Assembly: GCF_009649075.1 (NCBI RefSeq)
Contig: NZ_CP045737.1
Location: 3,348,001-3,412,000, forward strand
Direction: 5' to 3'
From: Aeromicrobium yanjiei
GTDB lineage: Bacteria > Actinomycetota > Actinomycetes > Propionibacteriales > Nocardioidaceae
Length of the DNA stretch: 64,000 nucleotides
Shown in pieces: positions 1 through 64,000 of this stretch; within the stretch, counting starts at the first letter, position 1; every line of letters starts with the position of its first letter. Both the position numbers and the translations under genes were made by a program. The notes below the pieces were generated by a model that was given only the letters and a program-made list of their open reading frames with translations, ran no database searches and was not told where the DNA came from.

Positions 1-1209
1 GAGCAGCACGGGCACGGAGGGATCGGCCGGCAGCACGAAGTCGCCGCCGACACCCGTGCCGTGGACACGCTCGCCCGGCGCCAGGTCGAGCAGCGCCCGC
101 TTGAAGCTCGAGCTGGGCTCCGGCACCCGGAGCGCGACGGACACGAGCCCCGAGGCGTCGGGGGGCGAGGAGATGCTGAACGTCCGGCGGCTCCCCCGAC
201 TGTCGGTGCGGGCGTGCGGGACGGTCAGCTCGACGTACTGTCCCGGCACGAACCGGACGGGTCGCCGCGCGCGGAACACCAGCTCGTGCGTCTCGGGCGT
301 CAGCCGGCGCGTCTCCTCGAGCTCCAGCACCAGGCCGCGTCGCCGGGCAAGGGCGAACGCCACGAGGTTGCCGATCAGCAGCGACAGCTCCGGCGTGATC
401 GCGAAGACCCCCAGCGACGGCGGGTTGTCGGTGAGGAAGCCGATCCACATCGGGTAGGCGAACGCGACCGCTGTGACCGCCGCGACCGCGAGCTGCTGGC
501 GCCGCCGCGGCGGTAGGGTGAGCGGCTCGCTCAGCATGAACCCCGCCAGGAAGACGATCGGGTAGGAGTAGAACGTCGTCTTCAGGACGTCGACGAACGA
601 CTGGTCCGGACCCGCGACGTCGAGCAGCCGCGCGACGATCAGGACGGTGGCGATCACCACGAACACCGCCGCGACGTCCAGCCGGCGCGTCCGCCACAGC
701 ACGAGCAGGGCGAGGACCAGGACGAACGGGAACAAGCGCTCGGTCGCGGCGGTCTGCCAGATCGCGTTGATCCGCTCCTCCCGGCCGACGATCTCCTGGC
801 CGACCACGACCAGGAACGCTCCGGCCGCGGCCGGGTTGAACACGTGCCTGCCGCGCCACGCGAGGACGTACTTGGAGGCGTTGGCGAGCACGGCAGCGAG
901 CGCGAGCCACACCAGGTTGCCCGTGTCGATCGACAGCAGGGGCACGAAGAGGAAGAACAGCAGCAGAGCAGTGATGACGGCGGACTCCGCGTGCGGGCGG
1001 ACCCGCCAGAGCAGGCCCAGCACCCGGTTGCTGACGTACGACGCGATGAGCAGCACCGCGAGGCAGACCAGGTTGTCGCCCGTCGACAGGCCTTCGATCA
1101 CGCCCGTCGCAGTGAAGACGGAGTAGACCACGACGAGCAGCAGCAGGCTCAGGGTCACGAGGCGGTACGTCGTGACGCGGCCGAGCTGTCGGTCCAGCAG
1201 GTCCCTCAT
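1..1209 (-). CDS. RnfD/NqrB-like membrane domain fused to FNR-type flavin reductase (partial)
   Basis: The gene runs off the left edge; 403 residues from its ATG are visible. Residues 1 to about 265 are strongly hydrophobic, with many membrane helices and the segment HVFNPAAAGAF, typical of the NqrB/RnfD/RnfE-type transport family. From about residue 270 a soluble ferredoxin-NADP reductase-like domain begins, with the FAD-binding motif RTFSISSPP; the NAD-binding half lies outside the window. Its ATG overlaps the TGA of the apbE-like gene, and the next gene upstream encodes an FMN-binding lipoprotein. The three should therefore form one flavin-based system moving electrons from cytosolic NAD(P)H across the membrane to an outer FMN carrier. 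The family assignment is by pattern; the final acceptor is unknown. Confidence 0.75.
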   Translation of the reverse strand, partial: MRDLLDRQLGRVTTYRLVTLSLLLLVVVYSVFTATGVIEGLSTGDNLVCLAVLLIASYVSNRVLGLLWRVRPHAESAVITALLLFFLFVPLLSIDTGNLVWLALAAVLANASKYVLAWRGRHVFNPAAAGAFLVVVGQEIVGREERINAIWQTAATERLFPFVLVLALLVLWRTRRLDVAAVFVVIATVLIVARLLDVAGPDQSFVDVLKTTFYSYPIVFLAGFMLSEPLTLPPRRRQQLAVAAVTAVAFAYPMWIGFLTDNPPSLGVFAITPELSLLIGNLVAFALARRRGLVLELEETRRLTPETHELVFRARRPVRFVPGQYVELTVPHARTDSRGSRRTFSISSPPDASGLVSVALRVPEPSSSFKRALLDLAPGERVHGTGVGGDFVLPADPSVPVLL

Positions 1210-2063
1210 GTGAACACCTCTCCGGGGAAGTTCTCGGACCACTCGACGCGGCCGTCGGCGTGCATGCGCACGAACTCGTGGGGGAATCGCTGCGCGAGCA
1301 GGTCGGCACCTGCGAAGAAGTGGGCGGTGGCCAGCCCGTCGGCGCGCATGCACGAGCGCGGCACGACGACCCAGGTCGCGCGGACGTCTCGGGTGGGGCG
1401 CCCCGTGCGCGCGTCGAGCAGGTGGTGAAGACCGTCGCCCCACGCCCGGCGGTTCGTCGCGGAGGCGCACAGCGCCTGGCCCGGGCCGACGTCGACGACG
1501 CCGATCGCCCGGGTGGGATCGTCCGGATGCTCCATCGCGATCCTGATCGGGTCGGGGTCGTGGTGGTAGATGTCGCCGCTCGCGTCGATCGTGAAGTCGT
1601 CCACGTACGCCCCCAGGACGCCCGCGACGAGATCGACCAGGAGGCCCTTGCCGGCGGCACCCACGTCGAGCAGGATCGGCTGACGGGTCGTCAGGACCGG
1701 CGGGTCCCACGAGATCGAGTCCCAGTCCGGTACCGCTGCCGGGTCGTCCGCCGCCCTGAGCGAGTAGCCCGCGTCGTAGCCGAGCTCCGCGAGTCGGCGC
1801 CCCACCAAGGGGTTGACCGCTCCGTGGGTGGCCTCGTGCAGCTCGCCGTAGAACGAGAGCAGCAGGTCCGCCTCGTCCGGCAGCGTCCACCGCCCCGGCC
1901 GGCGGGCGATGTCCGCGACGAGCGAGTCGTCGCGGAACCGCGACCAGGCACGGTCGAAGCGCTCGACCCGATCCGCCACGTCAGCCTCGGCACCGGGCGG
2001 AAGCGGCGCCCGCGTGTCGATCTGCCATGCGGTGCCGATCGCCTCGAACGTCCAGGCGTGCAC
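1206..2063 (-). CDS. apbE: ApbE family FAD:protein FMN transferase
   Basis: A 285-residue ApbE-type enzyme, which attaches FMN covalently to a Ser/Thr of target proteins using FAD and Mg2+. Visible family motifs are LDVGAAGKGLLVD, DASGDI, HHLLDARTGRPT and ADGLATA, in the usual order. No signal peptide is evident at the start MHAWTFEAIG, although many ApbE proteins are exported lipoproteins; the protein may be cytosolic or the start may lie upstream. The gene lies between the FMN-binding lipoprotein (1 nt gap upstream) and the membrane reductase (4-nt overlap). The lipoprotein is therefore the obvious substrate. Confidence 0.88.
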   Translation of the reverse strand: MHAWTFEAIGTAWQIDTRAPLPPGAEADVADRVERFDRAWSRFRDDSLVADIARRPGRWTLPDEADLLLSFYGELHEATHGAVNPLVGRRLAELGYDAGYSLRAADDPAAVPDWDSISWDPPVLTTRQPILLDVGAAGKGLLVDLVAGVLGAYVDDFTIDASGDIYHHDPDPIRIAMEHPDDPTRAIGVVDVGPGQALCASATNRRAWGDGLHHLLDARTGRPTRDVRATWVVVPRSCMRADGLATAHFFAGADLLAQRFPHEFVRMHADGRVEWSENFPGEVFT

Positions 2064-2064
2064 G

Positions 2065-2535
2065 TCAGGCCCGGGCTTCGCCCTTGATGGTCTCGATCGC
2101 CTGGTTGAACCCCTGGCTCGTCAGCGACGAGCCGGCAACCTTGGAGACCGACAGGTCGTCGAGGCTCTTGCCCACGACCTGGTCGGCGACGCCGCCCGCG
2201 AACTTGTTCTGGTACTGCTTCGAGGTCAGGTTGTCGGCCTCGGGCGTCACGGTGACGTCCGAGATCTTGCCGTCGGCGACGGTCAGGTCGACCTTGACCG
2301 TGGACTCGCCACCGGGGTTGGTGTAGCTGCCCTCGGCGGAGTAGTCGCCGTCCGCGTACGACCCGGGGGAGGAGTCCGCCGCGTCCGTGGTGGCGGCGTC
2401 GCTCGGAGCGGCCGAGCTCGACGTCTTGGGGGACGCGGCGCCGTCGGACTCGCTGCTGCCGCATGCCGCGGTGATCAGCAGGACCGACGCGGCGGCCGCA
2501 GCCGAGAGCATCTTCTTGTGCGCAGGAAGTTTCAT
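2065..2535 (-). CDS. FMN-binding domain lipoprotein
   Basis: A 156-residue lipoprotein. The N-terminus has a charged start (MKLPAHKK), a hydrophobic stretch and a lipobox ending ITAAC (Cys25). A Ser/Ala/Asp-rich linker of about 35 residues follows, then a small FMN-binding domain like that of NqrC/RnfG. The segment AGSSLTSQGF matches the position where this family carries SGAT-type flavinylation sites, so Ser136 or Ser137 may hold the FMN. The start was chosen because it gives the signal peptide and has a GGAG ribosome site; a longer open frame upstream lacks both. It is probably the extracytoplasmic electron carrier of the cassette with the apbE-like gene and the membrane reductase. Confidence 0.85.
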   Translation of the reverse strand: MKLPAHKKMLSAAAAASVLLITAACGSSESDGAASPKTSSSAAPSDAATTDAADSSPGSYADGDYSAEGSYTNPGGESTVKVDLTVADGKISDVTVTPEADNLTSKQYQNKFAGGVADQVVGKSLDDLSVSKVAGSSLTSQGFNQAIETIKGEARA

Positions 2536-2624
2536 CGTCGGGCTCCAGGTGTCGGGGGCAGGTGAATGAAGGTTCAACCGTAGAACGAGGGGCGCCGGGG
2601 CCGAGTTCCTCGATGAGAGAGTTC

Positions 2625-4031
2625 TCATCGGGCCAGGTCCGCGAGGGCCGCGGTGGCGGCATGGAAGCCGCCCATCCCGTGGACCCCTCCCCCGGGCGGG
2701 GTGGACGCCGAGCAGATGTAGAGACCCTTCGCGCCGAGCGAGTACGGATTCGGCGACATGCGGGGGCGCATCACGAGCTGCCACGGATCGTTGGCCCCGC
2801 CGCCGATGTCCCCGCCGACGTAGTTGGCGTTGTGCGCCTCGAGCTGGGCGGGCCGCGTCGTGGTCTGCGCGACGATCCGGTCGCGGAAGCCCGGCGCGAA
2901 GCGTTCGACCTGCCGGGTGATCGCCTCGGTCGCATCGCCGGTGTAGCCGTTCGGCACGTGCGCGTACGTCCACACCGGGTGCACGTTGCCCGCGGACCGG
3001 CCGGGATCGGCCAGGTACTGCTGACACGCCAGCACGAACGGCCGCGCGGGCATGCGCCCCGCGTGGACCTCGCGCTCGGCCGCGTCGATCTCCTCGAGGG
3101 TTCCGCCGAGGTGCACCGTGCCGGCCTGGGCGGCCCACTCATTGGCCCACGGCACTCCGCCCTCGACAGCGAAGTCGACCTTGACGACCCCCGGGCCCGA
3201 GCGCCACCTTCGCAGCGGTCGACGGACCCGGCCCGGGAGGCGGTCGCCCGCGACCTGCAGGACCGTCCGGGGGGAGGTGTCGAAGATGACGATGTCCGCC
3301 TGGGGCAGCTCGGTCACCCGGTGCCCCGTCTCGATGCGGCCCCCGTGCTCGATCACGTCCGAGGCGAGGGCGTTCGCGATCGCGATCGAGCCGCCCTTGG
3401 CGACGGGCCACCCGTACGCGTGGCTCGTCACGGCGAACATCAGCCCGAGACCGCCGGTCGTCGGTCGACCCAACGGGTGCATCGCGTGGGCCGCGAGCCC
3501 GGCGAACAGCCCGCGCGCCTCCTCGGTCTGCCAACGCCGGGCGATCCAGGACGCCGGCTGCAGCGCCCGCAGCCCGAAGCTCGCGAGCAGGAGCGGATGC
3601 CTCGGCACGTGCAGGACGGGGCCGAAGATCTCCTCGATGAGCGCATCGCTTCGCCGGACCAACGGCGCGAAGAGCCGGCGCCAGGCCTCGCCGTCGATGC
3701 CGAGGCCGTCGACCGTGCGGTCGAGGTCGCGGAAGAGCACCCCGGCGCGTCCGCCGTCGAGCGGGTGGACGGCATCGACCTGCGGCCACAGCCACTCCAG
3801 GCCGTGCCGCTCGAGATCGAGACTGCGAAAGAACGGCGATGCGACCCCGGTCGGGTGGGTCGCCGAGCAGATGTCGTGCAGCACGCCCGGGACGTTGAGC
3901 TCGGCTGAGCGGGTGCCGCCACCGATCTCGTCCTCGGCCTCCAGCACCGTCACCGCGACGCCTGCGCGGGCGAGCACGACGGCGGCGGCGAGGCCGTTCG
4001 GACCGGATCCCACGACGACGGCTGAGGTCAT
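2625..4031 (-). CDS. FAD-dependent phytoene dehydrogenase-like oxidoreductase
   Basis: A 468-residue flavoprotein of the CrtI/phytoene desaturase-related superfamily. The N-terminal Rossmann motif VVVGSGPNGLAAAVVLARAG is followed by EAEDEIGGGTRSAEL. The C-terminal FAD motif is GLYICSASTPPGGGVHGMGG. The substrate is not predictable; no other carotenoid gene is nearby, so carotenoid synthesis should not be assumed. The start was set at the ATG directly before the Rossmann fold (MTSAVVVGSG). A -10-like TAGGGT sits 7 nt upstream of that ATG, suggesting a leaderless transcript. The protein appears cytosolic, and the gene is divergent from fprA. Confidence 0.82.
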   Translation of the reverse strand: MTSAVVVGSGPNGLAAAVVLARAGVAVTVLEAEDEIGGGTRSAELNVPGVLHDICSATHPTGVASPFFRSLDLERHGLEWLWPQVDAVHPLDGGRAGVLFRDLDRTVDGLGIDGEAWRRLFAPLVRRSDALIEEIFGPVLHVPRHPLLLASFGLRALQPASWIARRWQTEEARGLFAGLAAHAMHPLGRPTTGGLGLMFAVTSHAYGWPVAKGGSIAIANALASDVIEHGGRIETGHRVTELPQADIVIFDTSPRTVLQVAGDRLPGRVRRPLRRWRSGPGVVKVDFAVEGGVPWANEWAAQAGTVHLGGTLEEIDAAEREVHAGRMPARPFVLACQQYLADPGRSAGNVHPVWTYAHVPNGYTGDATEAITRQVERFAPGFRDRIVAQTTTRPAQLEAHNANYVGGDIGGGANDPWQLVMRPRMSPNPYSLGAKGLYICSASTPPGGGVHGMGGFHAATAALADLAR

Positions 4032-4038
4032 GCCACCG

Positions 4039-4044
4039 ACCCTA
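4039..4044 (-). promoter_or_regulatory. Candidate leaderless promoter -10 element
   Basis: On the minus strand TAGGGT is followed by 7 nt and then the ATG of the oxidoreductase gene, leaving no room for a ribosome binding site. This fits the TANNNT-N6-7-RTG layout of actinobacterial leaderless genes. Confidence 0.45.
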
Positions 4045-4144
4045 GCCGGGCCCCCTCGACCACCCCCGGGCCCGCGCCCTGTGACCCGGGTCACCTCTCG
4101 AGCGGTCGCATGGCAAGACGGGTTCGACGGCATGGGGCGACCCC

Positions 4145-4158
4145 TTAGGCTTGCCTAA
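4145..4158. promoter_or_regulatory. IdeR/DtxR-like iron box upstream of fprA
   Basis: TTAGGCTTGCCTAA is the core of a perfect inverted repeat (CCTTAGGC-TT-GCCTAAGG, 4143-4160). It matches 12 of 14 positions of the right-hand part of the actinobacterial iron-box consensus (TTAGGCTAACCTAA), but the leftmost TTAGG of the full 19-bp box is missing. It lies 43 nt before the fprA start, in promoter position. Confidence 0.4.
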
Positions 4159-4201
4159 GGGAACCTCCCCTTCCAAGAACTCCCGTCCTCAGGAGCAGTG
4201 C

Positions 4202-5557
4202 ATGAGCAGGCAGTTGCGAGTCGCCGTCATCGGTGCCGGCCCCGCCGGCATCTACGCCGCCGACATCCTCACCAAGTCCGAGGGCGTCGACGCGCGCGTG
4301 GACATCCTGGACCGCGACCCCACGCCGTTCGGCCTGATCCGCTACGGCGTCGCGCCGGACCACCCGCGCATCAAGGAGATCGTCAAGGCGCTCAAGCGCG
4401 TCCTGTCGAACCCGGACATCCGCTTCTTCGGCAACGTCAACTACGGCTCGGACCTCAAGCTGGACCACCTCCAGCAGTTCTACGACGCGGTCATCTTCGC
4501 GACCGGCGCCCGCGCCGACCGGGATCTCGACATCCCGGGCATCGACCTCAAGGGCTCGTTCGGCGCTGCGGACTTCGTCTACTGGTACGACGGACACCCG
4601 GACGCACCGCGCGAGTGGCCGTTCGAGCCGCACGCCGAGTCGGTCGCGGTCCTCGGCGTCGGCAACGTCGGGCTCGACGTCGCCCGCATGCTGGCCAAGA
4701 CCGCCGACGAGCAGCTCGTGACCGAGATCCCGCAGAACGTCTACGAGGGTCTCAAGGCCAATGCGGCCAAGGACATCCACGTCTTCGCCCGTCGCGGCCC
4801 CGCCCAGGTGAAGTTCACCCCCATGGAGCTGCGCGAGCTGAGCCACTCCCCCAACGTCGACGTGATCGTCCACCCCGAGGGCTTCGAGCTCGACGAGGGC
4901 TCGATGGACTCGATCCGCGCCTCGAAGTCGGTCAAGCTCGTCGTCGACGTGCTGCAGAACTACCTGGCCAAGGAGCCGAAGGGTGCGGACCACCGCATCC
5001 ACATCCACTTCTGCCAGAACCCCGTCGAGGTCCTCGGCGAGGACGGCCGGGTCGTCGGCCTGCGTACCGAGGTCACCGAGCTCGACGGCACGGGCAACGC
5101 CCGCGGCACCGGCGAGTTCAAGGACTGGCCCGTGCAGGCGGTCTACCGTGCGGTCGGCTACCGGTCGGACAACCTGGCCGGCATCCCGTTCGACAACAAC
5201 ACGGCCACGGTCCCCAACGACGGCGGCCGGGTCATCGACATCGACGGCGAGCCGCTGCCCGGCGCGTACGTCACGGGCTGGATCAAGCGCGGACCCGTCG
5301 GCCTGATCGGTCACACCAAGTCGGACGCCGCCGAGACCATCCGTCTCCTGCTCGAGGACGTCGACCGCCTCCAGCCTCCAGCGAACCCCGACCGTGAGGA
5401 CGTCGACGCGTACCTCGCGGGCTGCGGCATCGAGTTCACGACGTGGGAGGGCTGGGAGAAGCTCGACGAGCACGAGATCGCCCTCGGAGAGGCGGCCGGG
5501 CGGGCGCGCATCAAGGTCGTCCCGCGCGACGAGATGGTGCAGATCAGCCGCAGCTGA
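4202..5557 (+). CDS. fprA: NADPH-ferredoxin reductase FprA
   Basis: A 451-residue adrenodoxin-reductase-type flavoenzyme that passes electrons between NADPH and ferredoxin, supplying cytochromes P450 and other iron-sulfur enzymes. The N-terminal FAD motif is AVIGAGPAGIYAADIL, followed by the class signature DPTPFGLIRYGVAPDHP. A second nucleotide fold carries VLGVGNVGLDVARML for NADPH. The C-terminal GWIKRGPVGLIGHTK and the length are standard for the family. The ATG is preceded by AGGAG (4191-4195); a longer frame upstream would run through the palindrome at 4143-4160 and is rejected. That iron-box-like palindrome suggests iron-dependent control. Confidence 0.95.
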   Translation: MSRQLRVAVIGAGPAGIYAADILTKSEGVDARVDILDRDPTPFGLIRYGVAPDHPRIKEIVKALKRVLSNPDIRFFGNVNYGSDLKLDHLQQFYDAVIFATGARADRDLDIPGIDLKGSFGAADFVYWYDGHPDAPREWPFEPHAESVAVLGVGNVGLDVARMLAKTADEQLVTEIPQNVYEGLKANAAKDIHVFARRGPAQVKFTPMELRELSHSPNVDVIVHPEGFELDEGSMDSIRASKSVKLVVDVLQNYLAKEPKGADHRIHIHFCQNPVEVLGEDGRVVGLRTEVTELDGTGNARGTGEFKDWPVQAVYRAVGYRSDNLAGIPFDNNTATVPNDGGRVIDIDGEPLPGAYVTGWIKRGPVGLIGHTKSDAAETIRLLLEDVDRLQPPANPDREDVDAYLAGCGIEFTTWEGWEKLDEHEIALGEAAGRARIKVVPRDEMVQISRS

Positions 5558-5558
5558 G

Positions 5559-6221
5559 TCAGGCCGGGCGGCCCTGCATGTTGCAGATCGTGTCGTGCAT
5601 CGCCTCGTCGGGCGGGGCGGTGCACGGCAGCGGCTGCAGGTCCGGCCGGGCCCGCAGGCCGTCGAGCAGCAGTGCGAGGTAGCGCCGCCACAGGTCGGGC
5701 TGCGCGCTCGTCGTCATGACACTGATGACCATGAGCTGCATTCCGAGATCGGTCACGCCGACGTCGGGGCGCAGCGTGCCGTCGTCCTGGGCGCGCCGCA
5801 CCAGCTCCTCGAGGATCGGCCCCAGTCGTTCGCGGCCGATGCTGCGGTGCGCGTCCTCGGAGATCGTCTGCGCCATGACCTCCTTGAGCCCGCGGTCGGC
5901 GACCTGGTGCTCGAGCGCCTGCTCGAGGAACCACGCAAGCCCCTCGTAGGCGTCCGCCATCTCTGCGGACCGCTCGGCGATCGTGACGATCTCGGTGATC
6001 CGGGACTCGAAGAGCGCCTGGACCAGCTCGGCCCGCTCCGGGAAGCGGCGATAGACCGTGCCCACCCCGATGCCCGCACGGCGGGCGATCTCGTCGTAGC
6101 CAGCGTCGAGCCCGTGCTCGGCGAACACCTCGGCAGCCGTGTCGAGGATCAGCTGACGGTTGCGAGCAGCGTCGGCGCGCAGGGGGCGTTCTGCCTCCGC
6201 CGCCTCGATGCTCGTGGTCAT
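5559..6221 (-). CDS. TetR family transcriptional regulator
   Basis: A 220-residue regulator with an N-terminal TetR helix-turn-helix: NRQLILDTAAEVFAEHGL, then YDEIARRAGIGVGTVYRRFP. The remainder is a helical ligand-binding domain, and the tail after about residue 195 looks disordered. Its stop lies 2 bp from the fprA stop (convergent). It is divergent from the MFS transporter gene with 145 bp between starts, containing an inverted repeat (6294-6322). The usual inference is that it represses the exporter operon and senses its substrate. Confidence 0.9.
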   Translation of the reverse strand: MTTSIEAAEAERPLRADAARNRQLILDTAAEVFAEHGLDAGYDEIARRAGIGVGTVYRRFPERAELVQALFESRITEIVTIAERSAEMADAYEGLAWFLEQALEHQVADRGLKEVMAQTISEDAHRSIGRERLGPILEELVRRAQDDGTLRPDVGVTDLGMQLMVISVMTTSAQPDLWRRYLALLLDGLRARPDLQPLPCTAPPDEAMHDTICNMQGRPA

Positions 6222-6293
6222 TCATCCATGTTACGGGAGCGGAGCCGATTTTCCGGTTCGTGCGACATCTCACACACTCAACTGGAGCCAAGG

Positions 6294-6322
6294 TTCCGGT
6301 TCTGTCGTACAGTGAAACGGAA
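6294..6322. promoter_or_regulatory. Candidate operator between TetR and MFS genes
   Basis: Inverted arms TTCCGGTTC (6294-6302) and GAAACGGAA (6314-6322) match at 8 of 9 positions with an 11-bp spacer containing CTGTCGTACAG. A direct copy of TTCCGGTTC lies at 6251-6259. The spacing and placement fit TetR-type binding in the shared promoter region. Confidence 0.45.
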
Positions 6323-6366
6323 GAGGGTTTCCACTTCTTCGTGACATCACAAGAGCTGGAGATCCC

Positions 6367-7866
6367 ATGGCCCGCACGATCACCGAGGACCGGGCGCCCG
6401 AGCCCGCGGTCGGCCCGACCAATCCTCATCACGCGACCCGCTGGGTGATCCTCGCCGTCATCGCACTCGCCCAGCTCATCGTCGTGCTGGACGCGACGAT
6501 CGTGAACATCGCGCTGCCGACCGCGCAGGAGGCCCTCGGGTTCTCCAACGACAACCGCCAGTGGATCGTGACCGGCTACGCCCTCGCGTTCGGCTCGCTG
6601 CTGCTGCTCGGCGGTCGCCTGAGCGACCTGGTCGGACGCCGGCCGATGTTCATCGCGGGCCTGATCGGCTTCGCCGTGGCGTCGGCCGTCGGCGGTGCCG
6701 CGCAGAACTTCGAGACCCTCGTCGGCGCCCGCGTCGCCCAAGGCGTCTTCGGCGCCCTCCTCGCCCCCGCGGCGCTGTCGCTGCTGACCGTCACGTTCGT
6801 CGACGCCAAGGAGCGCGCCAAGGCGTTCGCGATCTTCGGCGCGATCTCCGGCGGCGGCGGCGCGATCGGCCTCATCCTCGGCGGCGCGCTGACCGAGTAC
6901 CTCTCGTGGCGCTGGTGCCTCTACGTCAACGCCCCCCTCGCGATCCTCGCAGTCCTCGGCGGCGTCTTCCTGCTCAAGAAGCAGCCGAGGTCGGAGGACG
7001 CCAAGGGCATCGACGCCCCCGGCACCGTCGTGGTCATCGCCGGCCTGATCTCGTTCGTGTACGGCCTGGCGAGCGCCGAGTCCGACGGCTGGGGCAGCGC
7101 CACCACACTGATCTGCATCGGTGTCGGCCTGGCCCTGCTCGCCCTCTTCGCAGTGATCGAGAGCCGCGTCGAGGAGCCCCTGCTCCCCCTGCACATCGTG
7201 TGCGACCGCACGCGCGGCGGCTCGTTCCTCGTGGTCGCGATCGTGGGCATCGGCCTGTTCGCGGTGTTCTTGTTCCTGACCTACTACGTCTCGCTCACGC
7301 TGGGCTACACCCCCCTGAAGACGGGCTTCTCGTTCGTCCCGATGATCCTCGGCATCATGGTCACCGCGACCAGCTCGGCGGGGCTCGTCGCCCGCATCGG
7401 CCCGAGGATCCCGGTGTTCGTCGGCATGCTGCTCGCCGCCGTCGGCATGGTGCTGTTCGCCCAGCTCGACCTCGACAGCACGTACGCCGCGAACATCCTG
7501 CCCGGCCTCGTCATCACGGGCCTCGGTGTCGGGCTGTCGATGGCCCCGGCGTTCAGCGCTGCGGTCTCCGGCGTGGACGCCGAGCACGCGGGTGTCGCGT
7601 CCGCGTCGGTCAACACGTTCAACCAGATCGGCGGCTCGATCGGCACCGCGGTGCTGAGCGCCTTTGCCGCGACCGCCACCTCGGACTACCTGGCCGGCAG
7701 GACCCCGTCCGCCCTCAACCAGCAGCTCGCGGCGATGCACGGCTACACCACGGTGTTCTGGTGGTCCGCGGCGATCTTCGCAGTCGGCGCCGTCATCTGC
7801 GGGGCACTCCTCCGGAGCGGGCCCATCACGATCGATCCGGACGCGGCGCCGGTCCTGGCTCACTGA
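6367..7866 (+). CDS. DHA2 (EmrB/QacA-type) MFS drug exporter
   Basis: A 499-residue transporter with about 14 hydrophobic segments, the topology of the 14-helix drug:H+ antiporter group. Helix 1 carries LDATIVNIALPTAQEALGF, the motif diagnostic of this group. The first cytoplasmic loop carries the MFS signature GGRLSDLVGRRPMF. Actinobacterial relatives export antibiotics, dyes or biocides; the substrate cannot be read here. The ATG has GGAG 6-9 nt upstream. It heads an operon with the PAP2 gene (16 nt gap) and the DedA gene, and is divergent from its probable TetR repressor. Confidence 0.92.
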   Translation: MARTITEDRAPEPAVGPTNPHHATRWVILAVIALAQLIVVLDATIVNIALPTAQEALGFSNDNRQWIVTGYALAFGSLLLLGGRLSDLVGRRPMFIAGLIGFAVASAVGGAAQNFETLVGARVAQGVFGALLAPAALSLLTVTFVDAKERAKAFAIFGAISGGGGAIGLILGGALTEYLSWRWCLYVNAPLAILAVLGGVFLLKKQPRSEDAKGIDAPGTVVVIAGLISFVYGLASAESDGWGSATTLICIGVGLALLALFAVIESRVEEPLLPLHIVCDRTRGGSFLVVAIVGIGLFAVFLFLTYYVSLTLGYTPLKTGFSFVPMILGIMVTATSSAGLVARIGPRIPVFVGMLLAAVGMVLFAQLDLDSTYAANILPGLVITGLGVGLSMAPAFSAAVSGVDAEHAGVASASVNTFNQIGGSIGTAVLSAFAATATSDYLAGRTPSALNQQLAAMHGYTTVFWWSAAIFAVGAVICGALLRSGPITIDPDAAPVLAH

Positions 7867-7882
7867 GGAGCCGAGACCCGTC

Positions 7883-8710
7883 ATGTCCACCCTCACCGGA
7901 CAGCAGCACGGCCCGGCCCGCGGGACTCCCTCCCCGCGTGGGCCGGCCGTGTCTGCGCATGCCCTGCGCGCAGGGCGCCGAGTCGCGTCGTCGACCGGTC
8001 TCCGGGAGGTGGCCGTGCTCGCCGGTCTCTGGGTCGCGTACAGCGTCAGCCGTCTCCTGGCCACCGACGACCTCGCTTCCGCACGTGCGCGAGCGGGCGA
8101 CATCCTGCACGTCGAGAGCCTGCTCCACCTCGACATCGAGTTGTGGCTGAGCTCAACGGTGGGCGCCGTCACGCAGATCGCGGTGCCGATGTCGTTCTGG
8201 TACGCGACGCTGCACTACGTCGTGACACCGGCGGTCCTGGTCCTCGTGTTCCTGCGGCACCGCGCCGACTACCCGCGCGCCCGCAACGCGATCGTGATCG
8301 GCTCGGCCATCGGGCTGGTCTGCTACGTGCTGCTGCCGACGGCACCCCCGCGGCTCATGCCGGGCGGCCAGTATCTCGACGTCCTCGCGATGACCTCGAC
8401 GTTCGGCTGGTGGGGCGGCGACGCGTCAGCCCCCGCCGGGCTCGGCCACCTCACCAACGAGCTGGCGGCCATGCCGTCGCTGCACGTGGGCTGGACCGTC
8501 TGGGTCGCCTGGGCGATCTGGCGTCACACGGGTCTCGTCGGGCGCGCGATCGCCTGCCTGTACGTGGCCGGGACAACCTTCGTCGTCATCGCGACCGGCA
8601 ACCACTGGGTGCTCGACGCAGTCGCCGGGGCCGCGGTCGTGGCCGTCGGCATCGTCCTCTCCGGACGCATCGCGTCCCGCACTCGCGCTGACGACCTGGC
8701 CAGCAGATGA
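7883..8710 (+). CDS. PAP2 superfamily membrane phosphatase/transferase
   Basis: A 275-residue membrane protein with about six helices after a roughly 45-residue N-terminal tail. The signature segments are LPTAPPRLMPGG, MPSLHVGWTVWVAW and GNHWVLDAVAGA. They correspond to the phosphatase motifs of the PAP2 subgroup related to inositolphosphotransferase/AUR1 enzymes; the motif-2 and motif-3 His residues are the expected catalytic pair. It probably acts on a lipid phosphate at the outer membrane face. The start MSTLTGQQ follows the MFS stop by 16 nt, and the gene is coupled to the next one by an ATGA overlap. Confidence 0.85.
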   Translation: MSTLTGQQHGPARGTPSPRGPAVSAHALRAGRRVASSTGLREVAVLAGLWVAYSVSRLLATDDLASARARAGDILHVESLLHLDIELWLSSTVGAVTQIAVPMSFWYATLHYVVTPAVLVLVFLRHRADYPRARNAIVIGSAIGLVCYVLLPTAPPRLMPGGQYLDVLAMTSTFGWWGGDASAPAGLGHLTNELAAMPSLHVGWTVWVAWAIWRHTGLVGRAIACLYVAGTTFVVIATGNHWVLDAVAGAAVVAVGIVLSGRIASRTRADDLASR

Positions 8711-9321
8711 TTGCCCCCCTGCTGGGCTTCGCGTTCGCCTTCGCCGAGTCCGGCCTGGGCCTCGGCGCCGTGATCCCCGGCGAGGTCGCGATCACGAGCC
8801 TCGCGGCGAAGACGGACGGACCGCTGGCGCTCGCGGTCCTGGGCGCAGCGGTCGCGCTCGGGGCGACGGCCGCGGACCACCTCGGACTCTTCATCGGACG
8901 GGCAGGCGGACCACGTCTGCGGGAGTCGCGGCTCATCGCCCGGGTCGGGGTCGAGCGCTGGGACCGCGCCGGTCGCCTCATGCAGCGCCATGGGTTCTGG
9001 GCCGTGCTGGCCAGCCGCCTGCTGCCCCTCGTGCGCACCGTCATGCCGGTCGTCGCGGGTGCGGCGCACCTGCGCTACCGCTGGTTCTTGCTGGCCTCCG
9101 TCCTCGGCGCGATCGCCTGGTCGAGCCTGTGGGTCGGCGCCGGCGCCGGCATCGCGGCAACCGGCGTCCTGGACGACCCCTGGCTCGTCGGTGGACTCGT
9201 CGCGGTGATCGTGGCGGGCCTGGTCATCCGTGCCCTCGTGCGCCGCCGGCGAGCTCGCACGGCACCCGAGCCGACCGGATCGGCTCCGATTTCGGCCACG
9301 GAGCCCGGCGAGATATTATGA
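8707..9321 (+). CDS. DedA family membrane protein
   Basis: A 204-residue DedA/VTT-fold protein. The N-terminus carries the re-entrant PGE segment (LGLGAVIPGEVAI), and later comes the family's key segment ASRLLPLVRTVMPVVAGAA with essential Arg and Pro residues. Known members flip or scramble lipids such as phosphatidylethanolamine or undecaprenyl phosphate. Co-transcription with a PAP2 phosphatase supports lipid-carrier recycling. The tail (RALVRRRRARTA) is basic and cytosolic. The ATG overlaps the upstream TGA. Confidence 0.88.
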   Translation: MIAPLLGFAFAFAESGLGLGAVIPGEVAITSLAAKTDGPLALAVLGAAVALGATAADHLGLFIGRAGGPRLRESRLIARVGVERWDRAGRLMQRHGFWAVLASRLLPLVRTVMPVVAGAAHLRYRWFLLASVLGAIAWSSLWVGAGAGIAATGVLDDPWLVGGLVAVIVAGLVIRALVRRRRARTAPEPTGSAPISATEPGEIL

Positions 9322-9350
9322 CGTCCTAGGAATTTACTAGGACGTCCTAG
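9320..9350. promoter_or_regulatory. Palindromic operator upstream of hydroxyacyl-CoA dehydrogenase operon
   Basis: Perfect 10-bp inverted arms, GACGTCCTAG (9320-9329) and CTAGGACGTC (9337-9346), have a 7-bp AT-rich spacer. The right arm extends into a second perfect palindrome, CTAGGACGTCCTAG (9337-9350). A -10-like TATTAT lies at 9314-9319, so the operator would cover the transcription start. The gene's GAGGAG site follows at 9356. The cognate regulator is not recognisable in the window. Confidence 0.65.
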
Positions 9351-9367
9351 TGATTGAGGAGTGCTGC

Positions 9368-10234
9368 ATGAGCGGAATCGACAAGGTCGGAGTCATCGGC
9401 GGAGGGCTGATGGGCTCGGGCATCACCGAGGTCGCCGCTCGCGCGGGTCTTGACGTCGTGGTCATCGAGATCAGCCCCGAAGCGGCCAAGGCCGCCGCCG
9501 AGCGCGTCGAGGGCTCGCTGCGCAAGGCTGAGTCCCGGGGCAAGATCGAGTCCGCCGAGGTCACCGCGGTCCTGGACCGGATCCGGTTCGAGACCGACCT
9601 GGAGACGCTGGCCGACCGCGATCTCGTGGTGGAGGCCGCCAGCGAGGACGAGCAGATCAAGCTCGAGCTGTTCCGTACGCTCGGCCGGGTCCTGACCAAG
9701 GACGACGCGATCCTCGCCTCCAACACGTCCTCGATCCCGATCGTCAAGCTGGGCGCGGTCTCGGGCCGTGCGCACCACGTCATGGGCGTCCACTTCTTCA
9801 ACCCCGCGCCGGTGATGCAGCTCGTCGAGCTCATCCCGTCGCTGACGACGTCCGCCGAGACGCTCGACCGCATGCGCGGCTGGGTCACCGACACCTTGGG
9901 CAAGCAGCCGATCGACGCGACCGACCGCGCCGGGTTCGTCGTCAACAGTCTTCTCGTCCCGTACCTGCTGTCCGCGATCCGGATGTACGAGGCGGGCTAC
10001 GCCTCGGCCGAGGACATCGACCGCGGCATGGTGCTGGGCTGCGGCCACCCGATGGGCCCGCTCGCCCTGTCCGACCTGATCGGCCTGGACACCATCAAGG
10101 CGATCGGCAAGTCGATGTACGACGAGTTCAAGGAACCCCTCTACTCACCCCCGCCGTTGCTCGACCGCATGGTCGACGCCGGACTGCTCGGCAAGAAGTC
10201 CGGGCAGGGCTTCTACGGCTACGAAGGACGCTGA
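9368..10234 (+). CDS. 3-hydroxybutyryl-CoA dehydrogenase (3-hydroxyacyl-CoA dehydrogenase)
   Basis: A 288-residue NAD-dependent dehydrogenase oxidising 3-hydroxyacyl-CoA to 3-oxoacyl-CoA, or the reverse in butyrate/PHB routes. The Rossmann motif GVIGGGLMGSGITEVAARAG opens the protein. The catalytic His-Glu region is HHVMGVHFFNPAPVMQLVEL, and the C-terminal domain has GFVVNSLLVPYL and ends KKSGQGFYGYEGR. The length matches the short single-function family (Hbd/FadB2). ATG 9368 was chosen for its GAGGAG 6 nt upstream; an in-frame GTG at 9350 lies inside the operator. It is co-transcribed with an acyl-CoA dehydrogenase. Confidence 0.93.
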   Translation: MSGIDKVGVIGGGLMGSGITEVAARAGLDVVVIEISPEAAKAAAERVEGSLRKAESRGKIESAEVTAVLDRIRFETDLETLADRDLVVEAASEDEQIKLELFRTLGRVLTKDDAILASNTSSIPIVKLGAVSGRAHHVMGVHFFNPAPVMQLVELIPSLTTSAETLDRMRGWVTDTLGKQPIDATDRAGFVVNSLLVPYLLSAIRMYEAGYASAEDIDRGMVLGCGHPMGPLALSDLIGLDTIKAIGKSMYDEFKEPLYSPPPLLDRMVDAGLLGKKSGQGFYGYEGR

Positions 10235-10236
10235 CG

Positions 10237-11418
10237 ATGACCGACGCCGACCAGGCAACTGACATGTTCGTGCTCTCCGAAGAGCACCAGGCGATCCGCG
10301 AGGCCGTCCGGGCCGTCGCCGAGGACAAGATCGCCCCCTTCGCCGCCGACGTGGACGCGCAGCCGCGCTTCCCTCAGGAGGCCGCCGACGCGCTCCTGGC
10401 GTCGGACTTCCACGCTCCCCACGTGCCTGAGCAGTACGGCGGCGCCGGTGCGGACGCCCTCGCGACCGTCCTGGTCATCGAGGAGGTCGCCCGTGTCGAC
10501 GTGTCCGCCTCGCTGATCCCCGCAGTCAACAAGCTCGGTTCGCTACCGGTCCAGATCGGCGGCAACGAGGAGATCAAGGCCAAGTACCTCGGCAAGCTCG
10601 CGCGCGGCGAGGGCGGCTTCTCGTACTGCCTGTCCGAGCCGGACGCCGGCTCCGACGCCGCCAACCAGAAGACCCGCGCGGTCCGCGACGGCGACGACTG
10701 GGTGCTCAACGGCGTCAAGCGCTGGATCACCAACGCGGGCGTCTCGGAGTACTACACGGTGCTCGCCCAGACCGACCCGACCAAGCGCACCAAGGGCATC
10801 ACCGCGTTCGTGGTCGAGAAGTCCGATCCCGGCGTCTCGTTCGGTGCCCCGGAGAAGAAGCTCGGCATCAAGGGCTCGCCGACGCGCGAGGTCTATCTCG
10901 ACAACGTGCGCATCCCCGGCGACCGCATCATCGGCGAGGTGGGCGAGGGCTTCTCGATCGCGATGAAGACGCTCGACCACACCCGCGTGACGATCGCCGC
11001 CCAGGCCGTCGGCGTCGCGCAGGGCGCCCTGGACTACGCCCTTGGCTACATCCAGGAGCGTCAGCAGTTCGGCCACCCGATCAGCGACTTCCAGGGCCTG
11101 CAGTTCATGGTCGCCGACATGGGCATGAAGATCGAGGCCGCCCGCCAGCTCACGTACGCGGCCGCGGGTCGCTCCGAGCGCGGCGACAAGGACCTCACGT
11201 TCTTCGGCGCAGCCGCCAAGGCGTTCGCCTCCGACACCGCGATGCAGGTCACGACGGATGCCGTGCAGCTCCTCGGCGGCTACGGCTTCACCGCCGACTA
11301 CCCGCTCGAGCGCATGATGCGCGATGCCAAGATCACCCAGATCTACGAGGGCACCAACCAGGTGCAGCGGGTCGTGATGGCGAGGCAGCTGCTCGCGGGG
11401 GTGCAGTCCAAGCTCTGA
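10237..11418 (+). CDS. Acyl-CoA dehydrogenase
   Basis: A 393-residue FAD enzyme introducing the 2,3-double bond into acyl-CoA. Motifs include CLSEPDAGSDAANQKTRA (substrate/FAD contact), YLDNVRIPGDRIIGEVGEGF, ERQQFGHPISDFQ and LLGGYGFTADYPLERMMRDA. The catalytic Glu is in QIYEGTNQVQRVVMARQLL. It is closest in pattern to short-chain or branched-chain dehydrogenases; chain length is not resolvable. It begins 2 nt after the 3-hydroxyacyl-CoA dehydrogenase stop and shares its operator. A DosR-like palindrome starts on its stop codon. Confidence 0.94.
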   Translation: MTDADQATDMFVLSEEHQAIREAVRAVAEDKIAPFAADVDAQPRFPQEAADALLASDFHAPHVPEQYGGAGADALATVLVIEEVARVDVSASLIPAVNKLGSLPVQIGGNEEIKAKYLGKLARGEGGFSYCLSEPDAGSDAANQKTRAVRDGDDWVLNGVKRWITNAGVSEYYTVLAQTDPTKRTKGITAFVVEKSDPGVSFGAPEKKLGIKGSPTREVYLDNVRIPGDRIIGEVGEGFSIAMKTLDHTRVTIAAQAVGVAQGALDYALGYIQERQQFGHPISDFQGLQFMVADMGMKIEAARQLTYAAAGRSERGDKDLTFFGAAAKAFASDTAMQVTTDAVQLLGGYGFTADYPLERMMRDAKITQIYEGTNQVQRVVMARQLLAGVQSKL

Positions 11419-11431
11419 GGACCTAGGTCCC
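11418..11431. promoter_or_regulatory. DosR/DevR-like box upstream of first universal stress gene
   Basis: AGGACCTAGGTCCC contains the perfect 12-bp palindrome GGACCTAGGTCC. It has the 5-4-5 layout of the DosR box (GGGAC-N4-GTCCC), with 9 of the 10 arm positions matching. It lies 80 nt before the ATG of the first usp gene. The identical 14-mer recurs at 16161-16174. Confidence 0.5.
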
Positions 11432-11511
11432 CCGTTTTCGGGTCCCGCGGCCGTGGCGCCGTCGCGCCGGGCACTCCAGCGTTGCACCTGACCCCCAGGG
11501 AGAAGGCGACG

Positions 11512-12345
11512 ATGAGCGGTGGACCGGTGGTTCTCGGCGATGACGGCACCCGCGGAGCGGCGATGGACTTCGCTCTGGCGGAGGCGGGTCGGCGGCACGC
11601 ACTGCTGAAGGTCGTGCACTGCGCGCCGCTGCCGACGGATCTCGGCGACCTCGTGGCCAGCGAGGCGGTCCACCGCGAGGTGCTGTCCGCGGGGCAGGAG
11701 CTGCTCGACAGGACCGCGCAGCTCATCGAGCAGCGCCGGGCCCAGGTCGACGTCGAGTACGTGCTGTCCGACCTCGCGCCGACCCAGCACCTGCTCGAGG
11801 AGTCAGGGACAGCGCAGCTCCTGGTCACGGGCATCGACGACATCCCGTGGTACGACCGACTGTTCGGCGGGGCCGTCGCCAGCTATCTCGCAACCCACGC
11901 GGAATGCCCGCTGGTCACCGTCCCCAAGCATCTCGACGACGGTCGGCGGCACGAGGGTGTCGTGGTCGCCCTCGACGGCACGTCGGATGCCCGGCCGCTG
12001 CTGTCCTTCGCCTTCGAGGTCGCACAGGGGTGGGGAACGACCCTGCACGCCGTGCGGATGGTGTCGGTCGGCGCCGTGCCCGACGTGGTCGAGAGCGCCC
12101 GCGCCAATCTCAGCGAGGTCCTCGCCGGGTGGGGCGAGAGCTACCCAGACGTGCGGGTCGAGCAGGAGGTCGTCGTCGCCGAGCCCAGCGACGCCTGCAT
12201 CGCCGCGACCCGTCGTGCCGAGCTCGTCCTGGTGGGCCGGTCGGGCCGGCACCGGATCCGCCGGCCGACCGCGGCCGGCCTCGTGCGGCACGCCACGTGC
12301 CCGGTGGCCGTCGTGCCACTGGATCCGCGGCCGGCCGCGACGTGA
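11512..12345 (+). CDS. Tandem universal stress protein
   Basis: A 277-residue protein with two Usp-fold halves: about 1-140 (VVLGDDGTRGAAMDFALAEA... LLVTGIDD) and about 145-277 (VVVALDGTSDARPLLSFAF... LVLVGRSGRHR then HATCPVAVVPL). The G-x2-G-x9-G-type ATP loop is only partly kept in either half, so nucleotide binding is uncertain. The start MSGGPVV follows a GGGAGAAGG site; a longer in-frame ATG at 11482 would begin ahead of it. Mycobacterial two-domain Usp proteins are classic DosR targets, matching the upstream box. Its stop overlaps the next gene's GTG. Confidence 0.87.
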   Translation: MSGGPVVLGDDGTRGAAMDFALAEAGRRHALLKVVHCAPLPTDLGDLVASEAVHREVLSAGQELLDRTAQLIEQRRAQVDVEYVLSDLAPTQHLLEESGTAQLLVTGIDDIPWYDRLFGGAVASYLATHAECPLVTVPKHLDDGRRHEGVVVALDGTSDARPLLSFAFEVAQGWGTTLHAVRMVSVGAVPDVVESARANLSEVLAGWGESYPDVRVEQEVVVAEPSDACIAATRRAELVLVGRSGRHRIRRPTAAGLVRHATCPVAVVPLDPRPAAT

Positions 12346-13184
12346 CGGAGGACCCGGAGCGCGAGCTCACCTTGACCCAGCTCCTGGCGACCAGGATCAG
12401 GACAGCGGACGGCAGGAGCCTGGGGCGGCTCCGGGACCTGCGGATCGAGCGGCTCGCCCCCGGCTCACCAGTCGATCGCGTCCTGCTGGGCGCCGGTCGC
12501 GGCGACCGCTACGTCCTGCCGTGGTCCATGCTCTACCTCACGCCGGACGACAGCGTCGCGTCGACGCTCCGGCTCCGCTCGGAGGAGATCGGCAGCCACC
12601 GCGTGGTCGACGCCGAGCCGGCGCCGCCCGGGTCGGGGGCGGTCTGGCTGGGTCGGGACGTCCTCGACTCCCAGGTGGTCGACCTGTCGGGCAGCCGACT
12701 CTCCCGGGTGTCGGAGGTGTTGTTGCGGGTCGACCACCACGGTGCGCCGGTGCCGGTCGCCGTCGACCTGGGCGTCGGCGCGCTCATGGCCCGCATCGGT
12801 CTTCGCGCCGCCGCACGTCACCTGCCGCGCGTGATCGTCCCGTGGGACGATCTCTACCTCGCATCCGCGGGCGGTCACCGCTCGGAGCTCGCCGTGTCCA
12901 CGGATCGGTTGGGCCGCCGGGACGCGTCCGTGGTCGCCGAGATCATCGCTCGTCTGCCGCTCAGGAGATCTGCCGAGGTCCTCCAGGCGGTCCCCTCGTC
13001 CCGCGCAGCCACGGCCCTCGCGGCCAGCAACCGCGCTCTGCGCCATCGGCTGGTCCGACTGCTCCCCGCGCGCCGCTCGGACGCACCGGTCGTCACCCAC
13101 GACCCCGACTCGGTGACCGATGGCCGCCGGCTCCTTCGGACGGCGGGGTGGCGCGTCCCACGTCCTCGGAGGACGAGCCGATGA
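12342..13184 (+). CDS. PRC-barrel/MgtE N-terminal-like cytosolic protein
   Basis: A 280-residue soluble protein. Residues about 12-90 (ADGRSLGRLRDLRIERL... LPWSMLYL) and about 105-175 (DSQVVDLSGSRLSRVSEVLL... VIVPWDDLYL) resemble two PRC-barrel-type repeats. Residues about 190-245 (ASVVAEIIARLPLRRSAEVLQ) resemble the helical MgtE N-domain that senses Mg2+ in transporters. There is no membrane segment. The GTG start overlaps the usp stop (GTGA), and its own stop overlaps the Nramp-like ATG (ATGA). It is best explained as a regulatory subunit of the adjacent metal transporter; this is inference from context and weak domain similarity. Confidence 0.72.
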   Translation: MTEDPERELTLTQLLATRIRTADGRSLGRLRDLRIERLAPGSPVDRVLLGAGRGDRYVLPWSMLYLTPDDSVASTLRLRSEEIGSHRVVDAEPAPPGSGAVWLGRDVLDSQVVDLSGSRLSRVSEVLLRVDHHGAPVPVAVDLGVGALMARIGLRAAARHLPRVIVPWDDLYLASAGGHRSELAVSTDRLGRRDASVVAEIIARLPLRRSAEVLQAVPSSRAATALAASNRALRHRLVRLLPARRSDAPVVTHDPDSVTDGRRLLRTAGWRVPRPRRTSR

Positions 13185-14464
13185 GCGGTGCCCCGGCGTC
13201 TGTGGGCAGCACGGTCCCCCGTCCCGGTCCGCTGCGGCGCTGGCGACTGCGGCTCCTGGCCCTCATGGCCGTGGTGGGCCCCGGGCTGCTGGCGGGACTG
13301 TCCGACGACGACCCGGCCGGCATCACGACGTACTCCGTCCTCGGGACCGACTACGGCTACCAGCTGTTGTGGGTCCTGGCCCTGTCGACCCTGGCGCTGA
13401 TCATCTTCCACGGACTCGCCGTGCGGGTCGGTGTGGTCACCGGGCAGGGACTCCTCGGTCTGGTGCGGGACCGCTACGGCCCCCGCGTGGGCTCCATGAC
13501 CCTCGTGCTGCTGCTCATCGCCAATCTCGGCACGACGTGCGCCGAGCTCGCCGGCGTGGCGGCCGGCCTGGAGCTGTTCGGTGTCAGTCGCTACATCGCG
13601 GTGCCCGTCGCTGCAGCCGGTGTGTCGCTGCTGGTCCTCAAGGGAGCGTTCCACCGGGTCGAGCACGTCCTGATCGCGTTGGCCGCGGTGTTCGTCTGCT
13701 ATGTCGTGGCAGGCGTGGTGGCAGATCCGGACTGGGGGGCGGCGGCACACGGCCTGGTCACGGTCTCGATGCCCGTCGACCGGGACGCGGCAGTCATCGT
13801 GTGTGCGACCGTCGGCACCACATTGGCGCCCTGGGGGCTCAGCTTCATCCAGTCGTACGCGGTGGACAAGAAGCTGACGGTCGACGACCTGCCGTCCGAG
13901 CGCATCGACGTGGTCGTGGGCTCGGTCCTCACCGGTGTCATCGGCTTCTTCGTCGTGGTCACGTGCGCCGCGACCCTGCACCCCGTGGGCGCATCGATCA
14001 GCGACGCCTCGGACGCGGCCGACGCCCTCAGACCCCTGGTGGGCAAGGAGGCGCCCGTGCTGTTCGGCGCCGGGCTGATCGGCGCCGCGGTGCTCGCGGC
14101 GGCGATCCTGCCCCTGTCCACGGCGTACTCGGTGTGCGAGTTCATGGGAAGGGAGGGGGCGCTGGACGACGGCTTCTCCGGGGCTCCCCTGTTCTACAGC
14201 ACCTACATCACCATCATGGGCACCGCGGCAGCGCTCGTGCTGCTTCCCGGCGTCTCGCTCGTTCCCGTCCTGGTGCTGACCCAGGTGCTCAACCTCGTCC
14301 TCGTCCTGCCGCTCATGGTGATCCTGTACCGCTTGGGCCGCGACCCCGGCGTCATGGGGACGTACAGGGTCTCGGAGCGGACCAGGGCCGTGTACCTCGC
14401 CGCGATCGTGCTGGTCGGTCTGTGCGTGACGGCGCTCGCGGTCCTCCTGCTCCCCGGGCGTTGA
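13181..14464 (+). CDS. Nramp-related (NRMT-like) divalent metal transporter
   Basis: A 427-residue protein with about 11 hydrophobic helices. Helix 1 has DDDPAGITT (42-50) where classical Nramp proteins have DPGN. Helix 6 has TTLAPWG (213-219), with Ala-Pro-Trp where Mn2+/Fe2+ transporters have the Met-Pro-His motif. The missing Met is the feature that separates Mg2+-transporting NRMT proteins from canonical Nramp. Together with the MgtE_N-like neighbour this favours Mg2+ (or Mg2+/Mn2+) uptake, but transport was not tested. GGAGG (13168-13172) precedes the ATG, which is translationally coupled to the upstream gene. Confidence 0.82.
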   Translation: MSGAPASVGSTVPRPGPLRRWRLRLLALMAVVGPGLLAGLSDDDPAGITTYSVLGTDYGYQLLWVLALSTLALIIFHGLAVRVGVVTGQGLLGLVRDRYGPRVGSMTLVLLLIANLGTTCAELAGVAAGLELFGVSRYIAVPVAAAGVSLLVLKGAFHRVEHVLIALAAVFVCYVVAGVVADPDWGAAAHGLVTVSMPVDRDAAVIVCATVGTTLAPWGLSFIQSYAVDKKLTVDDLPSERIDVVVGSVLTGVIGFFVVVTCAATLHPVGASISDASDAADALRPLVGKEAPVLFGAGLIGAAVLAAAILPLSTAYSVCEFMGREGALDDGFSGAPLFYSTYITIMGTAAALVLLPGVSLVPVLVLTQVLNLVLVLPLMVILYRLGRDPGVMGTYRVSERTRAVYLAAIVLVGLCVTALAVLLLPGR

Positions 14465-14497
14465 CGCCACGCAGCGCGTGACGGTGGACGGCGACTG

Positions 14498-14511
14498 GGG
14501 CCCTTGGTCCC
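14498..14511. promoter_or_regulatory. DosR/DevR-like box upstream of second universal stress gene
   Basis: GGGCCCTTGGTCCC has the same 5-4-5 layout as the two AGGACCTAGGTCCC boxes in this cluster, with one mismatch in the left arm relative to GGGAC-N4-GTCCC. It lies 83 nt before the ATG of the second usp gene, nearly the same distance as for the first. Confidence 0.4.
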
Positions 14512-14594
14512 ACCGATCGTGGCCCACCGGCGGTGACGAGGCGGGGTCCGCCCACCTGATCGTGAGAGCACCATCTCGAACCAGGAGCGCCCCC

Positions 14595-15425
14595 ATGTCC
14601 AAGCCTGTCACCGTCGGCATCCTCGACAAGCAGCCCAACGTGCTGTCCTACGCCATCCGCGCTGCCGCGACCGGGGACAGCGTCCTCCGCGTCGTCCACG
14701 CTGCTGGCTTCCCGGCCCAGTCCGCAGACTTCTACGCCGGGATGGAGATGCTGGACGATCTTCGCGCCGCCGGCCAGGGGGTGCTCGACGACGCCCGGGA
14801 GCTCGTCGAGCACGAGGCGCCCGACCTCACCGCCGAGTACGTCCTGACGACCGAGACCCCCCTCCACGCTCTCGAGCACGAGGCCGCCGGGGCGCGCATG
14901 CTGGTGCTCGGCTCGGACCAGGTGTCCTGGTTCGACCGGCTCCTGCGCAGCCGGGTCTCCGGACATCTGGCCCTTCACGCGGCATGCCCGGTCGTGGTGG
15001 TGCCCACGCTGCCGTCCGCAGAGGATCTCGGCCGACGGGTCGTCCTGGCGCTGGACGGTGACGCCTCGGACGAGGGCCCGGTGCGGTTCGCCCTCGAGCA
15101 GGCCGCAGCGCGCCGCGGGCCGCTCAACGTCGTCCATGCCCTTGCTGCGGGTGTACCCCCGAGCGAGGTCGGTCCGCTGCGCGCCGAGGTGAGCGAGGTG
15201 CTGGAGGACGCGAGCGCCGCCTACCCCGACACGCCGATCTTCACCTCGTTCTCCGTGGGAGAGGTCGGGCACGCGATCATTCACGAGGCCCAGCATGCCG
15301 GGCTCGTGGTCGTCGGCAGGCCCAGCGGCCCCGCCAGGATGTTCTCCCGTCCGGTGGCCACCCAGGTCCTGCGTGAGGCGCACTGCGCGGTTGCCATCGT
15401 CCCTCCCACCTACAAAGGCCCCTGA
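14595..15425 (+). CDS. Tandem universal stress protein
   Basis: A 276-residue protein with two Usp-like halves: about 1-140 (VTVGILDKQPNVLSYAIRAA... MLVLGSDQVSWFDRLL) and about 150-276 (VVLALDGDASDEGPVRFALE... GLVVVGRPSGPARMF, then AHCAVAIVPP). It shares the pattern SWFDRLLRSRVSGHLALHAACPVVVVP with the first usp gene, so the two are probably duplicates. AGGAG sits 7 nt before ATG 14595; a GTG further upstream in frame is rejected. Expected role: stress survival, possibly under DosR-type control through the box 83 nt upstream. Confidence 0.85.
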   Translation: MSKPVTVGILDKQPNVLSYAIRAAATGDSVLRVVHAAGFPAQSADFYAGMEMLDDLRAAGQGVLDDARELVEHEAPDLTAEYVLTTETPLHALEHEAAGARMLVLGSDQVSWFDRLLRSRVSGHLALHAACPVVVVPTLPSAEDLGRRVVLALDGDASDEGPVRFALEQAAARRGPLNVVHALAAGVPPSEVGPLRAEVSEVLEDASAAYPDTPIFTSFSVGEVGHAIIHEAQHAGLVVVGRPSGPARMFSRPVATQVLREAHCAVAIVPPTYKGP

Positions 15426-15431
15426 ACACAG

Positions 15432-16169
15432 ATGTCCACACCACCCCCGGTCTCAGCCGGTATCGGACCCGACGAGGCACCCGGAGTGCTGCGCTACGCC
15501 ACTTTAGAAGCTGCACGGCGCGGGGCGACCCTGCGGCTGGTCCACGCCTACACCGTCCCTCCCGCCACAGTGGGCGCGATGTACGGCTACGACTTCCCGG
15601 CCAGCTTCCGGGAGGCCGGACAACAGCTGCTGGACAGGTCTGCGGCGATCGTGTCGCACCTGGAGCCCGACGTGCGCGTCGAGCAGGTGCTGGTCCGTGG
15701 CACCCCCGCCAGGACCATGGAGGACGAGAGCCGCCTCGCCCAGCTGGTCGTCGTCGGTGGCGACACCGACAAGCCGCTGCTCATGCGTCTGTACGAGGGG
15801 CGCACGGCGAGCCACCTGGCGCGGAACGCCCACTGTCCCGCCGTCATCGTGCCTGCGGACTGGTCGGCGACACCCGTCGGCGGGGATGTCCTGGTGCTGG
15901 TGGACCACCAGCAACCTCCGGACGAGGCGACCATCGACTTCGCGGCCGACCACGCCCGACGGCTCCGTTGCGAGGTCATCGTCGTCGACATCGGCCCTCG
16001 TGCACGCCAGGTGGTCCACGACGCCGCGGCGACCGACGAGTCGGGTCTGGTGGTCGTCGGCCGTGACTCCCACCCCGGCCGGAGCCACCTGGCTCACCTC
16101 CTCGACGCGCCGACCTCGTGCCCCATAGCAGTCGTCCCCCCCTCTGCTCCCTCCGTTCGCAGGACCTAG
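15432..16169 (+). CDS. Universal stress protein (short tandem form)
   Basis: A 245-residue Usp-like protein. The first half keeps GVLRYATLEAARRGATLRLVHAY and AQLVVVGGDTD. The second half, after about residue 150 (VLVLVDHQQPPDEATIDFAA), is shortened and lacks a clear ATP loop. It starts 6 nt after the previous usp stop, with no strong ribosome site, so it probably relies on coupling. The TAG stop lies inside the DosR-like palindrome at 16161-16174. Of the three usp genes it is the most diverged. Confidence 0.8.
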   Translation: MSTPPPVSAGIGPDEAPGVLRYATLEAARRGATLRLVHAYTVPPATVGAMYGYDFPASFREAGQQLLDRSAAIVSHLEPDVRVEQVLVRGTPARTMEDESRLAQLVVVGGDTDKPLLMRLYEGRTASHLARNAHCPAVIVPADWSATPVGGDVLVLVDHQQPPDEATIDFAADHARRLRCEVIVVDIGPRARQVVHDAAATDESGLVVVGRDSHPGRSHLAHLLDAPTSCPIAVVPPSAPSVRRT

Positions 16170-16174
16170 GTCCC
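16161..16174. promoter_or_regulatory. DosR/DevR-like box upstream of amino acid permease
   Basis: AGGACCTAGGTCCC, an exact repeat of the 14-mer at 11418-11431, overlaps the stop codon of the third usp gene. It lies 50 nt before the GTG of the permease gene. Confidence 0.5.
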
Positions 16175-16224
16175 CGGGATCATCGGCCCTGTCGGACCCG
16201 CGGGGGTGGGCCGAGAATCAACAG

Positions 16225-17625
16225 GTGAGTGCGCCCAACACGGTTGACCGGGTGATCGCCCAGGGCCGCCAGATGGGCCTGACCCAGTCCACCGCCCTGG
16301 TCATCGGCAGCATCATCGGGGTCGGCGTCTTCAGCCTTCCCTACTCCTTGTCGAAATTCGGTCCCATCAGCCTCGTGGCCATGGGCATCGCCAGCCTGAC
16401 CGCGATCGCCTTCGCCCTGCTGTTCGCCGCCCTGAGCCGGCGGATGCCTGCCGACGGAGGGCTGTACGCGTACTCGCGCACGGCTTTCGGCAATGCCGTC
16501 GGCTTCGGCAACGCGTGGTCGTACTGGATCGACGCGTGCGCCGGCAACGCCGCGATCGCCGTGGGCTGGGTCTACTACGTCGAGCACTTCATCAACAAGG
16601 ACGGGACGACCGGCAGCAGCGTCCTCATCGCGCTCACCTGCCTCTGGGTCCCTGCCGTGGTCAACCTGACCGGGGTCCGCAACGTCGGCGAGCTCCAGGT
16701 CGTCACCACGGTCCTCAAGTTCATCCCCCTGCTCTTCCTGGCCACGGTCGGCCTGTTCTTCATCACGCCCCAGAACTTCTCGACCTGGAACACGAGCGGG
16801 GACTCCGACGTGGCCGCGATCGGCGGGGCGATGGCGATCTGCCTGTTCACCTACCTGGGGGTCGAGACGGCAGCCGTCGCGGCCGCGAAGGTGCGCAACC
16901 CCCGTCGCAACATCCCCCGCGCGACCGTCTTCGGGACGCTCGCGGCCGCCGTGGTCTACATGCTGTCCCTCACCGCGATCTTCGGCATCCTGCCGGCGGC
17001 CACCCTCTCGCTCGAGGAGAACCGCGACTCGTACGCCGTCGCGACCAACACCATCCTGGGCGGGACCTGGTCCGGCGACCTCGTGGCGGCCGCAGTCATC
17101 ATCTCCGGCATCGGGGCCAGCAACGGGTGGACGATGATCTGCGCCGAGATGCCCCGCGCCGCGGCCGAGGACGGCCTCTTCCCCGCCGTGTTCACCCGGA
17201 CCAACTGGCGCGGCGCACCCTTCGTGGGCATCGTGTCCTCGACCCTGTTCGCGTCTGCCGCCGTGCTCGTCAGCTTCTGGGGAGCGGACGGGTCCACGGT
17301 CTTCACGACGCTGGTGCTGACGACCGGCATCACCGCGGCCATCCCGTTCGGGTTCTCGGCCCTCGCGCAGATCGTCTGGCGCGTGCAGGACCGGCGCCTG
17401 GGCATCACCGCCCACTTCGTGCGGGACGTCCTGGTCGCCGTCGTCGCGGTCGCGGCGTCCATCGCGTTCATCTACTACTCACGCAACACCGGTGAGTCCG
17501 GGTACGTCGTGTGGGGTCCGTTCCTGCTGGCCGGCATCGCCCTCCTGCTCGGCGTGCCGGTCTATCTGGCCGAGCGCTCCCGCATGGTCCCGCCGGACCC
17601 GGTTCCCCCCTACGACGCGCCCTGA
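16225..17625 (+). CDS. APC family amino acid permease (basic amino acid/polyamine antiporter-like)
   Basis: A 466-residue transporter with about 12 helices. Helix 1 contains GSIIGVGVFSLPYSLSKFG, the APC G-[ST]-x-I-G-x-G-x-F substrate-backbone motif. Helix 2 has MPADGGLYAYSRTAFGNAVG. The pattern resembles ArcD/AdiC-type arginine or ornithine antiporters, but substrate residues cannot be assigned. The GTG start lacks a visible Shine-Dalgarno site; an in-frame ATG at 16272 is an alternative that would remove the first 15 residues. With the DosR-like box it may belong to the stress regulon (inference). The gene is convergent with the M15 peptidase gene, 7 bp between stops. Confidence 0.88.
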   Translation: MSAPNTVDRVIAQGRQMGLTQSTALVIGSIIGVGVFSLPYSLSKFGPISLVAMGIASLTAIAFALLFAALSRRMPADGGLYAYSRTAFGNAVGFGNAWSYWIDACAGNAAIAVGWVYYVEHFINKDGTTGSSVLIALTCLWVPAVVNLTGVRNVGELQVVTTVLKFIPLLFLATVGLFFITPQNFSTWNTSGDSDVAAIGGAMAICLFTYLGVETAAVAAAKVRNPRRNIPRATVFGTLAAAVVYMLSLTAIFGILPAATLSLEENRDSYAVATNTILGGTWSGDLVAAAVIISGIGASNGWTMICAEMPRAAAEDGLFPAVFTRTNWRGAPFVGIVSSTLFASAAVLVSFWGADGSTVFTTLVLTTGITAAIPFGFSALAQIVWRVQDRRLGITAHFVRDVLVAVVAVAASIAFIYYSRNTGESGYVVWGPFLLAGIALLLGVPVYLAERSRMVPPDPVPPYDAP

Positions 17626-17632
17626 GCCGGGC

Positions 17633-19279
17633 TCACCCGTCGAAGTGGTGGCCGTCGGCGAGCCCGTACGTCCACCGGAACCCGTTGCGCTTCATGATCC
17701 GCGGCACCAGGTGCGAGCTCTTGGTCCAGGCGTACGTGCCGGCGGCTCGGGTGCGCCACCAGGCGTTGGGCACCCAGCCGTCGCCGGCTGCGAGGTAGGG
17801 GTTCTCGAACGGGTTGATGTCGATCGCGCGACCGTATGCGTGCGGGGAGCGCACACCGGGGCGGCCGACGACGTTGCGGCAGTTGAACGCGCTGGTGTTG
17901 TCCGCCGCCATCGAGGCGTAGTCGTTCGCACCACGCACCCGGGACGAGTAGCCGAACCGGTCCACCCGATACATCGCGCGGATGGACACCTTGTTCGTGT
18001 ACAGATCGGTGAACAGCCGCGCGGTCTTGGCGCCGATCGCCTTGTGCACGACGATCTCGCCGCGGTGCCGGTAGCCGTCGAAGCCCCAGTAGTTGACCTT
18101 GACCACCCGCAGCGAGCTGCGGCCGACCGGGCAGCCCGAGCGCCACGAGCGTCCCTTCATCGACTTCCAGGTCTTGGCACTGATCTTCGAGACCTTCGCG
18201 TTCGCGCCCGATCCCGACGCACGGGACTGGGCGGGCAGCGACCTGGGCTTGGGCGATCCGGCGAGCCGTTTGATGACCTTGCCCGGCGGCACGTTGCGGA
18301 CCCGGACCTTGGCCGAGGTGTCGCCGCTCTGCCACGTCGAGGACGCGACCTTGATGCGGAACCAGTACGTCCGGCGGGGCCGCGGGGACGCCTTCGCGAC
18401 CCCCGAGGAGCTGGTGCGGGCCTGCGAGAAGGTGGTCCACCGGCCGTCCTTGTAGTGCTGGAACGACACCTTGGCGCCGGGCAGCGCGCCGAACTCCGTG
18501 CGCACCTGGGCCGACAGCTGGGCCCTCTGCTCGTCCACGACCTTCGACGGGGCCGTGAGCGTCGCCGTGGTCGTCTGCCTGGACGCGCTGACCGCGTGCG
18601 GCGCGGAGGTGGACTCGCCGTAGCCCCCGACGCCCAGGTAGCGCGCCCGCAGGACCGTCCTGGCCGACGTGATGACGACGCTGGTGGTGGCGGTGCCCGC
18701 TCCGGTCACGGTCACGTCGGCGACCTTGGCCCAGTCGCTGCCGGACTGCTGCTCGAACCGGACCACGCCGATCGCTGCGGGCTCTCCCGCGCCGGCCACG
18801 GTCGCGGTCAGGGTGATCGGACGGCGCAGCTTGGTGCTGGCGGCGGCCTCAAGGGTCGTGGTGGTGGACGCGGCGACGCCCTCGTTCTGCGTACGCTGCG
18901 CGTCGCTGACGGCTGCGGCGCGCGTGTCGTCCCCGTCGAAGCGCGCGTAGTAGCTCGAGTACGCGCTCGACCGGTCGCCGTCCGCGGTCAGGGTCGCGAC
19001 GCCCTCGGCGTCCGTGCTTGCCGCGGCCACCTGCGTGTCCGGGACGTCGTCGTCCGGCCGGCCCCGGAACAGCGTGACGGGCGCGTCCGGGATGCCGCCC
19101 GCCGCGCCCTGGAGGATCGCGGTCGCCGTCACGTCGGCACCGGCGGGGGTGCTCGCGGGGACCGACAGCTGCAGGGTGGTCGAGTCGTCACCGCTCGGGG
19201 CCGCGCCGGCAGGGGGCATCACGGACAGGGTGAGGGCGGCGGACACCAGGCCGGCCGAGACACTCGTGGCGATCTTCAC
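17633..19279 (-). CDS. Secreted M15 family D,D-carboxypeptidase/endopeptidase with Ig-like repeats
   Basis: A 548-residue exported protein. The signal peptide (VKIATSVSAGL... PPAGAA) is followed by about three immunoglobulin-like/Big_5-type repeats (roughly 35-340), for example APVTLFRGRPDDD and PGAKVSFQHYKDGRW. A short linker leads to a C-terminal VanY-like M15 domain (about 375-548). The zinc ligands are in SPHAYGRAIDIN (His480, Asp487) and DGHHF (His544 or His545). It should hydrolyse peptidoglycan stem peptides at the cell surface. The GTG start has GAGAGG upstream; frames extending further lack a signal peptide. A 21-bp stem separates it from the gene upstream. Confidence 0.85.
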   Translation of the reverse strand: MKIATSVSAGLVSAALTLSVMPPAGAAPSGDDSTTLQLSVPASTPAGADVTATAILQGAAGGIPDAPVTLFRGRPDDDVPDTQVAAASTDAEGVATLTADGDRSSAYSSYYARFDGDDTRAAAVSDAQRTQNEGVAASTTTTLEAAASTKLRRPITLTATVAGAGEPAAIGVVRFEQQSGSDWAKVADVTVTGAGTATTSVVITSARTVLRARYLGVGGYGESTSAPHAVSASRQTTTATLTAPSKVVDEQRAQLSAQVRTEFGALPGAKVSFQHYKDGRWTTFSQARTSSSGVAKASPRPRRTYWFRIKVASSTWQSGDTSAKVRVRNVPPGKVIKRLAGSPKPRSLPAQSRASGSGANAKVSKISAKTWKSMKGRSWRSGCPVGRSSLRVVKVNYWGFDGYRHRGEIVVHKAIGAKTARLFTDLYTNKVSIRAMYRVDRFGYSSRVRGANDYASMAADNTSAFNCRNVVGRPGVRSPHAYGRAIDINPFENPYLAAGDGWVPNAWWRTRAAGTYAWTKSSHLVPRIMKRNGFRWTYGLADGHHFDG

Positions 19280-19386
19280 GGCTGGTCCTCTCGGCGTGCG
19301 CGGGCGTGGTGCTGGACGGCGCACTCCCGCTCCGTGCCGGGCACTGCTCCCCCGGACGAAAGTACCTCCGTGAATCCTTGCCGTAC

Positions 19387-19434
19387 ACCCTGCACGACCC
19401 CGGCAGCGTGGTCGCTGCCGGGGTCGTGCAGGGT
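19387..19434. terminator. Strong intrinsic-type hairpin terminator
   Basis: A perfect 21-bp stem (left arm 19387-19407, right arm 19414-19434, core CCCCGGCAGC/GCTGCCGGGG) has a 6-nt loop GTGGTC. It starts 6 bp beyond the minus-strand stop at 19441. There is no T-tract, as is common in actinobacteria. It should insulate the M15 gene from the hydrolase gene. Confidence 0.85.
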
Positions 19435-19440
19435 GGTCGA

Positions 19441-20280
19441 CTACCTGACGCGGGCAGCCTTCTCGATGAGCGCGGCGACCGTGTGCGGTCCCTCCACCAT
19501 CGCGAGGTGGTCGTTGCCGGTCCTCGTGACGGTGCCGTGCGCCCGCTTGGCCATCGCGAGCTGCTGGGCCGGCGGCAGGACCTTGTCGCGCGAGCCGATC
19601 AGGAAGAAGCTCTTGATCGTCTTCCATGCCGGCGCCCCCGACGTGTCCTTCAGCGCGGACAGCGCGATCGGCTCCTGCCCCGCGGCGAGCACGTCCGCCT
19701 TCGTGTTCGAGATCCTCGCGGCGAACACCTTCCGGAACAGCTCAGGCTTGACGTACGTGTCGACGTCACCCTTGCCCTCCGGGTACTGGACGAAGTTGAA
19801 CACCTTCTCCGGGTGCGGGTTGGCAAGCAGCGAGCCTGGCTTCTCGCCGGTCAGGTTGTACGTGGTCTCCCCCTCGGCCGGCGCGTACCCGTTGACGTAG
19901 ACCAGCGCCTTCACGCGCGGGGTCGCGGTCGCGGCGTTGGTGATGACGCTGCCGCCGTAGGAGTGGCCGACCAGCACGACCGATCCCTTGGTGTTCTGGT
20001 TGATGAACGCCGCGACGTTGGCGGCGTCCGTCTTCAGGTCACGCAGCGGGTTCGGCGCGTTCACGACCTTGTAGCCGTGCTTCTGCAGGATCTTCGTCAC
20101 GGGAGCGAAGCTCGATCCGTCGGCCCAGGCGCCGTGCACGAGCACCACGGTGGGCTTGGCCGGGCTCGACGTCGGTGCGGGCGCTGCCAAGGCGGCCGGC
20201 ACCGCAACGCCGAGGGCGGCTGCGGAGACTGCCGCCAGGCCGACGAGCGTGCGCTTCGTGAAGCGGGGGGTGATGGACAT
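19441..20280 (-). CDS. Secreted alpha/beta hydrolase
   Basis: A 279-residue exported hydrolase. A Sec-type signal peptide (KRTLVGLAAVSAAALG... ALAAPAP) is followed by an alpha/beta fold with VVLVHGAWADGSSF (oxyanion region), nucleophile elbow GHSYGGS (Ser107) and a late His in TGNDHLAMVEGP (about 258). It resembles actinobacterial esterase/salicylate-esterase-like hydrolases; the substrate is unknown. It is followed by a strong hairpin. The next gene upstream encodes a second, cytosolic alpha/beta hydrolase 56 bp away, so they may be co-transcribed. Confidence 0.85.
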   Translation of the reverse strand: MSITPRFTKRTLVGLAAVSAAALGVAVPAALAAPAPTSSPAKPTVVLVHGAWADGSSFAPVTKILQKHGYKVVNAPNPLRDLKTDAANVAAFINQNTKGSVVLVGHSYGGSVITNAATATPRVKALVYVNGYAPAEGETTYNLTGEKPGSLLANPHPEKVFNFVQYPEGKGDVDTYVKPELFRKVFAARISNTKADVLAAGQEPIALSALKDTSGAPAWKTIKSFFLIGSRDKVLPPAQQLAMAKRAHGTVTRTGNDHLAMVEGPHTVAALIEKAARVR

Positions 20281-20336
20281 GATGTTTCCTTTCGTGGCGA
20301 CGCGGCGCCGGTTGGGTGAGGTGGTGGTGGGAGAGG

Positions 20337-21170
20337 TCAGCGCGCCAGGAACGTGAGCAGCGCAGCGTTGAACTGCTCGGCGTGGGACACGGTGATGCCG
20401 TGCGGGCCGCCCTCGATGACGACGAACTCGCTGCCGGGGATCGACTCGGCGGAGCGTCGACCACTGACCTGGAACGGGACGACCTGGTCGGCATCGCCGT
20501 GGATGACGAGGGTCGGCAGCGTGAACTTCTCCAGGTCGGGGCGGAAGTCGGTCCGGCCGAAGGCCGAGACGCCGGCGAGGGTGGCGCGGGGCGAGGCGAT
20601 GTTCGCCAGGTCCCGGCCGAAGAGGCGCTGCGCCTCGCTGACCGCCAGCCCCTCCGACGTCGAGTAGAACAGCGTCAGGAAGTGATCGACGAAGTCCGCT
20701 CGGTCCGCGGTGATGCCGGCCTCGAAGTGCGCGATCGTCCCGTCGTCCAGTCCACCGCCCGGGTTCCCGTCCTCGACGTGCAGGAACGGCGTCACGGCGC
20801 TGGCGAGGACCGCCTTCGCGACCCGTTCGGTGCCGTAGGCGCCGATGTAGCGAGCCACCGCCCCGCCCCCGGCGGAGAAGCCGACCAGCGTTGCCTGCGT
20901 GAGATCGAGCTGCCTCATCAGCGCGTCGAGGTCGGCCGCGATCATGTCGAAGTCGTGGCCGTCCCAGGTCGGCGTCGACTGACCGAAGCCGCGGCGGTCG
21001 TACGTGATCGCCTGATAGCCGGCTTCGACCAGCGCAGCGACCTGCCTCTCCCAGGAGCGGCCGTCCAACGGCCAGCCATGGATGAGGACGACGGGAGCTC
21101 CGGTGCCGTCCACCTCGTAGTGGAGGTTGACGGCGGAGCCGTTCTCGGTGGCGACGGTGAGTTCAGGCAT
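20337..21170 (-). CDS. Alpha/beta hydrolase (non-heme chloroperoxidase/arylesterase type)
   Basis: A 277-residue cytosolic hydrolase without a signal peptide. Family features are VVLIHGWPLDGRSWE, YDRRGFGQS, nucleophile elbow VGFSAGGG (Ser99), acid segment VIHGDADQVVP, and the catalytic His in EGGPHGI. This pattern is typical of cofactor-free haloperoxidase/arylesterase homologues, which are usually esterases or perhydrolases in vivo. It is divergent from the HxlR regulator gene across a 132-bp AT-rich region with repeated TACTTA sites, suggesting direct regulation by it. Confidence 0.9.
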   Translation of the reverse strand: MPELTVATENGSAVNLHYEVDGTGAPVVLIHGWPLDGRSWERQVAALVEAGYQAITYDRRGFGQSTPTWDGHDFDMIAADLDALMRQLDLTQATLVGFSAGGGAVARYIGAYGTERVAKAVLASAVTPFLHVEDGNPGGGLDDGTIAHFEAGITADRADFVDHFLTLFYSTSEGLAVSEAQRLFGRDLANIASPRATLAGVSAFGRTDFRPDLEKFTLPTLVIHGDADQVVPFQVSGRRSAESIPGSEFVVIEGGPHGITVSHAEQFNAALLTFLAR

Positions 21171-21190
21171 GTCTGTCTCAGATCTGTAGT

Positions 21191-21233
21191 GAGTTCTGAA
21201 TTGCTACTTAGTTCAGGAACTGTACTTACTGAA
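21191..21233. promoter_or_regulatory. Candidate HxlR operator region
   Basis: This AT-rich stretch stands out from the surrounding GC-rich DNA. TACTTA occurs at 21205-21210 and 21223-21228. Near-inverted segments AGTTCTGAA and TTCAGGAACT flank the first copy. It lies between the divergent hydrolase and HxlR genes. Exact operator limits are uncertain. Confidence 0.4.
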
Positions 21234-21302
21234 ATGGCAGCTGTGAACGGGACCTTGTGCCCGAAAAAGTCCCTTCGCGACGCGAACTCGATAGGATGAG
21301 TC

Positions 21303-21860
21303 ATGAGTAACAACAGGGATTTCTCGGCGTGGCCGTGCTCGCTCGCGCGCTCGGTCGACGTGTTCGGGGACTCCTGGAGCGTCCTCATCGCCCGTGACGC
21401 GCTGCAGGGGCTCACCCGGTTCGACCAGTTCCAGCGCTCCCTCGGCATCGCCCGCAACACGCTGTCGGACCGGCTCGGCAAGCTTGTGGAGGCGGGCTTC
21501 TTCGAGAAGCGGTTCTACCAGGACAACCCGCCCCGCTCCGAGTACGTCCTGACCCCGATGGGCAGGGACTTCCTGCCGGTGCTGGCCGCACTGCTGGCTT
21601 GGGGGGACCGGTGGCTCGACGGCGGGGCGGGCGCGCCCGTCAGCCTGCATCACCACGAGGACGACCACCACGCCGATCCCGTCGTGATCTGCGCCGACTG
21701 CGGGGACCCGATCGTTCACGACGACATCCAGTACTGCGTGGGACCGGGCTATCCCGAGGACTACGACGGTCCCCGTGACACCCGGGACCGACTGGCTCGC
21801 GAGCCCGGCGGGTCGGGGGGACGGCCGGCAGTGCCGTCCGGCACGCAAGCGATCGCCTAG
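21303..21860 (+). CDS. HxlR family transcriptional regulator with His-rich/Cys C-terminal extension
   Basis: A 185-residue winged-helix regulator. Residues 1-100 are a standard HxlR domain: PCSLARSVDVFGDSWSVLIARDAL, TRFDQFQRSLGIARNTLSDRL, then PPRSEYVLTPMGRDF. The family usually ends soon after this. Here a further 75 residues include SLHHHEDDHHADP and ICADCGDPI, a possible metal- or redox-binding element, followed by a low-complexity tail. The family responds to aldehydes, quinones, hypochlorite or other reactive compounds through Cys. It probably controls the divergent alpha/beta hydrolase genes. Confidence 0.88.
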   Translation: MSNNRDFSAWPCSLARSVDVFGDSWSVLIARDALQGLTRFDQFQRSLGIARNTLSDRLGKLVEAGFFEKRFYQDNPPRSEYVLTPMGRDFLPVLAALLAWGDRWLDGGAGAPVSLHHHEDDHHADPVVICADCGDPIVHDDIQYCVGPGYPEDYDGPRDTRDRLAREPGGSGGRPAVPSGTQAIA

Positions 21861-21873
21861 TCCCAGCGGGACG

Positions 21874-23769
21874 TCAGCGAGCCGCGCGCAGGAGCTTCTC
21901 CAGCAGCGGCCCGGCGGTCGCGGACCCCGAGTCCCCGTCCCAGACGAACACCGAGACCGCGAGATCACCCTGGGTCCCGATCATCCACGCATGGGTCCGC
22001 GGCGGGACCTCGTCGCCGTACTCCGCGGTGCCGGTCTTGGCGCCGACCGGCGGTCCGGGCACGTCCAGGAGGAAGCGTCCACTTCCGTCGGTGACGACCG
22101 CGCGCATCATGTCGGCGAGGCTGGTCGCCTCCTGGGCCTTGAGCGGCTTCGCCGGGGCGGACGTGTCCTTCGGCTTCAGGTCCGGCAGCAGCACCGGGGT
22201 GACGAGCCGGCCGTCCTGGACCGAGGCAGCGACGACCGCCATCGCCAGCGGCGACGCCTCGATACGGCCCTGGCCGATCATCGAGGCCGCCCGTTCCGTG
22301 CCCTTCGCCGTGTCGGGCACCGACCCGAGGAACGCCGGCACGCCGAGGTCGACGTCGCGGCCGAGCCCCAGCGCGTACGCCGCATCGGCCAGCCGGTCCT
22401 GCGGGGCCTTGTTCATCGTGGCGATCATCGCGGTGTTGCACGAGTTCGCGATCGCGGTGGTCAGGGAGACCTTGCCCAGCGCGGAGGACGGGTAGTCCGA
22501 GTAGTTCTTGAACGTCCGACCGTCGACCGTGACGGTCGGGGTGCACGGCACCTTCGTGCTCGGGGTGACGCCTGAGCGCAGGAACGCCAGGGCGGTCGCG
22601 ATCTTGAATGTCGATCCGGGGGCGTACCGGCCCGAGGTCGCGGTGTCGTTGCCGTCACCACCTGGTCCGCTCGCGACGGCCAGCAGCTCACCGGTCGACG
22701 GCCGGACGGCGACGATCGCACTGGCCGGATCGACGTCGCCCAGGATGTCGTCGGCCGCGGCCTGCAGCTTCGGGTCGAGCGTCGTGCGCAGCGACGTCCC
22801 GTCCGTCGGCTCGCTGGTGAAGACCTCCCGCGGGGCGACCGCCGGGTCGCTGACGATCGCGGCGATCTCGAGGCCCGGCCGGCCGCGCAGCTGCGTGTCG
22901 TAGCGCTTCTGCAGTCCCGACAGGCCGACCTGGTCGCCGGGCCCGAGCGCGCCCTTGGAGTCCTCGATGATCTCGGCGGTGACGTCCCCGACCGATCCGA
23001 GGAGCGGCTGCCCGAACGTCCGGGTGGGCCCGAGCGGCAGCTCGGCGTCGATGCCGACCGCTCCGGGGATCTTGGCCAGTGCAGCGTCCGCCGGGGCGTC
23101 CCCCGCTCGTACGACGAGACCCTCGACGAACGCCCGGGCACCGGACGCCTCGACCCGCTTGCGGAACGCGCTGGCATCGATGTCGAGCAGCTCGGCCAAC
23201 GCGGTCGCCGAGCCTCCCGCGGCCCGGGCCTTGACCCGCGTCTTGTCGATGCCCACCCGGACCACCGGCCGCTGGGTGACCAGAGGCTTGTCCTTCGCCC
23301 CGAGGATGTCGCCGCGCTCACCGGCGACGGTGAGTGCGGTCAGTCGCTCGTCCCCCTTCACCGGCGCCACGATCGAGGGCTTCCAGTCCACCTCCCACTG
23401 GTCGTCGGCCTCGACCAGCGACGCCTTGGTCGTGTACGACCACTCGGCCCCGCTGACGACGCGGCGGGTCGACAAGGTGACGGTGGCGGCGCCGTCCTGC
23501 TCGACCACCTTCGTGACCCTCACCTTCTGGGTGTTGCCCTCCCCGAGACCCTTGACGATGCGCTCCAGGTCGGCCTGGTTGTCCGTGGCCATCCCCCGCG
23601 TCGGGACCTTCGAGACGTCGCCCGACGTCAGCGCTGCCGCCAGATCGTTCGCGGTGTCCCGGGCGTCGGGCCCACCTCCGCCGCACGCGGCGAGCGCGCC
23701 GACGGCCAGGGCGAGGCCCGCACCGGCGGCCCCCAGTCGAGCAGGGCGGATCCGCCGGGGTGGGAGCAT
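21874..23769 (-). CDS. Class B penicillin-binding lipoprotein (PBP-lipo type transpeptidase)
   Basis: A 631-residue exported lipoprotein with signal peptide and lipobox LAAC (Cys29). An NTF2-like MecA_N domain (about 35-150) is followed by a dimerisation/linker domain (about 165-310) and a transpeptidase domain (about 325-631). Active-site motifs are STFK (386-389, Ser386 nucleophile), SCN (443-445) and KTG (578-580). Length and architecture match the mycobacterial PBP-lipo (Rv2864c) family, a D,D-transpeptidase in septal/cell-wall crosslinking. The ATG at 23769 was chosen because it gives the signal peptide. The upstream region is the 21-bp repeat array. Confidence 0.9.
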   Translation of the reverse strand: MLPPRRIRPARLGAAGAGLALAVGALAACGGGGPDARDTANDLAAALTSGDVSKVPTRGMATDNQADLERIVKGLGEGNTQKVRVTKVVEQDGAATVTLSTRRVVSGAEWSYTTKASLVEADDQWEVDWKPSIVAPVKGDERLTALTVAGERGDILGAKDKPLVTQRPVVRVGIDKTRVKARAAGGSATALAELLDIDASAFRKRVEASGARAFVEGLVVRAGDAPADAALAKIPGAVGIDAELPLGPTRTFGQPLLGSVGDVTAEIIEDSKGALGPGDQVGLSGLQKRYDTQLRGRPGLEIAAIVSDPAVAPREVFTSEPTDGTSLRTTLDPKLQAAADDILGDVDPASAIVAVRPSTGELLAVASGPGGDGNDTATSGRYAPGSTFKIATALAFLRSGVTPSTKVPCTPTVTVDGRTFKNYSDYPSSALGKVSLTTAIANSCNTAMIATMNKAPQDRLADAAYALGLGRDVDLGVPAFLGSVPDTAKGTERAASMIGQGRIEASPLAMAVVAASVQDGRLVTPVLLPDLKPKDTSAPAKPLKAQEATSLADMMRAVVTDGSGRFLLDVPGPPVGAKTGTAEYGDEVPPRTHAWMIGTQGDLAVSVFVWDGDSGSATAGPLLEKLLRAAR

Positions 23770-23826
23770 GCCGAGAAGTAGAACAACTCGCCCCAGCACC
23801 GTCAACCGCGCCCCCCAACCGCCCAC

Positions 23827-24055
23827 GAGCCACGCACGACCGCTGACGAGTCACGTATGGACGGTCGCGAGTCACGCACGACCGCTGACGAGTCACCTAC
23901 GACGGCTGACGAGTCACGTAGGCCGACTCCTCGCCATCCGTACGCGACTCGTCGGCGTCCGTGCGTGACTCGTCGCCATCCGTGCGTGACTCGTCGGCGT
24001 CCGTGCGTGACTCGTCGGCGTCCGTACGTGACTCGTCGGCAGTTGTGCGTGACTC
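23827..24055. repeat. Opposed arrays of a 21-bp repeat between PBP and SGNH genes
   Basis: Twelve units lie at an exact 21-bp spacing. Five copies in one orientation have the core GAGYCAC at 23827, 23848, 23869, 23890 and 23911. Seven inverted copies have the core GTGACTC or a one- or two-base variant at 23923, 23944, 23965, 23986, 24007, 24028 and 24049. The conserved part on the minus strand reads about GACGAGTCACGCAC, followed by a more variable 7 bp. The two halves could pair into a long hairpin. The array begins at the SGNH gene stop codon and ends 58 bp before the PBP start. There are no spacers, so it is not CRISPR. It accounts for most of the 287-bp gap. Confidence 0.9.
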
Positions 24056-24056
24056 G

Positions 24057-25067
24057 TCAGCGGTTGCGGGTGAGGGCGCCGTCGGTCGCGGCAGCCAGCT
24101 GGCGCGCGAGCTGACGCTGCGCGCTGACCGTGAACGTCTTGGTCAGGTGGCTCCCGGCGCGGTAGACGAGCACCCTGCCGATCACGGCGGGGCACCGCTG
24201 CAGTCCCGGGCAGTAGGCCGGCGCCATGTCGACGACCCCCACACCGGGGGTTGCCTCGGCCGCCGCACGCTGCACGGGCGCGGACGACTCGGCGAGCGGG
24301 CCCGCGAGCTCGTAGGCGCACCGCGTCAGGTCGCCGGGGTGGTCCTCGACGCACTGATAGGTCGGGTGCGAGGTCGGCATCGGGTTGTCCAGCAGGACGA
24401 CGACCTGGATGCCGGCCGCCTGCAGCTTCTCCCAGTAGCGCTGCAGGCCGCGGACCATCGCACCCTTGCTCCGCTTGCCGTCGACGACGGCGGTGTCGTG
24501 CACCTGCGAGGTCACCACGACGTCGGGCTTGATCCGCAGGGCGTCCGCGAGGGCGGCCCGGCCCCACTCACGACAGTCGGTGAACGCCTTGCCGCCGCTC
24601 GTCATGTCGGCGTCGGTGAACGCGCAGGCGCTCTTGGTGCTGCTGAGCACCCGCCAGTGCTCACGCCGCCCGAGATTCGCGAAGGCGGTCTGCCACTGGC
24701 CGATCTTGGAGTCGCCGATGAGCATCACGGTCCGCTCGGCGTCCCGGTCGCCGTCGACGCACACCTTCGGCACCGCGTCCCCCGCGAGCACCTGGCACCC
24801 CTCGGCGTAGAGCGCGGGACGATCCTGCTTGGCGTCTCTCGGCAGTGGCCGGACCGAGCGGATCGAGTCCACCGCACCCCAGTCGACGTCTGCGTTCGCG
24901 GGATCCAGCAGCGCCGCCGCACCCGGGCTCTCGCCCGCGCGCGCGAGCGTCAGGGAGCCGCCCGTCGGCGGTGACGGCGACGTCCGACCCACCGTCACGA
25001 CGACTCCTGCCACGACGAGGGCCAGCACGACGAGGGCGCCGACCACCAGACGTGTTCGCGCCGGCAT
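24057..25067 (-). CDS. Membrane-anchored SGNH-fold hydrolase/acyltransferase domain protein
   Basis: A 336-residue protein with an N-terminal hydrophobic anchor (TRLVVGALVVLALVVAGVVV) and an extracytoplasmic SGNH domain. The nucleophile block is TVMLIGDSKIGQWQTAF. A later block resembles the substrate segment SQVHDTAVVDG, and the C-terminal SHLTKTF supplies the catalytic His. This domain is usually the C-terminal part of membrane acyltransferase-3 (OafA-like) proteins; here it stands alone without the 10-helix part. It probably acetylates or deacetylates a surface glycan. GAGGAGG precedes the ATG; the longer upstream frame has no signal sequence. Confidence 0.8.
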   Translation of the reverse strand: MPARTRLVVGALVVLALVVAGVVVTVGRTSPSPPTGGSLTLARAGESPGAAALLDPANADVDWGAVDSIRSVRPLPRDAKQDRPALYAEGCQVLAGDAVPKVCVDGDRDAERTVMLIGDSKIGQWQTAFANLGRREHWRVLSSTKSACAFTDADMTSGGKAFTDCREWGRAALADALRIKPDVVVTSQVHDTAVVDGKRSKGAMVRGLQRYWEKLQAAGIQVVVLLDNPMPTSHPTYQCVEDHPGDLTRCAYELAGPLAESSAPVQRAAAEATPGVGVVDMAPAYCPGLQRCPAVIGRVLVYRAGSHLTKTFTVSAQRQLARQLAAATDGALTRNR

Positions 25068-25149
25068 GCTGCCTCCTCTGGTCGGCTCGGTGATCCGGGA
25101 CGCTGCCACCGTACCGACGGGGGCGATGCAGGCGTGAGAACCTAGCCTC

Positions 25150-25773
25150 ATGTCCGACCAGGCCGCGACGCCCCCGGCACCCCGGCGCGGTCGCCCGGGG
25201 TACGACCAGGAGACCGTGTTGCGGCGCGCGATCGACCTGTTCAACCGGCAGGGCTACGACGGCACGAGCATGGGCGACCTCGCGAAGGAGCTGGGGCTCA
25301 CCAAATCCGCGATCTATCACCACGTGCCGAGCAAGGAGCACCTGCTGTCGGCGGCGCTCGACGAGGCCCTCGACAGCCTGTCGACCGCGGTGGACGGCGC
25401 CGCGGCGTCAGCCCCGGGCACCAGCGCGTACGCACGCCTGCGCACCGTGGTCCAGGAGTCGGTCGAGATCCTGGTGCAGCACCTTCCCGCCGTCACGCTC
25501 CTGCTGCGGGTGCACGGCAACAGCGAGATCGAGCTTGCGGCCCTCAAGCGGCGCCGGGCGATCGACGAGAAGCTCTCGGCGCTCGTGCAGGCCGCCGTCG
25601 ACGAGGGAGCGCTGCGCGCCGACATCCCGCCGGACCTCATCAGCCGGCTGCTCTTCGGCATGGTGAACTCGCTCGTCGAGTGGTACAGACCCGGCGGTCC
25701 GGTGGACGCCGACATGCTCGCGGCCTCGATCGTCGCGCTGGCCTTCGACGGGCTCTCGCTCCACCAGCCCTGA
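25150..25773 (+). CDS. TetR family regulator, candidate PaaR of the phenylacetate cluster
   Basis: A 207-residue regulator. The helix-turn-helix region (YDQETVLRRAIDLFNRQGYD, then SMGDLAKELGLTKSAIYHHV) is followed by a TetR ligand domain. It is convergent with the paa operon, 4 bp from the paaI stop. In actinobacteria a TetR-type PaaR represses paa genes and is released by phenylacetyl-CoA. An operator of the reported style lies between paaA and paaZ (30051-30072). The pairing is inferred from location. Confidence 0.85.
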   Translation: MSDQAATPPAPRRGRPGYDQETVLRRAIDLFNRQGYDGTSMGDLAKELGLTKSAIYHHVPSKEHLLSAALDEALDSLSTAVDGAAASAPGTSAYARLRTVVQESVEILVQHLPAVTLLLRVHGNSEIELAALKRRRAIDEKLSALVQAAVDEGALRADIPPDLISRLLFGMVNSLVEWYRPGGPVDADMLAASIVALAFDGLSLHQP

Positions 25774-25777
25774 GGGG

Positions 25778-26209
25778 TCAGCGGGCAATCTGCCGGTTCA
25801 GCGCGCGGGAGCGGCCGCGGAACTCCGCGATCATCGACGGCCCCTCGCCCAGCGTCCGGCTGACGGTCACGTCGTAGATGCCGTTGCGCCCATGGGTGCT
25901 CCGCTCGGACGCCGTCGCGACCAGCGTGTCCCCGAGCCGTGCCGACTCCAGGAACACGATGTCGAAGCCGGCCGCCACCGTGACCTCCCCGTGGGAGTTG
26001 CAGGCCAGGGCGAAGGCCGAGTCGGCGAGGCTCGCGAGGAACCCGCCGTGGCACACGTCCCAACCGTTGATCATGTCGGGACGCACGACCATCGACACCT
26101 GCGACGACCCCGGCCCGACTCGTACGAGCTCGATCCCGAGCGAGCGGCTCGCGGCGTCGCCGGCCCACATCGCCTGCGCACTCGCGCGGGCGACGTCCCA
26201 CGCCGTCAT
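25778..26209 (-). CDS. paaI: Hydroxyphenylacetyl-CoA thioesterase PaaI
   Basis: A 143-residue hotdog-fold thioesterase that clears dead-end or stalled hydroxyphenylacetyl-CoA esters. The core motif NGWDVCHGGFLASLADSAF contains the HGG turn and the catalytic Asp. LVATASERSTHGRNGIYDV matches the family's C-terminal half. The start MTAWDVARASAQAMW aligns with the N-terminus of E. coli PaaI and has GAGGGG upstream. An in-frame ATG at 26230 lies inside paaE without a ribosome site. It is the last gene of the paaABCDEI operon. Confidence 0.9.
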   Translation of the reverse strand: MTAWDVARASAQAMWAGDAASRSLGIELVRVGPGSSQVSMVVRPDMINGWDVCHGGFLASLADSAFALACNSHGEVTVAAGFDIVFLESARLGDTLVATASERSTHGRNGIYDVTVSRTLGEGPSMIAEFRGRSRALNRQIAR

Positions 26210-26222
26210 GTCCTCGCGCCCC

Positions 26223-27317
26223 TCAGGCATCGAAGTCGACCGTGACCCGGTCGCTCACGGCGAACGTCTGGCAGGTCAGCACGAAGCCCTGGTCGACCTC
26301 GGCCTGCTCGAGCGCGTAGTTGCGCCGCATGTCCGCCTCGCCGTCGCAGAGCCGGGCCCGGCACGTGCCGCACACGCCCCCCTTGCAGGCGAACGGGAGG
26401 TCGTTGCGGGTTGCAGCGGCGCCGTCGAGGATGCTCGCGTCGCGTGACATCGCGGCCGTCGTCGTCCGTCCGTCGAGGACGATCGTGACGTCGCTGGTGT
26501 CGCCCGTGACGACGGCCTCGGGTCGGTGCAGCTCGGGCGGCGGCTCGTCGACGTAGAAGAGCTCGAAGTGCACCCGGTCGGCCTGGAGGCCGAGCTCGTC
26601 GAGCACGGATCGGGAGTCGGCGATCATCCCGAACGGACCGCACAGCCACGCGTGGGCGACCGCGTCGACCGGCACGAGCGCCGTCAGCAGGCGCCGCAGA
26701 CGATCGGCCTCCAGCCGCCCCGAGAACAGCTCGACGTCGCGGGGCTCGCGCGACAGGACGTGCACGAGGTCGAGCCGCGGACCGTAGCGGTTCTTCAGGT
26801 CGGCGAGCTCCTCGGCGAACATGACCGATCCGCTGGTGCGATTGCCGTAGAGCAGCGTCACCTGGGCCGCGGGGTGCGTCAGCACCGTCGAGACGATCGA
26901 CATCATGGGCGTGATCCCGGATCCGGCCGCGATGCACAGGTGCCGACCCCCCTCGGCCGGATCGGCCCGCAGGCTGCCTGTGGGCGTCTGCACCTCGACC
27001 ACGTCGCCCGGTCGCACGTCGTGCACCAGCCACGACGAGAACAGCCCGTCGGGGATCTCGCGGACGCCGATGCGCGGTCGCCGGCCGACCGCGGCGCAGA
27101 TCGAGTACGACCGGCGGTGCTCCTGGCCGCCGATCGTGCGACGGACCGTCAGCGCCTGTCCGGCCCGGAAGTCGAACGCCTCCCGGAGCCCCTCCGGCAC
27201 GTCGAACGTCACCGCGACCGAGTCGTCGGTGAGCCGGTCGACGGACGCGACCGTCAGGGGGTGGAACGCGGCGCGCGCCCGTGGGGCCGGGCCGGTCTGC
27301 GCCTCCTGGACCGTCAT
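26223..27317 (-). CDS. paaE: Phenylacetyl-CoA epoxidase reductase subunit PaaE
   Basis: A 364-residue three-domain reductase: FAD domain (EHRRSYSICAAVG, the RxYS motif), NAD(P)H domain (CIAAGSGITPMMSIVSTVL) and C-terminal plant-type [2Fe-2S] ferredoxin domain (FACKGGVCGTCRARLC). It feeds electrons from NADPH to the PaaABC diiron monooxygenase during ring epoxidation of phenylacetyl-CoA. It follows paaD by 1 nt; its length is usual for the family. Confidence 0.96.
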   Translation of the reverse strand: MTVQEAQTGPAPRARAAFHPLTVASVDRLTDDSVAVTFDVPEGLREAFDFRAGQALTVRRTIGGQEHRRSYSICAAVGRRPRIGVREIPDGLFSSWLVHDVRPGDVVEVQTPTGSLRADPAEGGRHLCIAAGSGITPMMSIVSTVLTHPAAQVTLLYGNRTSGSVMFAEELADLKNRYGPRLDLVHVLSREPRDVELFSGRLEADRLRRLLTALVPVDAVAHAWLCGPFGMIADSRSVLDELGLQADRVHFELFYVDEPPPELHRPEAVVTGDTSDVTIVLDGRTTTAAMSRDASILDGAAATRNDLPFACKGGVCGTCRARLCDGEADMRRNYALEQAEVDQGFVLTCQTFAVSDRVTVDFDA

Positions 27318-27318
27318 G

Positions 27319-27837
27319 TCAGATCTCCTTCACGTGCTCGAAGGGCTCCAGGCACGACGCGCAGCGATACAGCGCCTTGCAGGCCGTTGGACCGAACTCC
27401 GACGTCAGCTCGACGTCCCCGGACCCGCACCGCGGGCACGTCAGCGCCCGGCGCACGGGAAACAGCGACAGCGGGACAGGACCTGCGTGCACGGGGGCCG
27501 GGCCGGGGGCCGACAGGCCGTGCTCGGCGAGGGCTCGACGGCCCCGCGCCGAGATCCAGTCGCTGGTCCACGCCGGTGAGAGGCTCACCCGGACCTGCAC
27601 CGCGCCGAAGCCCTCATCCTGGAGCCGGTGCACGAGATCGTCGCGCATCGTCGCCATGGCGGGGCAGCCCGAGTACGTCGGGGTGATCGTGACGACGACG
27701 CCGTCCGGCACGATCTCGACGTCCCGCAGGACCCCGAGATCGGCCAGCGTGAGCATCGGCATCTCCGGATCGCTCACCGTCGCGGCCACTTCCCGGGCGC
27801 GATCGGCGCGGGTGGGCGTGGACGTGCCCCTCACCAT
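27319..27837 (-). CDS. paaD: Phenylacetyl-CoA epoxidase accessory protein PaaD
   Basis: A 172-residue protein with an N-terminal MIP18/DUF59-type domain (VSDPEMPMLTLADLGVLRDV, then YSGCPAM). It ends in a zinc-ribbon tail with CPRCGS and CASC. PaaD is required for activity of the epoxidase complex, probably in iron-sulfur or diiron maturation. Its start overlaps the paaC stop by 7 nt and its stop is 1 nt from the paaE ATG, indicating translational coupling. Confidence 0.95.
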   Translation of the reverse strand: MVRGTSTPTRADRAREVAATVSDPEMPMLTLADLGVLRDVEIVPDGVVVTITPTYSGCPAMATMRDDLVHRLQDEGFGAVQVRVSLSPAWTSDWISARGRRALAEHGLSAPGPAPVHAGPVPLSLFPVRRALTCPRCGSGDVELTSEFGPTACKALYRCASCLEPFEHVKEI

Positions 27838-28754
27838 GCGCCTGTCGGGTGGGCCCGGGCGACGACCTGCATCTCGGCGAGCAGCCGGCTCAACGCCTCG
27901 GTGTGCAGGCCGTGACGGCCCGTCCGCCCCCGCACCCCGGCCAGCGCAGAGACGCTCGGACGCTCGACCCCGCCGGCCGAGAGCACCTGATCGAGCAGCG
28001 CGTCGACCTCGTCGGCCACGGTGTCCGGGGCGACGCCCACCCCCGCGTCGGCGACCCTGCGCTCGACGTCCTGGGTCACGAAGAGCTCACCGTGCAGCGG
28101 CCAGATCGCGGTCAGCCCCTCGACGACCCGGCGACGCGACTCGTCGGTCCCGCGCGCGAGGGTCACGAACCACCTGGCCGCGTAGTCGCGGTGGTACGTC
28201 ATCTCCTTGACCCCCTTGACCGCGACCGCCGCGAGCACGTGGTCACGGCTCGGCGTCAGGTGCTCGAGCAGCGCGAGCCGCCACGCCGAGAAGACGAGCA
28301 GCCGGGCGATCGTCCGGCCGAAGTCGCCGTTGTCGCCCTCCACGAGACGGACGTTCAGCAGCTCGCCGTCGCCGCGGAAGAACGCGAGGGCGTCCTCCGG
28401 AGGCACCGGGGACCCCTCCGGCAGCACAGGGACCACCGAGGGATCGGCGGCCGCGGCACGGGCGAGCAGCAGCCGGGCCTGCCCCAGCAGGTCGAGCGCG
28501 ATGTTGCCGAGGGCGATGTCGTCCTCCAGGTCGGGCGCCCGGCTGCACCACTCGGACAGGCGGTGCGACATCACCAGGGCGTCGTCGGCCAGCATCAGGC
28601 AGTACGTCGCGAGGTCGTGCGCGTCGACGCCCGCGGGCAGGGTCGTGTCGACCCCGGCCAAGGGGTCCTCGAAGTCCGTGCCGAAGGCCCACTGCGAGTC
28701 GTCCCCGCCGAGCAGCCCGTCGTACGCGTTCTCGTGGTCCACTTCGTCAACCAT
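27831..28754 (-). CDS. paaC: Phenylacetyl-CoA epoxidase structural subunit PaaC
   Basis: A 307-residue ferritin-like subunit that stabilises PaaA but normally lacks a full diiron site. Segments such as LADDALVMSHRLSEWCSRAP, DIALGNIALDLLGQARLLL and EMTYHRDYAARWFVTLARG match the family. ATG 28754 was chosen because upstream sequence in this frame is antisense-like and non-conserved. It sits 14 nt after the paaB stop. Confidence 0.94.
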   Translation of the reverse strand: MVDEVDHENAYDGLLGGDDSQWAFGTDFEDPLAGVDTTLPAGVDAHDLATYCLMLADDALVMSHRLSEWCSRAPDLEDDIALGNIALDLLGQARLLLARAAAADPSVVPVLPEGSPVPPEDALAFFRGDGELLNVRLVEGDNGDFGRTIARLLVFSAWRLALLEHLTPSRDHVLAAVAVKGVKEMTYHRDYAARWFVTLARGTDESRRRVVEGLTAIWPLHGELFVTQDVERRVADAGVGVAPDTVADEVDALLDQVLSAGGVERPSVSALAGVRGRTGRHGLHTEALSRLLAEMQVVARAHPTGAW

Positions 28755-28768
28755 GGGTCGGCACCTGC

Positions 28769-29062
28769 TCACATGTGGGGGACGTCGTCGGGGATGTCGT
28801 AGAACGTCGGGTGGCGATAGACCTTGTCGCCGCTCGGCGCGAACAGCGGGTCCTTCTCGTCGGGGCTCGACGCGGTCACGTCGCTGGAGCGGACGACCCA
28901 GATGCTGACGCCCTCGTTGCGTCGCGTGTAGACGTCCCGCGCGTGGCGGACGGCCATGTCGTCGTCGGCCGCGTGCAACGAGCCCACGTGGACGTGGTTG
29001 AGGCCCCGCTTGCCGCGGACGAACACCTCGTAGAGCGGCCACTCGGCCTGCACCCCGCTCAT
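28769..29062 (-). CDS. paaB: Phenylacetyl-CoA epoxidase subunit PaaB
   Basis: A 97-residue subunit: [40 protein letters not shown], then [13 protein letters not shown]. It matches the small PaaB protein that bridges PaaAC dimers. Its ATG overlaps the paaA stop (ATGA). Confidence 0.95.
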
Positions 29063-30021
29063 CGGGCCGCCTCCCGGTCGGCCTCGGTCCGGCGGGCGAA
29101 GACCGTGGCTGCCTCCCGCACCCAGGCACCGTCCTCCCACGCGCGACGCCGGTGCTCGAGCCTTTGTGCGTTGCAGGGTCCGTTGCCGCTGATGACGTCC
29201 TTGAACTCGTCCCAGTCGGGGGTGCCGAAGTCGTGGGCCTGACGCTCCTCGTTCCACCGGAGCTCGGGATCGGGCAGCGTGACGCCCAGCGCCTCGGCCT
29301 GCGGGACGGTCATGTCGACCATGCGCTGGCGCAGGTCGTCGTTGGTGTTGCGCTTGATGCCCCATGCCATCGACTGGGCGGTGTTGGGCGAGTCGTCGTC
29401 GGGCGGGCCGAACATCATCAGGGCGGGCCACCAGAACCGGTCGACCGACTCCTGCACCATCGCGCGCTGCTCGTCGGTGCCGCGCATCATGGTCGCGAGC
29501 AGCTCATAGCCCTGCCGCTGGTGGAACGACTCCTCCTTGCAGACCCGGATCATCGCGCGGCCGTAGGGCCCGTACGACGTGCGGCACAGCGGCACCTGGT
29601 TGCAGATCGCCGCACCGTCGACGAGCCAGCCGATCGTGCCCACGTCGGCGTACGTCAGCGTGGGGTAGTTGAAGATCGAGGAGTACTTCTGCCGGCCGCC
29701 GATCAGCATCTCGGTGAGCTCGTCGCGCGAGACCCCCGACGTCTCGCACGCGGAATAGAGATAGAGCCCGTGGCCGGCCTCGTCCTGCACCTTGGCGAGC
29801 AGGATCGCCTTGCGGCGCAGCGAGGGCGCGCGGGTGATCCAGTTGCCCTCGGGCTGCATGCCGATGATCTCCGAGTGGGCGTGCTGGGCGACCTGCCGGA
29901 CGACGGTCCTGCGGTAGCCCTCGGGCATCCAGTCGCGCGGCTCGATGCGGTCGTGGCGCTCGATCGTCGCCTCGAAGCCGGCCATCAGCTCCTGCTCGTC
30001 CCGCTCGGGTGCGACCGTCAT
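29059..30021 (-). CDS. paaA: Phenylacetyl-CoA epoxidase catalytic subunit PaaA
   Basis: A 320-residue diiron monooxygenase subunit converting phenylacetyl-CoA to the 1,2-epoxide. The ferritin-like four-helix bundle carries ligand motifs such as [12 protein letters not shown] (ExxH) and [17 protein letters not shown] (a second ExxH). ATG 30021 has GGAGGGG 3-9 nt upstream. It is the first gene of paaABCDEI, transcribed away from paaZ, with the palindromic operator 30 bp before its start. Confidence 0.97.
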
Positions 30022-30050
30022 GACCCCTCCAGAAATCTCGCGTCGGGCAT

Positions 30051-30072
30051 TTACTGACCGAACGGTCTGTAA
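30051..30072. promoter_or_regulatory. PaaR-type operator between paaA and paaZ
   Basis: Arms TTACTGACCG (30051-30060) and CGGTCTGTAA (30063-30072) match at 9 of 10 positions with AA between them. A -10-like TAGTGT follows at 30073-30078 for paaZ, and TAAATG abuts it for paaA, so one bound repressor would cover both promoters. The ACCG-NN-CGGT core resembles the known actinobacterial PaaR motif. Confidence 0.7.
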
Positions 30073-30119
30073 TAGTGTGACACGGGACACAGGTCCGTGC
30101 AACGAAAGGTCCCTCCCCG

Positions 30120-32165
30120 ATGAGTGCACTGCTCGAGAGCTATGCCGCCGGTTCGTGGTTCCGCGCCGAGGACGAGGGACGACCCCTCCTCGACGCGGTC
30201 ACCGGCGAGGAGGTCGCCCGCATCTCCTCGACCGGGCTCGATCTCGCCGCGATGACCGACCACGCCCGGATCGTGGGCGGGCCGGCGGTCCGCGAGCTCA
30301 CGTTCCACCAGCGCGGAGCCGTCCTCAAGGCCGTCGCGAAGCTCCTCGGAGCAGACAAGGACGAGCTCTACGCGCTGTCGGCGCGCACGGGCGCGACGCT
30401 CCGCGACTCCCAGGTCGACGTCGACGGGGGCATCGGGACGCTGTTCAGCTATGCGAGCAAGGCGAGCCGGGAGCTGCCGGCCGACACGATCGTGCTGGAC
30501 GGCGACACCGAGCAGCTCGGGCGCACCGGCGTGTTCCTCGGCCAGCACCTCTACACCTCCAGACCCGGGATCGCGGTGCAGATCAACGCCTTCAACTTCC
30601 CGGTCTGGGGGATGCTCGAGAAGCTCGCCCCCGCGTTCCTCGCGGGGCTGCCCACGATCGTGAAGCCTGCGAGCCAGGGCGCCTGGCTCACCGAGGCGGT
30701 CGTGCGGCGCATCATCGACTCGGGACTCATGCCGGAGGGATCGCTGCAGCTGCTGTGCGGCAGCCCCGACGGCCTCCTCGACCAGCTCGGGCCACAGGAC
30801 TCGGTGGCGTTCACCGGATCGGCGGCGACCGGTGCGCTGCTGCGCCAGCACGCCGCCGTCGTCCACGGCGGCGTGCAGCTGGGCGTGGAGGCCGACTCGC
30901 TCAACTGCTCGATCCTCGGCCCCGACGTCACCGCCGACGACCCCGAGCTCGATCTCTTCGTCAAGGGCGTCGTGACCGAGATGACGGTCAAGGCTGGGCA
31001 GAAGTGCACCGCGATCCGGCGCGCGATCGTGCCGGCCGCGATGGCCGACGAGGTCGTGGCCGCGATCAGCGCCCGGCTCGCGAAGGTCACGGTCGGCGAC
31101 CCGGGCTCCGAGGGCGTACGCATGGGGGCCCTCGCGAGCCTCGCCCAGCGCGACGATGTCCGCAAGGCGATCTCGACCCTGCGCAGCTCGGCCGAGATCG
31201 TGTTCGGCGACCCCGACCGGGTCGACGTGGTCGGTGCCGACGCCGAGCGCGGGGCGTTCATGTCGCCTGTGCTGCTGCGCGCGACCGAGGGCGCGACCGA
31301 GCCGCACGAGGTCGAGGCGTTCGGACCGGTGAGCACCGTGATCGCGTACGAGAGCCTCGACGAGGCCATCGCGCTCGCGGCGCTCGGGCGCGGCAGCCTC
31401 GCCGGCTCGCTCGTCACGCATGACCCCCAGGTGGCCCGGCAGGTGACGCTCGGGCTCGCACCGTGGCACGGACGCCTGCTCGTCCTCGACCGCGACGACG
31501 CGCCCGAGTCCACCGGGCACGGCTCGCCCCTGCCCGTGCTCGTGCACGGCGGTCCGGGCCGGGCCGGCGGCGGCGAGGAGCTCGGCGGCATCCGAGCGGT
31601 GCTGCACCACATGCAGCGCACCGCGGTGCAGGCCTCCCCCGACATGCTCACGGCCATCACCGGCCAGTGGACGAAGGGTGCGGCGCAGCGGGTCGACGAG
31701 CAGCACCCGTTCCGCAAGAGCCTGGCCGAGCTGCGCATCGGCGACACGATCCGCTCCGCGTCGCGCACCGTGACGCTCGACGACATCGACCGCTTCGCCG
31801 AGCTGACCGGCGACACCTTCTACGCCCACACCGACGCCGAGGCAGCGGCGGCCAATCCCCTGTTCGGCGGCATCGTCGCCCACGGCTACCTCGTGGTGTC
31901 GATCGCCGCCGGGCTGTTCGTGGACCCCGACCCGGGACCCGTCCTGGCCAACTTCGGGGTCGACCACCTGCGTTTACTCACCCCAGTGAAGGCCGGCGAC
32001 ACGATCGACGTGGTGCTGACGGTCAAGCAGATCACGCCCCGCGCGAGCGCCGACTACGGCGAGGTGCGCTGGGATGCCGTGGTGTCCAACGCCGACGGTG
32101 CGGCGGTCGCGACGTACGACGTCCTGACCCTCGTCGCCAAGACTCTCGACAACCAGGAAGGCTGA
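30120..32165 (+). CDS. paaZ: Bifunctional oxepin-CoA hydrolase/dehydrogenase PaaZ
   Basis: A 681-residue fusion. Residues about 1-520 form an aldehyde dehydrogenase with catalytic Glu257 (VEADSLN) and Cys296 ([10 protein letters not shown]), which oxidises the semialdehyde. Residues about 535-681 form a MaoC-type (R)-hydratase with [14 protein letters not shown] and [13 protein letters not shown], which opens the oxepin ring. Active-site positions nearly equal those of E. coli PaaZ (Glu256/Cys295), so both activities look intact. It is divergent from paaA and followed after 2 nt by an EthD-like gene. Confidence 0.96.
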
Positions 32166-32167
32166 CC

Positions 32168-32476
32168 ATGCACCGCATCACGATCGAGTACGGCGCCCCC
32201 GGCGATCCCGAGACGTTCGAGCAGCACTACACCGAGGTCCACGTGCCGCTGGCCGCGAAGCTGCCAGGGCTGCGCCGCTTCACGACCTCGCACCCACGGG
32301 GCCTCGGCACCGACGCCCCGTCCTTCGTCGCCGAGCTCTGGTTCGACGACGCGGACGCGCTCAAGGCGGCACTGAAGTCACCCGAGATGGCGGCCGCAGC
32401 GGCCGATGCGCAGACCTTCGACGTCGCCTCCATGACGATGTTCAGCGGCGAGGTCGTCGAGACGTCGCTCCCATGA
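32168..32476 (+). CDS. EthD family small protein
   Basis: A 102-residue ferredoxin-like alpha/beta-barrel protein: IEYGAPGDPETFEQHYTEVH, PLAAKLPGLRRFTTSHPRG, FVAELWFDDADALKAALKSP. These are EthD-domain signatures. EthD proteins are needed for some P450 degradative operons but have no settled biochemical role; dimeric relatives handle small aromatic intermediates. It sits between paaZ and paaK and is translationally coupled to paaK by ATGA. A role in phenylacetate catabolism, such as intermediate handling, is likely but unproven. Confidence 0.85.
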   Translation: MHRITIEYGAPGDPETFEQHYTEVHVPLAAKLPGLRRFTTSHPRGLGTDAPSFVAELWFDDADALKAALKSPEMAAAAADAQTFDVASMTMFSGEVVETSLP

Positions 32477-33786
32477 GCACCGGGCACGACATCCGCAGGA
32501 ACGCCGGGCTGGACGACATCGAGACGGCACCGGTGGAGCAGATCCGCGAGCTGCAGCTCGAGCGGCTGCGGTGGTCGATCCGCCACGCGTACGACCACGT
32601 CGAGCACTACCGGACCGCCCTCGACTCCGCAGGAGTGCACCCTGACGACATCCGCGCCCTCGGCGACCTGTCGCGCCTGCCGTTCACGACCAAGGAGGAC
32701 CTGCGCCGCCACTACCCGTTCGGGATGTTCGCAGTGCCGCAGGACCAGGTCTCGCGCGTGCACGCCTCGTCCGGGACGACGGGGCGCCCGACCGTGGTCG
32801 GCTACACCCGCGACGACCTCGCGACCTGGGCGCAGGTCATGGCCCGCAGCATCTTCGCGGCGGGCGGCCGGCCGGGCGACATCCTGCACAATGCCTACGG
32901 CTACGGGCTGTTCACCGGCGGCCTCGGCGCCCACGCCGGGGCAGAGCTCCTCGGCTGCACCGTCGTGCCGATCTCGGGAGGGATGACCGAGCGCCAGGTC
33001 CGGCTCATCGACGACTTCCGACCGCGGGTCATCATGGTGACCCCGTCGTACATGCTCGCGCTCGTGGACGAGATGGAGCGCCAAGGCATCGACCCGCGCT
33101 CGACGTCGCTCGAGATCGGCATCTTCGGCGCCGAGCCGTGGACCAACGAGATGCGCCGGGAGGTCGAGGAACGGCTCGCGATCCGGGCGGTCGACATCTA
33201 CGGCCTCTCGGAGGTCATCGGCCCCGGCGTCGCCCAGGAGTGCGTCGAGACCCAGGACGGCCTCCACGTCTGGGAGGACCACTTCTATCCCGAGATCGTC
33301 GATCCGTTCACCGACGAGGTGCTGCCCGACGGCGAGAAGGGCGAGCTGGTCCTCACGTCGCTGACCAAGCAGGCGATGCCGGTGCTGCGCTATCGCACCC
33401 GCGACCTCACCCGGCTCCTGCCGGGCACCGCGCGCAGCATGCGACGCATCGAGAAGATCACCGGCCGCAGTGACGACATGATCATCCTGCGCGGGGTCAA
33501 CCTGTTCCCCACGCAGATCGAGGAGCTCGTGCTCGAGTCGGTCGAGCTCTCGCCGCACTTCCAGTGCGTGCTGACCCGGTCCGGACGCACCGACACCCTC
33601 ACGGTCAAGGTCGAGCACCGCCCCGGAGTCGCCGCGGACAGCGCGCTCGCGGCCGGACGGCAGCTCGCGGCCCGGGTCAAGGCGACGATCGGCGTGACGG
33701 TCGGGGTCGACGTCGTCGCGACCGAGAGCATCGAGCGCTCGGTGGGCAAGATGCGGCGGATCGTGGACCTGCGAGCCGTGGGCTGA
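32473..33786 (+). CDS. paaK: Phenylacetate-CoA ligase PaaK
   Basis: A 437-residue AMP-forming ligase activating phenylacetate to phenylacetyl-CoA, the entry step of the pathway. The ATP loop is SSGTTGRPTV (99-108). Further motifs are YGYGLFTGGLGAHAGAELLG, DIYGLSEVIGPGVAQEC, LRYRTRDLT and RSDDMIILRGVNLFPTQIE; the length is normal. Its ATG overlaps the EthD stop. It ends 6 bp from the convergent enoyl-CoA hydratase-like gene. Confidence 0.96.
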   Translation: MSTGHDIRRNAGLDDIETAPVEQIRELQLERLRWSIRHAYDHVEHYRTALDSAGVHPDDIRALGDLSRLPFTTKEDLRRHYPFGMFAVPQDQVSRVHASSGTTGRPTVVGYTRDDLATWAQVMARSIFAAGGRPGDILHNAYGYGLFTGGLGAHAGAELLGCTVVPISGGMTERQVRLIDDFRPRVIMVTPSYMLALVDEMERQGIDPRSTSLEIGIFGAEPWTNEMRREVEERLAIRAVDIYGLSEVIGPGVAQECVETQDGLHVWEDHFYPEIVDPFTDEVLPDGEKGELVLTSLTKQAMPVLRYRTRDLTRLLPGTARSMRRIEKITGRSDDMIILRGVNLFPTQIEELVLESVELSPHFQCVLTRSGRTDTLTVKVEHRPGVAADSALAAGRQLAARVKATIGVTVGVDVVATESIERSVGKMRRIVDLRAVG

Positions 33787-33792
33787 GGCCCG

Positions 33793-34590
33793 TCACCTGC
33801 CGACGAACTGCGGCTTCTCCTTCGCCAGGAAGGAGCGGACCGCCGCCGCGTGATCGGCCGACAGGCCGAGGCGGGCCTGGGCCCGCGACTCGGCAGCCAG
33901 CGCCTCCGCCAGCGGCAGGTCGCCCGCGCGAGCCAGCAGCTGCTTGGACTCCGCGAACGCCGCGGTGGGTCCCGCCGCGAGCCTCCCGGCCGTGGCCAGG
34001 GCGGAGCTCAGCACCTCGTCGGGGTCGCAGACCTGCCCGGCCACGCCCCACCGCACGGCGTCCTCGGGAGAGAACGGACGACCCAGCAGCACGAGCTCGC
34101 GGGCCCGCGACTCCCCCACCGCGCGGACGAGTGTCGAGGACAGGCCGGAGTCGCAGGTCAGACCGATCGCGCTGAACGCGGTGCCGAGCGTCGCGGCGGA
34201 GGAGAGCACCCGCAGGTCGCAGGCGAGGGCGAAGCCGAGACCGGCTCCCACACACGCGCCGTTGACCGCCGCGATGACCGGCTTGGGCATCGTCGCCAGC
34301 GCCATCACGATCGGGGAGTAGTGCTCGTCGACCGTGTCGAAGGCCGTCGACGCGTCCGCCTCGAGCGCGGCCGCGTGCTCCCCCAGGTCCTGGCCGACGC
34401 AGAAGGACGCCCCCGCGCCCGTCAGCACGACCGCACGGACGTCGTCGTCCTCGCCCACGCGGTCCAACGCCTCGCGGAGCGCGATCTTGGTCGCGGTGTC
34501 CAGTGCGTTGTGGCGATCGGGCCGGTTGATCGTGACGATCGCGACCGCGCCGTCGCGGTCCACCGTCACGACGTCGGTTGCTGCGCTCAT
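33793..34590 (-). CDS. Enoyl-CoA hydratase/isomerase, PaaG-like
   Basis: A 265-residue crotonase-fold enzyme. The oxyanion/CoA segments are ASFCVGQDLGEHAAALE and AAVNGACVGAGLGFALACDL. The segment SAIGLTCDSGLSS keeps the Asp characteristic of the PaaG isomerase group and lacks the Glu pair of hydratases. With paaK and paaZ adjacent, 1,2-epoxyphenylacetyl-CoA isomerase (PaaG) is the best call. It is transcribed on the strand opposite paaK and 31 bp downstream of the bkd E2 gene's far end, so it may have its own promoter. Confidence 0.85.
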   Translation of the reverse strand: MSAATDVVTVDRDGAVAIVTINRPDRHNALDTATKIALREALDRVGEDDDVRAVVLTGAGASFCVGQDLGEHAAALEADASTAFDTVDEHYSPIVMALATMPKPVIAAVNGACVGAGLGFALACDLRVLSSAATLGTAFSAIGLTCDSGLSSTLVRAVGESRARELVLLGRPFSPEDAVRWGVAGQVCDPDEVLSSALATAGRLAAGPTAAFAESKQLLARAGDLPLAEALAAESRAQARLGLSADHAAAVRSFLAKEKPQFVGR

Positions 34591-34621
34591 GTCATCTCTC
34601 CCTGCTCGTCCGTCACGTGGC

Positions 34622-35905
34622 CTAGAGGTGGTCGATCGCCCGAGCGGGGCTCTCGATCGCGTCCGCGACGATCCGCATGAAGCCGGCCGCGGTGCCGCCG
34701 TCGCAGACCCGGTGGTCGAAGACGAACGACATCTGGCCGATCTTGCGGATCGTCAGCTCCCCGTCGACCACCCACGGCCGGTCGATGATCCGCCCGAAGC
34801 CCAGGATCGCGACCTGCGGGTGGTTGATGATCGCGGCACTGCCGTCGACGTTGAACGCTCCGTAGTTGTTGAGGGTGAACGTGCCGCCGCTCAGCTCGGC
34901 CTGCGTGGCCCGGCCCTCCCGCGCCGCCGCCGTGAGGCGACGCAGCTCGGCGTCCAGCTCGGTCGTCGTCAGGCGATGAGCACCCAGGACCGCAGGGACC
35001 ACGAGGCCCCGGTCGGTCTGCGTCGCGATGGCGAGGTTGACCCCGTCGTACCGGATCAGCTCCTGCCGATCGGCGTCGATCTCGCCGTTCAGCTCGGGGT
35101 GCGCCCGCAGGGCCGCGACCGTGAACCGTGCGAGGTACGCCAGCAGTCCCGGTGCGGGCAGGCCGCGGGCCCGGGCCTGCTCACGCAGCGCGAACAGCTC
35201 GGTGAAGTCGACGTCGACCCAGACCGTGGCCTCGGGGATCTCGCTGCGGCTGCGGCTCAACGCTGCAGAGACCGCCTTGCGGAATCCGTTCATCGGCACC
35301 CGTTCGGCCACCGCCAGACCCGTCCGTGAGCTGGTCGTCCCGGCCGTGGCGGCAGCGATCGCCGCCTCCACGTCCCGCCGGGTGATGAGACCGTCGGCAC
35401 CGGTGCCCGCAATGCCCAGCACAGACAGTCCCGCCTCCCGCGCGAGCCGGCGCACCAGCGGCGAGGTCACGCGGGGCACCCGGTCCGGCACGGCAGGCGT
35501 GGCGGCTGCGTGCACCACGTCCGCGGCACCGCCCGCCCTGCGCGTCCGGCGGCGCCCCGGCGTCCTTTCGGAGGTGCCGTAGCCGATCAGCACGTTGCCC
35601 GAGCCGGCCTGCTCCTCCTCGCGGTACTGCTCACCCGCCGGTGCGGCCCGCTCGATCGAGATGAGCGGACGGCCCACGTCGACGGCCCGTCCCTCCTCGC
35701 CGTGCAGGACGCTGACGGTGCCCGCGTACGGCGACGGCACCTCGACGACCGACTTGGCCGTCTCGACCTCGACCACGGCCTGGTCGACCGCCACAGGATC
35801 GCCCACCGCGACCAACCACCGGACGATCTCGGCCTCGGTCAGCCCCTCGCCCAGGTCGGGGAGGGTGAACGTCTGCGTCGTCCCCGCGCCCGGCGAGGCG
35901 CTCAC
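34622..35905 (-). CDS. bkdC: Branched-chain 2-oxoacid dehydrogenase E2 (dihydrolipoyl acyltransferase)
   Basis: A 427-residue E2 subunit. The lipoyl domain (about 10-86) has the lipoyl-lysine K51 in VEVETAKSVVEVPSP. The E3-binding domain (about 148-186) contains SPLVRRLAREAGLSVLGI and GTGADGLITRRDVEAA. The catalytic acyltransferase domain ends with FVFDHRVCDGGTAAGF, carrying the active His. There is one lipoyl domain, as usual for this type. The GTG start overlaps the E1beta stop (GTGA). An E3 gene is not in the window. Confidence 0.92.
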   Translation of the reverse strand: MSASPGAGTTQTFTLPDLGEGLTEAEIVRWLVAVGDPVAVDQAVVEVETAKSVVEVPSPYAGTVSVLHGEEGRAVDVGRPLISIERAAPAGEQYREEEQAGSGNVLIGYGTSERTPGRRRTRRAGGAADVVHAAATPAVPDRVPRVTSPLVRRLAREAGLSVLGIAGTGADGLITRRDVEAAIAAATAGTTSSRTGLAVAERVPMNGFRKAVSAALSRSRSEIPEATVWVDVDFTELFALREQARARGLPAPGLLAYLARFTVAALRAHPELNGEIDADRQELIRYDGVNLAIATQTDRGLVVPAVLGAHRLTTTELDAELRRLTAAAREGRATQAELSGGTFTLNNYGAFNVDGSAAIINHPQVAILGFGRIIDRPWVVDGELTIRKIGQMSFVFDHRVCDGGTAAGFMRIVADAIESPARAIDHL

Positions 35906-36891
35906 GCGTCCTCCCACTGCAGCGTGTCGACGGCGTCGAGGATGCGGTCGACGCTCGGCAGGTGGAAGCGCTCGAGCTTGGGCGGCGGATACGGGATGTC
36001 GAATCCGGTGACCCGTCGGACCGGGGCGGCCAGGTGGTGGAAGCACCGCTCGGTCACCCGCGCCACGATCTCGGAGGCCACGCTCGCGAACCCGGCCGAC
36101 TCCGCGACCACCACCGCACGTCCGGTCGAGCGCACCGCGGCGCACACGGTCTCGTCGTCGAACGGGACCAGCGAGCGCACGTCGACGACCTGGAGGCTGC
36201 GGCCCTCCGTCGCCGCGACGTCGGCGGCCTCGAGCGCGAGCGGGACCGAGGTGCCGTACGCGATCAGGGTCGCGTCGGTGCCCTCTCGGCGAACGACGGC
36301 CCGGCCGATGCCGGGCTGCGGGGCGTCCAGATCGACCTCGTCCTTGCTGAAGTAGAGCTTCTTGGGCTCCAGCACCACCACGGGGTCGGGCGAGCCGATG
36401 GCGGCGCGGAGCAGCGCATAGCCGTCCGCGACGGTCGCGGGGGCGAGCACGGTCAGTCCGGGCGTGTGGACGTAGTACGCCTCGGAGGAGTCGCAGTGGT
36501 GCTCGACGCCCCCGATGCCGCCCGCGTAGGGGATGCGGATCGTGATCGGCATCGGCATCCTGCCCCGGGTGCGGTTGCGCAGCTTGGCGACGTGGCTGAC
36601 CACCTGCTCGAACGCCGGGTAGGCGAAGGCGTCGAACTGCATCTCGACGACCGGACGCATGCCGTTCATCGCCAGACCGACCGCCATGCCCACGATGCCC
36701 GACTCCGCGAGGGGCGTGTCGAAGCAGCGGCTCTCACCGAACTCGGCCGTCAGCCCGTCGGTGACCCGGAACACCCCGCCGAGCGGACCGACGTCCTCGC
36801 CGAACATCAGCACGGACTCGTCCTCGCGCATCGCGTCGCGCAGCGCGAGGTTGAGCGCCTGCGCCATCGTGATCTTCTCGTGCTCGGCCAT
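35902..36891 (-). CDS. bkdB: Branched-chain 2-oxoacid dehydrogenase E1 beta subunit
   Basis: A 329-residue transketolase-like E1beta: MAQALNLALRDAMREDESVL, MFGEDVGPLGGVFRVTDGL, CFDTPLAESGIVGMAVGLAM, then the C-terminal EIVARVTERCFHHLAAPVRR. It forms the thiamine diphosphate active site with E1alpha and decarboxylates valine-, leucine- and isoleucine-derived oxoacids. A pyruvate dehydrogenase role cannot be excluded from sequence alone, but the operon with E2 and an Lrp-type regulator favours BCKDH. Its ATG overlaps the E1alpha stop by 1 nt. Confidence 0.92.
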   Translation of the reverse strand: MAEHEKITMAQALNLALRDAMREDESVLMFGEDVGPLGGVFRVTDGLTAEFGESRCFDTPLAESGIVGMAVGLAMNGMRPVVEMQFDAFAYPAFEQVVSHVAKLRNRTRGRMPMPITIRIPYAGGIGGVEHHCDSSEAYYVHTPGLTVLAPATVADGYALLRAAIGSPDPVVVLEPKKLYFSKDEVDLDAPQPGIGRAVVRREGTDATLIAYGTSVPLALEAADVAATEGRSLQVVDVRSLVPFDDETVCAAVRSTGRAVVVAESAGFASVASEIVARVTERCFHHLAAPVRRVTGFDIPYPPPKLERFHLPSVDRILDAVDTLQWEDA

Positions 36892-37973
36892 CAGACGGCG
36901 TCCTCTCGGCCCAGCTCCTCGGCGAGGAACGCGGACTGCTCCCGCAGCTGAGGGGTGGGCTCGGCGTAGACGTGGGCGAACAGCTCCTGCGGGTCCGGCT
37001 CCACATCGGCCATCAGCCCGTCGCGCATCGCCGCGGCCAGGGTCTCGGCGGCCGCCGTCATCTCGGACTCGATCGCCGCCGTCAGCAGCCCCTTGCCGGT
37101 CAGGTGCGTGGCGCTGCGCAGCAAGGGGTCGCGCGACCGCCAGGCCTCGACGTCGTCATCGCTGCGGTAGCGCGTCGCGTCGTCGGCGTTGGTGTGCGCC
37201 TGCATGCGATACGTGTGGGCCTCGACGAGCTGTGGGCCCCCACCGGCGCGGGCGGCCTCGACAGCGTCCCCCAGGACCGACAGCAGCGCGGCGACGTCGT
37301 TGCCGTCGACCCGCCTGCCCGGCATCCCGTAGCCGACCGCCTTGTGCGCGAGCGACGGTGCGACGCTCTGGCGCGCGAGCGGGACGGAGATCGCGAACTC
37401 GTTGTTCTGCACGAAGAACACGACCGGCGCACCGAACACCGCGGCGAAGTTGAGGGCCTCGTGGAAGTCGCCCTCGCTCGTGGCGCCGTCACCGCACATC
37501 GCCATCACGACCGTGTCCTCGCCGCGCAGCGTCGCGGCATGGGCGACGCCGACCGCGTGCGGCAGCTGGGTCGCGAGCGGAGTGGCCTGCGGTGCGACCC
37601 GCGTGGCGACGGGGTCGTAGCCCGAGTGCCAGTCACCGCTCAGCAGCATGAGGGCCTCGGCCGGATCGACCCCGCGCGTGACGATCGAGACGGTGTCGCG
37701 ATAGGTCGGGAACAGCCAGTCCTGCTCACGCATCACGAGCGCGGCGGCCACCTGGCACGCTTCCTGCCCGTGGGAGGAGGGATAGACCGCGAGCCGGCCC
37801 TGCCGCACGAGGGCGTACGCCTGGTCGTTGATGCGGCGCCCGACGACGAGCGCCTCGTGCGCACGGACCAGGTCGGCGTCCGCGGGCAGGCGCAGGGTGG
37901 ACTCGGGGACCGGCCGGCCCAGGGGGTCGACCAGCTGGATCGGCTCCCCGGGGAGCATGCCGGCAGGCGTCAC
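36891..37973 (-). CDS. bkdA: Branched-chain 2-oxoacid dehydrogenase E1 alpha subunit
   Basis: A 360-residue E1alpha. The thiamine diphosphate motif MCGDGATSEGDFHEALNFAA continues to VVFFVQNNEFAIS. PSSHGQEACQVAAALVMREQ and AHTYRMQAHTNADDATRYRS (phosphorylation-loop-like region) are typical. The GTG start at 37973 has GAGGAG 8 nt upstream; ATG 37958 is a shorter alternative. It leads the bkdABC operon and is divergent from an AsnC/Lrp regulator 160 bp away. Confidence 0.93.
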   Translation of the reverse strand: MTPAGMLPGEPIQLVDPLGRPVPESTLRLPADADLVRAHEALVVGRRINDQAYALVRQGRLAVYPSSHGQEACQVAAALVMREQDWLFPTYRDTVSIVTRGVDPAEALMLLSGDWHSGYDPVATRVAPQATPLATQLPHAVGVAHAATLRGEDTVVMAMCGDGATSEGDFHEALNFAAVFGAPVVFFVQNNEFAISVPLARQSVAPSLAHKAVGYGMPGRRVDGNDVAALLSVLGDAVEAARAGGGPQLVEAHTYRMQAHTNADDATRYRSDDDVEAWRSRDPLLRSATHLTGKGLLTAAIESEMTAAAETLAAAMRDGLMADVEPDPQELFAHVYAEPTPQLREQSAFLAEELGREDAV

Positions 37974-38133
37974 AGCCCACTCCTCTCGTCGTCACACCGT
38001 GTCCTCGCATCGTCACCCACGGGGGCAGTTGACTTCCACCACCGGCGAATTCCTGAGAACATGTCCACGACGGACCCAGTTGACCGGTCCATACGTCCAA
38101 TCGCGAGGCGAGCAGTCAGGAACGGTGAGACGT

Positions 38134-38583
38134 ATGGCAGGTGCCGAGCTGGACGACATCGACGAGCGGATCGTCCGCGCTCTCGAGGCCGACGGGCGGC
38201 TGTCGATGCGGCAGCTGGCCGAGCAGGTGCACATCTCCCGCGCGAACGCGTACGCCCGGGTGGAGCGCCTCACCACCTCCGGCGTGATCACCGGGTTCAC
38301 CGCGACGACCGACCCCGTCGCGCGGGGACTCGGCACGTCCGCCTACGTGACGATGAACGTGCGCCAGACCGACTGGCGCTCGATCCACACGCAGCTGCGC
38401 CGCCTCAGCGGCATCGAGCACATCGCCCTCGTCGGCGGCGACTTCGACGTCGTGCTGCTCGCCCGCGCCAAGGACAATGCGGATCTGCGGCGCTTGGTGC
38501 TGGACGAGATCCAGGCGATCCCCGGGGTGGTCAACACCCGGACCCTGCTGATCTTCGAGGAGTCGTTCCCCCACCAGCCGTGA
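38134..38583 (+). CDS. Lrp/AsnC family regulator, probably controlling bkd
   Basis: A 149-residue regulator. The N-terminal winged helix (LDDIDERIVRALEADGRLSM, QLAEQVHISRANAYARVERL) is followed by an AsnC effector domain (GTSAYVTMNVRQTDW, GGDFDVVLLARAKDNADLRR). In many bacteria BkdR, an Lrp-type protein sensing branched-chain amino acids, sits next to bkd, as here. The regulator probably binds within the 160-bp divergent region, but I saw no clean palindrome there. ATG 38134 follows AGGAA. Confidence 0.9.
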   Translation: MAGAELDDIDERIVRALEADGRLSMRQLAEQVHISRANAYARVERLTTSGVITGFTATTDPVARGLGTSAYVTMNVRQTDWRSIHTQLRRLSGIEHIALVGGDFDVVLLARAKDNADLRRLVLDEIQAIPGVVNTRTLLIFEESFPHQP

Positions 38584-38601
38584 GAGCGCGGCGTACGTGC
38601 G

Positions 38602-39018
38602 CTACTTGGTCTGCAGCACCTGGACGTGGCACGTACCGCCGCCCTCGGGCGCCGGGATCCGGTAGATCTTGAACGCCACCGAGCCGTCGGGGGCGATGTT
38701 CTCGACCCGCTTGGTCTTGGCCCGCTCGGGGCTTCCGGTCGCCTCGCCGATGAACACGGTCACCTGGAAGCTCGCCAGGGCCTTGCCGCCGTTGACCAGG
38801 AAGCCCGAGGCCGCCCACCTGCCCTCGGCGTTCTTCTCGCAGCGGAAGCGCAGCAGCGCCTCCGGGACGGACGGGCCTGCCGCGTCGACGACGGCCGAGC
38901 CGACGGCCGGCTGCGTCGTGGCGCCCGTCGAGGGGCTCGGTGCCGCGGACGACCCGTCCGACTCAGCGCCGCAGGCCGCCAGCAGGAGGAGGAGAAGAGC
39001 CACCGCTGCCGTACGCAT
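38602..39018 (-). CDS. Small secreted lipoprotein of unknown function
   Basis: A 138-residue protein with lipobox LLAAC (Cys16) and a Ser/Ala/Thr-rich linker to about residue 48. A compact beta-rich domain of about 85 residues follows, with two Cys (RFRCEK and GGGTCHVQV) that may form a disulfide. The segment WAASGFLVNGGKALASFQVT resembles FxLyD-like extracellular domains, but I do not assign a family. It is divergent from the PGPGW membrane gene. Confidence 0.75.
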   Translation of the reverse strand: MRTAAVALLLLLLAACGAESDGSSAAPSPSTGATTQPAVGSAVVDAAGPSVPEALLRFRCEKNAEGRWAASGFLVNGGKALASFQVTVFIGEATGSPERAKTKRVENIAPDGSVAFKIYRIPAPEGGGTCHVQVLQTK

Positions 39019-39072
39019 GAGGCCATCCCATCACGCCGGACGGCTCGGGCGGCGCAGGCTCGCGGCCCCCTG

Positions 39073-39078
39073 TACCCT
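39073..39078 (+). promoter_or_regulatory. Candidate leaderless promoter -10 element
   Basis: TACCCT followed by 7 nt and the ATG of the small membrane protein gene. No Shine-Dalgarno sequence can fit between them. Confidence 0.4.
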
Positions 39079-39085
39079 CGCGGGC

Positions 39086-39568
39086 ATGAGGTCCAAGCGC
39101 TTCGCGCGTCGCATCGCCATCGAAGTCGCCGGTTGGACGCTTCTCGTCGCCGGCTTCGCCGCCCTCTTCCTCCCGGGTCCGGGCCTGCTGAGCCTGTTCG
39201 CCGGCCTGGCGATCCTCTCCCAGCAGTACGAGTGGGCCGAGCGCCGCGTGCGTCCGGTCGAGGTGGCCGCATACAAGTCGGCCGCGCAGGGCGTGCAGAC
39301 CTGGCCGCGCATCATCGCGAGCACCGTGTTCGCCCTCGGGATCGGCGCGGTCGGCATCGTGTGGGGTATCGGGCCGGACGCACCGACCTGGTGGCCGGTC
39401 GACGAGAAGTGGTGGCTGATCGGCGGCTGGGGCACCGGCGCGACCCTGCTGGCATCGTCCGCGTTCGCTCTCGCGCTCATCGTCTACAGCTTCCGCCGGT
39501 TCCGCGGCGTCGAGGACATCGACGCTGAGATCGAGCGGGTCGCGAACCCGCAGAAGGAGTCCCGCTAG
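39086..39568 (+). CDS. PGPGW/TIGR02611-type small membrane protein
   Basis: A 160-residue protein with about four hydrophobic segments and the hallmark FLPGPGLLSLFAGLAILSQQ near residue 30, followed by an amphipathic stretch ending EWAERRVRPV. This matches the actinobacterial TIGR02611/PGPGW family, of unknown function. The start was chosen from the conserved beginning (MRSKRFARRI), with a TACCCT element 7 nt before it. It overlaps the convergent thioesterase gene by 4 bp. Confidence 0.82.
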   Translation: MRSKRFARRIAIEVAGWTLLVAGFAALFLPGPGLLSLFAGLAILSQQYEWAERRVRPVEVAAYKSAAQGVQTWPRIIASTVFALGIGAVGIVWGIGPDAPTWWPVDEKWWLIGGWGTGATLLASSAFALALIVYSFRRFRGVEDIDAEIERVANPQKESR

Positions 39569-40167
39569 TCCTGCCGCTCGACCACGAACAGGGCGTCGGC
39601 CTCGGCGCACAACGTGTCGCCGGACCACATCTCGCCGCGGACGAAGCGCTTGCGCCCCTCCTCACGGTCCAGCCACCCGCGGACGCGCATCGGCACGTCG
39701 ACCGGCACGATCGAGCGGAAGTCGGTCTTGAGGTACGCGGTGCGGGTCGCGCTGTGCCCCCGGTGCGAGGCCATCACGCCGAGCACCTCGTCGAACACGG
39801 TCGCGATGGTGCCGCCGTGGGCCGCGCCGCCCCGCCCGAGGAAGAACGTCCCGAAGGTCACCGTCCCCTCGACCTTGTCGTCCTCGACGACGTCGAGCAG
39901 GACCGGCGGCAGGGCCGGGTGGCCGCGGACCGGCAGGTTCCGCAGCCGACCCGCGAGACGATCGGGCTCGGGGACCTTCAGCGGCGTGAGCGTCTGCGTC
40001 CATCCCTGCAGGTCGGCGGCCAGCCGCTCGAGCACCTCGGCGCTCGGCGCGGCCGCGGTCAGCGCGTCGTGGAAGCTCCGCAGCGCCTCCAGTGCGGTCC
40101 CGAAGGCCCGCACCTGCTCCGGGCCGGCGGAGCTGTCGAAGTGGTTCTCAGCGGAGTCCGAGCCCAT
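39565..40167 (-). CDS. PaaI-like hotdog thioesterase
   Basis: A 200-residue protein. An N-terminal helical extension of about 90 residues precedes a hotdog domain with LGRGGAAHGGTIATVFDEVL (HGG turn) and YLKTDFRSIVPVDVPMRVRG. It probably hydrolyses acyl- or aryl-CoA esters. The N-terminal extension is longer than in simple PaaI proteins. It lies 3 nt downstream of the antibiotic-biosynthesis-monooxygenase-like gene, in one operon. Confidence 0.83.
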   Translation of the reverse strand: MGSDSAENHFDSSAGPEQVRAFGTALEALRSFHDALTAAAPSAEVLERLAADLQGWTQTLTPLKVPEPDRLAGRLRNLPVRGHPALPPVLLDVVEDDKVEGTVTFGTFFLGRGGAAHGGTIATVFDEVLGVMASHRGHSATRTAYLKTDFRSIVPVDVPMRVRGWLDREEGRKRFVRGEMWSGDTLCAEADALFVVERQD

Positions 40168-40170
40168 CCG

Positions 40171-40467
40171 TCAGATGGCCGGATCGGTCGTGAAGACGGT
40201 CAGCACGGGCGCAGCCGCGAGCAGCGGGCCGAGGTCGGTGACCTGGCCCGGTCCGGCGCGGAACTCGCGGTAGGCCGCGTCGTGCTCCTCGGACTCCCAG
40301 CGCTCGTACGCGACCCAGTGCGCGGGATCCTCGCGATCGACCAGCACGTCGACGCCCTGGTTGCCGTCGAAGGCCCGGGTCTCCTCGAGCACCCGTCGCA
40401 GCACGGTCCGTGCCTCGTCGAGGAGCTCGGGCTTGAAGCGGAGCTCGAGCGTTGCGGTGATCGCCAT
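40171..40467 (-). CDS. Antibiotic biosynthesis monooxygenase (ABM) domain protein
   Basis: A 98-residue dimeric alpha/beta-barrel protein: AITATLELRFKPELLDEART, TRAFDGNQGVDVLVD, HWVAYERWESEEHDAAYREF. These match ABM/quinol monooxygenase-like small proteins. The fold supports cofactor-free oxidation or simple ligand binding, so the function is open. It is divergent from the acyl-CoA synthetase gene (117 bp). Confidence 0.82.
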   Translation of the reverse strand: MAITATLELRFKPELLDEARTVLRRVLEETRAFDGNQGVDVLVDREDPAHWVAYERWESEEHDAAYREFRAGPGQVTDLGPLLAAAPVLTVFTTDPAI

Positions 40468-40584
40468 GGTGTTCTCCAGTTTCGGTGGTCGGACCGCCCA
40501 CACTAGAGCCGAGGCGCAACCCTGTCGCATCCAGTGGCAGGGCACTATGGGGTGACGTGATCCACGCCATACCCGGAGGTTGAT

Positions 40585-42117
<1,533 letters not shown>

Positions 42118-42123
42118 CCCGCG

Positions 42124-42209
42124 GATTCCCAGGAGAACCCAGGAACCTGTCACCGATCACCCGTCACGACGTGGGTGAGACGTCAGCTTCGGGGGTTCTC
42201 CTGGGAATC
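42124..42209. repeat. Palindromic dispersed repeat/terminator, copy A
   Basis: An 86-bp element bounded by perfect 17-bp inverted arms (GATTCCCAGGAGAACCC at 42124-42140 and its complement at 42193-42209). An internal partial palindrome CACCC...GTGGGTG lies in the middle. It sits between convergent stops at 42117 and 42225, so it could terminate both transcripts. Confidence 0.85.
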
Positions 42210-42224
42210 TGCGACCCGTCGGGC

Positions 42225-43301
42225 TCAGCCGCGCAGCTGGGCGGCGAGGGGGCAGTCGAAGGGATCGCGCGCCCGGATGCCGACGTTGTTGAGGTAGTCG
42301 ATCACGATCCCGTACGACTGGAAGAGCCCGACCTCCAGGTAGTCGACGCCCTGCGCCTCGCAGTGGGCGCGTACGAGCGGCTGCGCCTTGCGCAGGTTGC
42401 AGCGCGGCATGTTGGGGAACAGGTGGTGCTCGATCTGGTAGTTCAGCCCGCCCATCGCCCAGTCGACGACCGGATTGCCCCGCACGTTGCGCGACACCAT
42501 GACCTGGCGGCGCAGGAAGTCGAGCTTCATCCCCGGCGGGATGATCGGCATCCCCTTGTGCGCCGGCGCGAAGGAGGCGCCGAGGCAGAAGCCGAACACC
42601 GCCATCTGGACGGCGAAGAAGGCCAGGGCCTTGCCCAGGGGCAGGAACGTCAGCAAGATCGCGACGTACGCCGTCAGGCGGGTCACGACCAGGAACAGCT
42701 CGACCCGGCGCCACGGTTGCTTGGAGGTCTTGTCGCGGGCCGCGCGGATGCTCTCGGCATGCAGGTTCAGCCCCTCGAGCGTCAGCAGGGGGAAGAACAG
42801 CCACCCCTGGCGCTTGACGAACCAGCCGGCGAATCCCTCGGTGCGCTGCGCGACGATGCCGGGCGTGAAGGCGATCGCGCCCGGCCCGATGTCGGGGTCG
42901 TAGCCCTCGAGATTGGGACCCTTGTGGTGCATGTTGTGCTTTGCCCGCCACCACGCGAAGCTCAGCCCGGCGAATCCGCCCGCAAGGATGCGGGCGGTCC
43001 AGGAGTTCCACTTCGCGGAGGTGAACATCTGCCGGTGGGCGGCGTCGTGGCCGAGGAAGCCGAACTGCGTCACGATGACACCCAGCGCAGCCGCCAGCAC
43101 CAGCTGGAACCATGAGTTGCCCAGCGCGAAGAAGGCGACCCAGATCGCGAAGAACGCCGCGACGTGCGCGCCGATCTGCCACCAGTAGTACAGGCGCCGG
43201 CGCTCGAGCAGTCCCTCGTCGCGGACCGCCTTCATCAGCTCGGCGTAGCGACTCACGTACCGCTCGCTCGGCGCCGGGCCGGTCTGGAGCTCCTGGGTCA
43301 T
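42225..43301 (-). CDS. Membrane fatty acid desaturase (acyl-CoA/acyl-lipid type)
   Basis: A 358-residue integral membrane di-iron desaturase. The three His boxes are GHDAAH (His85/His89), HNMHH (122-126) and QIEHH (289-293), with about four to six hydrophobic segments between. The QxxHH third box is typical of front-end and linoleoyl-CoA-type desaturases. It should insert a double bond into membrane lipid acyl chains using a ferredoxin or reductase partner, for which FprA is a candidate. Regiospecificity is unknown. Confidence 0.92.
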   Translation of the reverse strand: MTQELQTGPAPSERYVSRYAELMKAVRDEGLLERRRLYYWWQIGAHVAAFFAIWVAFFALGNSWFQLVLAAALGVIVTQFGFLGHDAAHRQMFTSAKWNSWTARILAGGFAGLSFAWWRAKHNMHHKGPNLEGYDPDIGPGAIAFTPGIVAQRTEGFAGWFVKRQGWLFFPLLTLEGLNLHAESIRAARDKTSKQPWRRVELFLVVTRLTAYVAILLTFLPLGKALAFFAVQMAVFGFCLGASFAPAHKGMPIIPPGMKLDFLRRQVMVSRNVRGNPVVDWAMGGLNYQIEHHLFPNMPRCNLRKAQPLVRAHCEAQGVDYLEVGLFQSYGIVIDYLNNVGIRARDPFDCPLAAQLRG

Positions 43302-43413
43302 GTGCGCCCCCTTCTGGGGTGCTCATCACGGACCGCCGGGGGCTGGACGCCACTGACTGGCAACGTGTTGACCACTCTGGCACGCATCCGGGAAGGCTGC
43401 GCGCCCAGCGGCC

Positions 43414-43499
43414 GATTCCCAGGAGAACCCCGGAATCCTGCGGCGACCACAGGTTGCGCCCGGTGGGACGTGACAGATTCCGTGGTTCTCCTGGGAATC
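43414..43499. repeat. Palindromic dispersed repeat/terminator, copy B
   Basis: Same 86-bp length and left arm (GATTCCCAGGAGAACCC, 43414-43430) as copy A. The right arm is GGTTCTCCTGGGAATC (43484-43499). Inner segments CGGAATC and GATTCCG extend the stem. It starts 9 bp beyond the pyc stop on the minus strand, in terminator position. Confidence 0.85.
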
Positions 43500-43507
43500 C
43501 GGGGCGG

Positions 43508-46500
43508 TCAGTCCAGCACGAGCAGGAGGTCTCCGCCTTCGACCTGGCGGGGCTCGGCGATCACGAGCCGCGCGACCGTGCCGGCGTGGGCGGCCGTGAT
43601 GGACGCCTCCATCTTCATGGCCTCGATCGTCGCGACGACCTGGCCGGCCTCGACGACGTCGCCCTCGGCCACGAGCGCGTGCACGACGCCCGCGAACGGC
43701 ACCGCGACGTGGCGAGGGTTGCCGGTGTCGGCCTTCTCGGCGGCCGCGACCTTGGAGTCGACGGACCGGTCGCGCACCTGGGTCGGCCGGAGCTGGCCGT
43801 TGATCGTGCCGAGCACGTTGCGGACGCCGCGCTCGTCGGCGTCGCCGATCGCCTCGACGCCGAACAGCAGCAGATTGCCCTCGGACACCTCGACCTCGGT
43901 CTCCTCCCCGGCCCGCATGCCGTAGAGGAACGCCTCGGTGGGCACGGCGGTCAGGTCGCCGAACTCGACCCTCGCCTGGTCGAAGTCGTGGGTGGGCCCC
44001 GGGAACAGCAGCCGGTTGAGCGTGTGGCGACGATCCGTGGTGAGGCCCGCGCGGTCCTCGTCCGACAGCTCCTCGACCCGCGCCTTGACCGACCGGCCCT
44101 GCAGCGCCTTGGTGCGGAACGGCTCGGGCCAGCCGCCAGGCGGGTCCCCGAGCTCACCGGACAGGAAGCCGATCACCGACTCCGGGATGTCGAACGCTGC
44201 GGGGTCCTGCGCGAACGTCTCGGGGTCGGCCCCCACCGCGACGAGGTGCAGGGCGAGGTCGCCCACCACCTTGGACGAGGGGGTCACCTTGACGATGTCG
44301 CCGAGGATGTCGTTGGCCGCGGCGTACATGTCCTCGATCTGCTCGAACTTCTCGCCCAGGCCCAACGCGATGGCCTGCTGGCGCAGGTTCGACAGCTGAC
44401 CGCCGGGGATCTCGTGGCGATAGACCCGTCCGGTCGGGGCGGGCAGACCCGATTCGAACGGCGCGTAGAGACGGCGGGTCGCCTCCCAGTACGGCTCGAG
44501 GGCGTTGACGGCCTCGATGTCGAGACCGGTCGGACGGTCGGAGTGGTCGGTCGCCGCGACGAGGGCCGACATCGGCGGCTGCGACGTCGTGCCGGCCAGC
44601 GCAGCCGACGCGGCGTCCACCGCGTCCACTCCCGCCTCGATCGCCGCGACGAGGGTTGCGAGCTGGCCACCGGGCGTGTCGTGGGTGTGCAGGTGCACCG
44701 GCAGGTCGAAGCGCTCGCGCAGGGCACGCACGAGCGTCCGCGCGGCCGGTGCACGCAGCAGCCCGGCCATGTCCTTGATCGCCAGCACGTGCGCCCCGGC
44801 GTCGACGATGCGCTCGGCGAGGTCGAGGTAGTAGTCGAGCGTGTAGAGCGTCTCGCCCGGATCGGACAGGTCGCCGGTGTAGCAGAGGGCGACCTCGGCG
44901 ACGGCCGTCCCGGTCGCGCGCACCGCCTCGATCGCGGGCCGCATCTGGTCGACGTCGTTGAGCGCGTCGAAGATGCGGAAGATGTCGACACCGGTCGCGG
45001 CCGCCTCGGCGACGAAGGCGTCGGTGACCTCGGTCGGGTACGGCGTGTAGCCGACCGTGTTGCGCCCCCGCAGCAGCATCTGCAGGCAGATGTTGGGGGC
45101 CGCCTCGCGCATCGCCGCGAGCCGGTCCCACGGATCCTCGTTGAGGAAGCGCAGCGCCACGTCGTACGTCGCTCCGCCCCACGCCTCGATCGAGAGCAGC
45201 TGCGGCGTCATCCGCGCGACGTACGGTGCGACCTGCACGAGATCGCGGGTCCGCACCCGGGTGGCGAGCAGCGACTGGTGCGCGTCGCGGAACGTCGTGT
45301 CGGTCACGCCCACGGTGTCGCGCTGGCGCAAGGCGGCGGCGAATCCCTCGGGCCCGAGCTCGGCCAGCAGCTGCCGCGACCCGTCCGGAGCCGGGGCCCC
45401 GAGGTCCACCTCGGGCAGCTTGGAGACAGGGTCGACGGTCGTCGGCGCGGGACCGTGCGGCTTGTTGACCGTGACGTCCGCGAGCCAGGACAAGATCTTG
45501 CCGGCGGGGTCCGCGGCGCCGTGCGCCTCCAGCAGCCCGGGGTGCTCCTCGATGAACGACGTCGTGACGCGCCCGGCCCGGAAGTCCGGATCGGCCAGGA
45601 GGCCCTGCAGGAAGCCGATGTTGGTCGACACCCCGCTGACGTGGAACTCGCCCAGTGCTCGCTCGGCACGGGTCACCGCGGCCTCGAAGTCACGGCCCCG
45701 GCACGTCAGCTTGGACAGCATCGAGTCGAAGTGCGGGCTGACCACGGCTCCGGTGAACGCCGTGCCGCCGTCGAGGCGTACGCCCGGACCTCCCGGCGAG
45801 CGGTACGCCGTGATCGTGCCGGTGTCGGGACGGAAGCCGTTGGCCGGGTCCTCGGTCGTGATCCGGCACTGCAGGGCGAAGCCCCGCGCGGTGATCGTCG
45901 ACTGGTCGTCGAGGCCGAGATCGGCGAGCGTCGCGCCGGCCGCGATCTCCATCTGGGCCTGCACGAGATCGACGCCGGTGACCTCCTCGGTCACGGTGTG
46001 CTCGACCTGGATCCGCGGGTTCATCTCGATGAACACGTAGCGGTGGTCGGCGCCGAGCAGGAACTCCACCGTGCCCGCGCACGAGTAGCCGATCGACTCC
46101 GCGAACCGCACCGCGTCGGCACACATGGCCTCGCGGACCTCGGCCGGCAGGTGCGGCGCGGGCGCGATCTCGACGACCTTCTGGTGTCGCCGCTGCACCG
46201 AGCAGTCCCGCTCCCGCAAATGAACCACTGAGCCGACGGAGTCGGCAAGAACTTGCACCTCGATGTGCCGGGCGTCGACGACCGCCTCCTCGATGAAGCA
46301 GGTGGGATCACCGAACGCCCCGTCGGCCTCACGCATCGCCGCCTCGATCGACTCCCGCAGCCGCGCCGGGTCGTCGACCCTGCGCATGCCGCGGCCGCCA
46401 CCTCCGGCCACCGCCTTGACGAACAACGGGTACGTCAGCGCGTCCGAGCTCGCCATCAGCTCGTCGACATCCGCGGACGGCTCGACCGACGTCAACGTGG

Positions 46501-46888
46501 GCACGCCGGCGGCCCGGGCGGCGGCGATCGCGGACGCCTTGTTGCCGGTCAGCTCCAGGACCTCGCGCGCGGGACCGATGAAGGTGATGCCGGCCTGCTC
46601 GCACGCCTCCGCGAGATCGGGGTTCTCGGACAGGAAGCCGTAGCCCGGGTAGATCGCGTCCGCCCCGGCCGCCACCGCTGCCGCGACGATCGCCTCGGGG
46701 TCGAGATAGGCCCGCACGGGGTGCCCCCGCTCGCCGATCTCGTACGCCTCGTCGGCGCGTACCCGGTGCTCCGAGCCGCGGTCCTCGTAGGGGAACACCG
46801 CGACGGTCCGCGCGCCGAGCTCGTGCGCGGCGCGGATCGCGCGGATCGCGATCTCCCCACGATTGGCGACAAGAATCTTGTGGAACAA
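43508..46888 (-). CDS. pyc: Pyruvate carboxylase
   Basis: A 1126-residue biotin enzyme carboxylating pyruvate to oxaloacetate for anaplerosis. The biotin carboxylase domain (about 1-450) opens with KILVANRGEIAIR and has KAVAGGGGRGMRRV and EMNPRIQVEHTVTEEVTGVD. The carboxyltransferase domain (about 525-800) has DTTFRDAHQSLLATRVRT, WGGATYDVALRFLNEDPW and VHLHTHDTPGG. The biotin carrier domain ends the protein, with Lys1092 in EAMKMEA. The start is TTG, with AAGGA about 9 nt upstream. A palindromic repeat follows the stop. Confidence 0.97.
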   Translation of the reverse strand: MFHKILVANRGEIAIRAIRAAHELGARTVAVFPYEDRGSEHRVRADEAYEIGERGHPVRAYLDPEAIVAAAVAAGADAIYPGYGFLSENPDLAEACEQAGITFIGPAREVLELTGNKASAIAAARAAGVPTLTSVEPSADVDELMASSDALTYPLFVKAVAGGGGRGMRRVDDPARLRESIEAAMREADGAFGDPTCFIEEAVVDARHIEVQVLADSVGSVVHLRERDCSVQRRHQKVVEIAPAPHLPAEVREAMCADAVRFAESIGYSCAGTVEFLLGADHRYVFIEMNPRIQVEHTVTEEVTGVDLVQAQMEIAAGATLADLGLDDQSTITARGFALQCRITTEDPANGFRPDTGTITAYRSPGGPGVRLDGGTAFTGAVVSPHFDSMLSKLTCRGRDFEAAVTRAERALGEFHVSGVSTNIGFLQGLLADPDFRAGRVTTSFIEEHPGLLEAHGAADPAGKILSWLADVTVNKPHGPAPTTVDPVSKLPEVDLGAPAPDGSRQLLAELGPEGFAAALRQRDTVGVTDTTFRDAHQSLLATRVRTRDLVQVAPYVARMTPQLLSIEAWGGATYDVALRFLNEDPWDRLAAMREAAPNICLQMLLRGRNTVGYTPYPTEVTDAFVAEAAATGVDIFRIFDALNDVDQMRPAIEAVRATGTAVAEVALCYTGDLSDPGETLYTLDYYLDLAERIVDAGAHVLAIKDMAGLLRAPAARTLVRALRERFDLPVHLHTHDTPGGQLATLVAAIEAGVDAVDAASAALAGTTSQPPMSALVAATDHSDRPTGLDIEAVNALEPYWEATRRLYAPFESGLPAPTGRVYRHEIPGGQLSNLRQQAIALGLGEKFEQIEDMYAAANDILGDIVKVTPSSKVVGDLALHLVAVGADPETFAQDPAAFDIPESVIGFLSGELGDPPGGWPEPFRTKALQGRSVKARVEELSDEDRAGLTTDRRHTLNRLLFPGPTHDFDQARVEFGDLTAVPTEAFLYGMRAGEETEVEVSEGNLLLFGVEAIGDADERGVRNVLGTINGQLRPTQVRDRSVDSKVAAAEKADTGNPRHVAVPFAGVVHALVAEGDVVEAGQVVATIEAMKMEASITAAHAGTVARLVIAEPRQVEGGDLLLVLD

Positions 46889-46962
46889 CGGGGGCGTCCT
46901 TGCTCAGAGGGTCCGAGTCCACAATGTAACGGCCGGTCGTCGCGCCTCGCGGCCCCAGGGCC

Positions 46963-47853
46963 TCAGCGGACGAGCAGCAGCCGGCGCCCCGACCGACGGA
47001 TCGTGAGGCGTTGGCCCCACGAGAGGGACATCGAGTCCGCCTCGATGCCGTCGCCGAAGCACACCAGACGGTCGGACTCGACGGCGACGACGAGCGAGCC
47101 GGCGTCGGGGACGATCCCCTCGGTGAAGCTCGTGCCCGTCGCCGGCGAGGGCCACGGCTCGCGCACGAACCAGCACAGCTCGGGCGACGTCGGCTGCGGC
47201 AGCGCGAGCTCGCTGCGCCGCTCCTGCCAGCTCGATCGCAGCCAGCCGGTCGCCCCGGTCCCCGTGCCGGCGAGGATGCCCGAGGACGAGTGTCGCTCCT
47301 GGCGTCCCTCGGCCTGGATCACGTAGCGCGCGGACTGGTGGCTCGGGTGACCGATGAAGAGCTCGTTGAGCGCGCGCAGCTCCTGGCCGTCGTCCGTCAC
47401 GGCCTCGACCATCGTGCGCTCCTCGAGCACCCCGGCGCCGCGGCCGAGCGCCGTCAGCACGGCACCCACCGCTTCGGGCGCGTGCGGCACGAGGATTCCC
47501 GGATTCCACTGAGGCTCCGGGTTCACGCCGACGACGGGCTGCCCGCTGAGGTACTTCGCGACATTGGCCACCAGTCCGTCCTGGCCGACCGCGATCACCA
47601 CGTCCTCGGGGCCGAAGACGAAGCGGTCCAGCTCGTCGCGCTCGACCTCGACGCGCCGCCACTCGACCGGGATCGCCGCCGAGGTCGCGGCGCGTGCCGC
47701 CGTCAGCGCAGCATGGCGCCGCTCCACGTCGCCGATGTCCCGGCCGCGCGAGGACAGGAAGAACTCCGCCTGGCCGTGCGTGCCGTGACGCGCGACCAGG
47801 TCCTCGTACTCCGAGCGGCGGTGGACCACGACCGCGCGGGGCCGCAGACTCAC
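46963..47853 (-). CDS. NAD kinase-like protein with altered GGDG motif
   Basis: A 296-residue protein of the ATP-NAD/sphingolipid kinase fold. The usual GGDGT motif is replaced by VGQDG (about residues 88-92). The NNEFFIG-type motif appears as ALNELFIGHPSHQSA, and the Gly-rich GILAGTGTGATGW matches the family. The first Gly-to-Gln change may lower or alter phosphoryl transfer, so catalytic activity is uncertain. Its ATG overlaps the stop of the SPFH-domain gene, an unusual partnership for an NAD kinase relative. Confidence 0.72.
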   Translation of the reverse strand: MSLRPRAVVVHRRSEYEDLVARHGTHGQAEFFLSSRGRDIGDVERRHAALTAARAATSAAIPVEWRRVEVERDELDRFVFGPEDVVIAVGQDGLVANVAKYLSGQPVVGVNPEPQWNPGILVPHAPEAVGAVLTALGRGAGVLEERTMVEAVTDDGQELRALNELFIGHPSHQSARYVIQAEGRQERHSSSGILAGTGTGATGWLRSSWQERRSELALPQPTSPELCWFVREPWPSPATGTSFTEGIVPDAGSLVVAVESDRLVCFGDGIEADSMSLSWGQRLTIRRSGRRLLLVR

Positions 47854-48872
47854 TCGGACGCCGTAGCCGTCGTCCCCTGCCCGTCGCCGAGCCGGGTCAG
47901 CAGCGGCGCCAGCAGCTCCGGGGTGATGCTGAGGTGCGTGATGGGCGGCAGGTTGGCGGCCAGCTCACGCAGGGCGAGGGCGATCAGCTTGTCCTGGTCG
48001 ACGTCGCCGTACGCGGCGAACTTCGCCGACTCCGCAGTCGCGTCGGCCTCGCCGAGCAGCCGCGTCCGGGCCGCATCCGCGTCCGCGATCAATCCTTGGC
48101 GCTGGGCCTTGGCGACCGTCGCGATGCGGTCGGCCTCCGCCTGCTCACTTGCCCGCTTGCGCTCGTTCTGTCCCCGCTGGGCGACGAGCTCCTCCTCGCG
48201 CCGGGCCAGCTCGATCTGGTTGGTCAGCTCGTTCTCGGCGATGGCCCGCTCGTTCTCGACGGCCACGGCTCGGCGCTCGAACGTGGCCCGGTCGGCCTCC
48301 TGCTGCACCGCCTCGCGGGTCGGCGTCTGCAGCGCACGCTCCAGGTCGGCCTCCGCGCGGATGGCGACGACCCGGACGTCGGTCACCGACAGCCCGCGCT
48401 CGATGAGTCGCTGGTCGTTCGCGAGCTGGTCGGCGACCTGCTGCCGCACAGGTCCGATGCCGTGGGCGAGAGCCTCGGCCATCGTGATGCCGGCGAGGTA
48501 CTCGAGCGCGGGCTGCTGCGCGAGCTCGGTCAGCAGGCCGCCCAGGCGCTCGAGCGGACGGGCGTTCCACTCGCCCGAGCGGGGGTTGATGCCGAAATCG
48601 ATGCGGGTCGCGGCGACGACGGGCTCGGACACCCGGTACGTCACGGTGGCCTGCACCGACACGACCTGGAAGTCCGACGTCCGCGCCTGGAACATCAGCG
48701 CCTGCTCGCGGTCGTCCATGGGGACCTCGGCGAGGGCCGCCGTGCTGGGCCGGAACCAGAACGAGACGCCCGCGCCCGAGCGCTTCACGGCACCGTCGCG
48801 CAGCTGCAGCACGAACGACGTCGGGTCCGAGCGCAGGTGGTGGACGAAAGGTCGTCGGGTGATGTCTGCCAT
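47850..48872 (-). CDS. SPFH/Band 7 domain protein
   Basis: A 340-residue protein with an SPFH domain (about 10-185: KRSGAGVSFWFRPSTAALAE, VQATVTYRVSEPV, LAHGIGPVRQQVADQL, RGLSVTDVRVVAIRAE). A long charged coiled coil follows (about 190-285, rich in E/A/R/Q). No clear N-terminal membrane segment is visible, so it may be soluble or peripherally attached. SPFH proteins scaffold membrane microdomains or protein quality control. It is coupled by ATGA to the NAD kinase-like gene. Confidence 0.85.
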   Translation of the reverse strand: MADITRRPFVHHLRSDPTSFVLQLRDGAVKRSGAGVSFWFRPSTAALAEVPMDDREQALMFQARTSDFQVVSVQATVTYRVSEPVVAATRIDFGINPRSGEWNARPLERLGGLLTELAQQPALEYLAGITMAEALAHGIGPVRQQVADQLANDQRLIERGLSVTDVRVVAIRAEADLERALQTPTREAVQQEADRATFERRAVAVENERAIAENELTNQIELARREEELVAQRGQNERKRASEQAEADRIATVAKAQRQGLIADADAARTRLLGEADATAESAKFAAYGDVDQDKLIALALRELAANLPPITHLSITPELLAPLLTRLGDGQGTTATASE

Positions 48873-48934
48873 GGTTCCCCTCGGGAGTCGGACGGTCGGG
48901 GGACAGTCTGCCTGTCTCCCCCGTCCGGCTCGCG

Positions 48935-49411
48935 TCAGGCCTTGACGACGCGCGTGTCGAGGATCATGTCGGCGAACGTCCGGTTCTCCTTGTCCCACAG
49001 CGGCCACAGGAATCCGATGTAGCACGGGATCGCGTCGAGGATGTGGAGGAAGGACCGAGCGATCGAGAGCCCGAAACCGACCGGCTGTCGCGTGGCCGCA
49101 CCCACCAGCGCAATCTTCATGACCTTCTTGCCCAGCGACTGTCCGGTGCGACCCTGCATGGCGCCGGTGTTGTACAGCAGCCAGCCCAGGCCGAAGAGCA
49201 GGTTGAGCACGAACGGCAGGCCGCTCAGCTCGAACGAGGCCTGACCGTCCGACGTCTCGGTGCTGCCGAACACGAAGGTGAGGACGATCGCGACGGCCAA
49301 CGGCGGCAACACATCGATGATGGTCGCGGCGACGCGCAATCCCCAGCTGGCGAGGCCGCCGGAGGAAGCACCCTGAGGGGCTTGCGGCGAGGTCGGGTAC
49401 GGCTCGGTCAT
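48935..49411 (-). CDS. RDD family membrane protein
   Basis: A 158-residue protein. A short Pro/Gln/Ser-rich N-terminus is followed by an RDD domain with about three helices: LASWGLRVAATIIDVLPPLA, QGRTGQSLGKKVMKIALVGA, and the end KENRTFADMILDTRVVKA. The first Arg of the name motif is kept; the Asp-Asp pair is reduced to one Asp (AATIIDVLP). Function is unknown; RDD proteins often accompany transport or stress genes. AGGAG precedes ATG 49411. Confidence 0.85.
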   Translation of the reverse strand: MTEPYPTSPQAPQGASSGGLASWGLRVAATIIDVLPPLAVAIVLTFVFGSTETSDGQASFELSGLPFVLNLLFGLGWLLYNTGAMQGRTGQSLGKKVMKIALVGAATRQPVGFGLSIARSFLHILDAIPCYIGFLWPLWDKENRTFADMILDTRVVKA

Positions 49412-49510
49412 GGGCTCTCCTGGTGGTCGACGATGTCGACCCACAAGGTAGCGACGCCACGCCCTGCCCGTACGACGTTCGCGGCTATCGGTGTCGTCTT
49501 GTCACGAAGC

Positions 49511-49921
49511 TCAGCGACGCCGCTGGCGCCAGATGACGACCTGGTTGCCGGACACGCGGGCCGGCAGGTTCTGCGGCAGCTTCGACTGCGCGATCTCGGC
49601 CTGCAGCTCGGCCACCTTCTCCTGCAGCGCGAGCACCTGGTTCTCCAGCTCGATGACGCGCTTGACGCCCTCGAGGCCCAGGCCCTCGGCGGTCAGTCGA
49701 GCCACCGTGCGCAGGAGCTCGATGTCACGCAACGAGTAGCGCCGGCCACCCCCGCCCGTGCGCCCGGGGGCGACGAGGCCCAGCCGGTCGTACGTGCGGA
49801 GGGTCTGCGGGTGGAGCCCGGACAGCTCGGCCGCGACGCTGATGACGAACACCTTCGCCTCGGGCCCAGGGGGCTGGAATCCCGCCCCCTGGGCCGCCGA
49901 CTTCTGCGAGTCCGTCGACAT
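49511..49921 (-). CDS. hspR: MerR-family heat shock repressor HspR
   Basis: A 136-residue repressor of the dnaK operon. The MerR-type helix-turn-helix is VFVISVAAELSGLHPQTLRT then YDRLGLVAPGRTGGGGRRYS, followed by a coiled-coil dimerisation helix (ELENQVLALQEKVAELQAEI). HspR binds HAIR sequences (CTTGAGT-N7-ACTCAAG) with DnaK as corepressor. It is the last gene of dnaK-grpE-dnaJ-hspR. The ATG overlaps the dnaJ TGA by 1 nt; the adjacent upstream GTG (49924) is an alternative start. Confidence 0.95.
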   Translation of the reverse strand: MSTDSQKSAAQGAGFQPPGPEAKVFVISVAAELSGLHPQTLRTYDRLGLVAPGRTGGGGRRYSLRDIELLRTVARLTAEGLGLEGVKRVIELENQVLALQEKVAELQAEIAQSKLPQNLPARVSGNQVVIWRQRRR

Positions 49922-51063
49922 CACGACACCGCCTCGAACATCCCGTCACGCGGGGAGCCTGCGCCGCGTGCCTCACGGAAGGCCTCGACCGCAGCCCGCT
50001 CCGCGTCCGACAGCTCGGCGGGCACCTGCACCTCGACGGTCACGAGCAGATCGCCTCGACCGCCGTTCTTGGTGGTGGCGCCCTTGCCGCTGGCGCGGAA
50101 GGTGCGACCCGTGGGCGTGCCCGCGGGCACCTTGATCCGGACCGGCGGCCCGTCCAGGGTGGGCACCTGGATCTGAGCGCCCAGCGCGGCCTCGTCGAAG
50201 GTCACGGGCACCGTGATCGTGAGGTGATCACCCTTGCGCCCGAACAGACGGTGGGGCTCGACGTGCACGAGCAGGAACAGGTCCCCGTTCGGCCCGCCGT
50301 TGTCACCCTTGCCGCCCTTGCCCTTGAGCCGGATGCGCTGACCGTCCTTGACGCCCGCAGGCACCTTGACGTTCAGCGTGCGGCTGGTGGGCGCACGCCC
50401 GGAGCCGTGGCAGGTGTCGCACGGGTGCTCGACGATGAGCCCTCGGCCACGGCACAGGTCGCACGGCTCGGTCATGGCGAACACGCCGCCGGACGCGCCG
50501 GTCACCATGCCGCTGCCCTGGCACTTCGGGCACACCTTGGGCGTCGTGCCCGGTCGCGCCCCCGTGCCGTGGCAGGTCGTGCAGGGCTCGTCGCTGGTCA
50601 TCCGCAACGGGAGCGTCGCCCCGTCGACGGCCTGCTCAAAGGTGATCGTCGCCTCGGTCTCGAGGTCGTCACCCTTGCGTCCCGGCGGACGCTGCCGGCC
50701 CCGTCCGCGGCCTCCGAAGAGGCCGCCGAACAGGTCCGACATGTCGAAGTCGGCCTGGGTGCCGCCTCCGCCCGGCGGGCGGAAGCCGCCCCCGGATCCG
50801 AATCCCCCCGGGCCGCCGCGGAACTGCCCGAACATGCTGCGCTGCTCGTCGTACTCCTTGCGCTTGTCCTTGGACGAGAGCACGGCGTACGCCTCGGAGA
50901 CCTCCTTGAAGCGCTCCTCGGCGGCCTGGTTGCCGGGGTTGGAGTCGGGGTGGTTCTCACGAGCCAGCTTGCGATACGCCTTCTTGATCTCGTCCTGACT
51001 CGCGTCCTTCTTGACCCCGAGGACCTTGTAGAAGTCCTTAGTCGCCCAGTCACTCGCTGCCAT
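49921..51063 (-). CDS. dnaJ: Chaperone DnaJ
   Basis: A 380-residue type I J-protein. The J domain (about 9-75) has HPD at 38-40. A Gly/Phe-rich linker (about 80-125: [12 protein letters not shown]) follows, then a zinc domain with four CxxCxGxG-type repeats ([32 protein letters not shown]) and a C-terminal substrate-binding domain. It stimulates DnaK ATPase and delivers substrates. The start [16 protein letters not shown] is 21 nt after the grpE stop. Confidence 0.97.
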
Positions 51064-51084
51064 CTGCCACCCCTCCTTCCGTTG

Positions 51085-51680
51085 CTACTGGTTGTCGTCG
51101 GCGTCGGTCGCGGACTCCCCTGCGGGAGCCTCCGCCGATGCGTCCTCGGCAGGTGCCGAGGGCGCTGCCGCCTCGCTGGCCGGATCGACGACGCCGACCG
51201 TTGCGGGCCGGATCACGCGATCGCCGATCCTGTAGCCGGTGCGCATCACGGTGTCGATCGTCGTGGTGTCGACCTCGGTCGACTCCCCGGCGTGGAACAC
51301 CGCCTCGTGCAGCGCGGGGTCGAAGGCCTCGCCCTTGGCGCCGAACGCCTCGAGCTTGTGCTTGGCCACCGCTGCCTGCAGCGAGTCCGCGACGGCCTTG
51401 AAGCCGCCCGCGAGCTCACCGTGCTCGGCCGCACGACCGATGTCGTCCAGCACGGTCAGGAGGGACTGCAGGACTGCAGCCTCTCCCTGCGCACGGACGA
51501 GCTCACGGTCACGGTCGACGCGACGCTTGTAGTTGACGTACTCCGCCTGGAGCCGCTGCAGGTCGAGCGTCCGCTCGGCCAGCTGCTGCTCCGGTGTCGG
51601 CTCGGTCGGCGTCTCCGCCGGCTGAGCTTCCTCAGCCGGCGTCGACTCCTGCTCGGGGACCGAGTCGGTTCCCGGCTCCG

Positions 51681-51684
<4 letters not shown>
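51085..51684 (-). CDS. grpE: Nucleotide exchange factor GrpE
   Basis: A 199-residue GrpE that exchanges ADP for ATP on DnaK. An acidic, disordered N-terminus (about 1-35) is followed by the coiled coil [20 protein letters not shown]. The beta domain has [14 protein letters not shown] and [20 protein letters not shown]. The C-terminal tail of about 35 residues is Ala/Glu/Asp-rich. The ATG overlaps the dnaK stop by 4 nt. Confidence 0.96.
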
Positions 51685-53525
<1,841 letters not shown>

Positions 53526-53600
53526 GGTGTGTCCTCCTGCTGTGGGTGGTTCGTTGCTGTGGGGTCTGTCGGGGTGACTTCAAGAATGTGTGTCAACTGA

Positions 53601-53621
53601 CTTGAGTCTGATCTTATCAAC
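53601..53621. promoter_or_regulatory. Imperfect HAIR operator for HspR upstream of dnaK
   Basis: CTTGAGT (53601-53607) is an exact HAIR half site. After 7 bp the second arm TATCAAC matches ACTCAAG at 4 of 7 positions. A further related half site ACTTCAAG lies at 53577-53584. The position upstream of dnaK fits autoregulation by HspR. Confidence 0.55.
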
Positions 53622-53665
53622 CCCGTCCGAGGCACCCGTATTCCACTGCCCACGACGTCTACCGA

Positions 53666-53671
53666 TAGTTT
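53666..53671 (+). promoter_or_regulatory. Candidate leaderless promoter -10 element
   Basis: TAGTTT followed by 6 nt and the ATG of the lipoprotein gene, without a ribosome binding site between them. Confidence 0.45.
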
Positions 53672-53677
53672 TCACAG

Positions 53678-54289
53678 ATGCGCACCTTCTCCCGCCGCGC
53701 AGCGGCACTCACCCTCATGGCCACCCTGACCCTCAGCGCCTGCGGCAGCAGCGACAGCTCCGACGACTCCTCGTCCTCCTCCTCGTCCTCCAGCAAGAGC
53801 GAGAAGGCCACCGGATTCGACGCCCCGCCCGCGGACGGCCCCACGATCAAGGGCACCGACTACACGTACTCGGTCCCCGCCAGCTGGGAGACGCCGAAGA
53901 ACAAGCCCGCCGGCTTCGACTTCGACAGCCTCGCGGTCGACAGCGACGACAAGGACGGCTTCGCCGACAACATCAACGTCCTGCGCCAGTCCCCCGCCCC
54001 GACCGGCGTCACGATCGAGGAGCTCAGCAAGAACCTCGGCGACGAGCTGACCAAGCAGGGCGCACGGGACGTCAAGACCAACGAGTCCGTGACGGTCGCG
54101 GGCGAGTCGGCCGCGCACATCTCGATGTCGCAGGAGCTCAACGGCAACAAGAACCTCACCGAGCAGTACTACATGCTGCGCAAGGGCGCCCTGTACGTCG
54201 TCACGTTCTCGCACAGCACCGACGTGTCGAAGGCCGACCGCGACAAGATCGCCGGCTCGGTCCTGAGCACCTGGACCTGGTCTGCATGA
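53678..54289 (+). CDS. Secreted lipoprotein with poly-Ser linker
   Basis: A 203-residue lipoprotein. The signal peptide MRTFSRRAAALTLMATLTLS ends in lipobox LSAC (Cys22). A low-complexity Ser/Asp linker (about 24-43) precedes a folded domain of about 150 residues (DYTYSVPASWETPKNKPAGF... LRKGALYVVTFSHST). The latter part resembles PsbP/DUF1795-like domains, but I do not assign a function. Its stop overlaps the next gene's ATG, so the two are co-translated. Confidence 0.78.
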   Translation: MRTFSRRAAALTLMATLTLSACGSSDSSDDSSSSSSSSSKSEKATGFDAPPADGPTIKGTDYTYSVPASWETPKNKPAGFDFDSLAVDSDDKDGFADNINVLRQSPAPTGVTIEELSKNLGDELTKQGARDVKTNESVTVAGESAAHISMSQELNGNKNLTEQYYMLRKGALYVVTFSHSTDVSKADRDKIAGSVLSTWTWSA

Positions 54290-54771
54290 CCCAGCTGCCC
54301 GACTCGGACGACCTCGCCCGCAGGATCCTTGCGGTGCTGTGGGAGACGACCGACCGCCAGGTGACGCGAGAGATCGCGCACCTGGCGGACATCGTCGTCG
54401 ACACCAGCGACGACGGCACCCACACGGCGCCTGAAGGACTGGTGATGCCGCCGTCGGGCTGCGTCACGACGCTCGTCACCGCGACGGCTCGTGATCACCC
54501 CGGCGTCACCGAGGACATGCGGGTCGCGGTGTGGCCGGTGGCGGACGGCGGCGAGGATCCCGCGTTCGTCGTCACCCGCTCGGACTCCGAGCTCACGCTC
54601 CCGGTGGCCCTCGCCGAGATCCACCCGGAGGTCACCCCCCGTCTGCAGGCGAGGGTCAACGACTTCATCGCCACGATCATCGCCCACATGGTGGCCGAGC
54701 TGGACGTCAAGATGCAGCGGACGTACATCCGCGAGTCGCAGGGCGACCTCGCGGAGTACACCGAGGACTGA
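54286..54771 (+). CDS. Conserved-looking hypothetical protein
   Basis: A 161-residue soluble protein, mildly acidic, with no signal peptide or membrane segment (LARRILAVLWETTDRQVTRE... INPUT-binding family not recognised). A central beta-rich part (PEGLVMPPSGCVTTLVTATA) leads to a helical end (VNDFIATIIAHMVAELDVKM). I do not recognise the family. It is translationally coupled to the lipoprotein gene (ATGA) and ends 18 bp before a strong bidirectional hairpin. Confidence 0.65.
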   Translation: MTQLPDSDDLARRILAVLWETTDRQVTREIAHLADIVVDTSDDGTHTAPEGLVMPPSGCVTTLVTATARDHPGVTEDMRVAVWPVADGGEDPAFVVTRSDSELTLPVALAEIHPEVTPRLQARVNDFIATIIAHMVAELDVKMQRTYIRESQGDLAEYTED

Positions 54772-54789
54772 GCCGGCCGGTTCCGTCAC

Positions 54790-54832
54790 GACAGCGGCGC
54801 CCCCACCCGTCGAGGGTGGGGGCGCCGCTGTC
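54790..54832. terminator. Bidirectional hairpin terminator
   Basis: A perfect 19-bp stem (arms 54790-54808 and 54814-54832, core GGCGCCCCCACCC) has the 5-nt loop GTCGA. It sits between convergent stops at 54771 and 54848. Confidence 0.9.
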
Positions 54833-54847
54833 TCGTGCGGGCACCTG

Positions 54848-57103
54848 TCAGGAGCTGATGCGCTCCCGCTCGGGCGTCGTGCCGGCCACCGAGTCACCTG
54901 TGTGGCGGGCGAGCGACTCCCCCTCGATGTCGAGGTTCGGCAGCACCTTGTCGAGCCAGCGCGGCAGCCACCACATGCGATCGCCCATGAGCGCCATGAA
55001 CGCCGGGACGATCATCATGCGGACCAGGAACGCGTCCGCCAGCACGCCGACCGCGAGGCCGAAGCCGATCGACTTGATGATGATCTCGTCGCCGAGGGCG
55101 AAGCTGCCGAAGACGCCGATCATGATCGCTGCGGCCGCCGTGACGACGCGAGCGCCGTACTGGAAGCCGAACACGACCGACTCCTTGGCCGGGCGGCCGT
55201 GGACGAACTCCTCGCGCATGCGGGACACCAGGAACACCTCGTAGTCCATCGCCAGGCCGAACAGGATGCCGGTCAGCAGCAGCGGCAGCATGAACAGCAC
55301 CGGGCCGGAGGTGTCGACGCCGAGCAGGTCCGCGGCCCAGCCCCACTGGAACACCGCGACGGTGGCTCCGAGCGAGACGCCGACCGAGAGCAGGAAGCCC
55401 AGGACCGCCTTGATCGGGACCAGGATCGAGCGGAAGACGATCATCAACAGGATGAACGCGAGCCCGACCACGACCAGCAGGTACTTCGGGAACGCCTTGG
55501 CAAGCTCCTCGGAGATGTCGACGCCCACGGCGGTCTGTCCCGTGACGTACACCGTCGCGCCGGTGTCGGCCTCGACAGTGCCCACGGCCTCGCGGATGTC
55601 GTCGACCAGGGCCTGGGTGTCCGCGTCGGACGGTCCACTCTTGGGAATCACGGTGATCGTGGCGTACTGCGCCCCCTCGAGCTGCGCCTCGTACGCCGCG
55701 ACGGCCTTCTCGTCGGCCGGGTCCGGCGTCGGCGGGACGACGGCAGCGACGTCCTTCTCGATGCCCTGGACCTTCTGGGCGGCCAGGTCGACCGCCTCGG
55801 CCGGGTCGTCGGCCCCCTTCGTGTCGACCACGACGAGCAGCGGACCGTTGGTGCCGGCGCCGAAGTTCTCCGCGATCAGGTCGTACGCCACGCGGGGACC
55901 GGTGCCCTCGGCGGCCGTGCCGTCGTCCGGCAGCGCGAGCTGCATCGACGCGACGGGGATCGAGACCACACCGGCGACGGCGAGACCGCCGACGAGGGCC
56001 TTGATGCGGTGCTTGGTGATGAGGTCGGCCCAGCGACGGCCGGCGGTCGTCCCCACCGTCTCGTCCTCAGGATCCGGTGCCTTGATGAAGGGCACCTTGC
56101 CCCAGCCGGTCCGCTTGCGGGCGGCCCCGAGCAGGGCCGGGAGCAGGGTCAGGGCGATGAGGACCGCGATCGCGACGGTCGCGGAGGCCGCCAGACCCAT
56201 CTGGGTCAGGAAGTTGATGTTGACGACCGACAGGCCGGCCAGGGCGATCACGACCGTGAGCCCGGCGAAGACCACCGCGGAGCCCGCGGTGCCGACGGCG
56301 CGACCAGCCGCCTCCTCCTGCGAGCGTCCGACGTGGATCTCGTGGCGGTAGCGGGAGGTGATGAACAGCGCGTAGTCGATGCCGACCGCAAGTCCCAGCA
56401 TCAGGGCGAGGGTGGGCGTCGAGGAGCCGAGGTCGATGAAGCCGGTCGCGGTGGTGATGCCGGTGACGCCGATTCCCACGCCGATGAGCGCGGTCAGCAG
56501 CGGCATGCCGGCCAGCAGCAGCGACCCGAACGTGATGAGCAGGACGATGATCGCGATGCCGACGCCGAGCAGCTCGGTGAGCCCCTGCTCGGGAATCTCC
56601 TGCAGCGCGTCGCCGCCGATCGCGACCTTCAGGCCTGCTTCCTCGGCGACCTCGGGTGACTTCTCGAGGGCCTCCTTGTCGGCGTCGGTCAGGTCGATCG
56701 ACTGCGTGGCGTACGACACCGTCGAGTACGCGGTGCGCCCGTCCTTGGACACCGTCCCGGTCTCGAACGGGTCGGTCGCGCCCACGACGTTCTTGGAGTC
56801 GATCGCGGCGAGGGACTCGGCCACGGCCTTCTTGTTGTCCGCGGAGGTCAGCTTCTCGCCCTCCGGCGCCTGGAAGACGACCCGCGCGGTCGCGCCGTCC
56901 GGGGCTGCGTCAGGCGTGCGCTCCTTGATCAGCTCGAACGCGTCGACCGACTCGATGCCGGGCAGCGTGAACGTGTCGGAGGTCTTGCCCTGAAGCGTGG
57001 TCGAGGCAACCCCCATCAGCAGGAGCAGGCCGATCCAGAACGAGATGACGATCCGACGGCGCCGGAACGACCAGCGTCCGAGTCGATAGAGATACCAAGC
57101 CAT
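54848..57103 (-). CDS. MMPL/RND family transporter
   Basis: A 751-residue transporter with two repeats, each one helix, a large extracytoplasmic loop and five helices (12 in total). GLAVGIDYALFITSRYRHEI and GLAMDYEVFLVSRMREEFVH are the paired GxxxDY motifs of helices 4 and 10 that carry proton-relay Asp residues. It may export lipids or drugs. ATG 57103 (MAWYLYRLGRWSFRRRR) follows AAGGAAG; the longer upstream frame overlaps the TetR gene. It forms an operon with the TetR regulator 43 bp upstream. Confidence 0.92.
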   Translation of the reverse strand: MAWYLYRLGRWSFRRRRIVISFWIGLLLLMGVASTTLQGKTSDTFTLPGIESVDAFELIKERTPDAAPDGATARVVFQAPEGEKLTSADNKKAVAESLAAIDSKNVVGATDPFETGTVSKDGRTAYSTVSYATQSIDLTDADKEALEKSPEVAEEAGLKVAIGGDALQEIPEQGLTELLGVGIAIIVLLITFGSLLLAGMPLLTALIGVGIGVTGITTATGFIDLGSSTPTLALMLGLAVGIDYALFITSRYRHEIHVGRSQEEAAGRAVGTAGSAVVFAGLTVVIALAGLSVVNINFLTQMGLAASATVAIAVLIALTLLPALLGAARKRTGWGKVPFIKAPDPEDETVGTTAGRRWADLITKHRIKALVGGLAVAGVVSIPVASMQLALPDDGTAAEGTGPRVAYDLIAENFGAGTNGPLLVVVDTKGADDPAEAVDLAAQKVQGIEKDVAAVVPPTPDPADEKAVAAYEAQLEGAQYATITVIPKSGPSDADTQALVDDIREAVGTVEADTGATVYVTGQTAVGVDISEELAKAFPKYLLVVVGLAFILLMIVFRSILVPIKAVLGFLLSVGVSLGATVAVFQWGWAADLLGVDTSGPVLFMLPLLLTGILFGLAMDYEVFLVSRMREEFVHGRPAKESVVFGFQYGARVVTAAAAIMIGVFGSFALGDEIIIKSIGFGLAVGVLADAFLVRMMIVPAFMALMGDRMWWLPRWLDKVLPNLDIEGESLARHTGDSVAGTTPERERISS

Positions 57104-57146
57104 GGAAGTTCTTCCTTGTAGGGGTTCGTGAAGGGGGTGAGACGGG

Positions 57147-57710
57147 TCAGTGGATGCCGAGGGCGGGCAGGAGCGCGCCGTCGACGTACCGGCGCAGGAA
57201 GTCCTGGGACGGCTCCTCGCCCTCGAGCAGGTGGTGCAGGACGATGGGCGCGATGAACACGTAGTCGACGAAGACGAGCCCCGGGCAGTCCGCGGCCACC
57301 TCACCGCGCTCGACGGCACGGGCGACGACCTCGCGGATGCGATCGCGGCCGGGCTCGAGGATCTGCGCGCGCACCGCCTCGGCGAGCTCCTTGTCCTGAC
57401 GGACCGCGTGCATGATCGCCGCGAGCATGTCGGCGTCGTGCTCCTGGCCCTCCGCGCGCTCGACCATCGACAGGAGGTCCCCGCGCAGGGTCCCCGTGTC
57501 CGGGAGCTCCAGCTCGGTCTCCCCTACGCACTGCAGGGCCTCGACGACGAGCGCCGACTTGCTGCCCCACTGGCGGTAGAGGGTCGCCTTGCTCGAGCGG
57601 GTCGCCTCCGCGACCTGGTCCATCGTCAGGTTGTCGTAGCCGTGCTCGGCAACGAGGGCGAGAGTGCCCGCATACAGCTCCTGCAGCCTTTCGGCAGTCA
57701 GTCGACTCAC
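57147..57710 (-). CDS. TetR family regulator of the MMPL transporter
   Basis: A 187-residue regulator. The helix-turn-helix is LYAGTLALVAEHGYDNLTMD then QVAEATRSSKATLYRQWGSK; the ligand domain follows. The GTG start has AAGGAG upstream. A longer frame to 57776 would read through the perfect palindrome at 57727-57741 and is rejected. Gene order (regulator, then transporter, same strand) and the operator just before its start suggest autorepression together with mmpL. Confidence 0.9.
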   Translation of the reverse strand: MSRLTAERLQELYAGTLALVAEHGYDNLTMDQVAEATRSSKATLYRQWGSKSALVVEALQCVGETELELPDTGTLRGDLLSMVERAEGQEHDADMLAAIMHAVRQDKELAEAVRAQILEPGRDRIREVVARAVERGEVAADCPGLVFVDYVFIAPIVLHHLLEGEEPSQDFLRRYVDGALLPALGIH

Positions 57711-57726
57711 AGCGCTCCTTGGGCGT

Positions 57727-57741
57727 ACGAAACCGTTTCGT
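57727..57741. promoter_or_regulatory. Palindromic TetR operator
   Basis: ACGAAAC-C-GTTTCGT is a perfect 7-1-7 palindrome beginning 17 bp before the GTG of the TetR gene. The -10-like TAGCAT (57746-57751, minus strand) puts the transcription start within or next to it. Confidence 0.75.
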
Positions 57742-57833
57742 TTCGATGCTACGCGGAGATCCGCCGCCGCGCCCACTCGAGTGCCGTGACCTCGCTCACC
57801 GCATCCTCTCCCCCGCGGCGGCTCGCGGACGCC

Positions 57834-58388
57834 TCAGGGCGTCCAGGCGGGATCGCGGCCGATGAAGCCCATCAGCCGGTCCTGCACCGTGGCGTCCTCG
57901 GGCACCGGCACGGCCGGCCCGTACTGGCCCGAGCTGCGCAGCAGCTCCTCGATCGGCCTCATCCCGGCCAGCAGCGCCTCGCACCGCGCGGGGTCCAAGG
58001 TGTCGTCCTGACCGCTCGCCCGGGCCAGGTCCCAGGTGTGCATGAAGACGTCGGCGACGTAGAAGCTCTCGACCAGCCGGCCGAGGACCTGCGTCCCGGC
58101 CTGCGGATGCGTGAAGTCCTCGGCCGCCCGTCCGGACTCCAGCAGCGACTGGACCGCATCCGCGTGGTGCCGCCAGGCTGCGACCGGGTCGTCCGCGACG
58201 GACGGGCCGGACGGCAGCTCGACCCCGCCGCCGGACAGGAAGCCCCGGAGCCAGCCCACCAGGTGCCCGACGACGTCCCGTGCCGTCCAGCCCTCGACCG
58301 GGGCGGGCGCCTCCCAGTCGCGCACACCCGCGACCCGCTCGGAGAAGATCCGGGCGACCTCGCGATGGGCGTCGGCGGGACTGTCCAT
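57834..58388 (-). CDS. TIGR03086-type DinB/maleylpyruvate isomerase-fold protein
   Basis: A 184-residue helical protein with PVEGWTARDVVGHLVGWLRG near the N-terminus and VFMHTWDLARASGQ in the middle; these His residues typically bind metal in the mycothiol-dependent maleylpyruvate isomerase/DinB fold. The family is widespread in mycothiol-producing actinobacteria, with mostly unknown substrates. ATG 58388 is favoured by GGAGG 9 nt upstream; ATG 58397 directly abuts that site. It is divergent from a TetR gene. Confidence 0.82.
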   Translation of the reverse strand: MDSPADAHREVARIFSERVAGVRDWEAPAPVEGWTARDVVGHLVGWLRGFLSGGGVELPSGPSVADDPVAAWRHHADAVQSLLESGRAAEDFTHPQAGTQVLGRLVESFYVADVFMHTWDLARASGQDDTLDPARCEALLAGMRPIEELLRSSGQYGPAVPVPEDATVQDRLMGFIGRDPAWTP

Positions 58389-58422
58389 GGCCGCCATCCT
58401 CCACCGTCTGTGCCCCGGAGGC

Positions 58423-58428
58423 TAGATT
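58423..58428 (+). promoter_or_regulatory. Candidate leaderless promoter -10 element
   Basis: TAGATT followed by 6 nt and the GTG start of the TetR gene; no space for a ribosome binding site. Confidence 0.5.
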
Positions 58429-58434
58429 GAAGTC

Positions 58435-59115
58435 GTGCCCGACTCCCCGACCCGTTCCGCCAAGGCCGAGCAGACCCGGCAGTCGATCATCGACGCAGCC
58501 ATGCAGCTGTTCCGCCTCAACGGCTACGAGAAGGCCACGATGCGCGCGATCGCCGACCGGGCGGGGGTGTCCATCGGCAATGCGTACTACTACTTCTCGT
58601 CCAAGGAACACCTGATCCAGGCGTACTACGACCAGATCAACGTCGAGCACGCAGCCGCGGCCACCGAGGCGCTGACCGGCACGACAACCTTCGATGAGCG
58701 CCTGACCGGCGTCCTGATGGCGTGGATCGACGTGGCCGAGCCCTACCACGAGTTCGCGGGCAAGTTCTTCAAGACCGCCGCCGAGCCCACCAGCCCGCTG
58801 TCACCGTTCAGCAAGGACTCCGAAGCCACTCGCCTCGCCTCGATCGGCCTGTTCCGCGACGTCGTCGAGGGCTCCGACATCAAGCTCGCGAAGGCCCTCC
58901 GCGAGGAGCTGCCCGAGCTGTTGTGGCTGACCCAGATGGGCGTCGTCCTGTTCTGGGTGCACGACTCGAGCGAGGGCCAGGAGCGCAGTCGTCAGCTGGT
59001 GCGCCAGGCGGTCCCGATCATCGACCGCGCTCTGCGGCTGACCCGGTTGCCGGGCGTGCGCGGACTCGTCGACGACGTCATCGGCCTGGTCCGCACCCTC
59101 AAGCCGACGAGCTGA
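58435..59115 (+). CDS. TetR family transcriptional regulator
   Basis: A 226-residue regulator. The helix-turn-helix is [20 protein letters not shown] then [20 protein letters not shown]. The rest is a TetR ligand domain with an extended C-terminus ([20 protein letters not shown]). The GTG start lies 6 nt after a TAGATT element, suggesting leaderless translation. Its 3' end overlaps the convergent trhO gene by 17 bp. The target is unclear; the divergent DinB-fold gene is the nearest candidate. Confidence 0.9.
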
Positions 59116-60004
59116 CCGTCACCGCGTGGCGATCGCACCTCGCCTCGCGCTCGACACAGCCCTCGCACCGCACCATCTGGCGCACGCACGAGACGTCGCC
59201 GCAGTCGGCCACGTGGCTGGTGCCCGTGCCGCACATGTCGCACGTCCCCACGAGCGCGGGATGATCGGAGAAGGTCATCGTGATGCGGTCGTCGAAGACG
59301 TACAGCGCACCCTGCCAGAGGCCGTCGTCGCCGTACGCCTCGCCGTACGTCGCGATGCCGCCGTCGAGCTGGTAGACCTCCTGGAAGCCGCGCTTCTTCA
59401 TCAGCGGCGTCAGCACCTCGCAGCGGATCCCGCCCGTGCAGTAGGTGACGACCGGCTGGTCCTTGAGGTGGTCGTACGCGCCGCTGTCGAGCGCTGCGAT
59501 GAACTCGCGCGTGGTCTCGACCGGTGGCCTGATCGCGCCAGCGAAGTGCCCGACGGCCGACTCGATCTGGTTGCGCCCGTCGAAGAAGACGACGTCCTTC
59601 TCCTGCACCAGCGCGTGGAGCTCTGCTGGGCTCAGGTGCGTCCCGCCGTCGACCACCCCGTTCTCGTCGACCTCGAGCTCGTCGGGCGCGCCGAACGTCA
59701 CGAGCTCGTCACGCACACGGACGCTCAACCGCGGGAAGTCTGCCGTGGTGCCGTCCTCGAGCGCACGACCCTCGCTCCACTTGAAGTCGATGTCCTTGAA
59801 CGGCGCGTACGCACGGGTGCCCTTGACGTACTTCTTGAGCTGCACGACGTCACCGCCGAGCGTCGCGTTGATGCCGTCCTTCGAGACGATGATGCGCCCG
59901 CGGACGCCGAGCGACTCGCACAGCGTGCGCTGCCACAGCCGGATCGCCTCGGGATCGGCGAGCGGCGCGAAGCCGTAGAACAGGAGGACTTTGGGGGTGG
60001 CCAC
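59099..60004 (-). CDS. trhO: tRNA uridine(34) hydroxylase TrhO (rhodanese-like)
   Basis: A 301-residue YceA/TrhO protein using O2 to form 5-hydroxyuridine at tRNA position 34. An N-terminal acylphosphatase-like domain ([20 protein letters not shown]) is followed by a rhodanese domain with catalytic Cys189 in [19 protein letters not shown]-terminal Cys-rich tail ([18 protein letters not shown]) probably binds zinc. Two adjacent GTG codons (60007, 60004) could start it. The second is 6 nt after a TAGAAT whose TAG is also the stop of the upstream gene, so a leaderless start is possible but not certain. Confidence 0.92.
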
Positions 60005-60013
60005 CACCCGATT

Positions 60014-60541
60014 CTAGGAGGTGGCTCCGAGGTGCCACGTCACCCGCGCATCGCCGTCCCAGCGACGCAGGCTGCCGAGCCCGCCCTCGAGGTGGCGCGG
60101 CCGTCCGCCCAGCACCTCGAGCGCGAGGGCGAGCGCCTCCGGGGCGAGCCGCCGGGCCAGCGTCACGTGGGGCGTCCACCGTCCGGGGGCGGTGGTCGAC
60201 GGCTGGTCGGGCAGGCCCTTCATCGCCTGCGCCACCTGTGCGTGCAGTGACAGCAGCTCGGCGGACGGCACGACGGCGCGGGCCAGGACGTGGCGACGTC
60301 CGCTGAAGACGAGCCAGCCGCCCAGGCGTATCGCCATGTCGCGCGGGGCAGCCAGCCCGTGCAGCGCCTGCTCGACGGCAGGCGTCACCGCGCTGGCCAG
60401 GCCGAGCGTGATGTGAGGGGCGTTCGACTCGCCCGTGTGCCGCGCCTGGCTGGGCAGCCCCGCATCGAGCAGCGCGGCCCACTCCTCGCGGACGAGCCCA
60501 TCGAGCCCTTCGTCCAGGACGATCTCGACCGACTGCACCAT
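60014..60541 (-). CDS. 2H phosphoesterase (2'-5' RNA ligase/cyclic phosphodiesterase-like)
   Basis: A 175-residue protein with the two HxT motifs of the 2H fold: NAPHITLGLA (near 42) and WTPHVTLARRL (near 125). Family members hydrolyse 2',3'-cyclic phosphates on RNA or nucleotides, or ligate tRNA halves. Function in actinobacteria is not fixed. The start MVQSVEIVLDEG is chosen because the longer frame overlaps the divergent amidase gene. Only 18 bp separate the two start codons. trhO follows within 10 bp. Confidence 0.82.
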   Translation of the reverse strand: MVQSVEIVLDEGLDGLVREEWAALLDAGLPSQARHTGESNAPHITLGLASAVTPAVEQALHGLAAPRDMAIRLGGWLVFSGRRHVLARAVVPSAELLSLHAQVAQAMKGLPDQPSTTAPGRWTPHVTLARRLAPEALALALEVLGGRPRHLEGGLGSLRRWDGDARVTWHLGATS

Positions 60542-60546
60542 CGGTC

Positions 60547-60552
60547 TATCGT
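60547..60552 (+). promoter_or_regulatory. Candidate leaderless promoter -10 element
   Basis: TATCGT followed by 7 nt and the ATG of the amidase gene; it occupies most of the 18-bp gap to the divergent gene. Confidence 0.4.
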
Positions 60553-60559
60553 CGTGCAC

Positions 60560-61969
60560 ATGAGCGAGCTTCACGAGCTGGACGCCACCGACCAGGCCGA
60601 GCTGCTGCGGGGCGGCGAGGTCTCCTCGGTCGAGCTCGTGCGGCACCATCTGGACCGCATCGACCGGTACGCCGCCGACCTGGGCGCGTTCGTCACCGTC
60701 ACCGCCGACCTGGCGCTGGCTGCGGCCGCCGAGGCGGACGCCGCGATCGCGTCCGGAGACGCTGCGCCGTTCGCAGGGGTGCCGACGGCGATCAAGGACC
60801 TCACACCGACTGCGGGAGTGCCCACCTCGATGGGCTCGGCTGCGATGCGTGACGTCGTGCCGGACACCGACGCGTACGTCGTGGACCTCGTCAGGCGCGC
60901 GGGCTTCATCAGCCTGGGCAAGACCAACACTCCCGAGTTCGGCCTGTCGTCCTACACCGACAACGACCTCGTCGGGCCGGCTCGCACGCCCTGGGACCCG
61001 ACGCGCAATGCGGGCGGGTCGAGCGGTGGCGCGGCTGCGGCCGTGTCAGCCGGGCTCGTGCCGCTGGCCCAGGGCAGCGACGGCGGCGGATCGATCCGCA
61101 TCCCGGCCAGCTCGTGCGGCATCTTCGGCTTCAAGCCGAGTCGTGGCCGTGTCAGTGCGGGTCCGGGCGGATCGGACTGGAGCGGTCTCGGGGTGGACGG
61201 GCCGCTCACCCGGACCGTCCGTGACGCCGCGGCGCTCCTCGACGCGATGGCGCACGCGATGCCCGGCGACGTGCGCCCGCTGCCCGATCCCGACGTCCCG
61301 TTCGTCGAGCGGGCCCGCCGGGAGCCCGGTCGGCTGCGGATCGCCCGCTGGTCGGGCACCCATCTCGACGGGATCTCCCCCGGCGCGGACGCCGTCGCGG
61401 CCTGGGAGCGGGCGAGCGCGCTGCTCGCCTCGCTCGGGCACGACGTCGTCGACATCGCGAACCCGTTCCCGCAGGAGCTCGAGCCGCAGTTCAACGTGAT
61501 CTGGTCCAGCGGCATCGCCGCGGCACCGTTCCCTCCCGAGGCCGAGGCGCTACTACGGGCCAACACGCGCTACTGGCGCGAGCGCGGCGGTCGGGCCTCC
61601 GCCGTCGACCTGGCCGGTGCCATGCGGTTCCTCGAGGCGACCACCCGCGACGTCGTCGCCGGCCTGCAGCCGTTCGACGCCTTCCTCACGCCGACCCTCG
61701 CACTGCCGCCGCAGCCGGTCGAGTGGTTCAACGAGTCCGGCGATCCGGTCGAGGACCACCACCGCGAGCTGCTCTACACGCCGTACACCGGGCTCTACAA
61801 CATGACGGGCCAGCCCGCGGCGAGCCTGCCGCTGCACTGGTCGGACGACGGCCTGCCGATCGGCGTCATGCTCGCGACCCACCCCGGCCGGGACGGCCTG
61901 CTGTTCAGCCTCTGCGCCCAGGTCGAGACCGCCGCACCCTGGTCGGGCCGCCGGCCTCCCGGCTTCTGA
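60560..61969 (+). CDS. Amidase signature family enzyme
   Basis: A 469-residue amidase. The Ser-cisSer-Lys triad is visible: Lys79 in GVPTAIKDLTP, cis-Ser155 in NAGGSSGGAAAAVSAG and nucleophile Ser178 in SDGGGSIRIPAS. GatA is unlikely because gatB/gatC are absent nearby. It may hydrolyse small amides such as nylon oligomers or aryl amides. The start MSELHELDATDQ was chosen over a longer frame that would run through the divergent gene. A palindromic repeat lies after its stop. Confidence 0.92.
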   Translation: MSELHELDATDQAELLRGGEVSSVELVRHHLDRIDRYAADLGAFVTVTADLALAAAAEADAAIASGDAAPFAGVPTAIKDLTPTAGVPTSMGSAAMRDVVPDTDAYVVDLVRRAGFISLGKTNTPEFGLSSYTDNDLVGPARTPWDPTRNAGGSSGGAAAAVSAGLVPLAQGSDGGGSIRIPASSCGIFGFKPSRGRVSAGPGGSDWSGLGVDGPLTRTVRDAAALLDAMAHAMPGDVRPLPDPDVPFVERARREPGRLRIARWSGTHLDGISPGADAVAAWERASALLASLGHDVVDIANPFPQELEPQFNVIWSSGIAAAPFPPEAEALLRANTRYWRERGGRASAVDLAGAMRFLEATTRDVVAGLQPFDAFLTPTLALPPQPVEWFNESGDPVEDHHRELLYTPYTGLYNMTGQPAASLPLHWSDDGLPIGVMLATHPGRDGLLFSLCAQVETAAPWSGRRPPGF

Positions 61970-61998
61970 CCGCCGCCGCCGTGGCGGCTGGGCGCGGT

Positions 61999-62104
61999 TT
62001 CCCAGGAGAACCCCGGAATCTGACACGGCACCCCGGTCGTACCAAGGGTGACGTGCCAGAAACCGGGGTGAGGCCCTGCGGATTCCCAGGTTCTCCTGGG
62101 AATC
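61999..62104. repeat. Palindromic dispersed repeat/terminator, copy C (variant)
   Basis: The left arm TTCCCAGGAGAACCC (61999-62013) and the right end TTCTCCTGGGAATC (62091-62104) match copies A and B. The right end here also has its own hairpin: GATTCCCAGG (62081-62090), loop TTCT, CCTGGGAATC (62095-62104). The total is 106 bp, 20 more than copies A and B. It lies between convergent stops at 61969 and 62114. Confidence 0.8.
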
Positions 62105-62113
62105 CGGGACGGG

Positions 62114-62881
62114 TCAGTCGCGGGCGGTCATGATGATCGGGTCACCGTCGGTGATCGCGATCGTGTGCTCGACGTGGGCTCCTCGGGAGCCGTCGGCGCT
62201 GCGGATGGTCCAGCCGTCCTCGTCCATGCGGATGTCGTCGGTGGTGTGCAGGAACCACGGCTCGATCGCGATGACGAGTCCCGGCTTGAGCGGCAGACCG
62301 CGCCCGGCCTTGCCGTCGTTGGCGATGTGGGGGTCGCCGTGCATCGTGCGACCCACGCCGTGGCCACCGAACTGAGTGTTGATCTTGAGGCCGTGCGAGC
62401 GCCCGACAGCACCGATCGCCGCGGAGATGTCGCCGACCCGGTTGCCCGGACGCGCGACGGCGATCGCGGCGTCGAGCGCCTCCTGCGCGTGCTCGATCAG
62501 CCGCACGTCCTCCTCGCGGGGCGTGCCGACGACGACGCTGACCGCGGAGTCACAGACCCAGCCGTTCAGCGACGCCGCGAAGTCCAGGCTCAACAGGTCG
62601 CCGTCGCGCAGCTTGTACTTGTGCGGCAGACCGTGCAGCACCGCGTCGTTGACCGACGTGCAGAGCACCTTGCCGAACGGCCTCGCACCGAACGAGGGGT
62701 GGTAGTCGATGTAGCAGGACTCTGCGCCCGCGTCGCGGATCATGTCGTGGGCGAGCGCATCGAGATCGAGCAGGTCGACCCCGACCGCGGCCTTCTCCGA
62801 CAATGCGGTCAGGACCGAGGCGACGAACCGTCCGGCCGGTCGCATCTCGTCCAGCTGGGTGGGAGTGAGCAGCTCGATCAT
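62114..62881 (-). CDS. map: Type I methionine aminopeptidase
   Basis: A 255-residue enzyme removing N-terminal Met. Metal ligands are Asp100 and Asp111 (LSLDFAASLNGWVCDSAV), His174 (FGGHGVGRTMHG), Glu207 (AIEPWF) and Glu238 (AHVEHT); the catalytic His is His83 (VLHGLP). It is cytosolic and lacks an N-terminal extension. Its ATG overlaps the stop of the upstream small membrane protein (ATGA). Actinobacteria commonly carry two map genes; this one is away from the ribosomal operon type. Confidence 0.95.
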   Translation of the reverse strand: MIELLTPTQLDEMRPAGRFVASVLTALSEKAAVGVDLLDLDALAHDMIRDAGAESCYIDYHPSFGARPFGKVLCTSVNDAVLHGLPHKYKLRDGDLLSLDFAASLNGWVCDSAVSVVVGTPREEDVRLIEHAQEALDAAIAVARPGNRVGDISAAIGAVGRSHGLKINTQFGGHGVGRTMHGDPHIANDGKAGRGLPLKPGLVIAIEPWFLHTTDDIRMDEDGWTIRSADGSRGAHVEHTIAITDGDPIIMTARD

Positions 62882-63249
62882 CGGGATTCTTCCTTCAAGC
62901 GGGATGAGGCGATCTGGGAGACGACGACCGCCGCGACGATCGCGAGGGTACCGACGAGGGCCATCGGGCCGCTGCCGTAGACCTCGTCACCACCACCGGT
63001 GCTGACCGCCGCGACGAGTGCCGCGCCGCCGAGCAGACCCAGCAGCATCGCGCACAGGGTGTGGACGGTGTTGCGGTGGGACCAGGTTGCGTACGTCGCG
63101 ATCGCCACGAGAGCCGCGGCGGCCACGAGGGCGATCCGCAGACCGGTGGTCCAGTCGCTGACGTCGATGTCAGTCCGGTCCACGACGTAGACCACCACTG
63201 CCACCACCTCGGCGATCATCATCGCCACCATTGCGCGTCCGCTCTTCAC
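62878..63249 (-). CDS. Small four-helix membrane protein of unknown function
   Basis: A 123-residue protein with about four hydrophobic segments: MVAMMIAEVVAVVVYVV, ALVAAAALVAIATYA, LLGLLGGAALVAAVS and MALVGTLAIVAAVVVSQIA. No family was recognised. The GTG start at 63249 has GAAGGGG 8 nt upstream; a longer frame adds a polar N-terminus without support. It is translationally coupled to map. Confidence 0.65.
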   Translation of the reverse strand: MKSGRAMVAMMIAEVVAVVVYVVDRTDIDVSDWTTGLRIALVAAAALVAIATYATWSHRNTVHTLCAMLLGLLGGAALVAAVSTGGGDEVYGSGPMALVGTLAIVAAVVVSQIASSRLKEESR

Positions 63250-63347
63250 CCAGCACACCCCTTCGACGTCATCGTCCACCCTACGCGGGGCGTGCGCCCG
63301 TCCCACGCGCGAGCGTGGGCTGAGGTCGCGGAACGGCCCGATCTGAC

Positions 63348-63353
63348 TACCGT
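63348..63353 (+). promoter_or_regulatory. Candidate leaderless promoter -10 element
   Basis: TACCGT followed by 6 nt and the ATG of the photolyase-related gene. Confidence 0.4.
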
Positions 63354-63359
63354 CGAGAC

Positions 63360-64000
63360 ATGAGCCGAGCGCCGTCCGTCCGACTCGTGTCCCCGCACCA
63401 GCTGTTCGTCGAGCACCTCGAGGCGCCGGCCGGGACGATCTTCATCCTGGTCGAGGACGACCTGTTCTTTCGTCAGTACCGCTTCCACGTGCAGAAGCTC
63501 GTGCTGCACCGGGCCTCGATGCGTCGGTTCGCCACCAGGCTGCGCGAGGCGTCGTTCGACGTCGAGGTCATCGAGACTGATGCACACCACACCAGCGTGG
63601 CCAGGCTCGCCGCCCTGTTGCGGCAGCTCGAGCCGGCCACGGTGACGATGTTCGACGTCGTCGACGACTGGCTCTCCCGCGACGTCGCGACGGCCGTGAG
63701 GGAGGCGGGGCTGGACCCGGCGTCCCTCCACGTGCTCGAGTCGCCCAACTTCCTGACCACCCGCGACCAGCTCACGGACTGGTTCGGCGACCACCCCGCG
63801 CGCATGCAGCACTTCTACGCCTGGCAACGACGGCGGCTCGACGTCCTCGTCGACGACGACCGGCCGGTCGGCGGCCAGTGGTCGTACGACACCGAGAACC
63901 GCAAGAAGCTGCCACGCCGGCACCCGGTGCCCGACGTGCCGTGGCCGCGCCGCCATCCCGAGGTGGACGAGGCGATCGCGTGGGTCGCCGAGCACTTCCC
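63360..64000 (+). CDS. Deoxyribodipyrimidine photolyase-related protein, FeS-BCP (6-4) type (partial)
   Basis: The first 213 residues are visible; the gene continues beyond the right edge. The visible part matches the bacterial cryptochrome/photolyase-related (DPRP, PhrB/CryB) family. The N-terminal domain reads VRLVSPHQLFVEHLEAPAGT then LVEDDLFFRQYRFHVQKLVL. The diagnostic segment is FYAWQRRRLDVLVDDDRPVG then GGQWSYDTENRKKLPRR. Characterised members repair (6-4) photoproducts with FAD, a lumazine antenna and a [4Fe-4S] cluster; the cofactor-binding C-terminal region is outside the window. The ATG follows a TACCGT element by 6 nt. Confidence 0.88.
   Translation, partial: MSRAPSVRLVSPHQLFVEHLEAPAGTIFILVEDDLFFRQYRFHVQKLVLHRASMRRFATRLREASFDVEVIETDAHHTSVARLAALLRQLEPATVTMFDVVDDWLSRDVATAVREAGLDPASLHVLESPNFLTTRDQLTDWFGDHPARMQHFYAWQRRRLDVLVDDDRPVGGQWSYDTENRKKLPRRHPVPDVPWPRRHPEVDEAIAWVAEHF

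Follow-up and report, generated by a model that had tools for sequence, protein, structure and literature searches.

Opposed 21-bp repeat arrays dispersed in Aeromicrobium genomes and their pairing with genes for AbiEi-like proteins bearing a nuclease-like domain

An array of opposed 21-bp units lies between two genes in the stretch of 64,000 nucleotides of Aeromicrobium yanjiei DNA analyzed here (the window; the genome is referred to as G000). We propose, with a probability of roughly 0.6, that this array belongs to a dispersed, REPIN-like element as one of its gene-less copies and that the partner of the element, a gene coding for a protein with an AbiEi-like region and a nuclease-like domain, lies in the loop of another copy. 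The direct basis for this proposal is the dispersal of the arrays, their head-to-head plan, the gene in the loop, the matching of gene and unit across genomes, and the mostly common sites in the sister species G029; from these we infer binding, cutting, and movement by the partner protein and the arrays.

The array in the window

The array and the genes on either side of it are as follows.

23818..23922, plus strand: forward block of five 21-bp units with cores at 23827-23911 (sequence reading, TRF, and core scan)
23923..24070, minus strand: inverted block of seven 21-bp units with cores at 23923-24049, the first degenerate (sequence reading, TRF, and core scan)
24057..25244, minus strand: SGNH-domain gene (PF19040), whose stop codon meets the inverted block (reading frame and Pfam domain)
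21874..23769, minus strand: penicillin-binding protein (PBP) gene with a transpeptidase domain, PF00905 (reading frame and Pfam domain)

The preliminary description had five units facing seven inverted ones in an exact 21-bp phase, and both the core positions and TRF (period 21, indels 0-2%) confirm this. The forward cores lie at 23827, 23848, 23869, 23890, and 23911 and the strict inverted cores at 23944, 23965, 23986, 24007, 24028, and 24049; the unit at 23923, the seventh of the inverted block, is degenerate, and a further, more decayed unit follows the block near 24070. The outermost inverted unit extends to the SGNH stop codon, while 58 bp separate the first core from the PBP ATG at 23769, a start chosen as the likely one in a frame that at its longest begins at 23826; on these frames, the earlier placement of the array from the SGNH stop to 58 bp before PBP is upheld. 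For the stem of about 100 bp that had been envisaged between the two halves, arms of ~100 nt show 76-79% complementarity. The RNA fold of the array reaches −185.1 kcal/mol, whereas 200 shuffled sequences average −114.6 kcal/mol (z −14); this strength is expected because the array is an inverted repeat. No promoter-like site was found at the array and no intrinsic-terminator-like site in its region, nor did any Rfam 15 family match it above the gathering score, the best being MIR1883 with 46.5 of 128 bits.

A dispersed family with a common plan

Searches for the core in the whole genome and its relatives recovered dispersed arrays in G000 and in other genomes of the genus. Across the 3.68 Mb of G000, a two-unit pattern yields 59 forward and 63 reverse matches versus 0 and 1 for the reversed control, and at least 19 array loci are present, including that of the window. 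Both blocks occur in 16 of the 19 arrays examined, always head to head (forward, then inverted); L028 and L035 have one block only, and in the first array of L037 the second block has decayed. Many of these arrays start directly after a stop codon, as judged by a simple reading-frame caller and sequence reading, and no common theme is apparent among the adjoining genes. Because the array recurs beside unrelated genes at 18 other examined places, the earlier suggestion that it insulates or regulates the PBP gene in particular is unsupported. The possibility that it represents a widespread known intergenic family holds in part: the family is dispersed, but we found no description of it among the open-access papers listed. 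Units agree at 16.9 of 21 positions within a block, at 16.5 between the same block in G000 and G029, and at 15.8 between different G000 arrays; unit similarity is thus weakly informative.

In two places, a one-block array forms part of a long open frame close to its beginning and is read in phase with it, namely L035:4028-4146 in G000 and L095:2540-2638 in G029. These encode six and five DESRTDA-like heptads, respectively, representing use of the repeat as protein. The decayed coding heptad that had been considered for the window array does not apply there, and it is at L035 and its G029 counterpart L095 that in-frame heptads are found.

Comparison with the sister species G029 indicates both age and change. 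For 16 of the 19 G000 arrays, the window's included, both flanks are found at a G029 array, with differing unit numbers; hence, the window array, which recurs with its flanks in this separately assembled genome, is not the assembly artefact that the preliminary description had allowed for. Most arrays are old. In the case of L037, the upstream flank is found at a G029 array and the downstream flank is found there only from ~0.9 kb on. L022 and L023, which are 7 kb apart in G000, each have one flank in common with a single G029 array, L097 (L022:4189-4327 and L023:3135-3315 correspond to L097:2571-2668), as if recombination between arrays had removed a stretch or an insertion had added one; this suggests that arrays serve as recombination points. 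The G000 places matching the G029 arrays L082 and L083 are without an array, and at the former ~0.9 kb alongside is also absent; no G000 counterpart of L098 was found in the stretches compared. A few sites are therefore present in one genome and absent from the other, with the direction of change and the junctions unread, and no exact target site was readable.

A gene in the loop and its product

At G000:C2:1423256-1424459, the two blocks lie ~1 kb apart and enclose a gene of 305 codons, the stop codon of which enters the first inverted unit. This gene (G000:C2:1423431-1424345), within the loop of another array copy, is the proposed partner gene of the G000 family. The same layout is seen in G029, G014, G064, G034, and G061, with proteins 70-92% identical to that of G000, making six genomes when G000 itself is included (70-100% identity). 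G025 has a homologue of 54% identity at another genomic place between blocks of a diverged unit, and G020 has one of 51% between blocks of period 22; around homologues elsewhere of ~50% identity, the inverted blocks are built from very dissimilar units, e.g., CGCTGACGCGTGGGTTCCGCCC or GAGAGACTTTGTTGGTGGC. A GC-rich stem-loop, distinct from the array, lies ahead of it at both L017 and L018. The neighbors at L017 resemble, by translation, genes for a substrate-binding protein and an ABC transporter, and no AbiEii toxin gene was recognized by translation beside the partner gene among the genes called there. At G123:C1:148802-149658, a homologue is interrupted by a stop codon, and an intact one is found elsewhere in G123.

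To our knowledge, no function has been assigned to this large actinobacterial protein family. The N-terminal two thirds of the 305-aa G000 protein is AbiEi-like, with AbiEi models from PADLOC matching residues 22-215 (E=7.4e-13), and its C-terminal part resembles nucleases of the Vsr/MTES_1575 type, MTES_1575 being described as a Vsr-fold nuclease domain in PMC3710099. The G000 protein stays below the Pfam cut-offs (MTES_1575, 20.9 of 38.2 bits; DUF559, 15.7 of 20.6), some homologues exceed those of AbiEi_1, AbiEi_4, or DUF559, and the best MTES_1575 match among the homologues (E=2.3e-9) falls just under its cut-off. The closest solved structure is that of a mobile-intron endonuclease, 3r3p, with a weak profile match (E=0.047). 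Across 35 sequences, 14 columns are invariant, including E200, D232, E243, H250, and D259, and these acidic and histidine residues may constitute the active site. When scanned with Pfam, neither the G000 protein nor any of six homologues showed a Y1 (HUH) transposase domain, and no relative was found in viral contigs. Two AbiEi-type antitoxins, AbiEi and Rv2827c, each bind their own 23-bp inverted repeats and not each other's (PMC7319586); this, together with the AbiEi-like region in the partner, makes the earlier notion that proteins bind the array a plausible one.

Matching of gene and unit across the genus

The association of gene and repeat unit is well supported. Among the 49 genomes of the genus examined, unit A is well above the control in G000 (126), G029 (108), G063 (94), G061 (82), G064 (79), G014 (65), G034 (30), and G025 (24), and the remaining genomes have 0-7. 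The gene is flanked by unit A in seven of these eight, the exception being G063, a 71% complete draft in which no close gene was found. The patterns for units B and C were derived from gene flanks, and the counts of all units take in the copies next to the gene, so that the information lies in the additional copies and in the genomes without a unit. Unit B occurs in G064 (97), G034 (92), G033 (36), G012 (33), and G008 (16), the other 44 genomes having no match (control, 0), and unit C occurs in G032 (49), G030 (32), G002 (31), and G004 (19), with no match in the other 45. The unit B genomes are exactly the five whose gene flanks show unit B, and unit C coincides with a matching gene in three of four, no close gene having been found in G030 (84% complete). 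Each of the three units is therefore dispersed only where a gene copy carries it, the drafts G063 and G030 excepted; Fisher p values for this matching, which ignore relatedness, are 9e-8, 5e-7, and 2e-4 for units A, B, and C. G034 and G064 possess two genes each and both unit families. Across 41 loci, protein identity is correlated with array similarity (Spearman 0.40, reached by 0 of 2000 permutations), a relationship to which common descent contributes. An opposed unit A array is also found on L061, a 6.8-kb contig of the Frankiaceae MAG CAN_BIN20, as either misbinned Aeromicrobium DNA or a transfer.

Inverted flanks and a second family of palindromes

Homologues were matched in 114 of 293 genomes in the order search and in 97 of 396 in the phylum search. 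In a flank test, the flank upstream of each gene was aligned to the reverse-complemented flank downstream of that gene. At a threshold score of 41, chosen after the genus scores were known, and for loci that are the best matches of searches rather than a random sample, 16 of 17 genus loci, 20 of 23 order loci, and 12 of 27 phylum loci reached the threshold versus 1 of 40 control window genes. The failures were L049, L107, L113, L115, and 15 of the 27 phylum loci. L042, L177, and L182 (too short) and L104 (a run of N) were left out, and L058 (too short) and L059 were placed in no group, the latter having scored 111 in an earlier flank comparison. Since an earlier comparison against the flanks of other loci was confounded by genomic flanks common to relatives, shuffles and control genes were used instead. 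The second paralogues of G000, G029, G034, G061, and G064 score 47-140, all five above every one of their 100 shuffles. At L059 (from G066) and several phylum loci, such as L160, L162, and L164, the distant homologue lies between long inverted repeats in place of tandem arrays.

The sole control gene over the threshold is a desaturase gene located between two palindromes of a second family, which consists of simple palindromes on the same plan. Those in the window, without an assigned strand, are as follows.

42120..42213: gene-less second-family palindrome with arms GATTCCCAGGAGAACC, also present in G029
43414..43499: gene-less second-family palindrome, missing from this place in G029
61995..62106: gene-less second-family palindrome, identified by arm matches

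Two of the second-family copies bracket the fatty-acid desaturase gene. In total, the window contains 6 arm matches versus 0.02 expected. In the comparison with G029, the first palindrome is common to both genomes, the second (query 1895-2007) is missing from G029, and about ten further places there have matches to the palindrome part. At L076:1666-2893, a distant G000 AbiEi-nuclease paralogue of 322 aa sits between arms GATTCCCAGGAGAACC and their complement, and further distant paralogues of G000, those in L075, L077, and L078, are likewise bracketed by palindromes; that of L078 has 8 copies in G000, two of them beside the gene, and none in the other 48 genomes. The paralogues in L075-L078 had been considered as negative controls and were dropped, since palindromes flank them too.

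Relation to known systems

The closest parallel is offered by REPIN/RAYT systems, which similarly comprise dispersed, mostly intergenic, hairpin-capable inverted doublets, a gene next to which copies of its repeat lie, and several co-evolving gene-repeat pairs per genome (PMC3116915, PMC8266576, and PMC3733652). Like REPtrons, the arrays are dispersed inverted repeats resembling those beside the partner gene. They differ in having arms built of tandem 21-22-bp units, with the gene placed in the loop that separates them, and a partner that shows no Y1 (HUH) transposase domain, for which reason we do not file them under REPIN/RAYT. Homing endonucleases of the Vsr/EDxHD type share with the partner the location of the gene inside its presumed target and the weak 3r3p match, but the partner locus has no intron or intein and the presumed target persists in many copies that lack the gene. 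The type IV AbiE toxin-antitoxin system is evoked by the AbiEi models that match the partner by sequence and by the 23-bp inverted repeats that AbiEi and Rv2827c bind (PMC7319586); it differs in that the AbiEi-like part of the partner is fused to a nuclease-like domain, the repeats are dispersed over the genome, and none of the genes called at L017 looks by its translation like an adjoining AbiEii toxin gene. Finally, CGTC REPs are also dispersed palindromes, said in PMC3733652 to lack a dedicated transposase, but by description they are set apart as short tagged stem-loops. Among the open-access papers listed, we found none that connects these proteins with repeats, whether flanking or dispersed. 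The repeat-protein partnership and its anatomy appear to be new, and the arrays may also move. We know of no partner enzyme for dispersed palindromes outside the RAYT families so far.

A proposed mechanism and its alternatives

Under the proposed partnership, the AbiEi-like part would read one unit of 21-22 bp, about two helical turns, and opposed tandem units would load several protein molecules on one face of the DNA. The nuclease part might then break or nick DNA at the arrays, with repair or recombination from sister arrays keeping the units alike and altering their number. Now and then, repair could seed a new array copy, often beside a stop codon, and the gene-bearing copy would act as the master copy. 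Weighing against this proposal are the age of most arrays, the arrays of G063 and G030 for which no close gene was found, the derivation of the unit B and C patterns from gene flanks, the loci that fail the flank test, and the sub-threshold nuclease match of the G000 protein. More tentatively, and at somewhat less than even odds, we envisage a class of selfish DNA, widespread in Actinomycetota and REPIN-like in its way of life, that arose independently of HUH transposases. In it, AbiEi-Vsr-like nucleases would spread and maintain matching opposed arrays or palindromes via targeted breaks and copying repair, each nuclease being guided to a 20-22-bp unit of its own by its DNA-binding region.

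The main rival is that the arrays are operators, with the AbiEi-like protein acting as a regulator or roadblock both near the ends of genes and at the gene that encodes it; the copies would then constitute a regulon with nothing mobile. The repression of their own promoters by AbiEi and Rv2827c through the 23-bp inverted repeats (PMC7319586) and the conserved places of most arrays are in its favor, but it sits uneasily with blocks on both sides of the gene, with the many arrays that follow stop codons rather than lying upstream of promoters (that of the window being without a promoter-like site), with neighboring genes lacking a visible common theme, and with the gain or loss of some copies; we regard it as unlikely.

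The frequent place after stop codons and the strong predicted fold would instead be natural for RNA hairpins that end transcription or protect 3′ ends and are spread by another enzyme, the nuclease gene being a passenger. This is improbable, given that the window array region has no intrinsic-terminator-like site, that L017 and L018 already possess a separate stem-loop before the array, and that a passenger gene leaves the matching of gene and unit unexplained. Opposed, phased units at many conserved places might also mark the chromosome as nucleoid or replication sites, with the protein a structural binding partner that does not cut; the absence of any given unit from most genomes of the genus and the invariance of acidic and histidine columns of the nuclease part in 35 sequences render this quite improbable. 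A decayed coding heptad or an assembly artefact is scarcely credible for the window array: 21 bp does equal seven codons, and L035 and L095 use the unit in frame, but the opposed blocks, the intergenic place, and the sites common to a separately assembled genome speak against both.

Implications

A large actinobacterial protein family is now tied, copy by copy, to its own repeat, so that a function for the proteins and a cause for the repeats can both be put to the test. The many natural protein-target pairs could reveal how specificity shifts in a DNA-binding domain. Taken as a whole, the pairing of gene and repeat suggests an undescribed repeat-and-enzyme partnership in actinobacteria.
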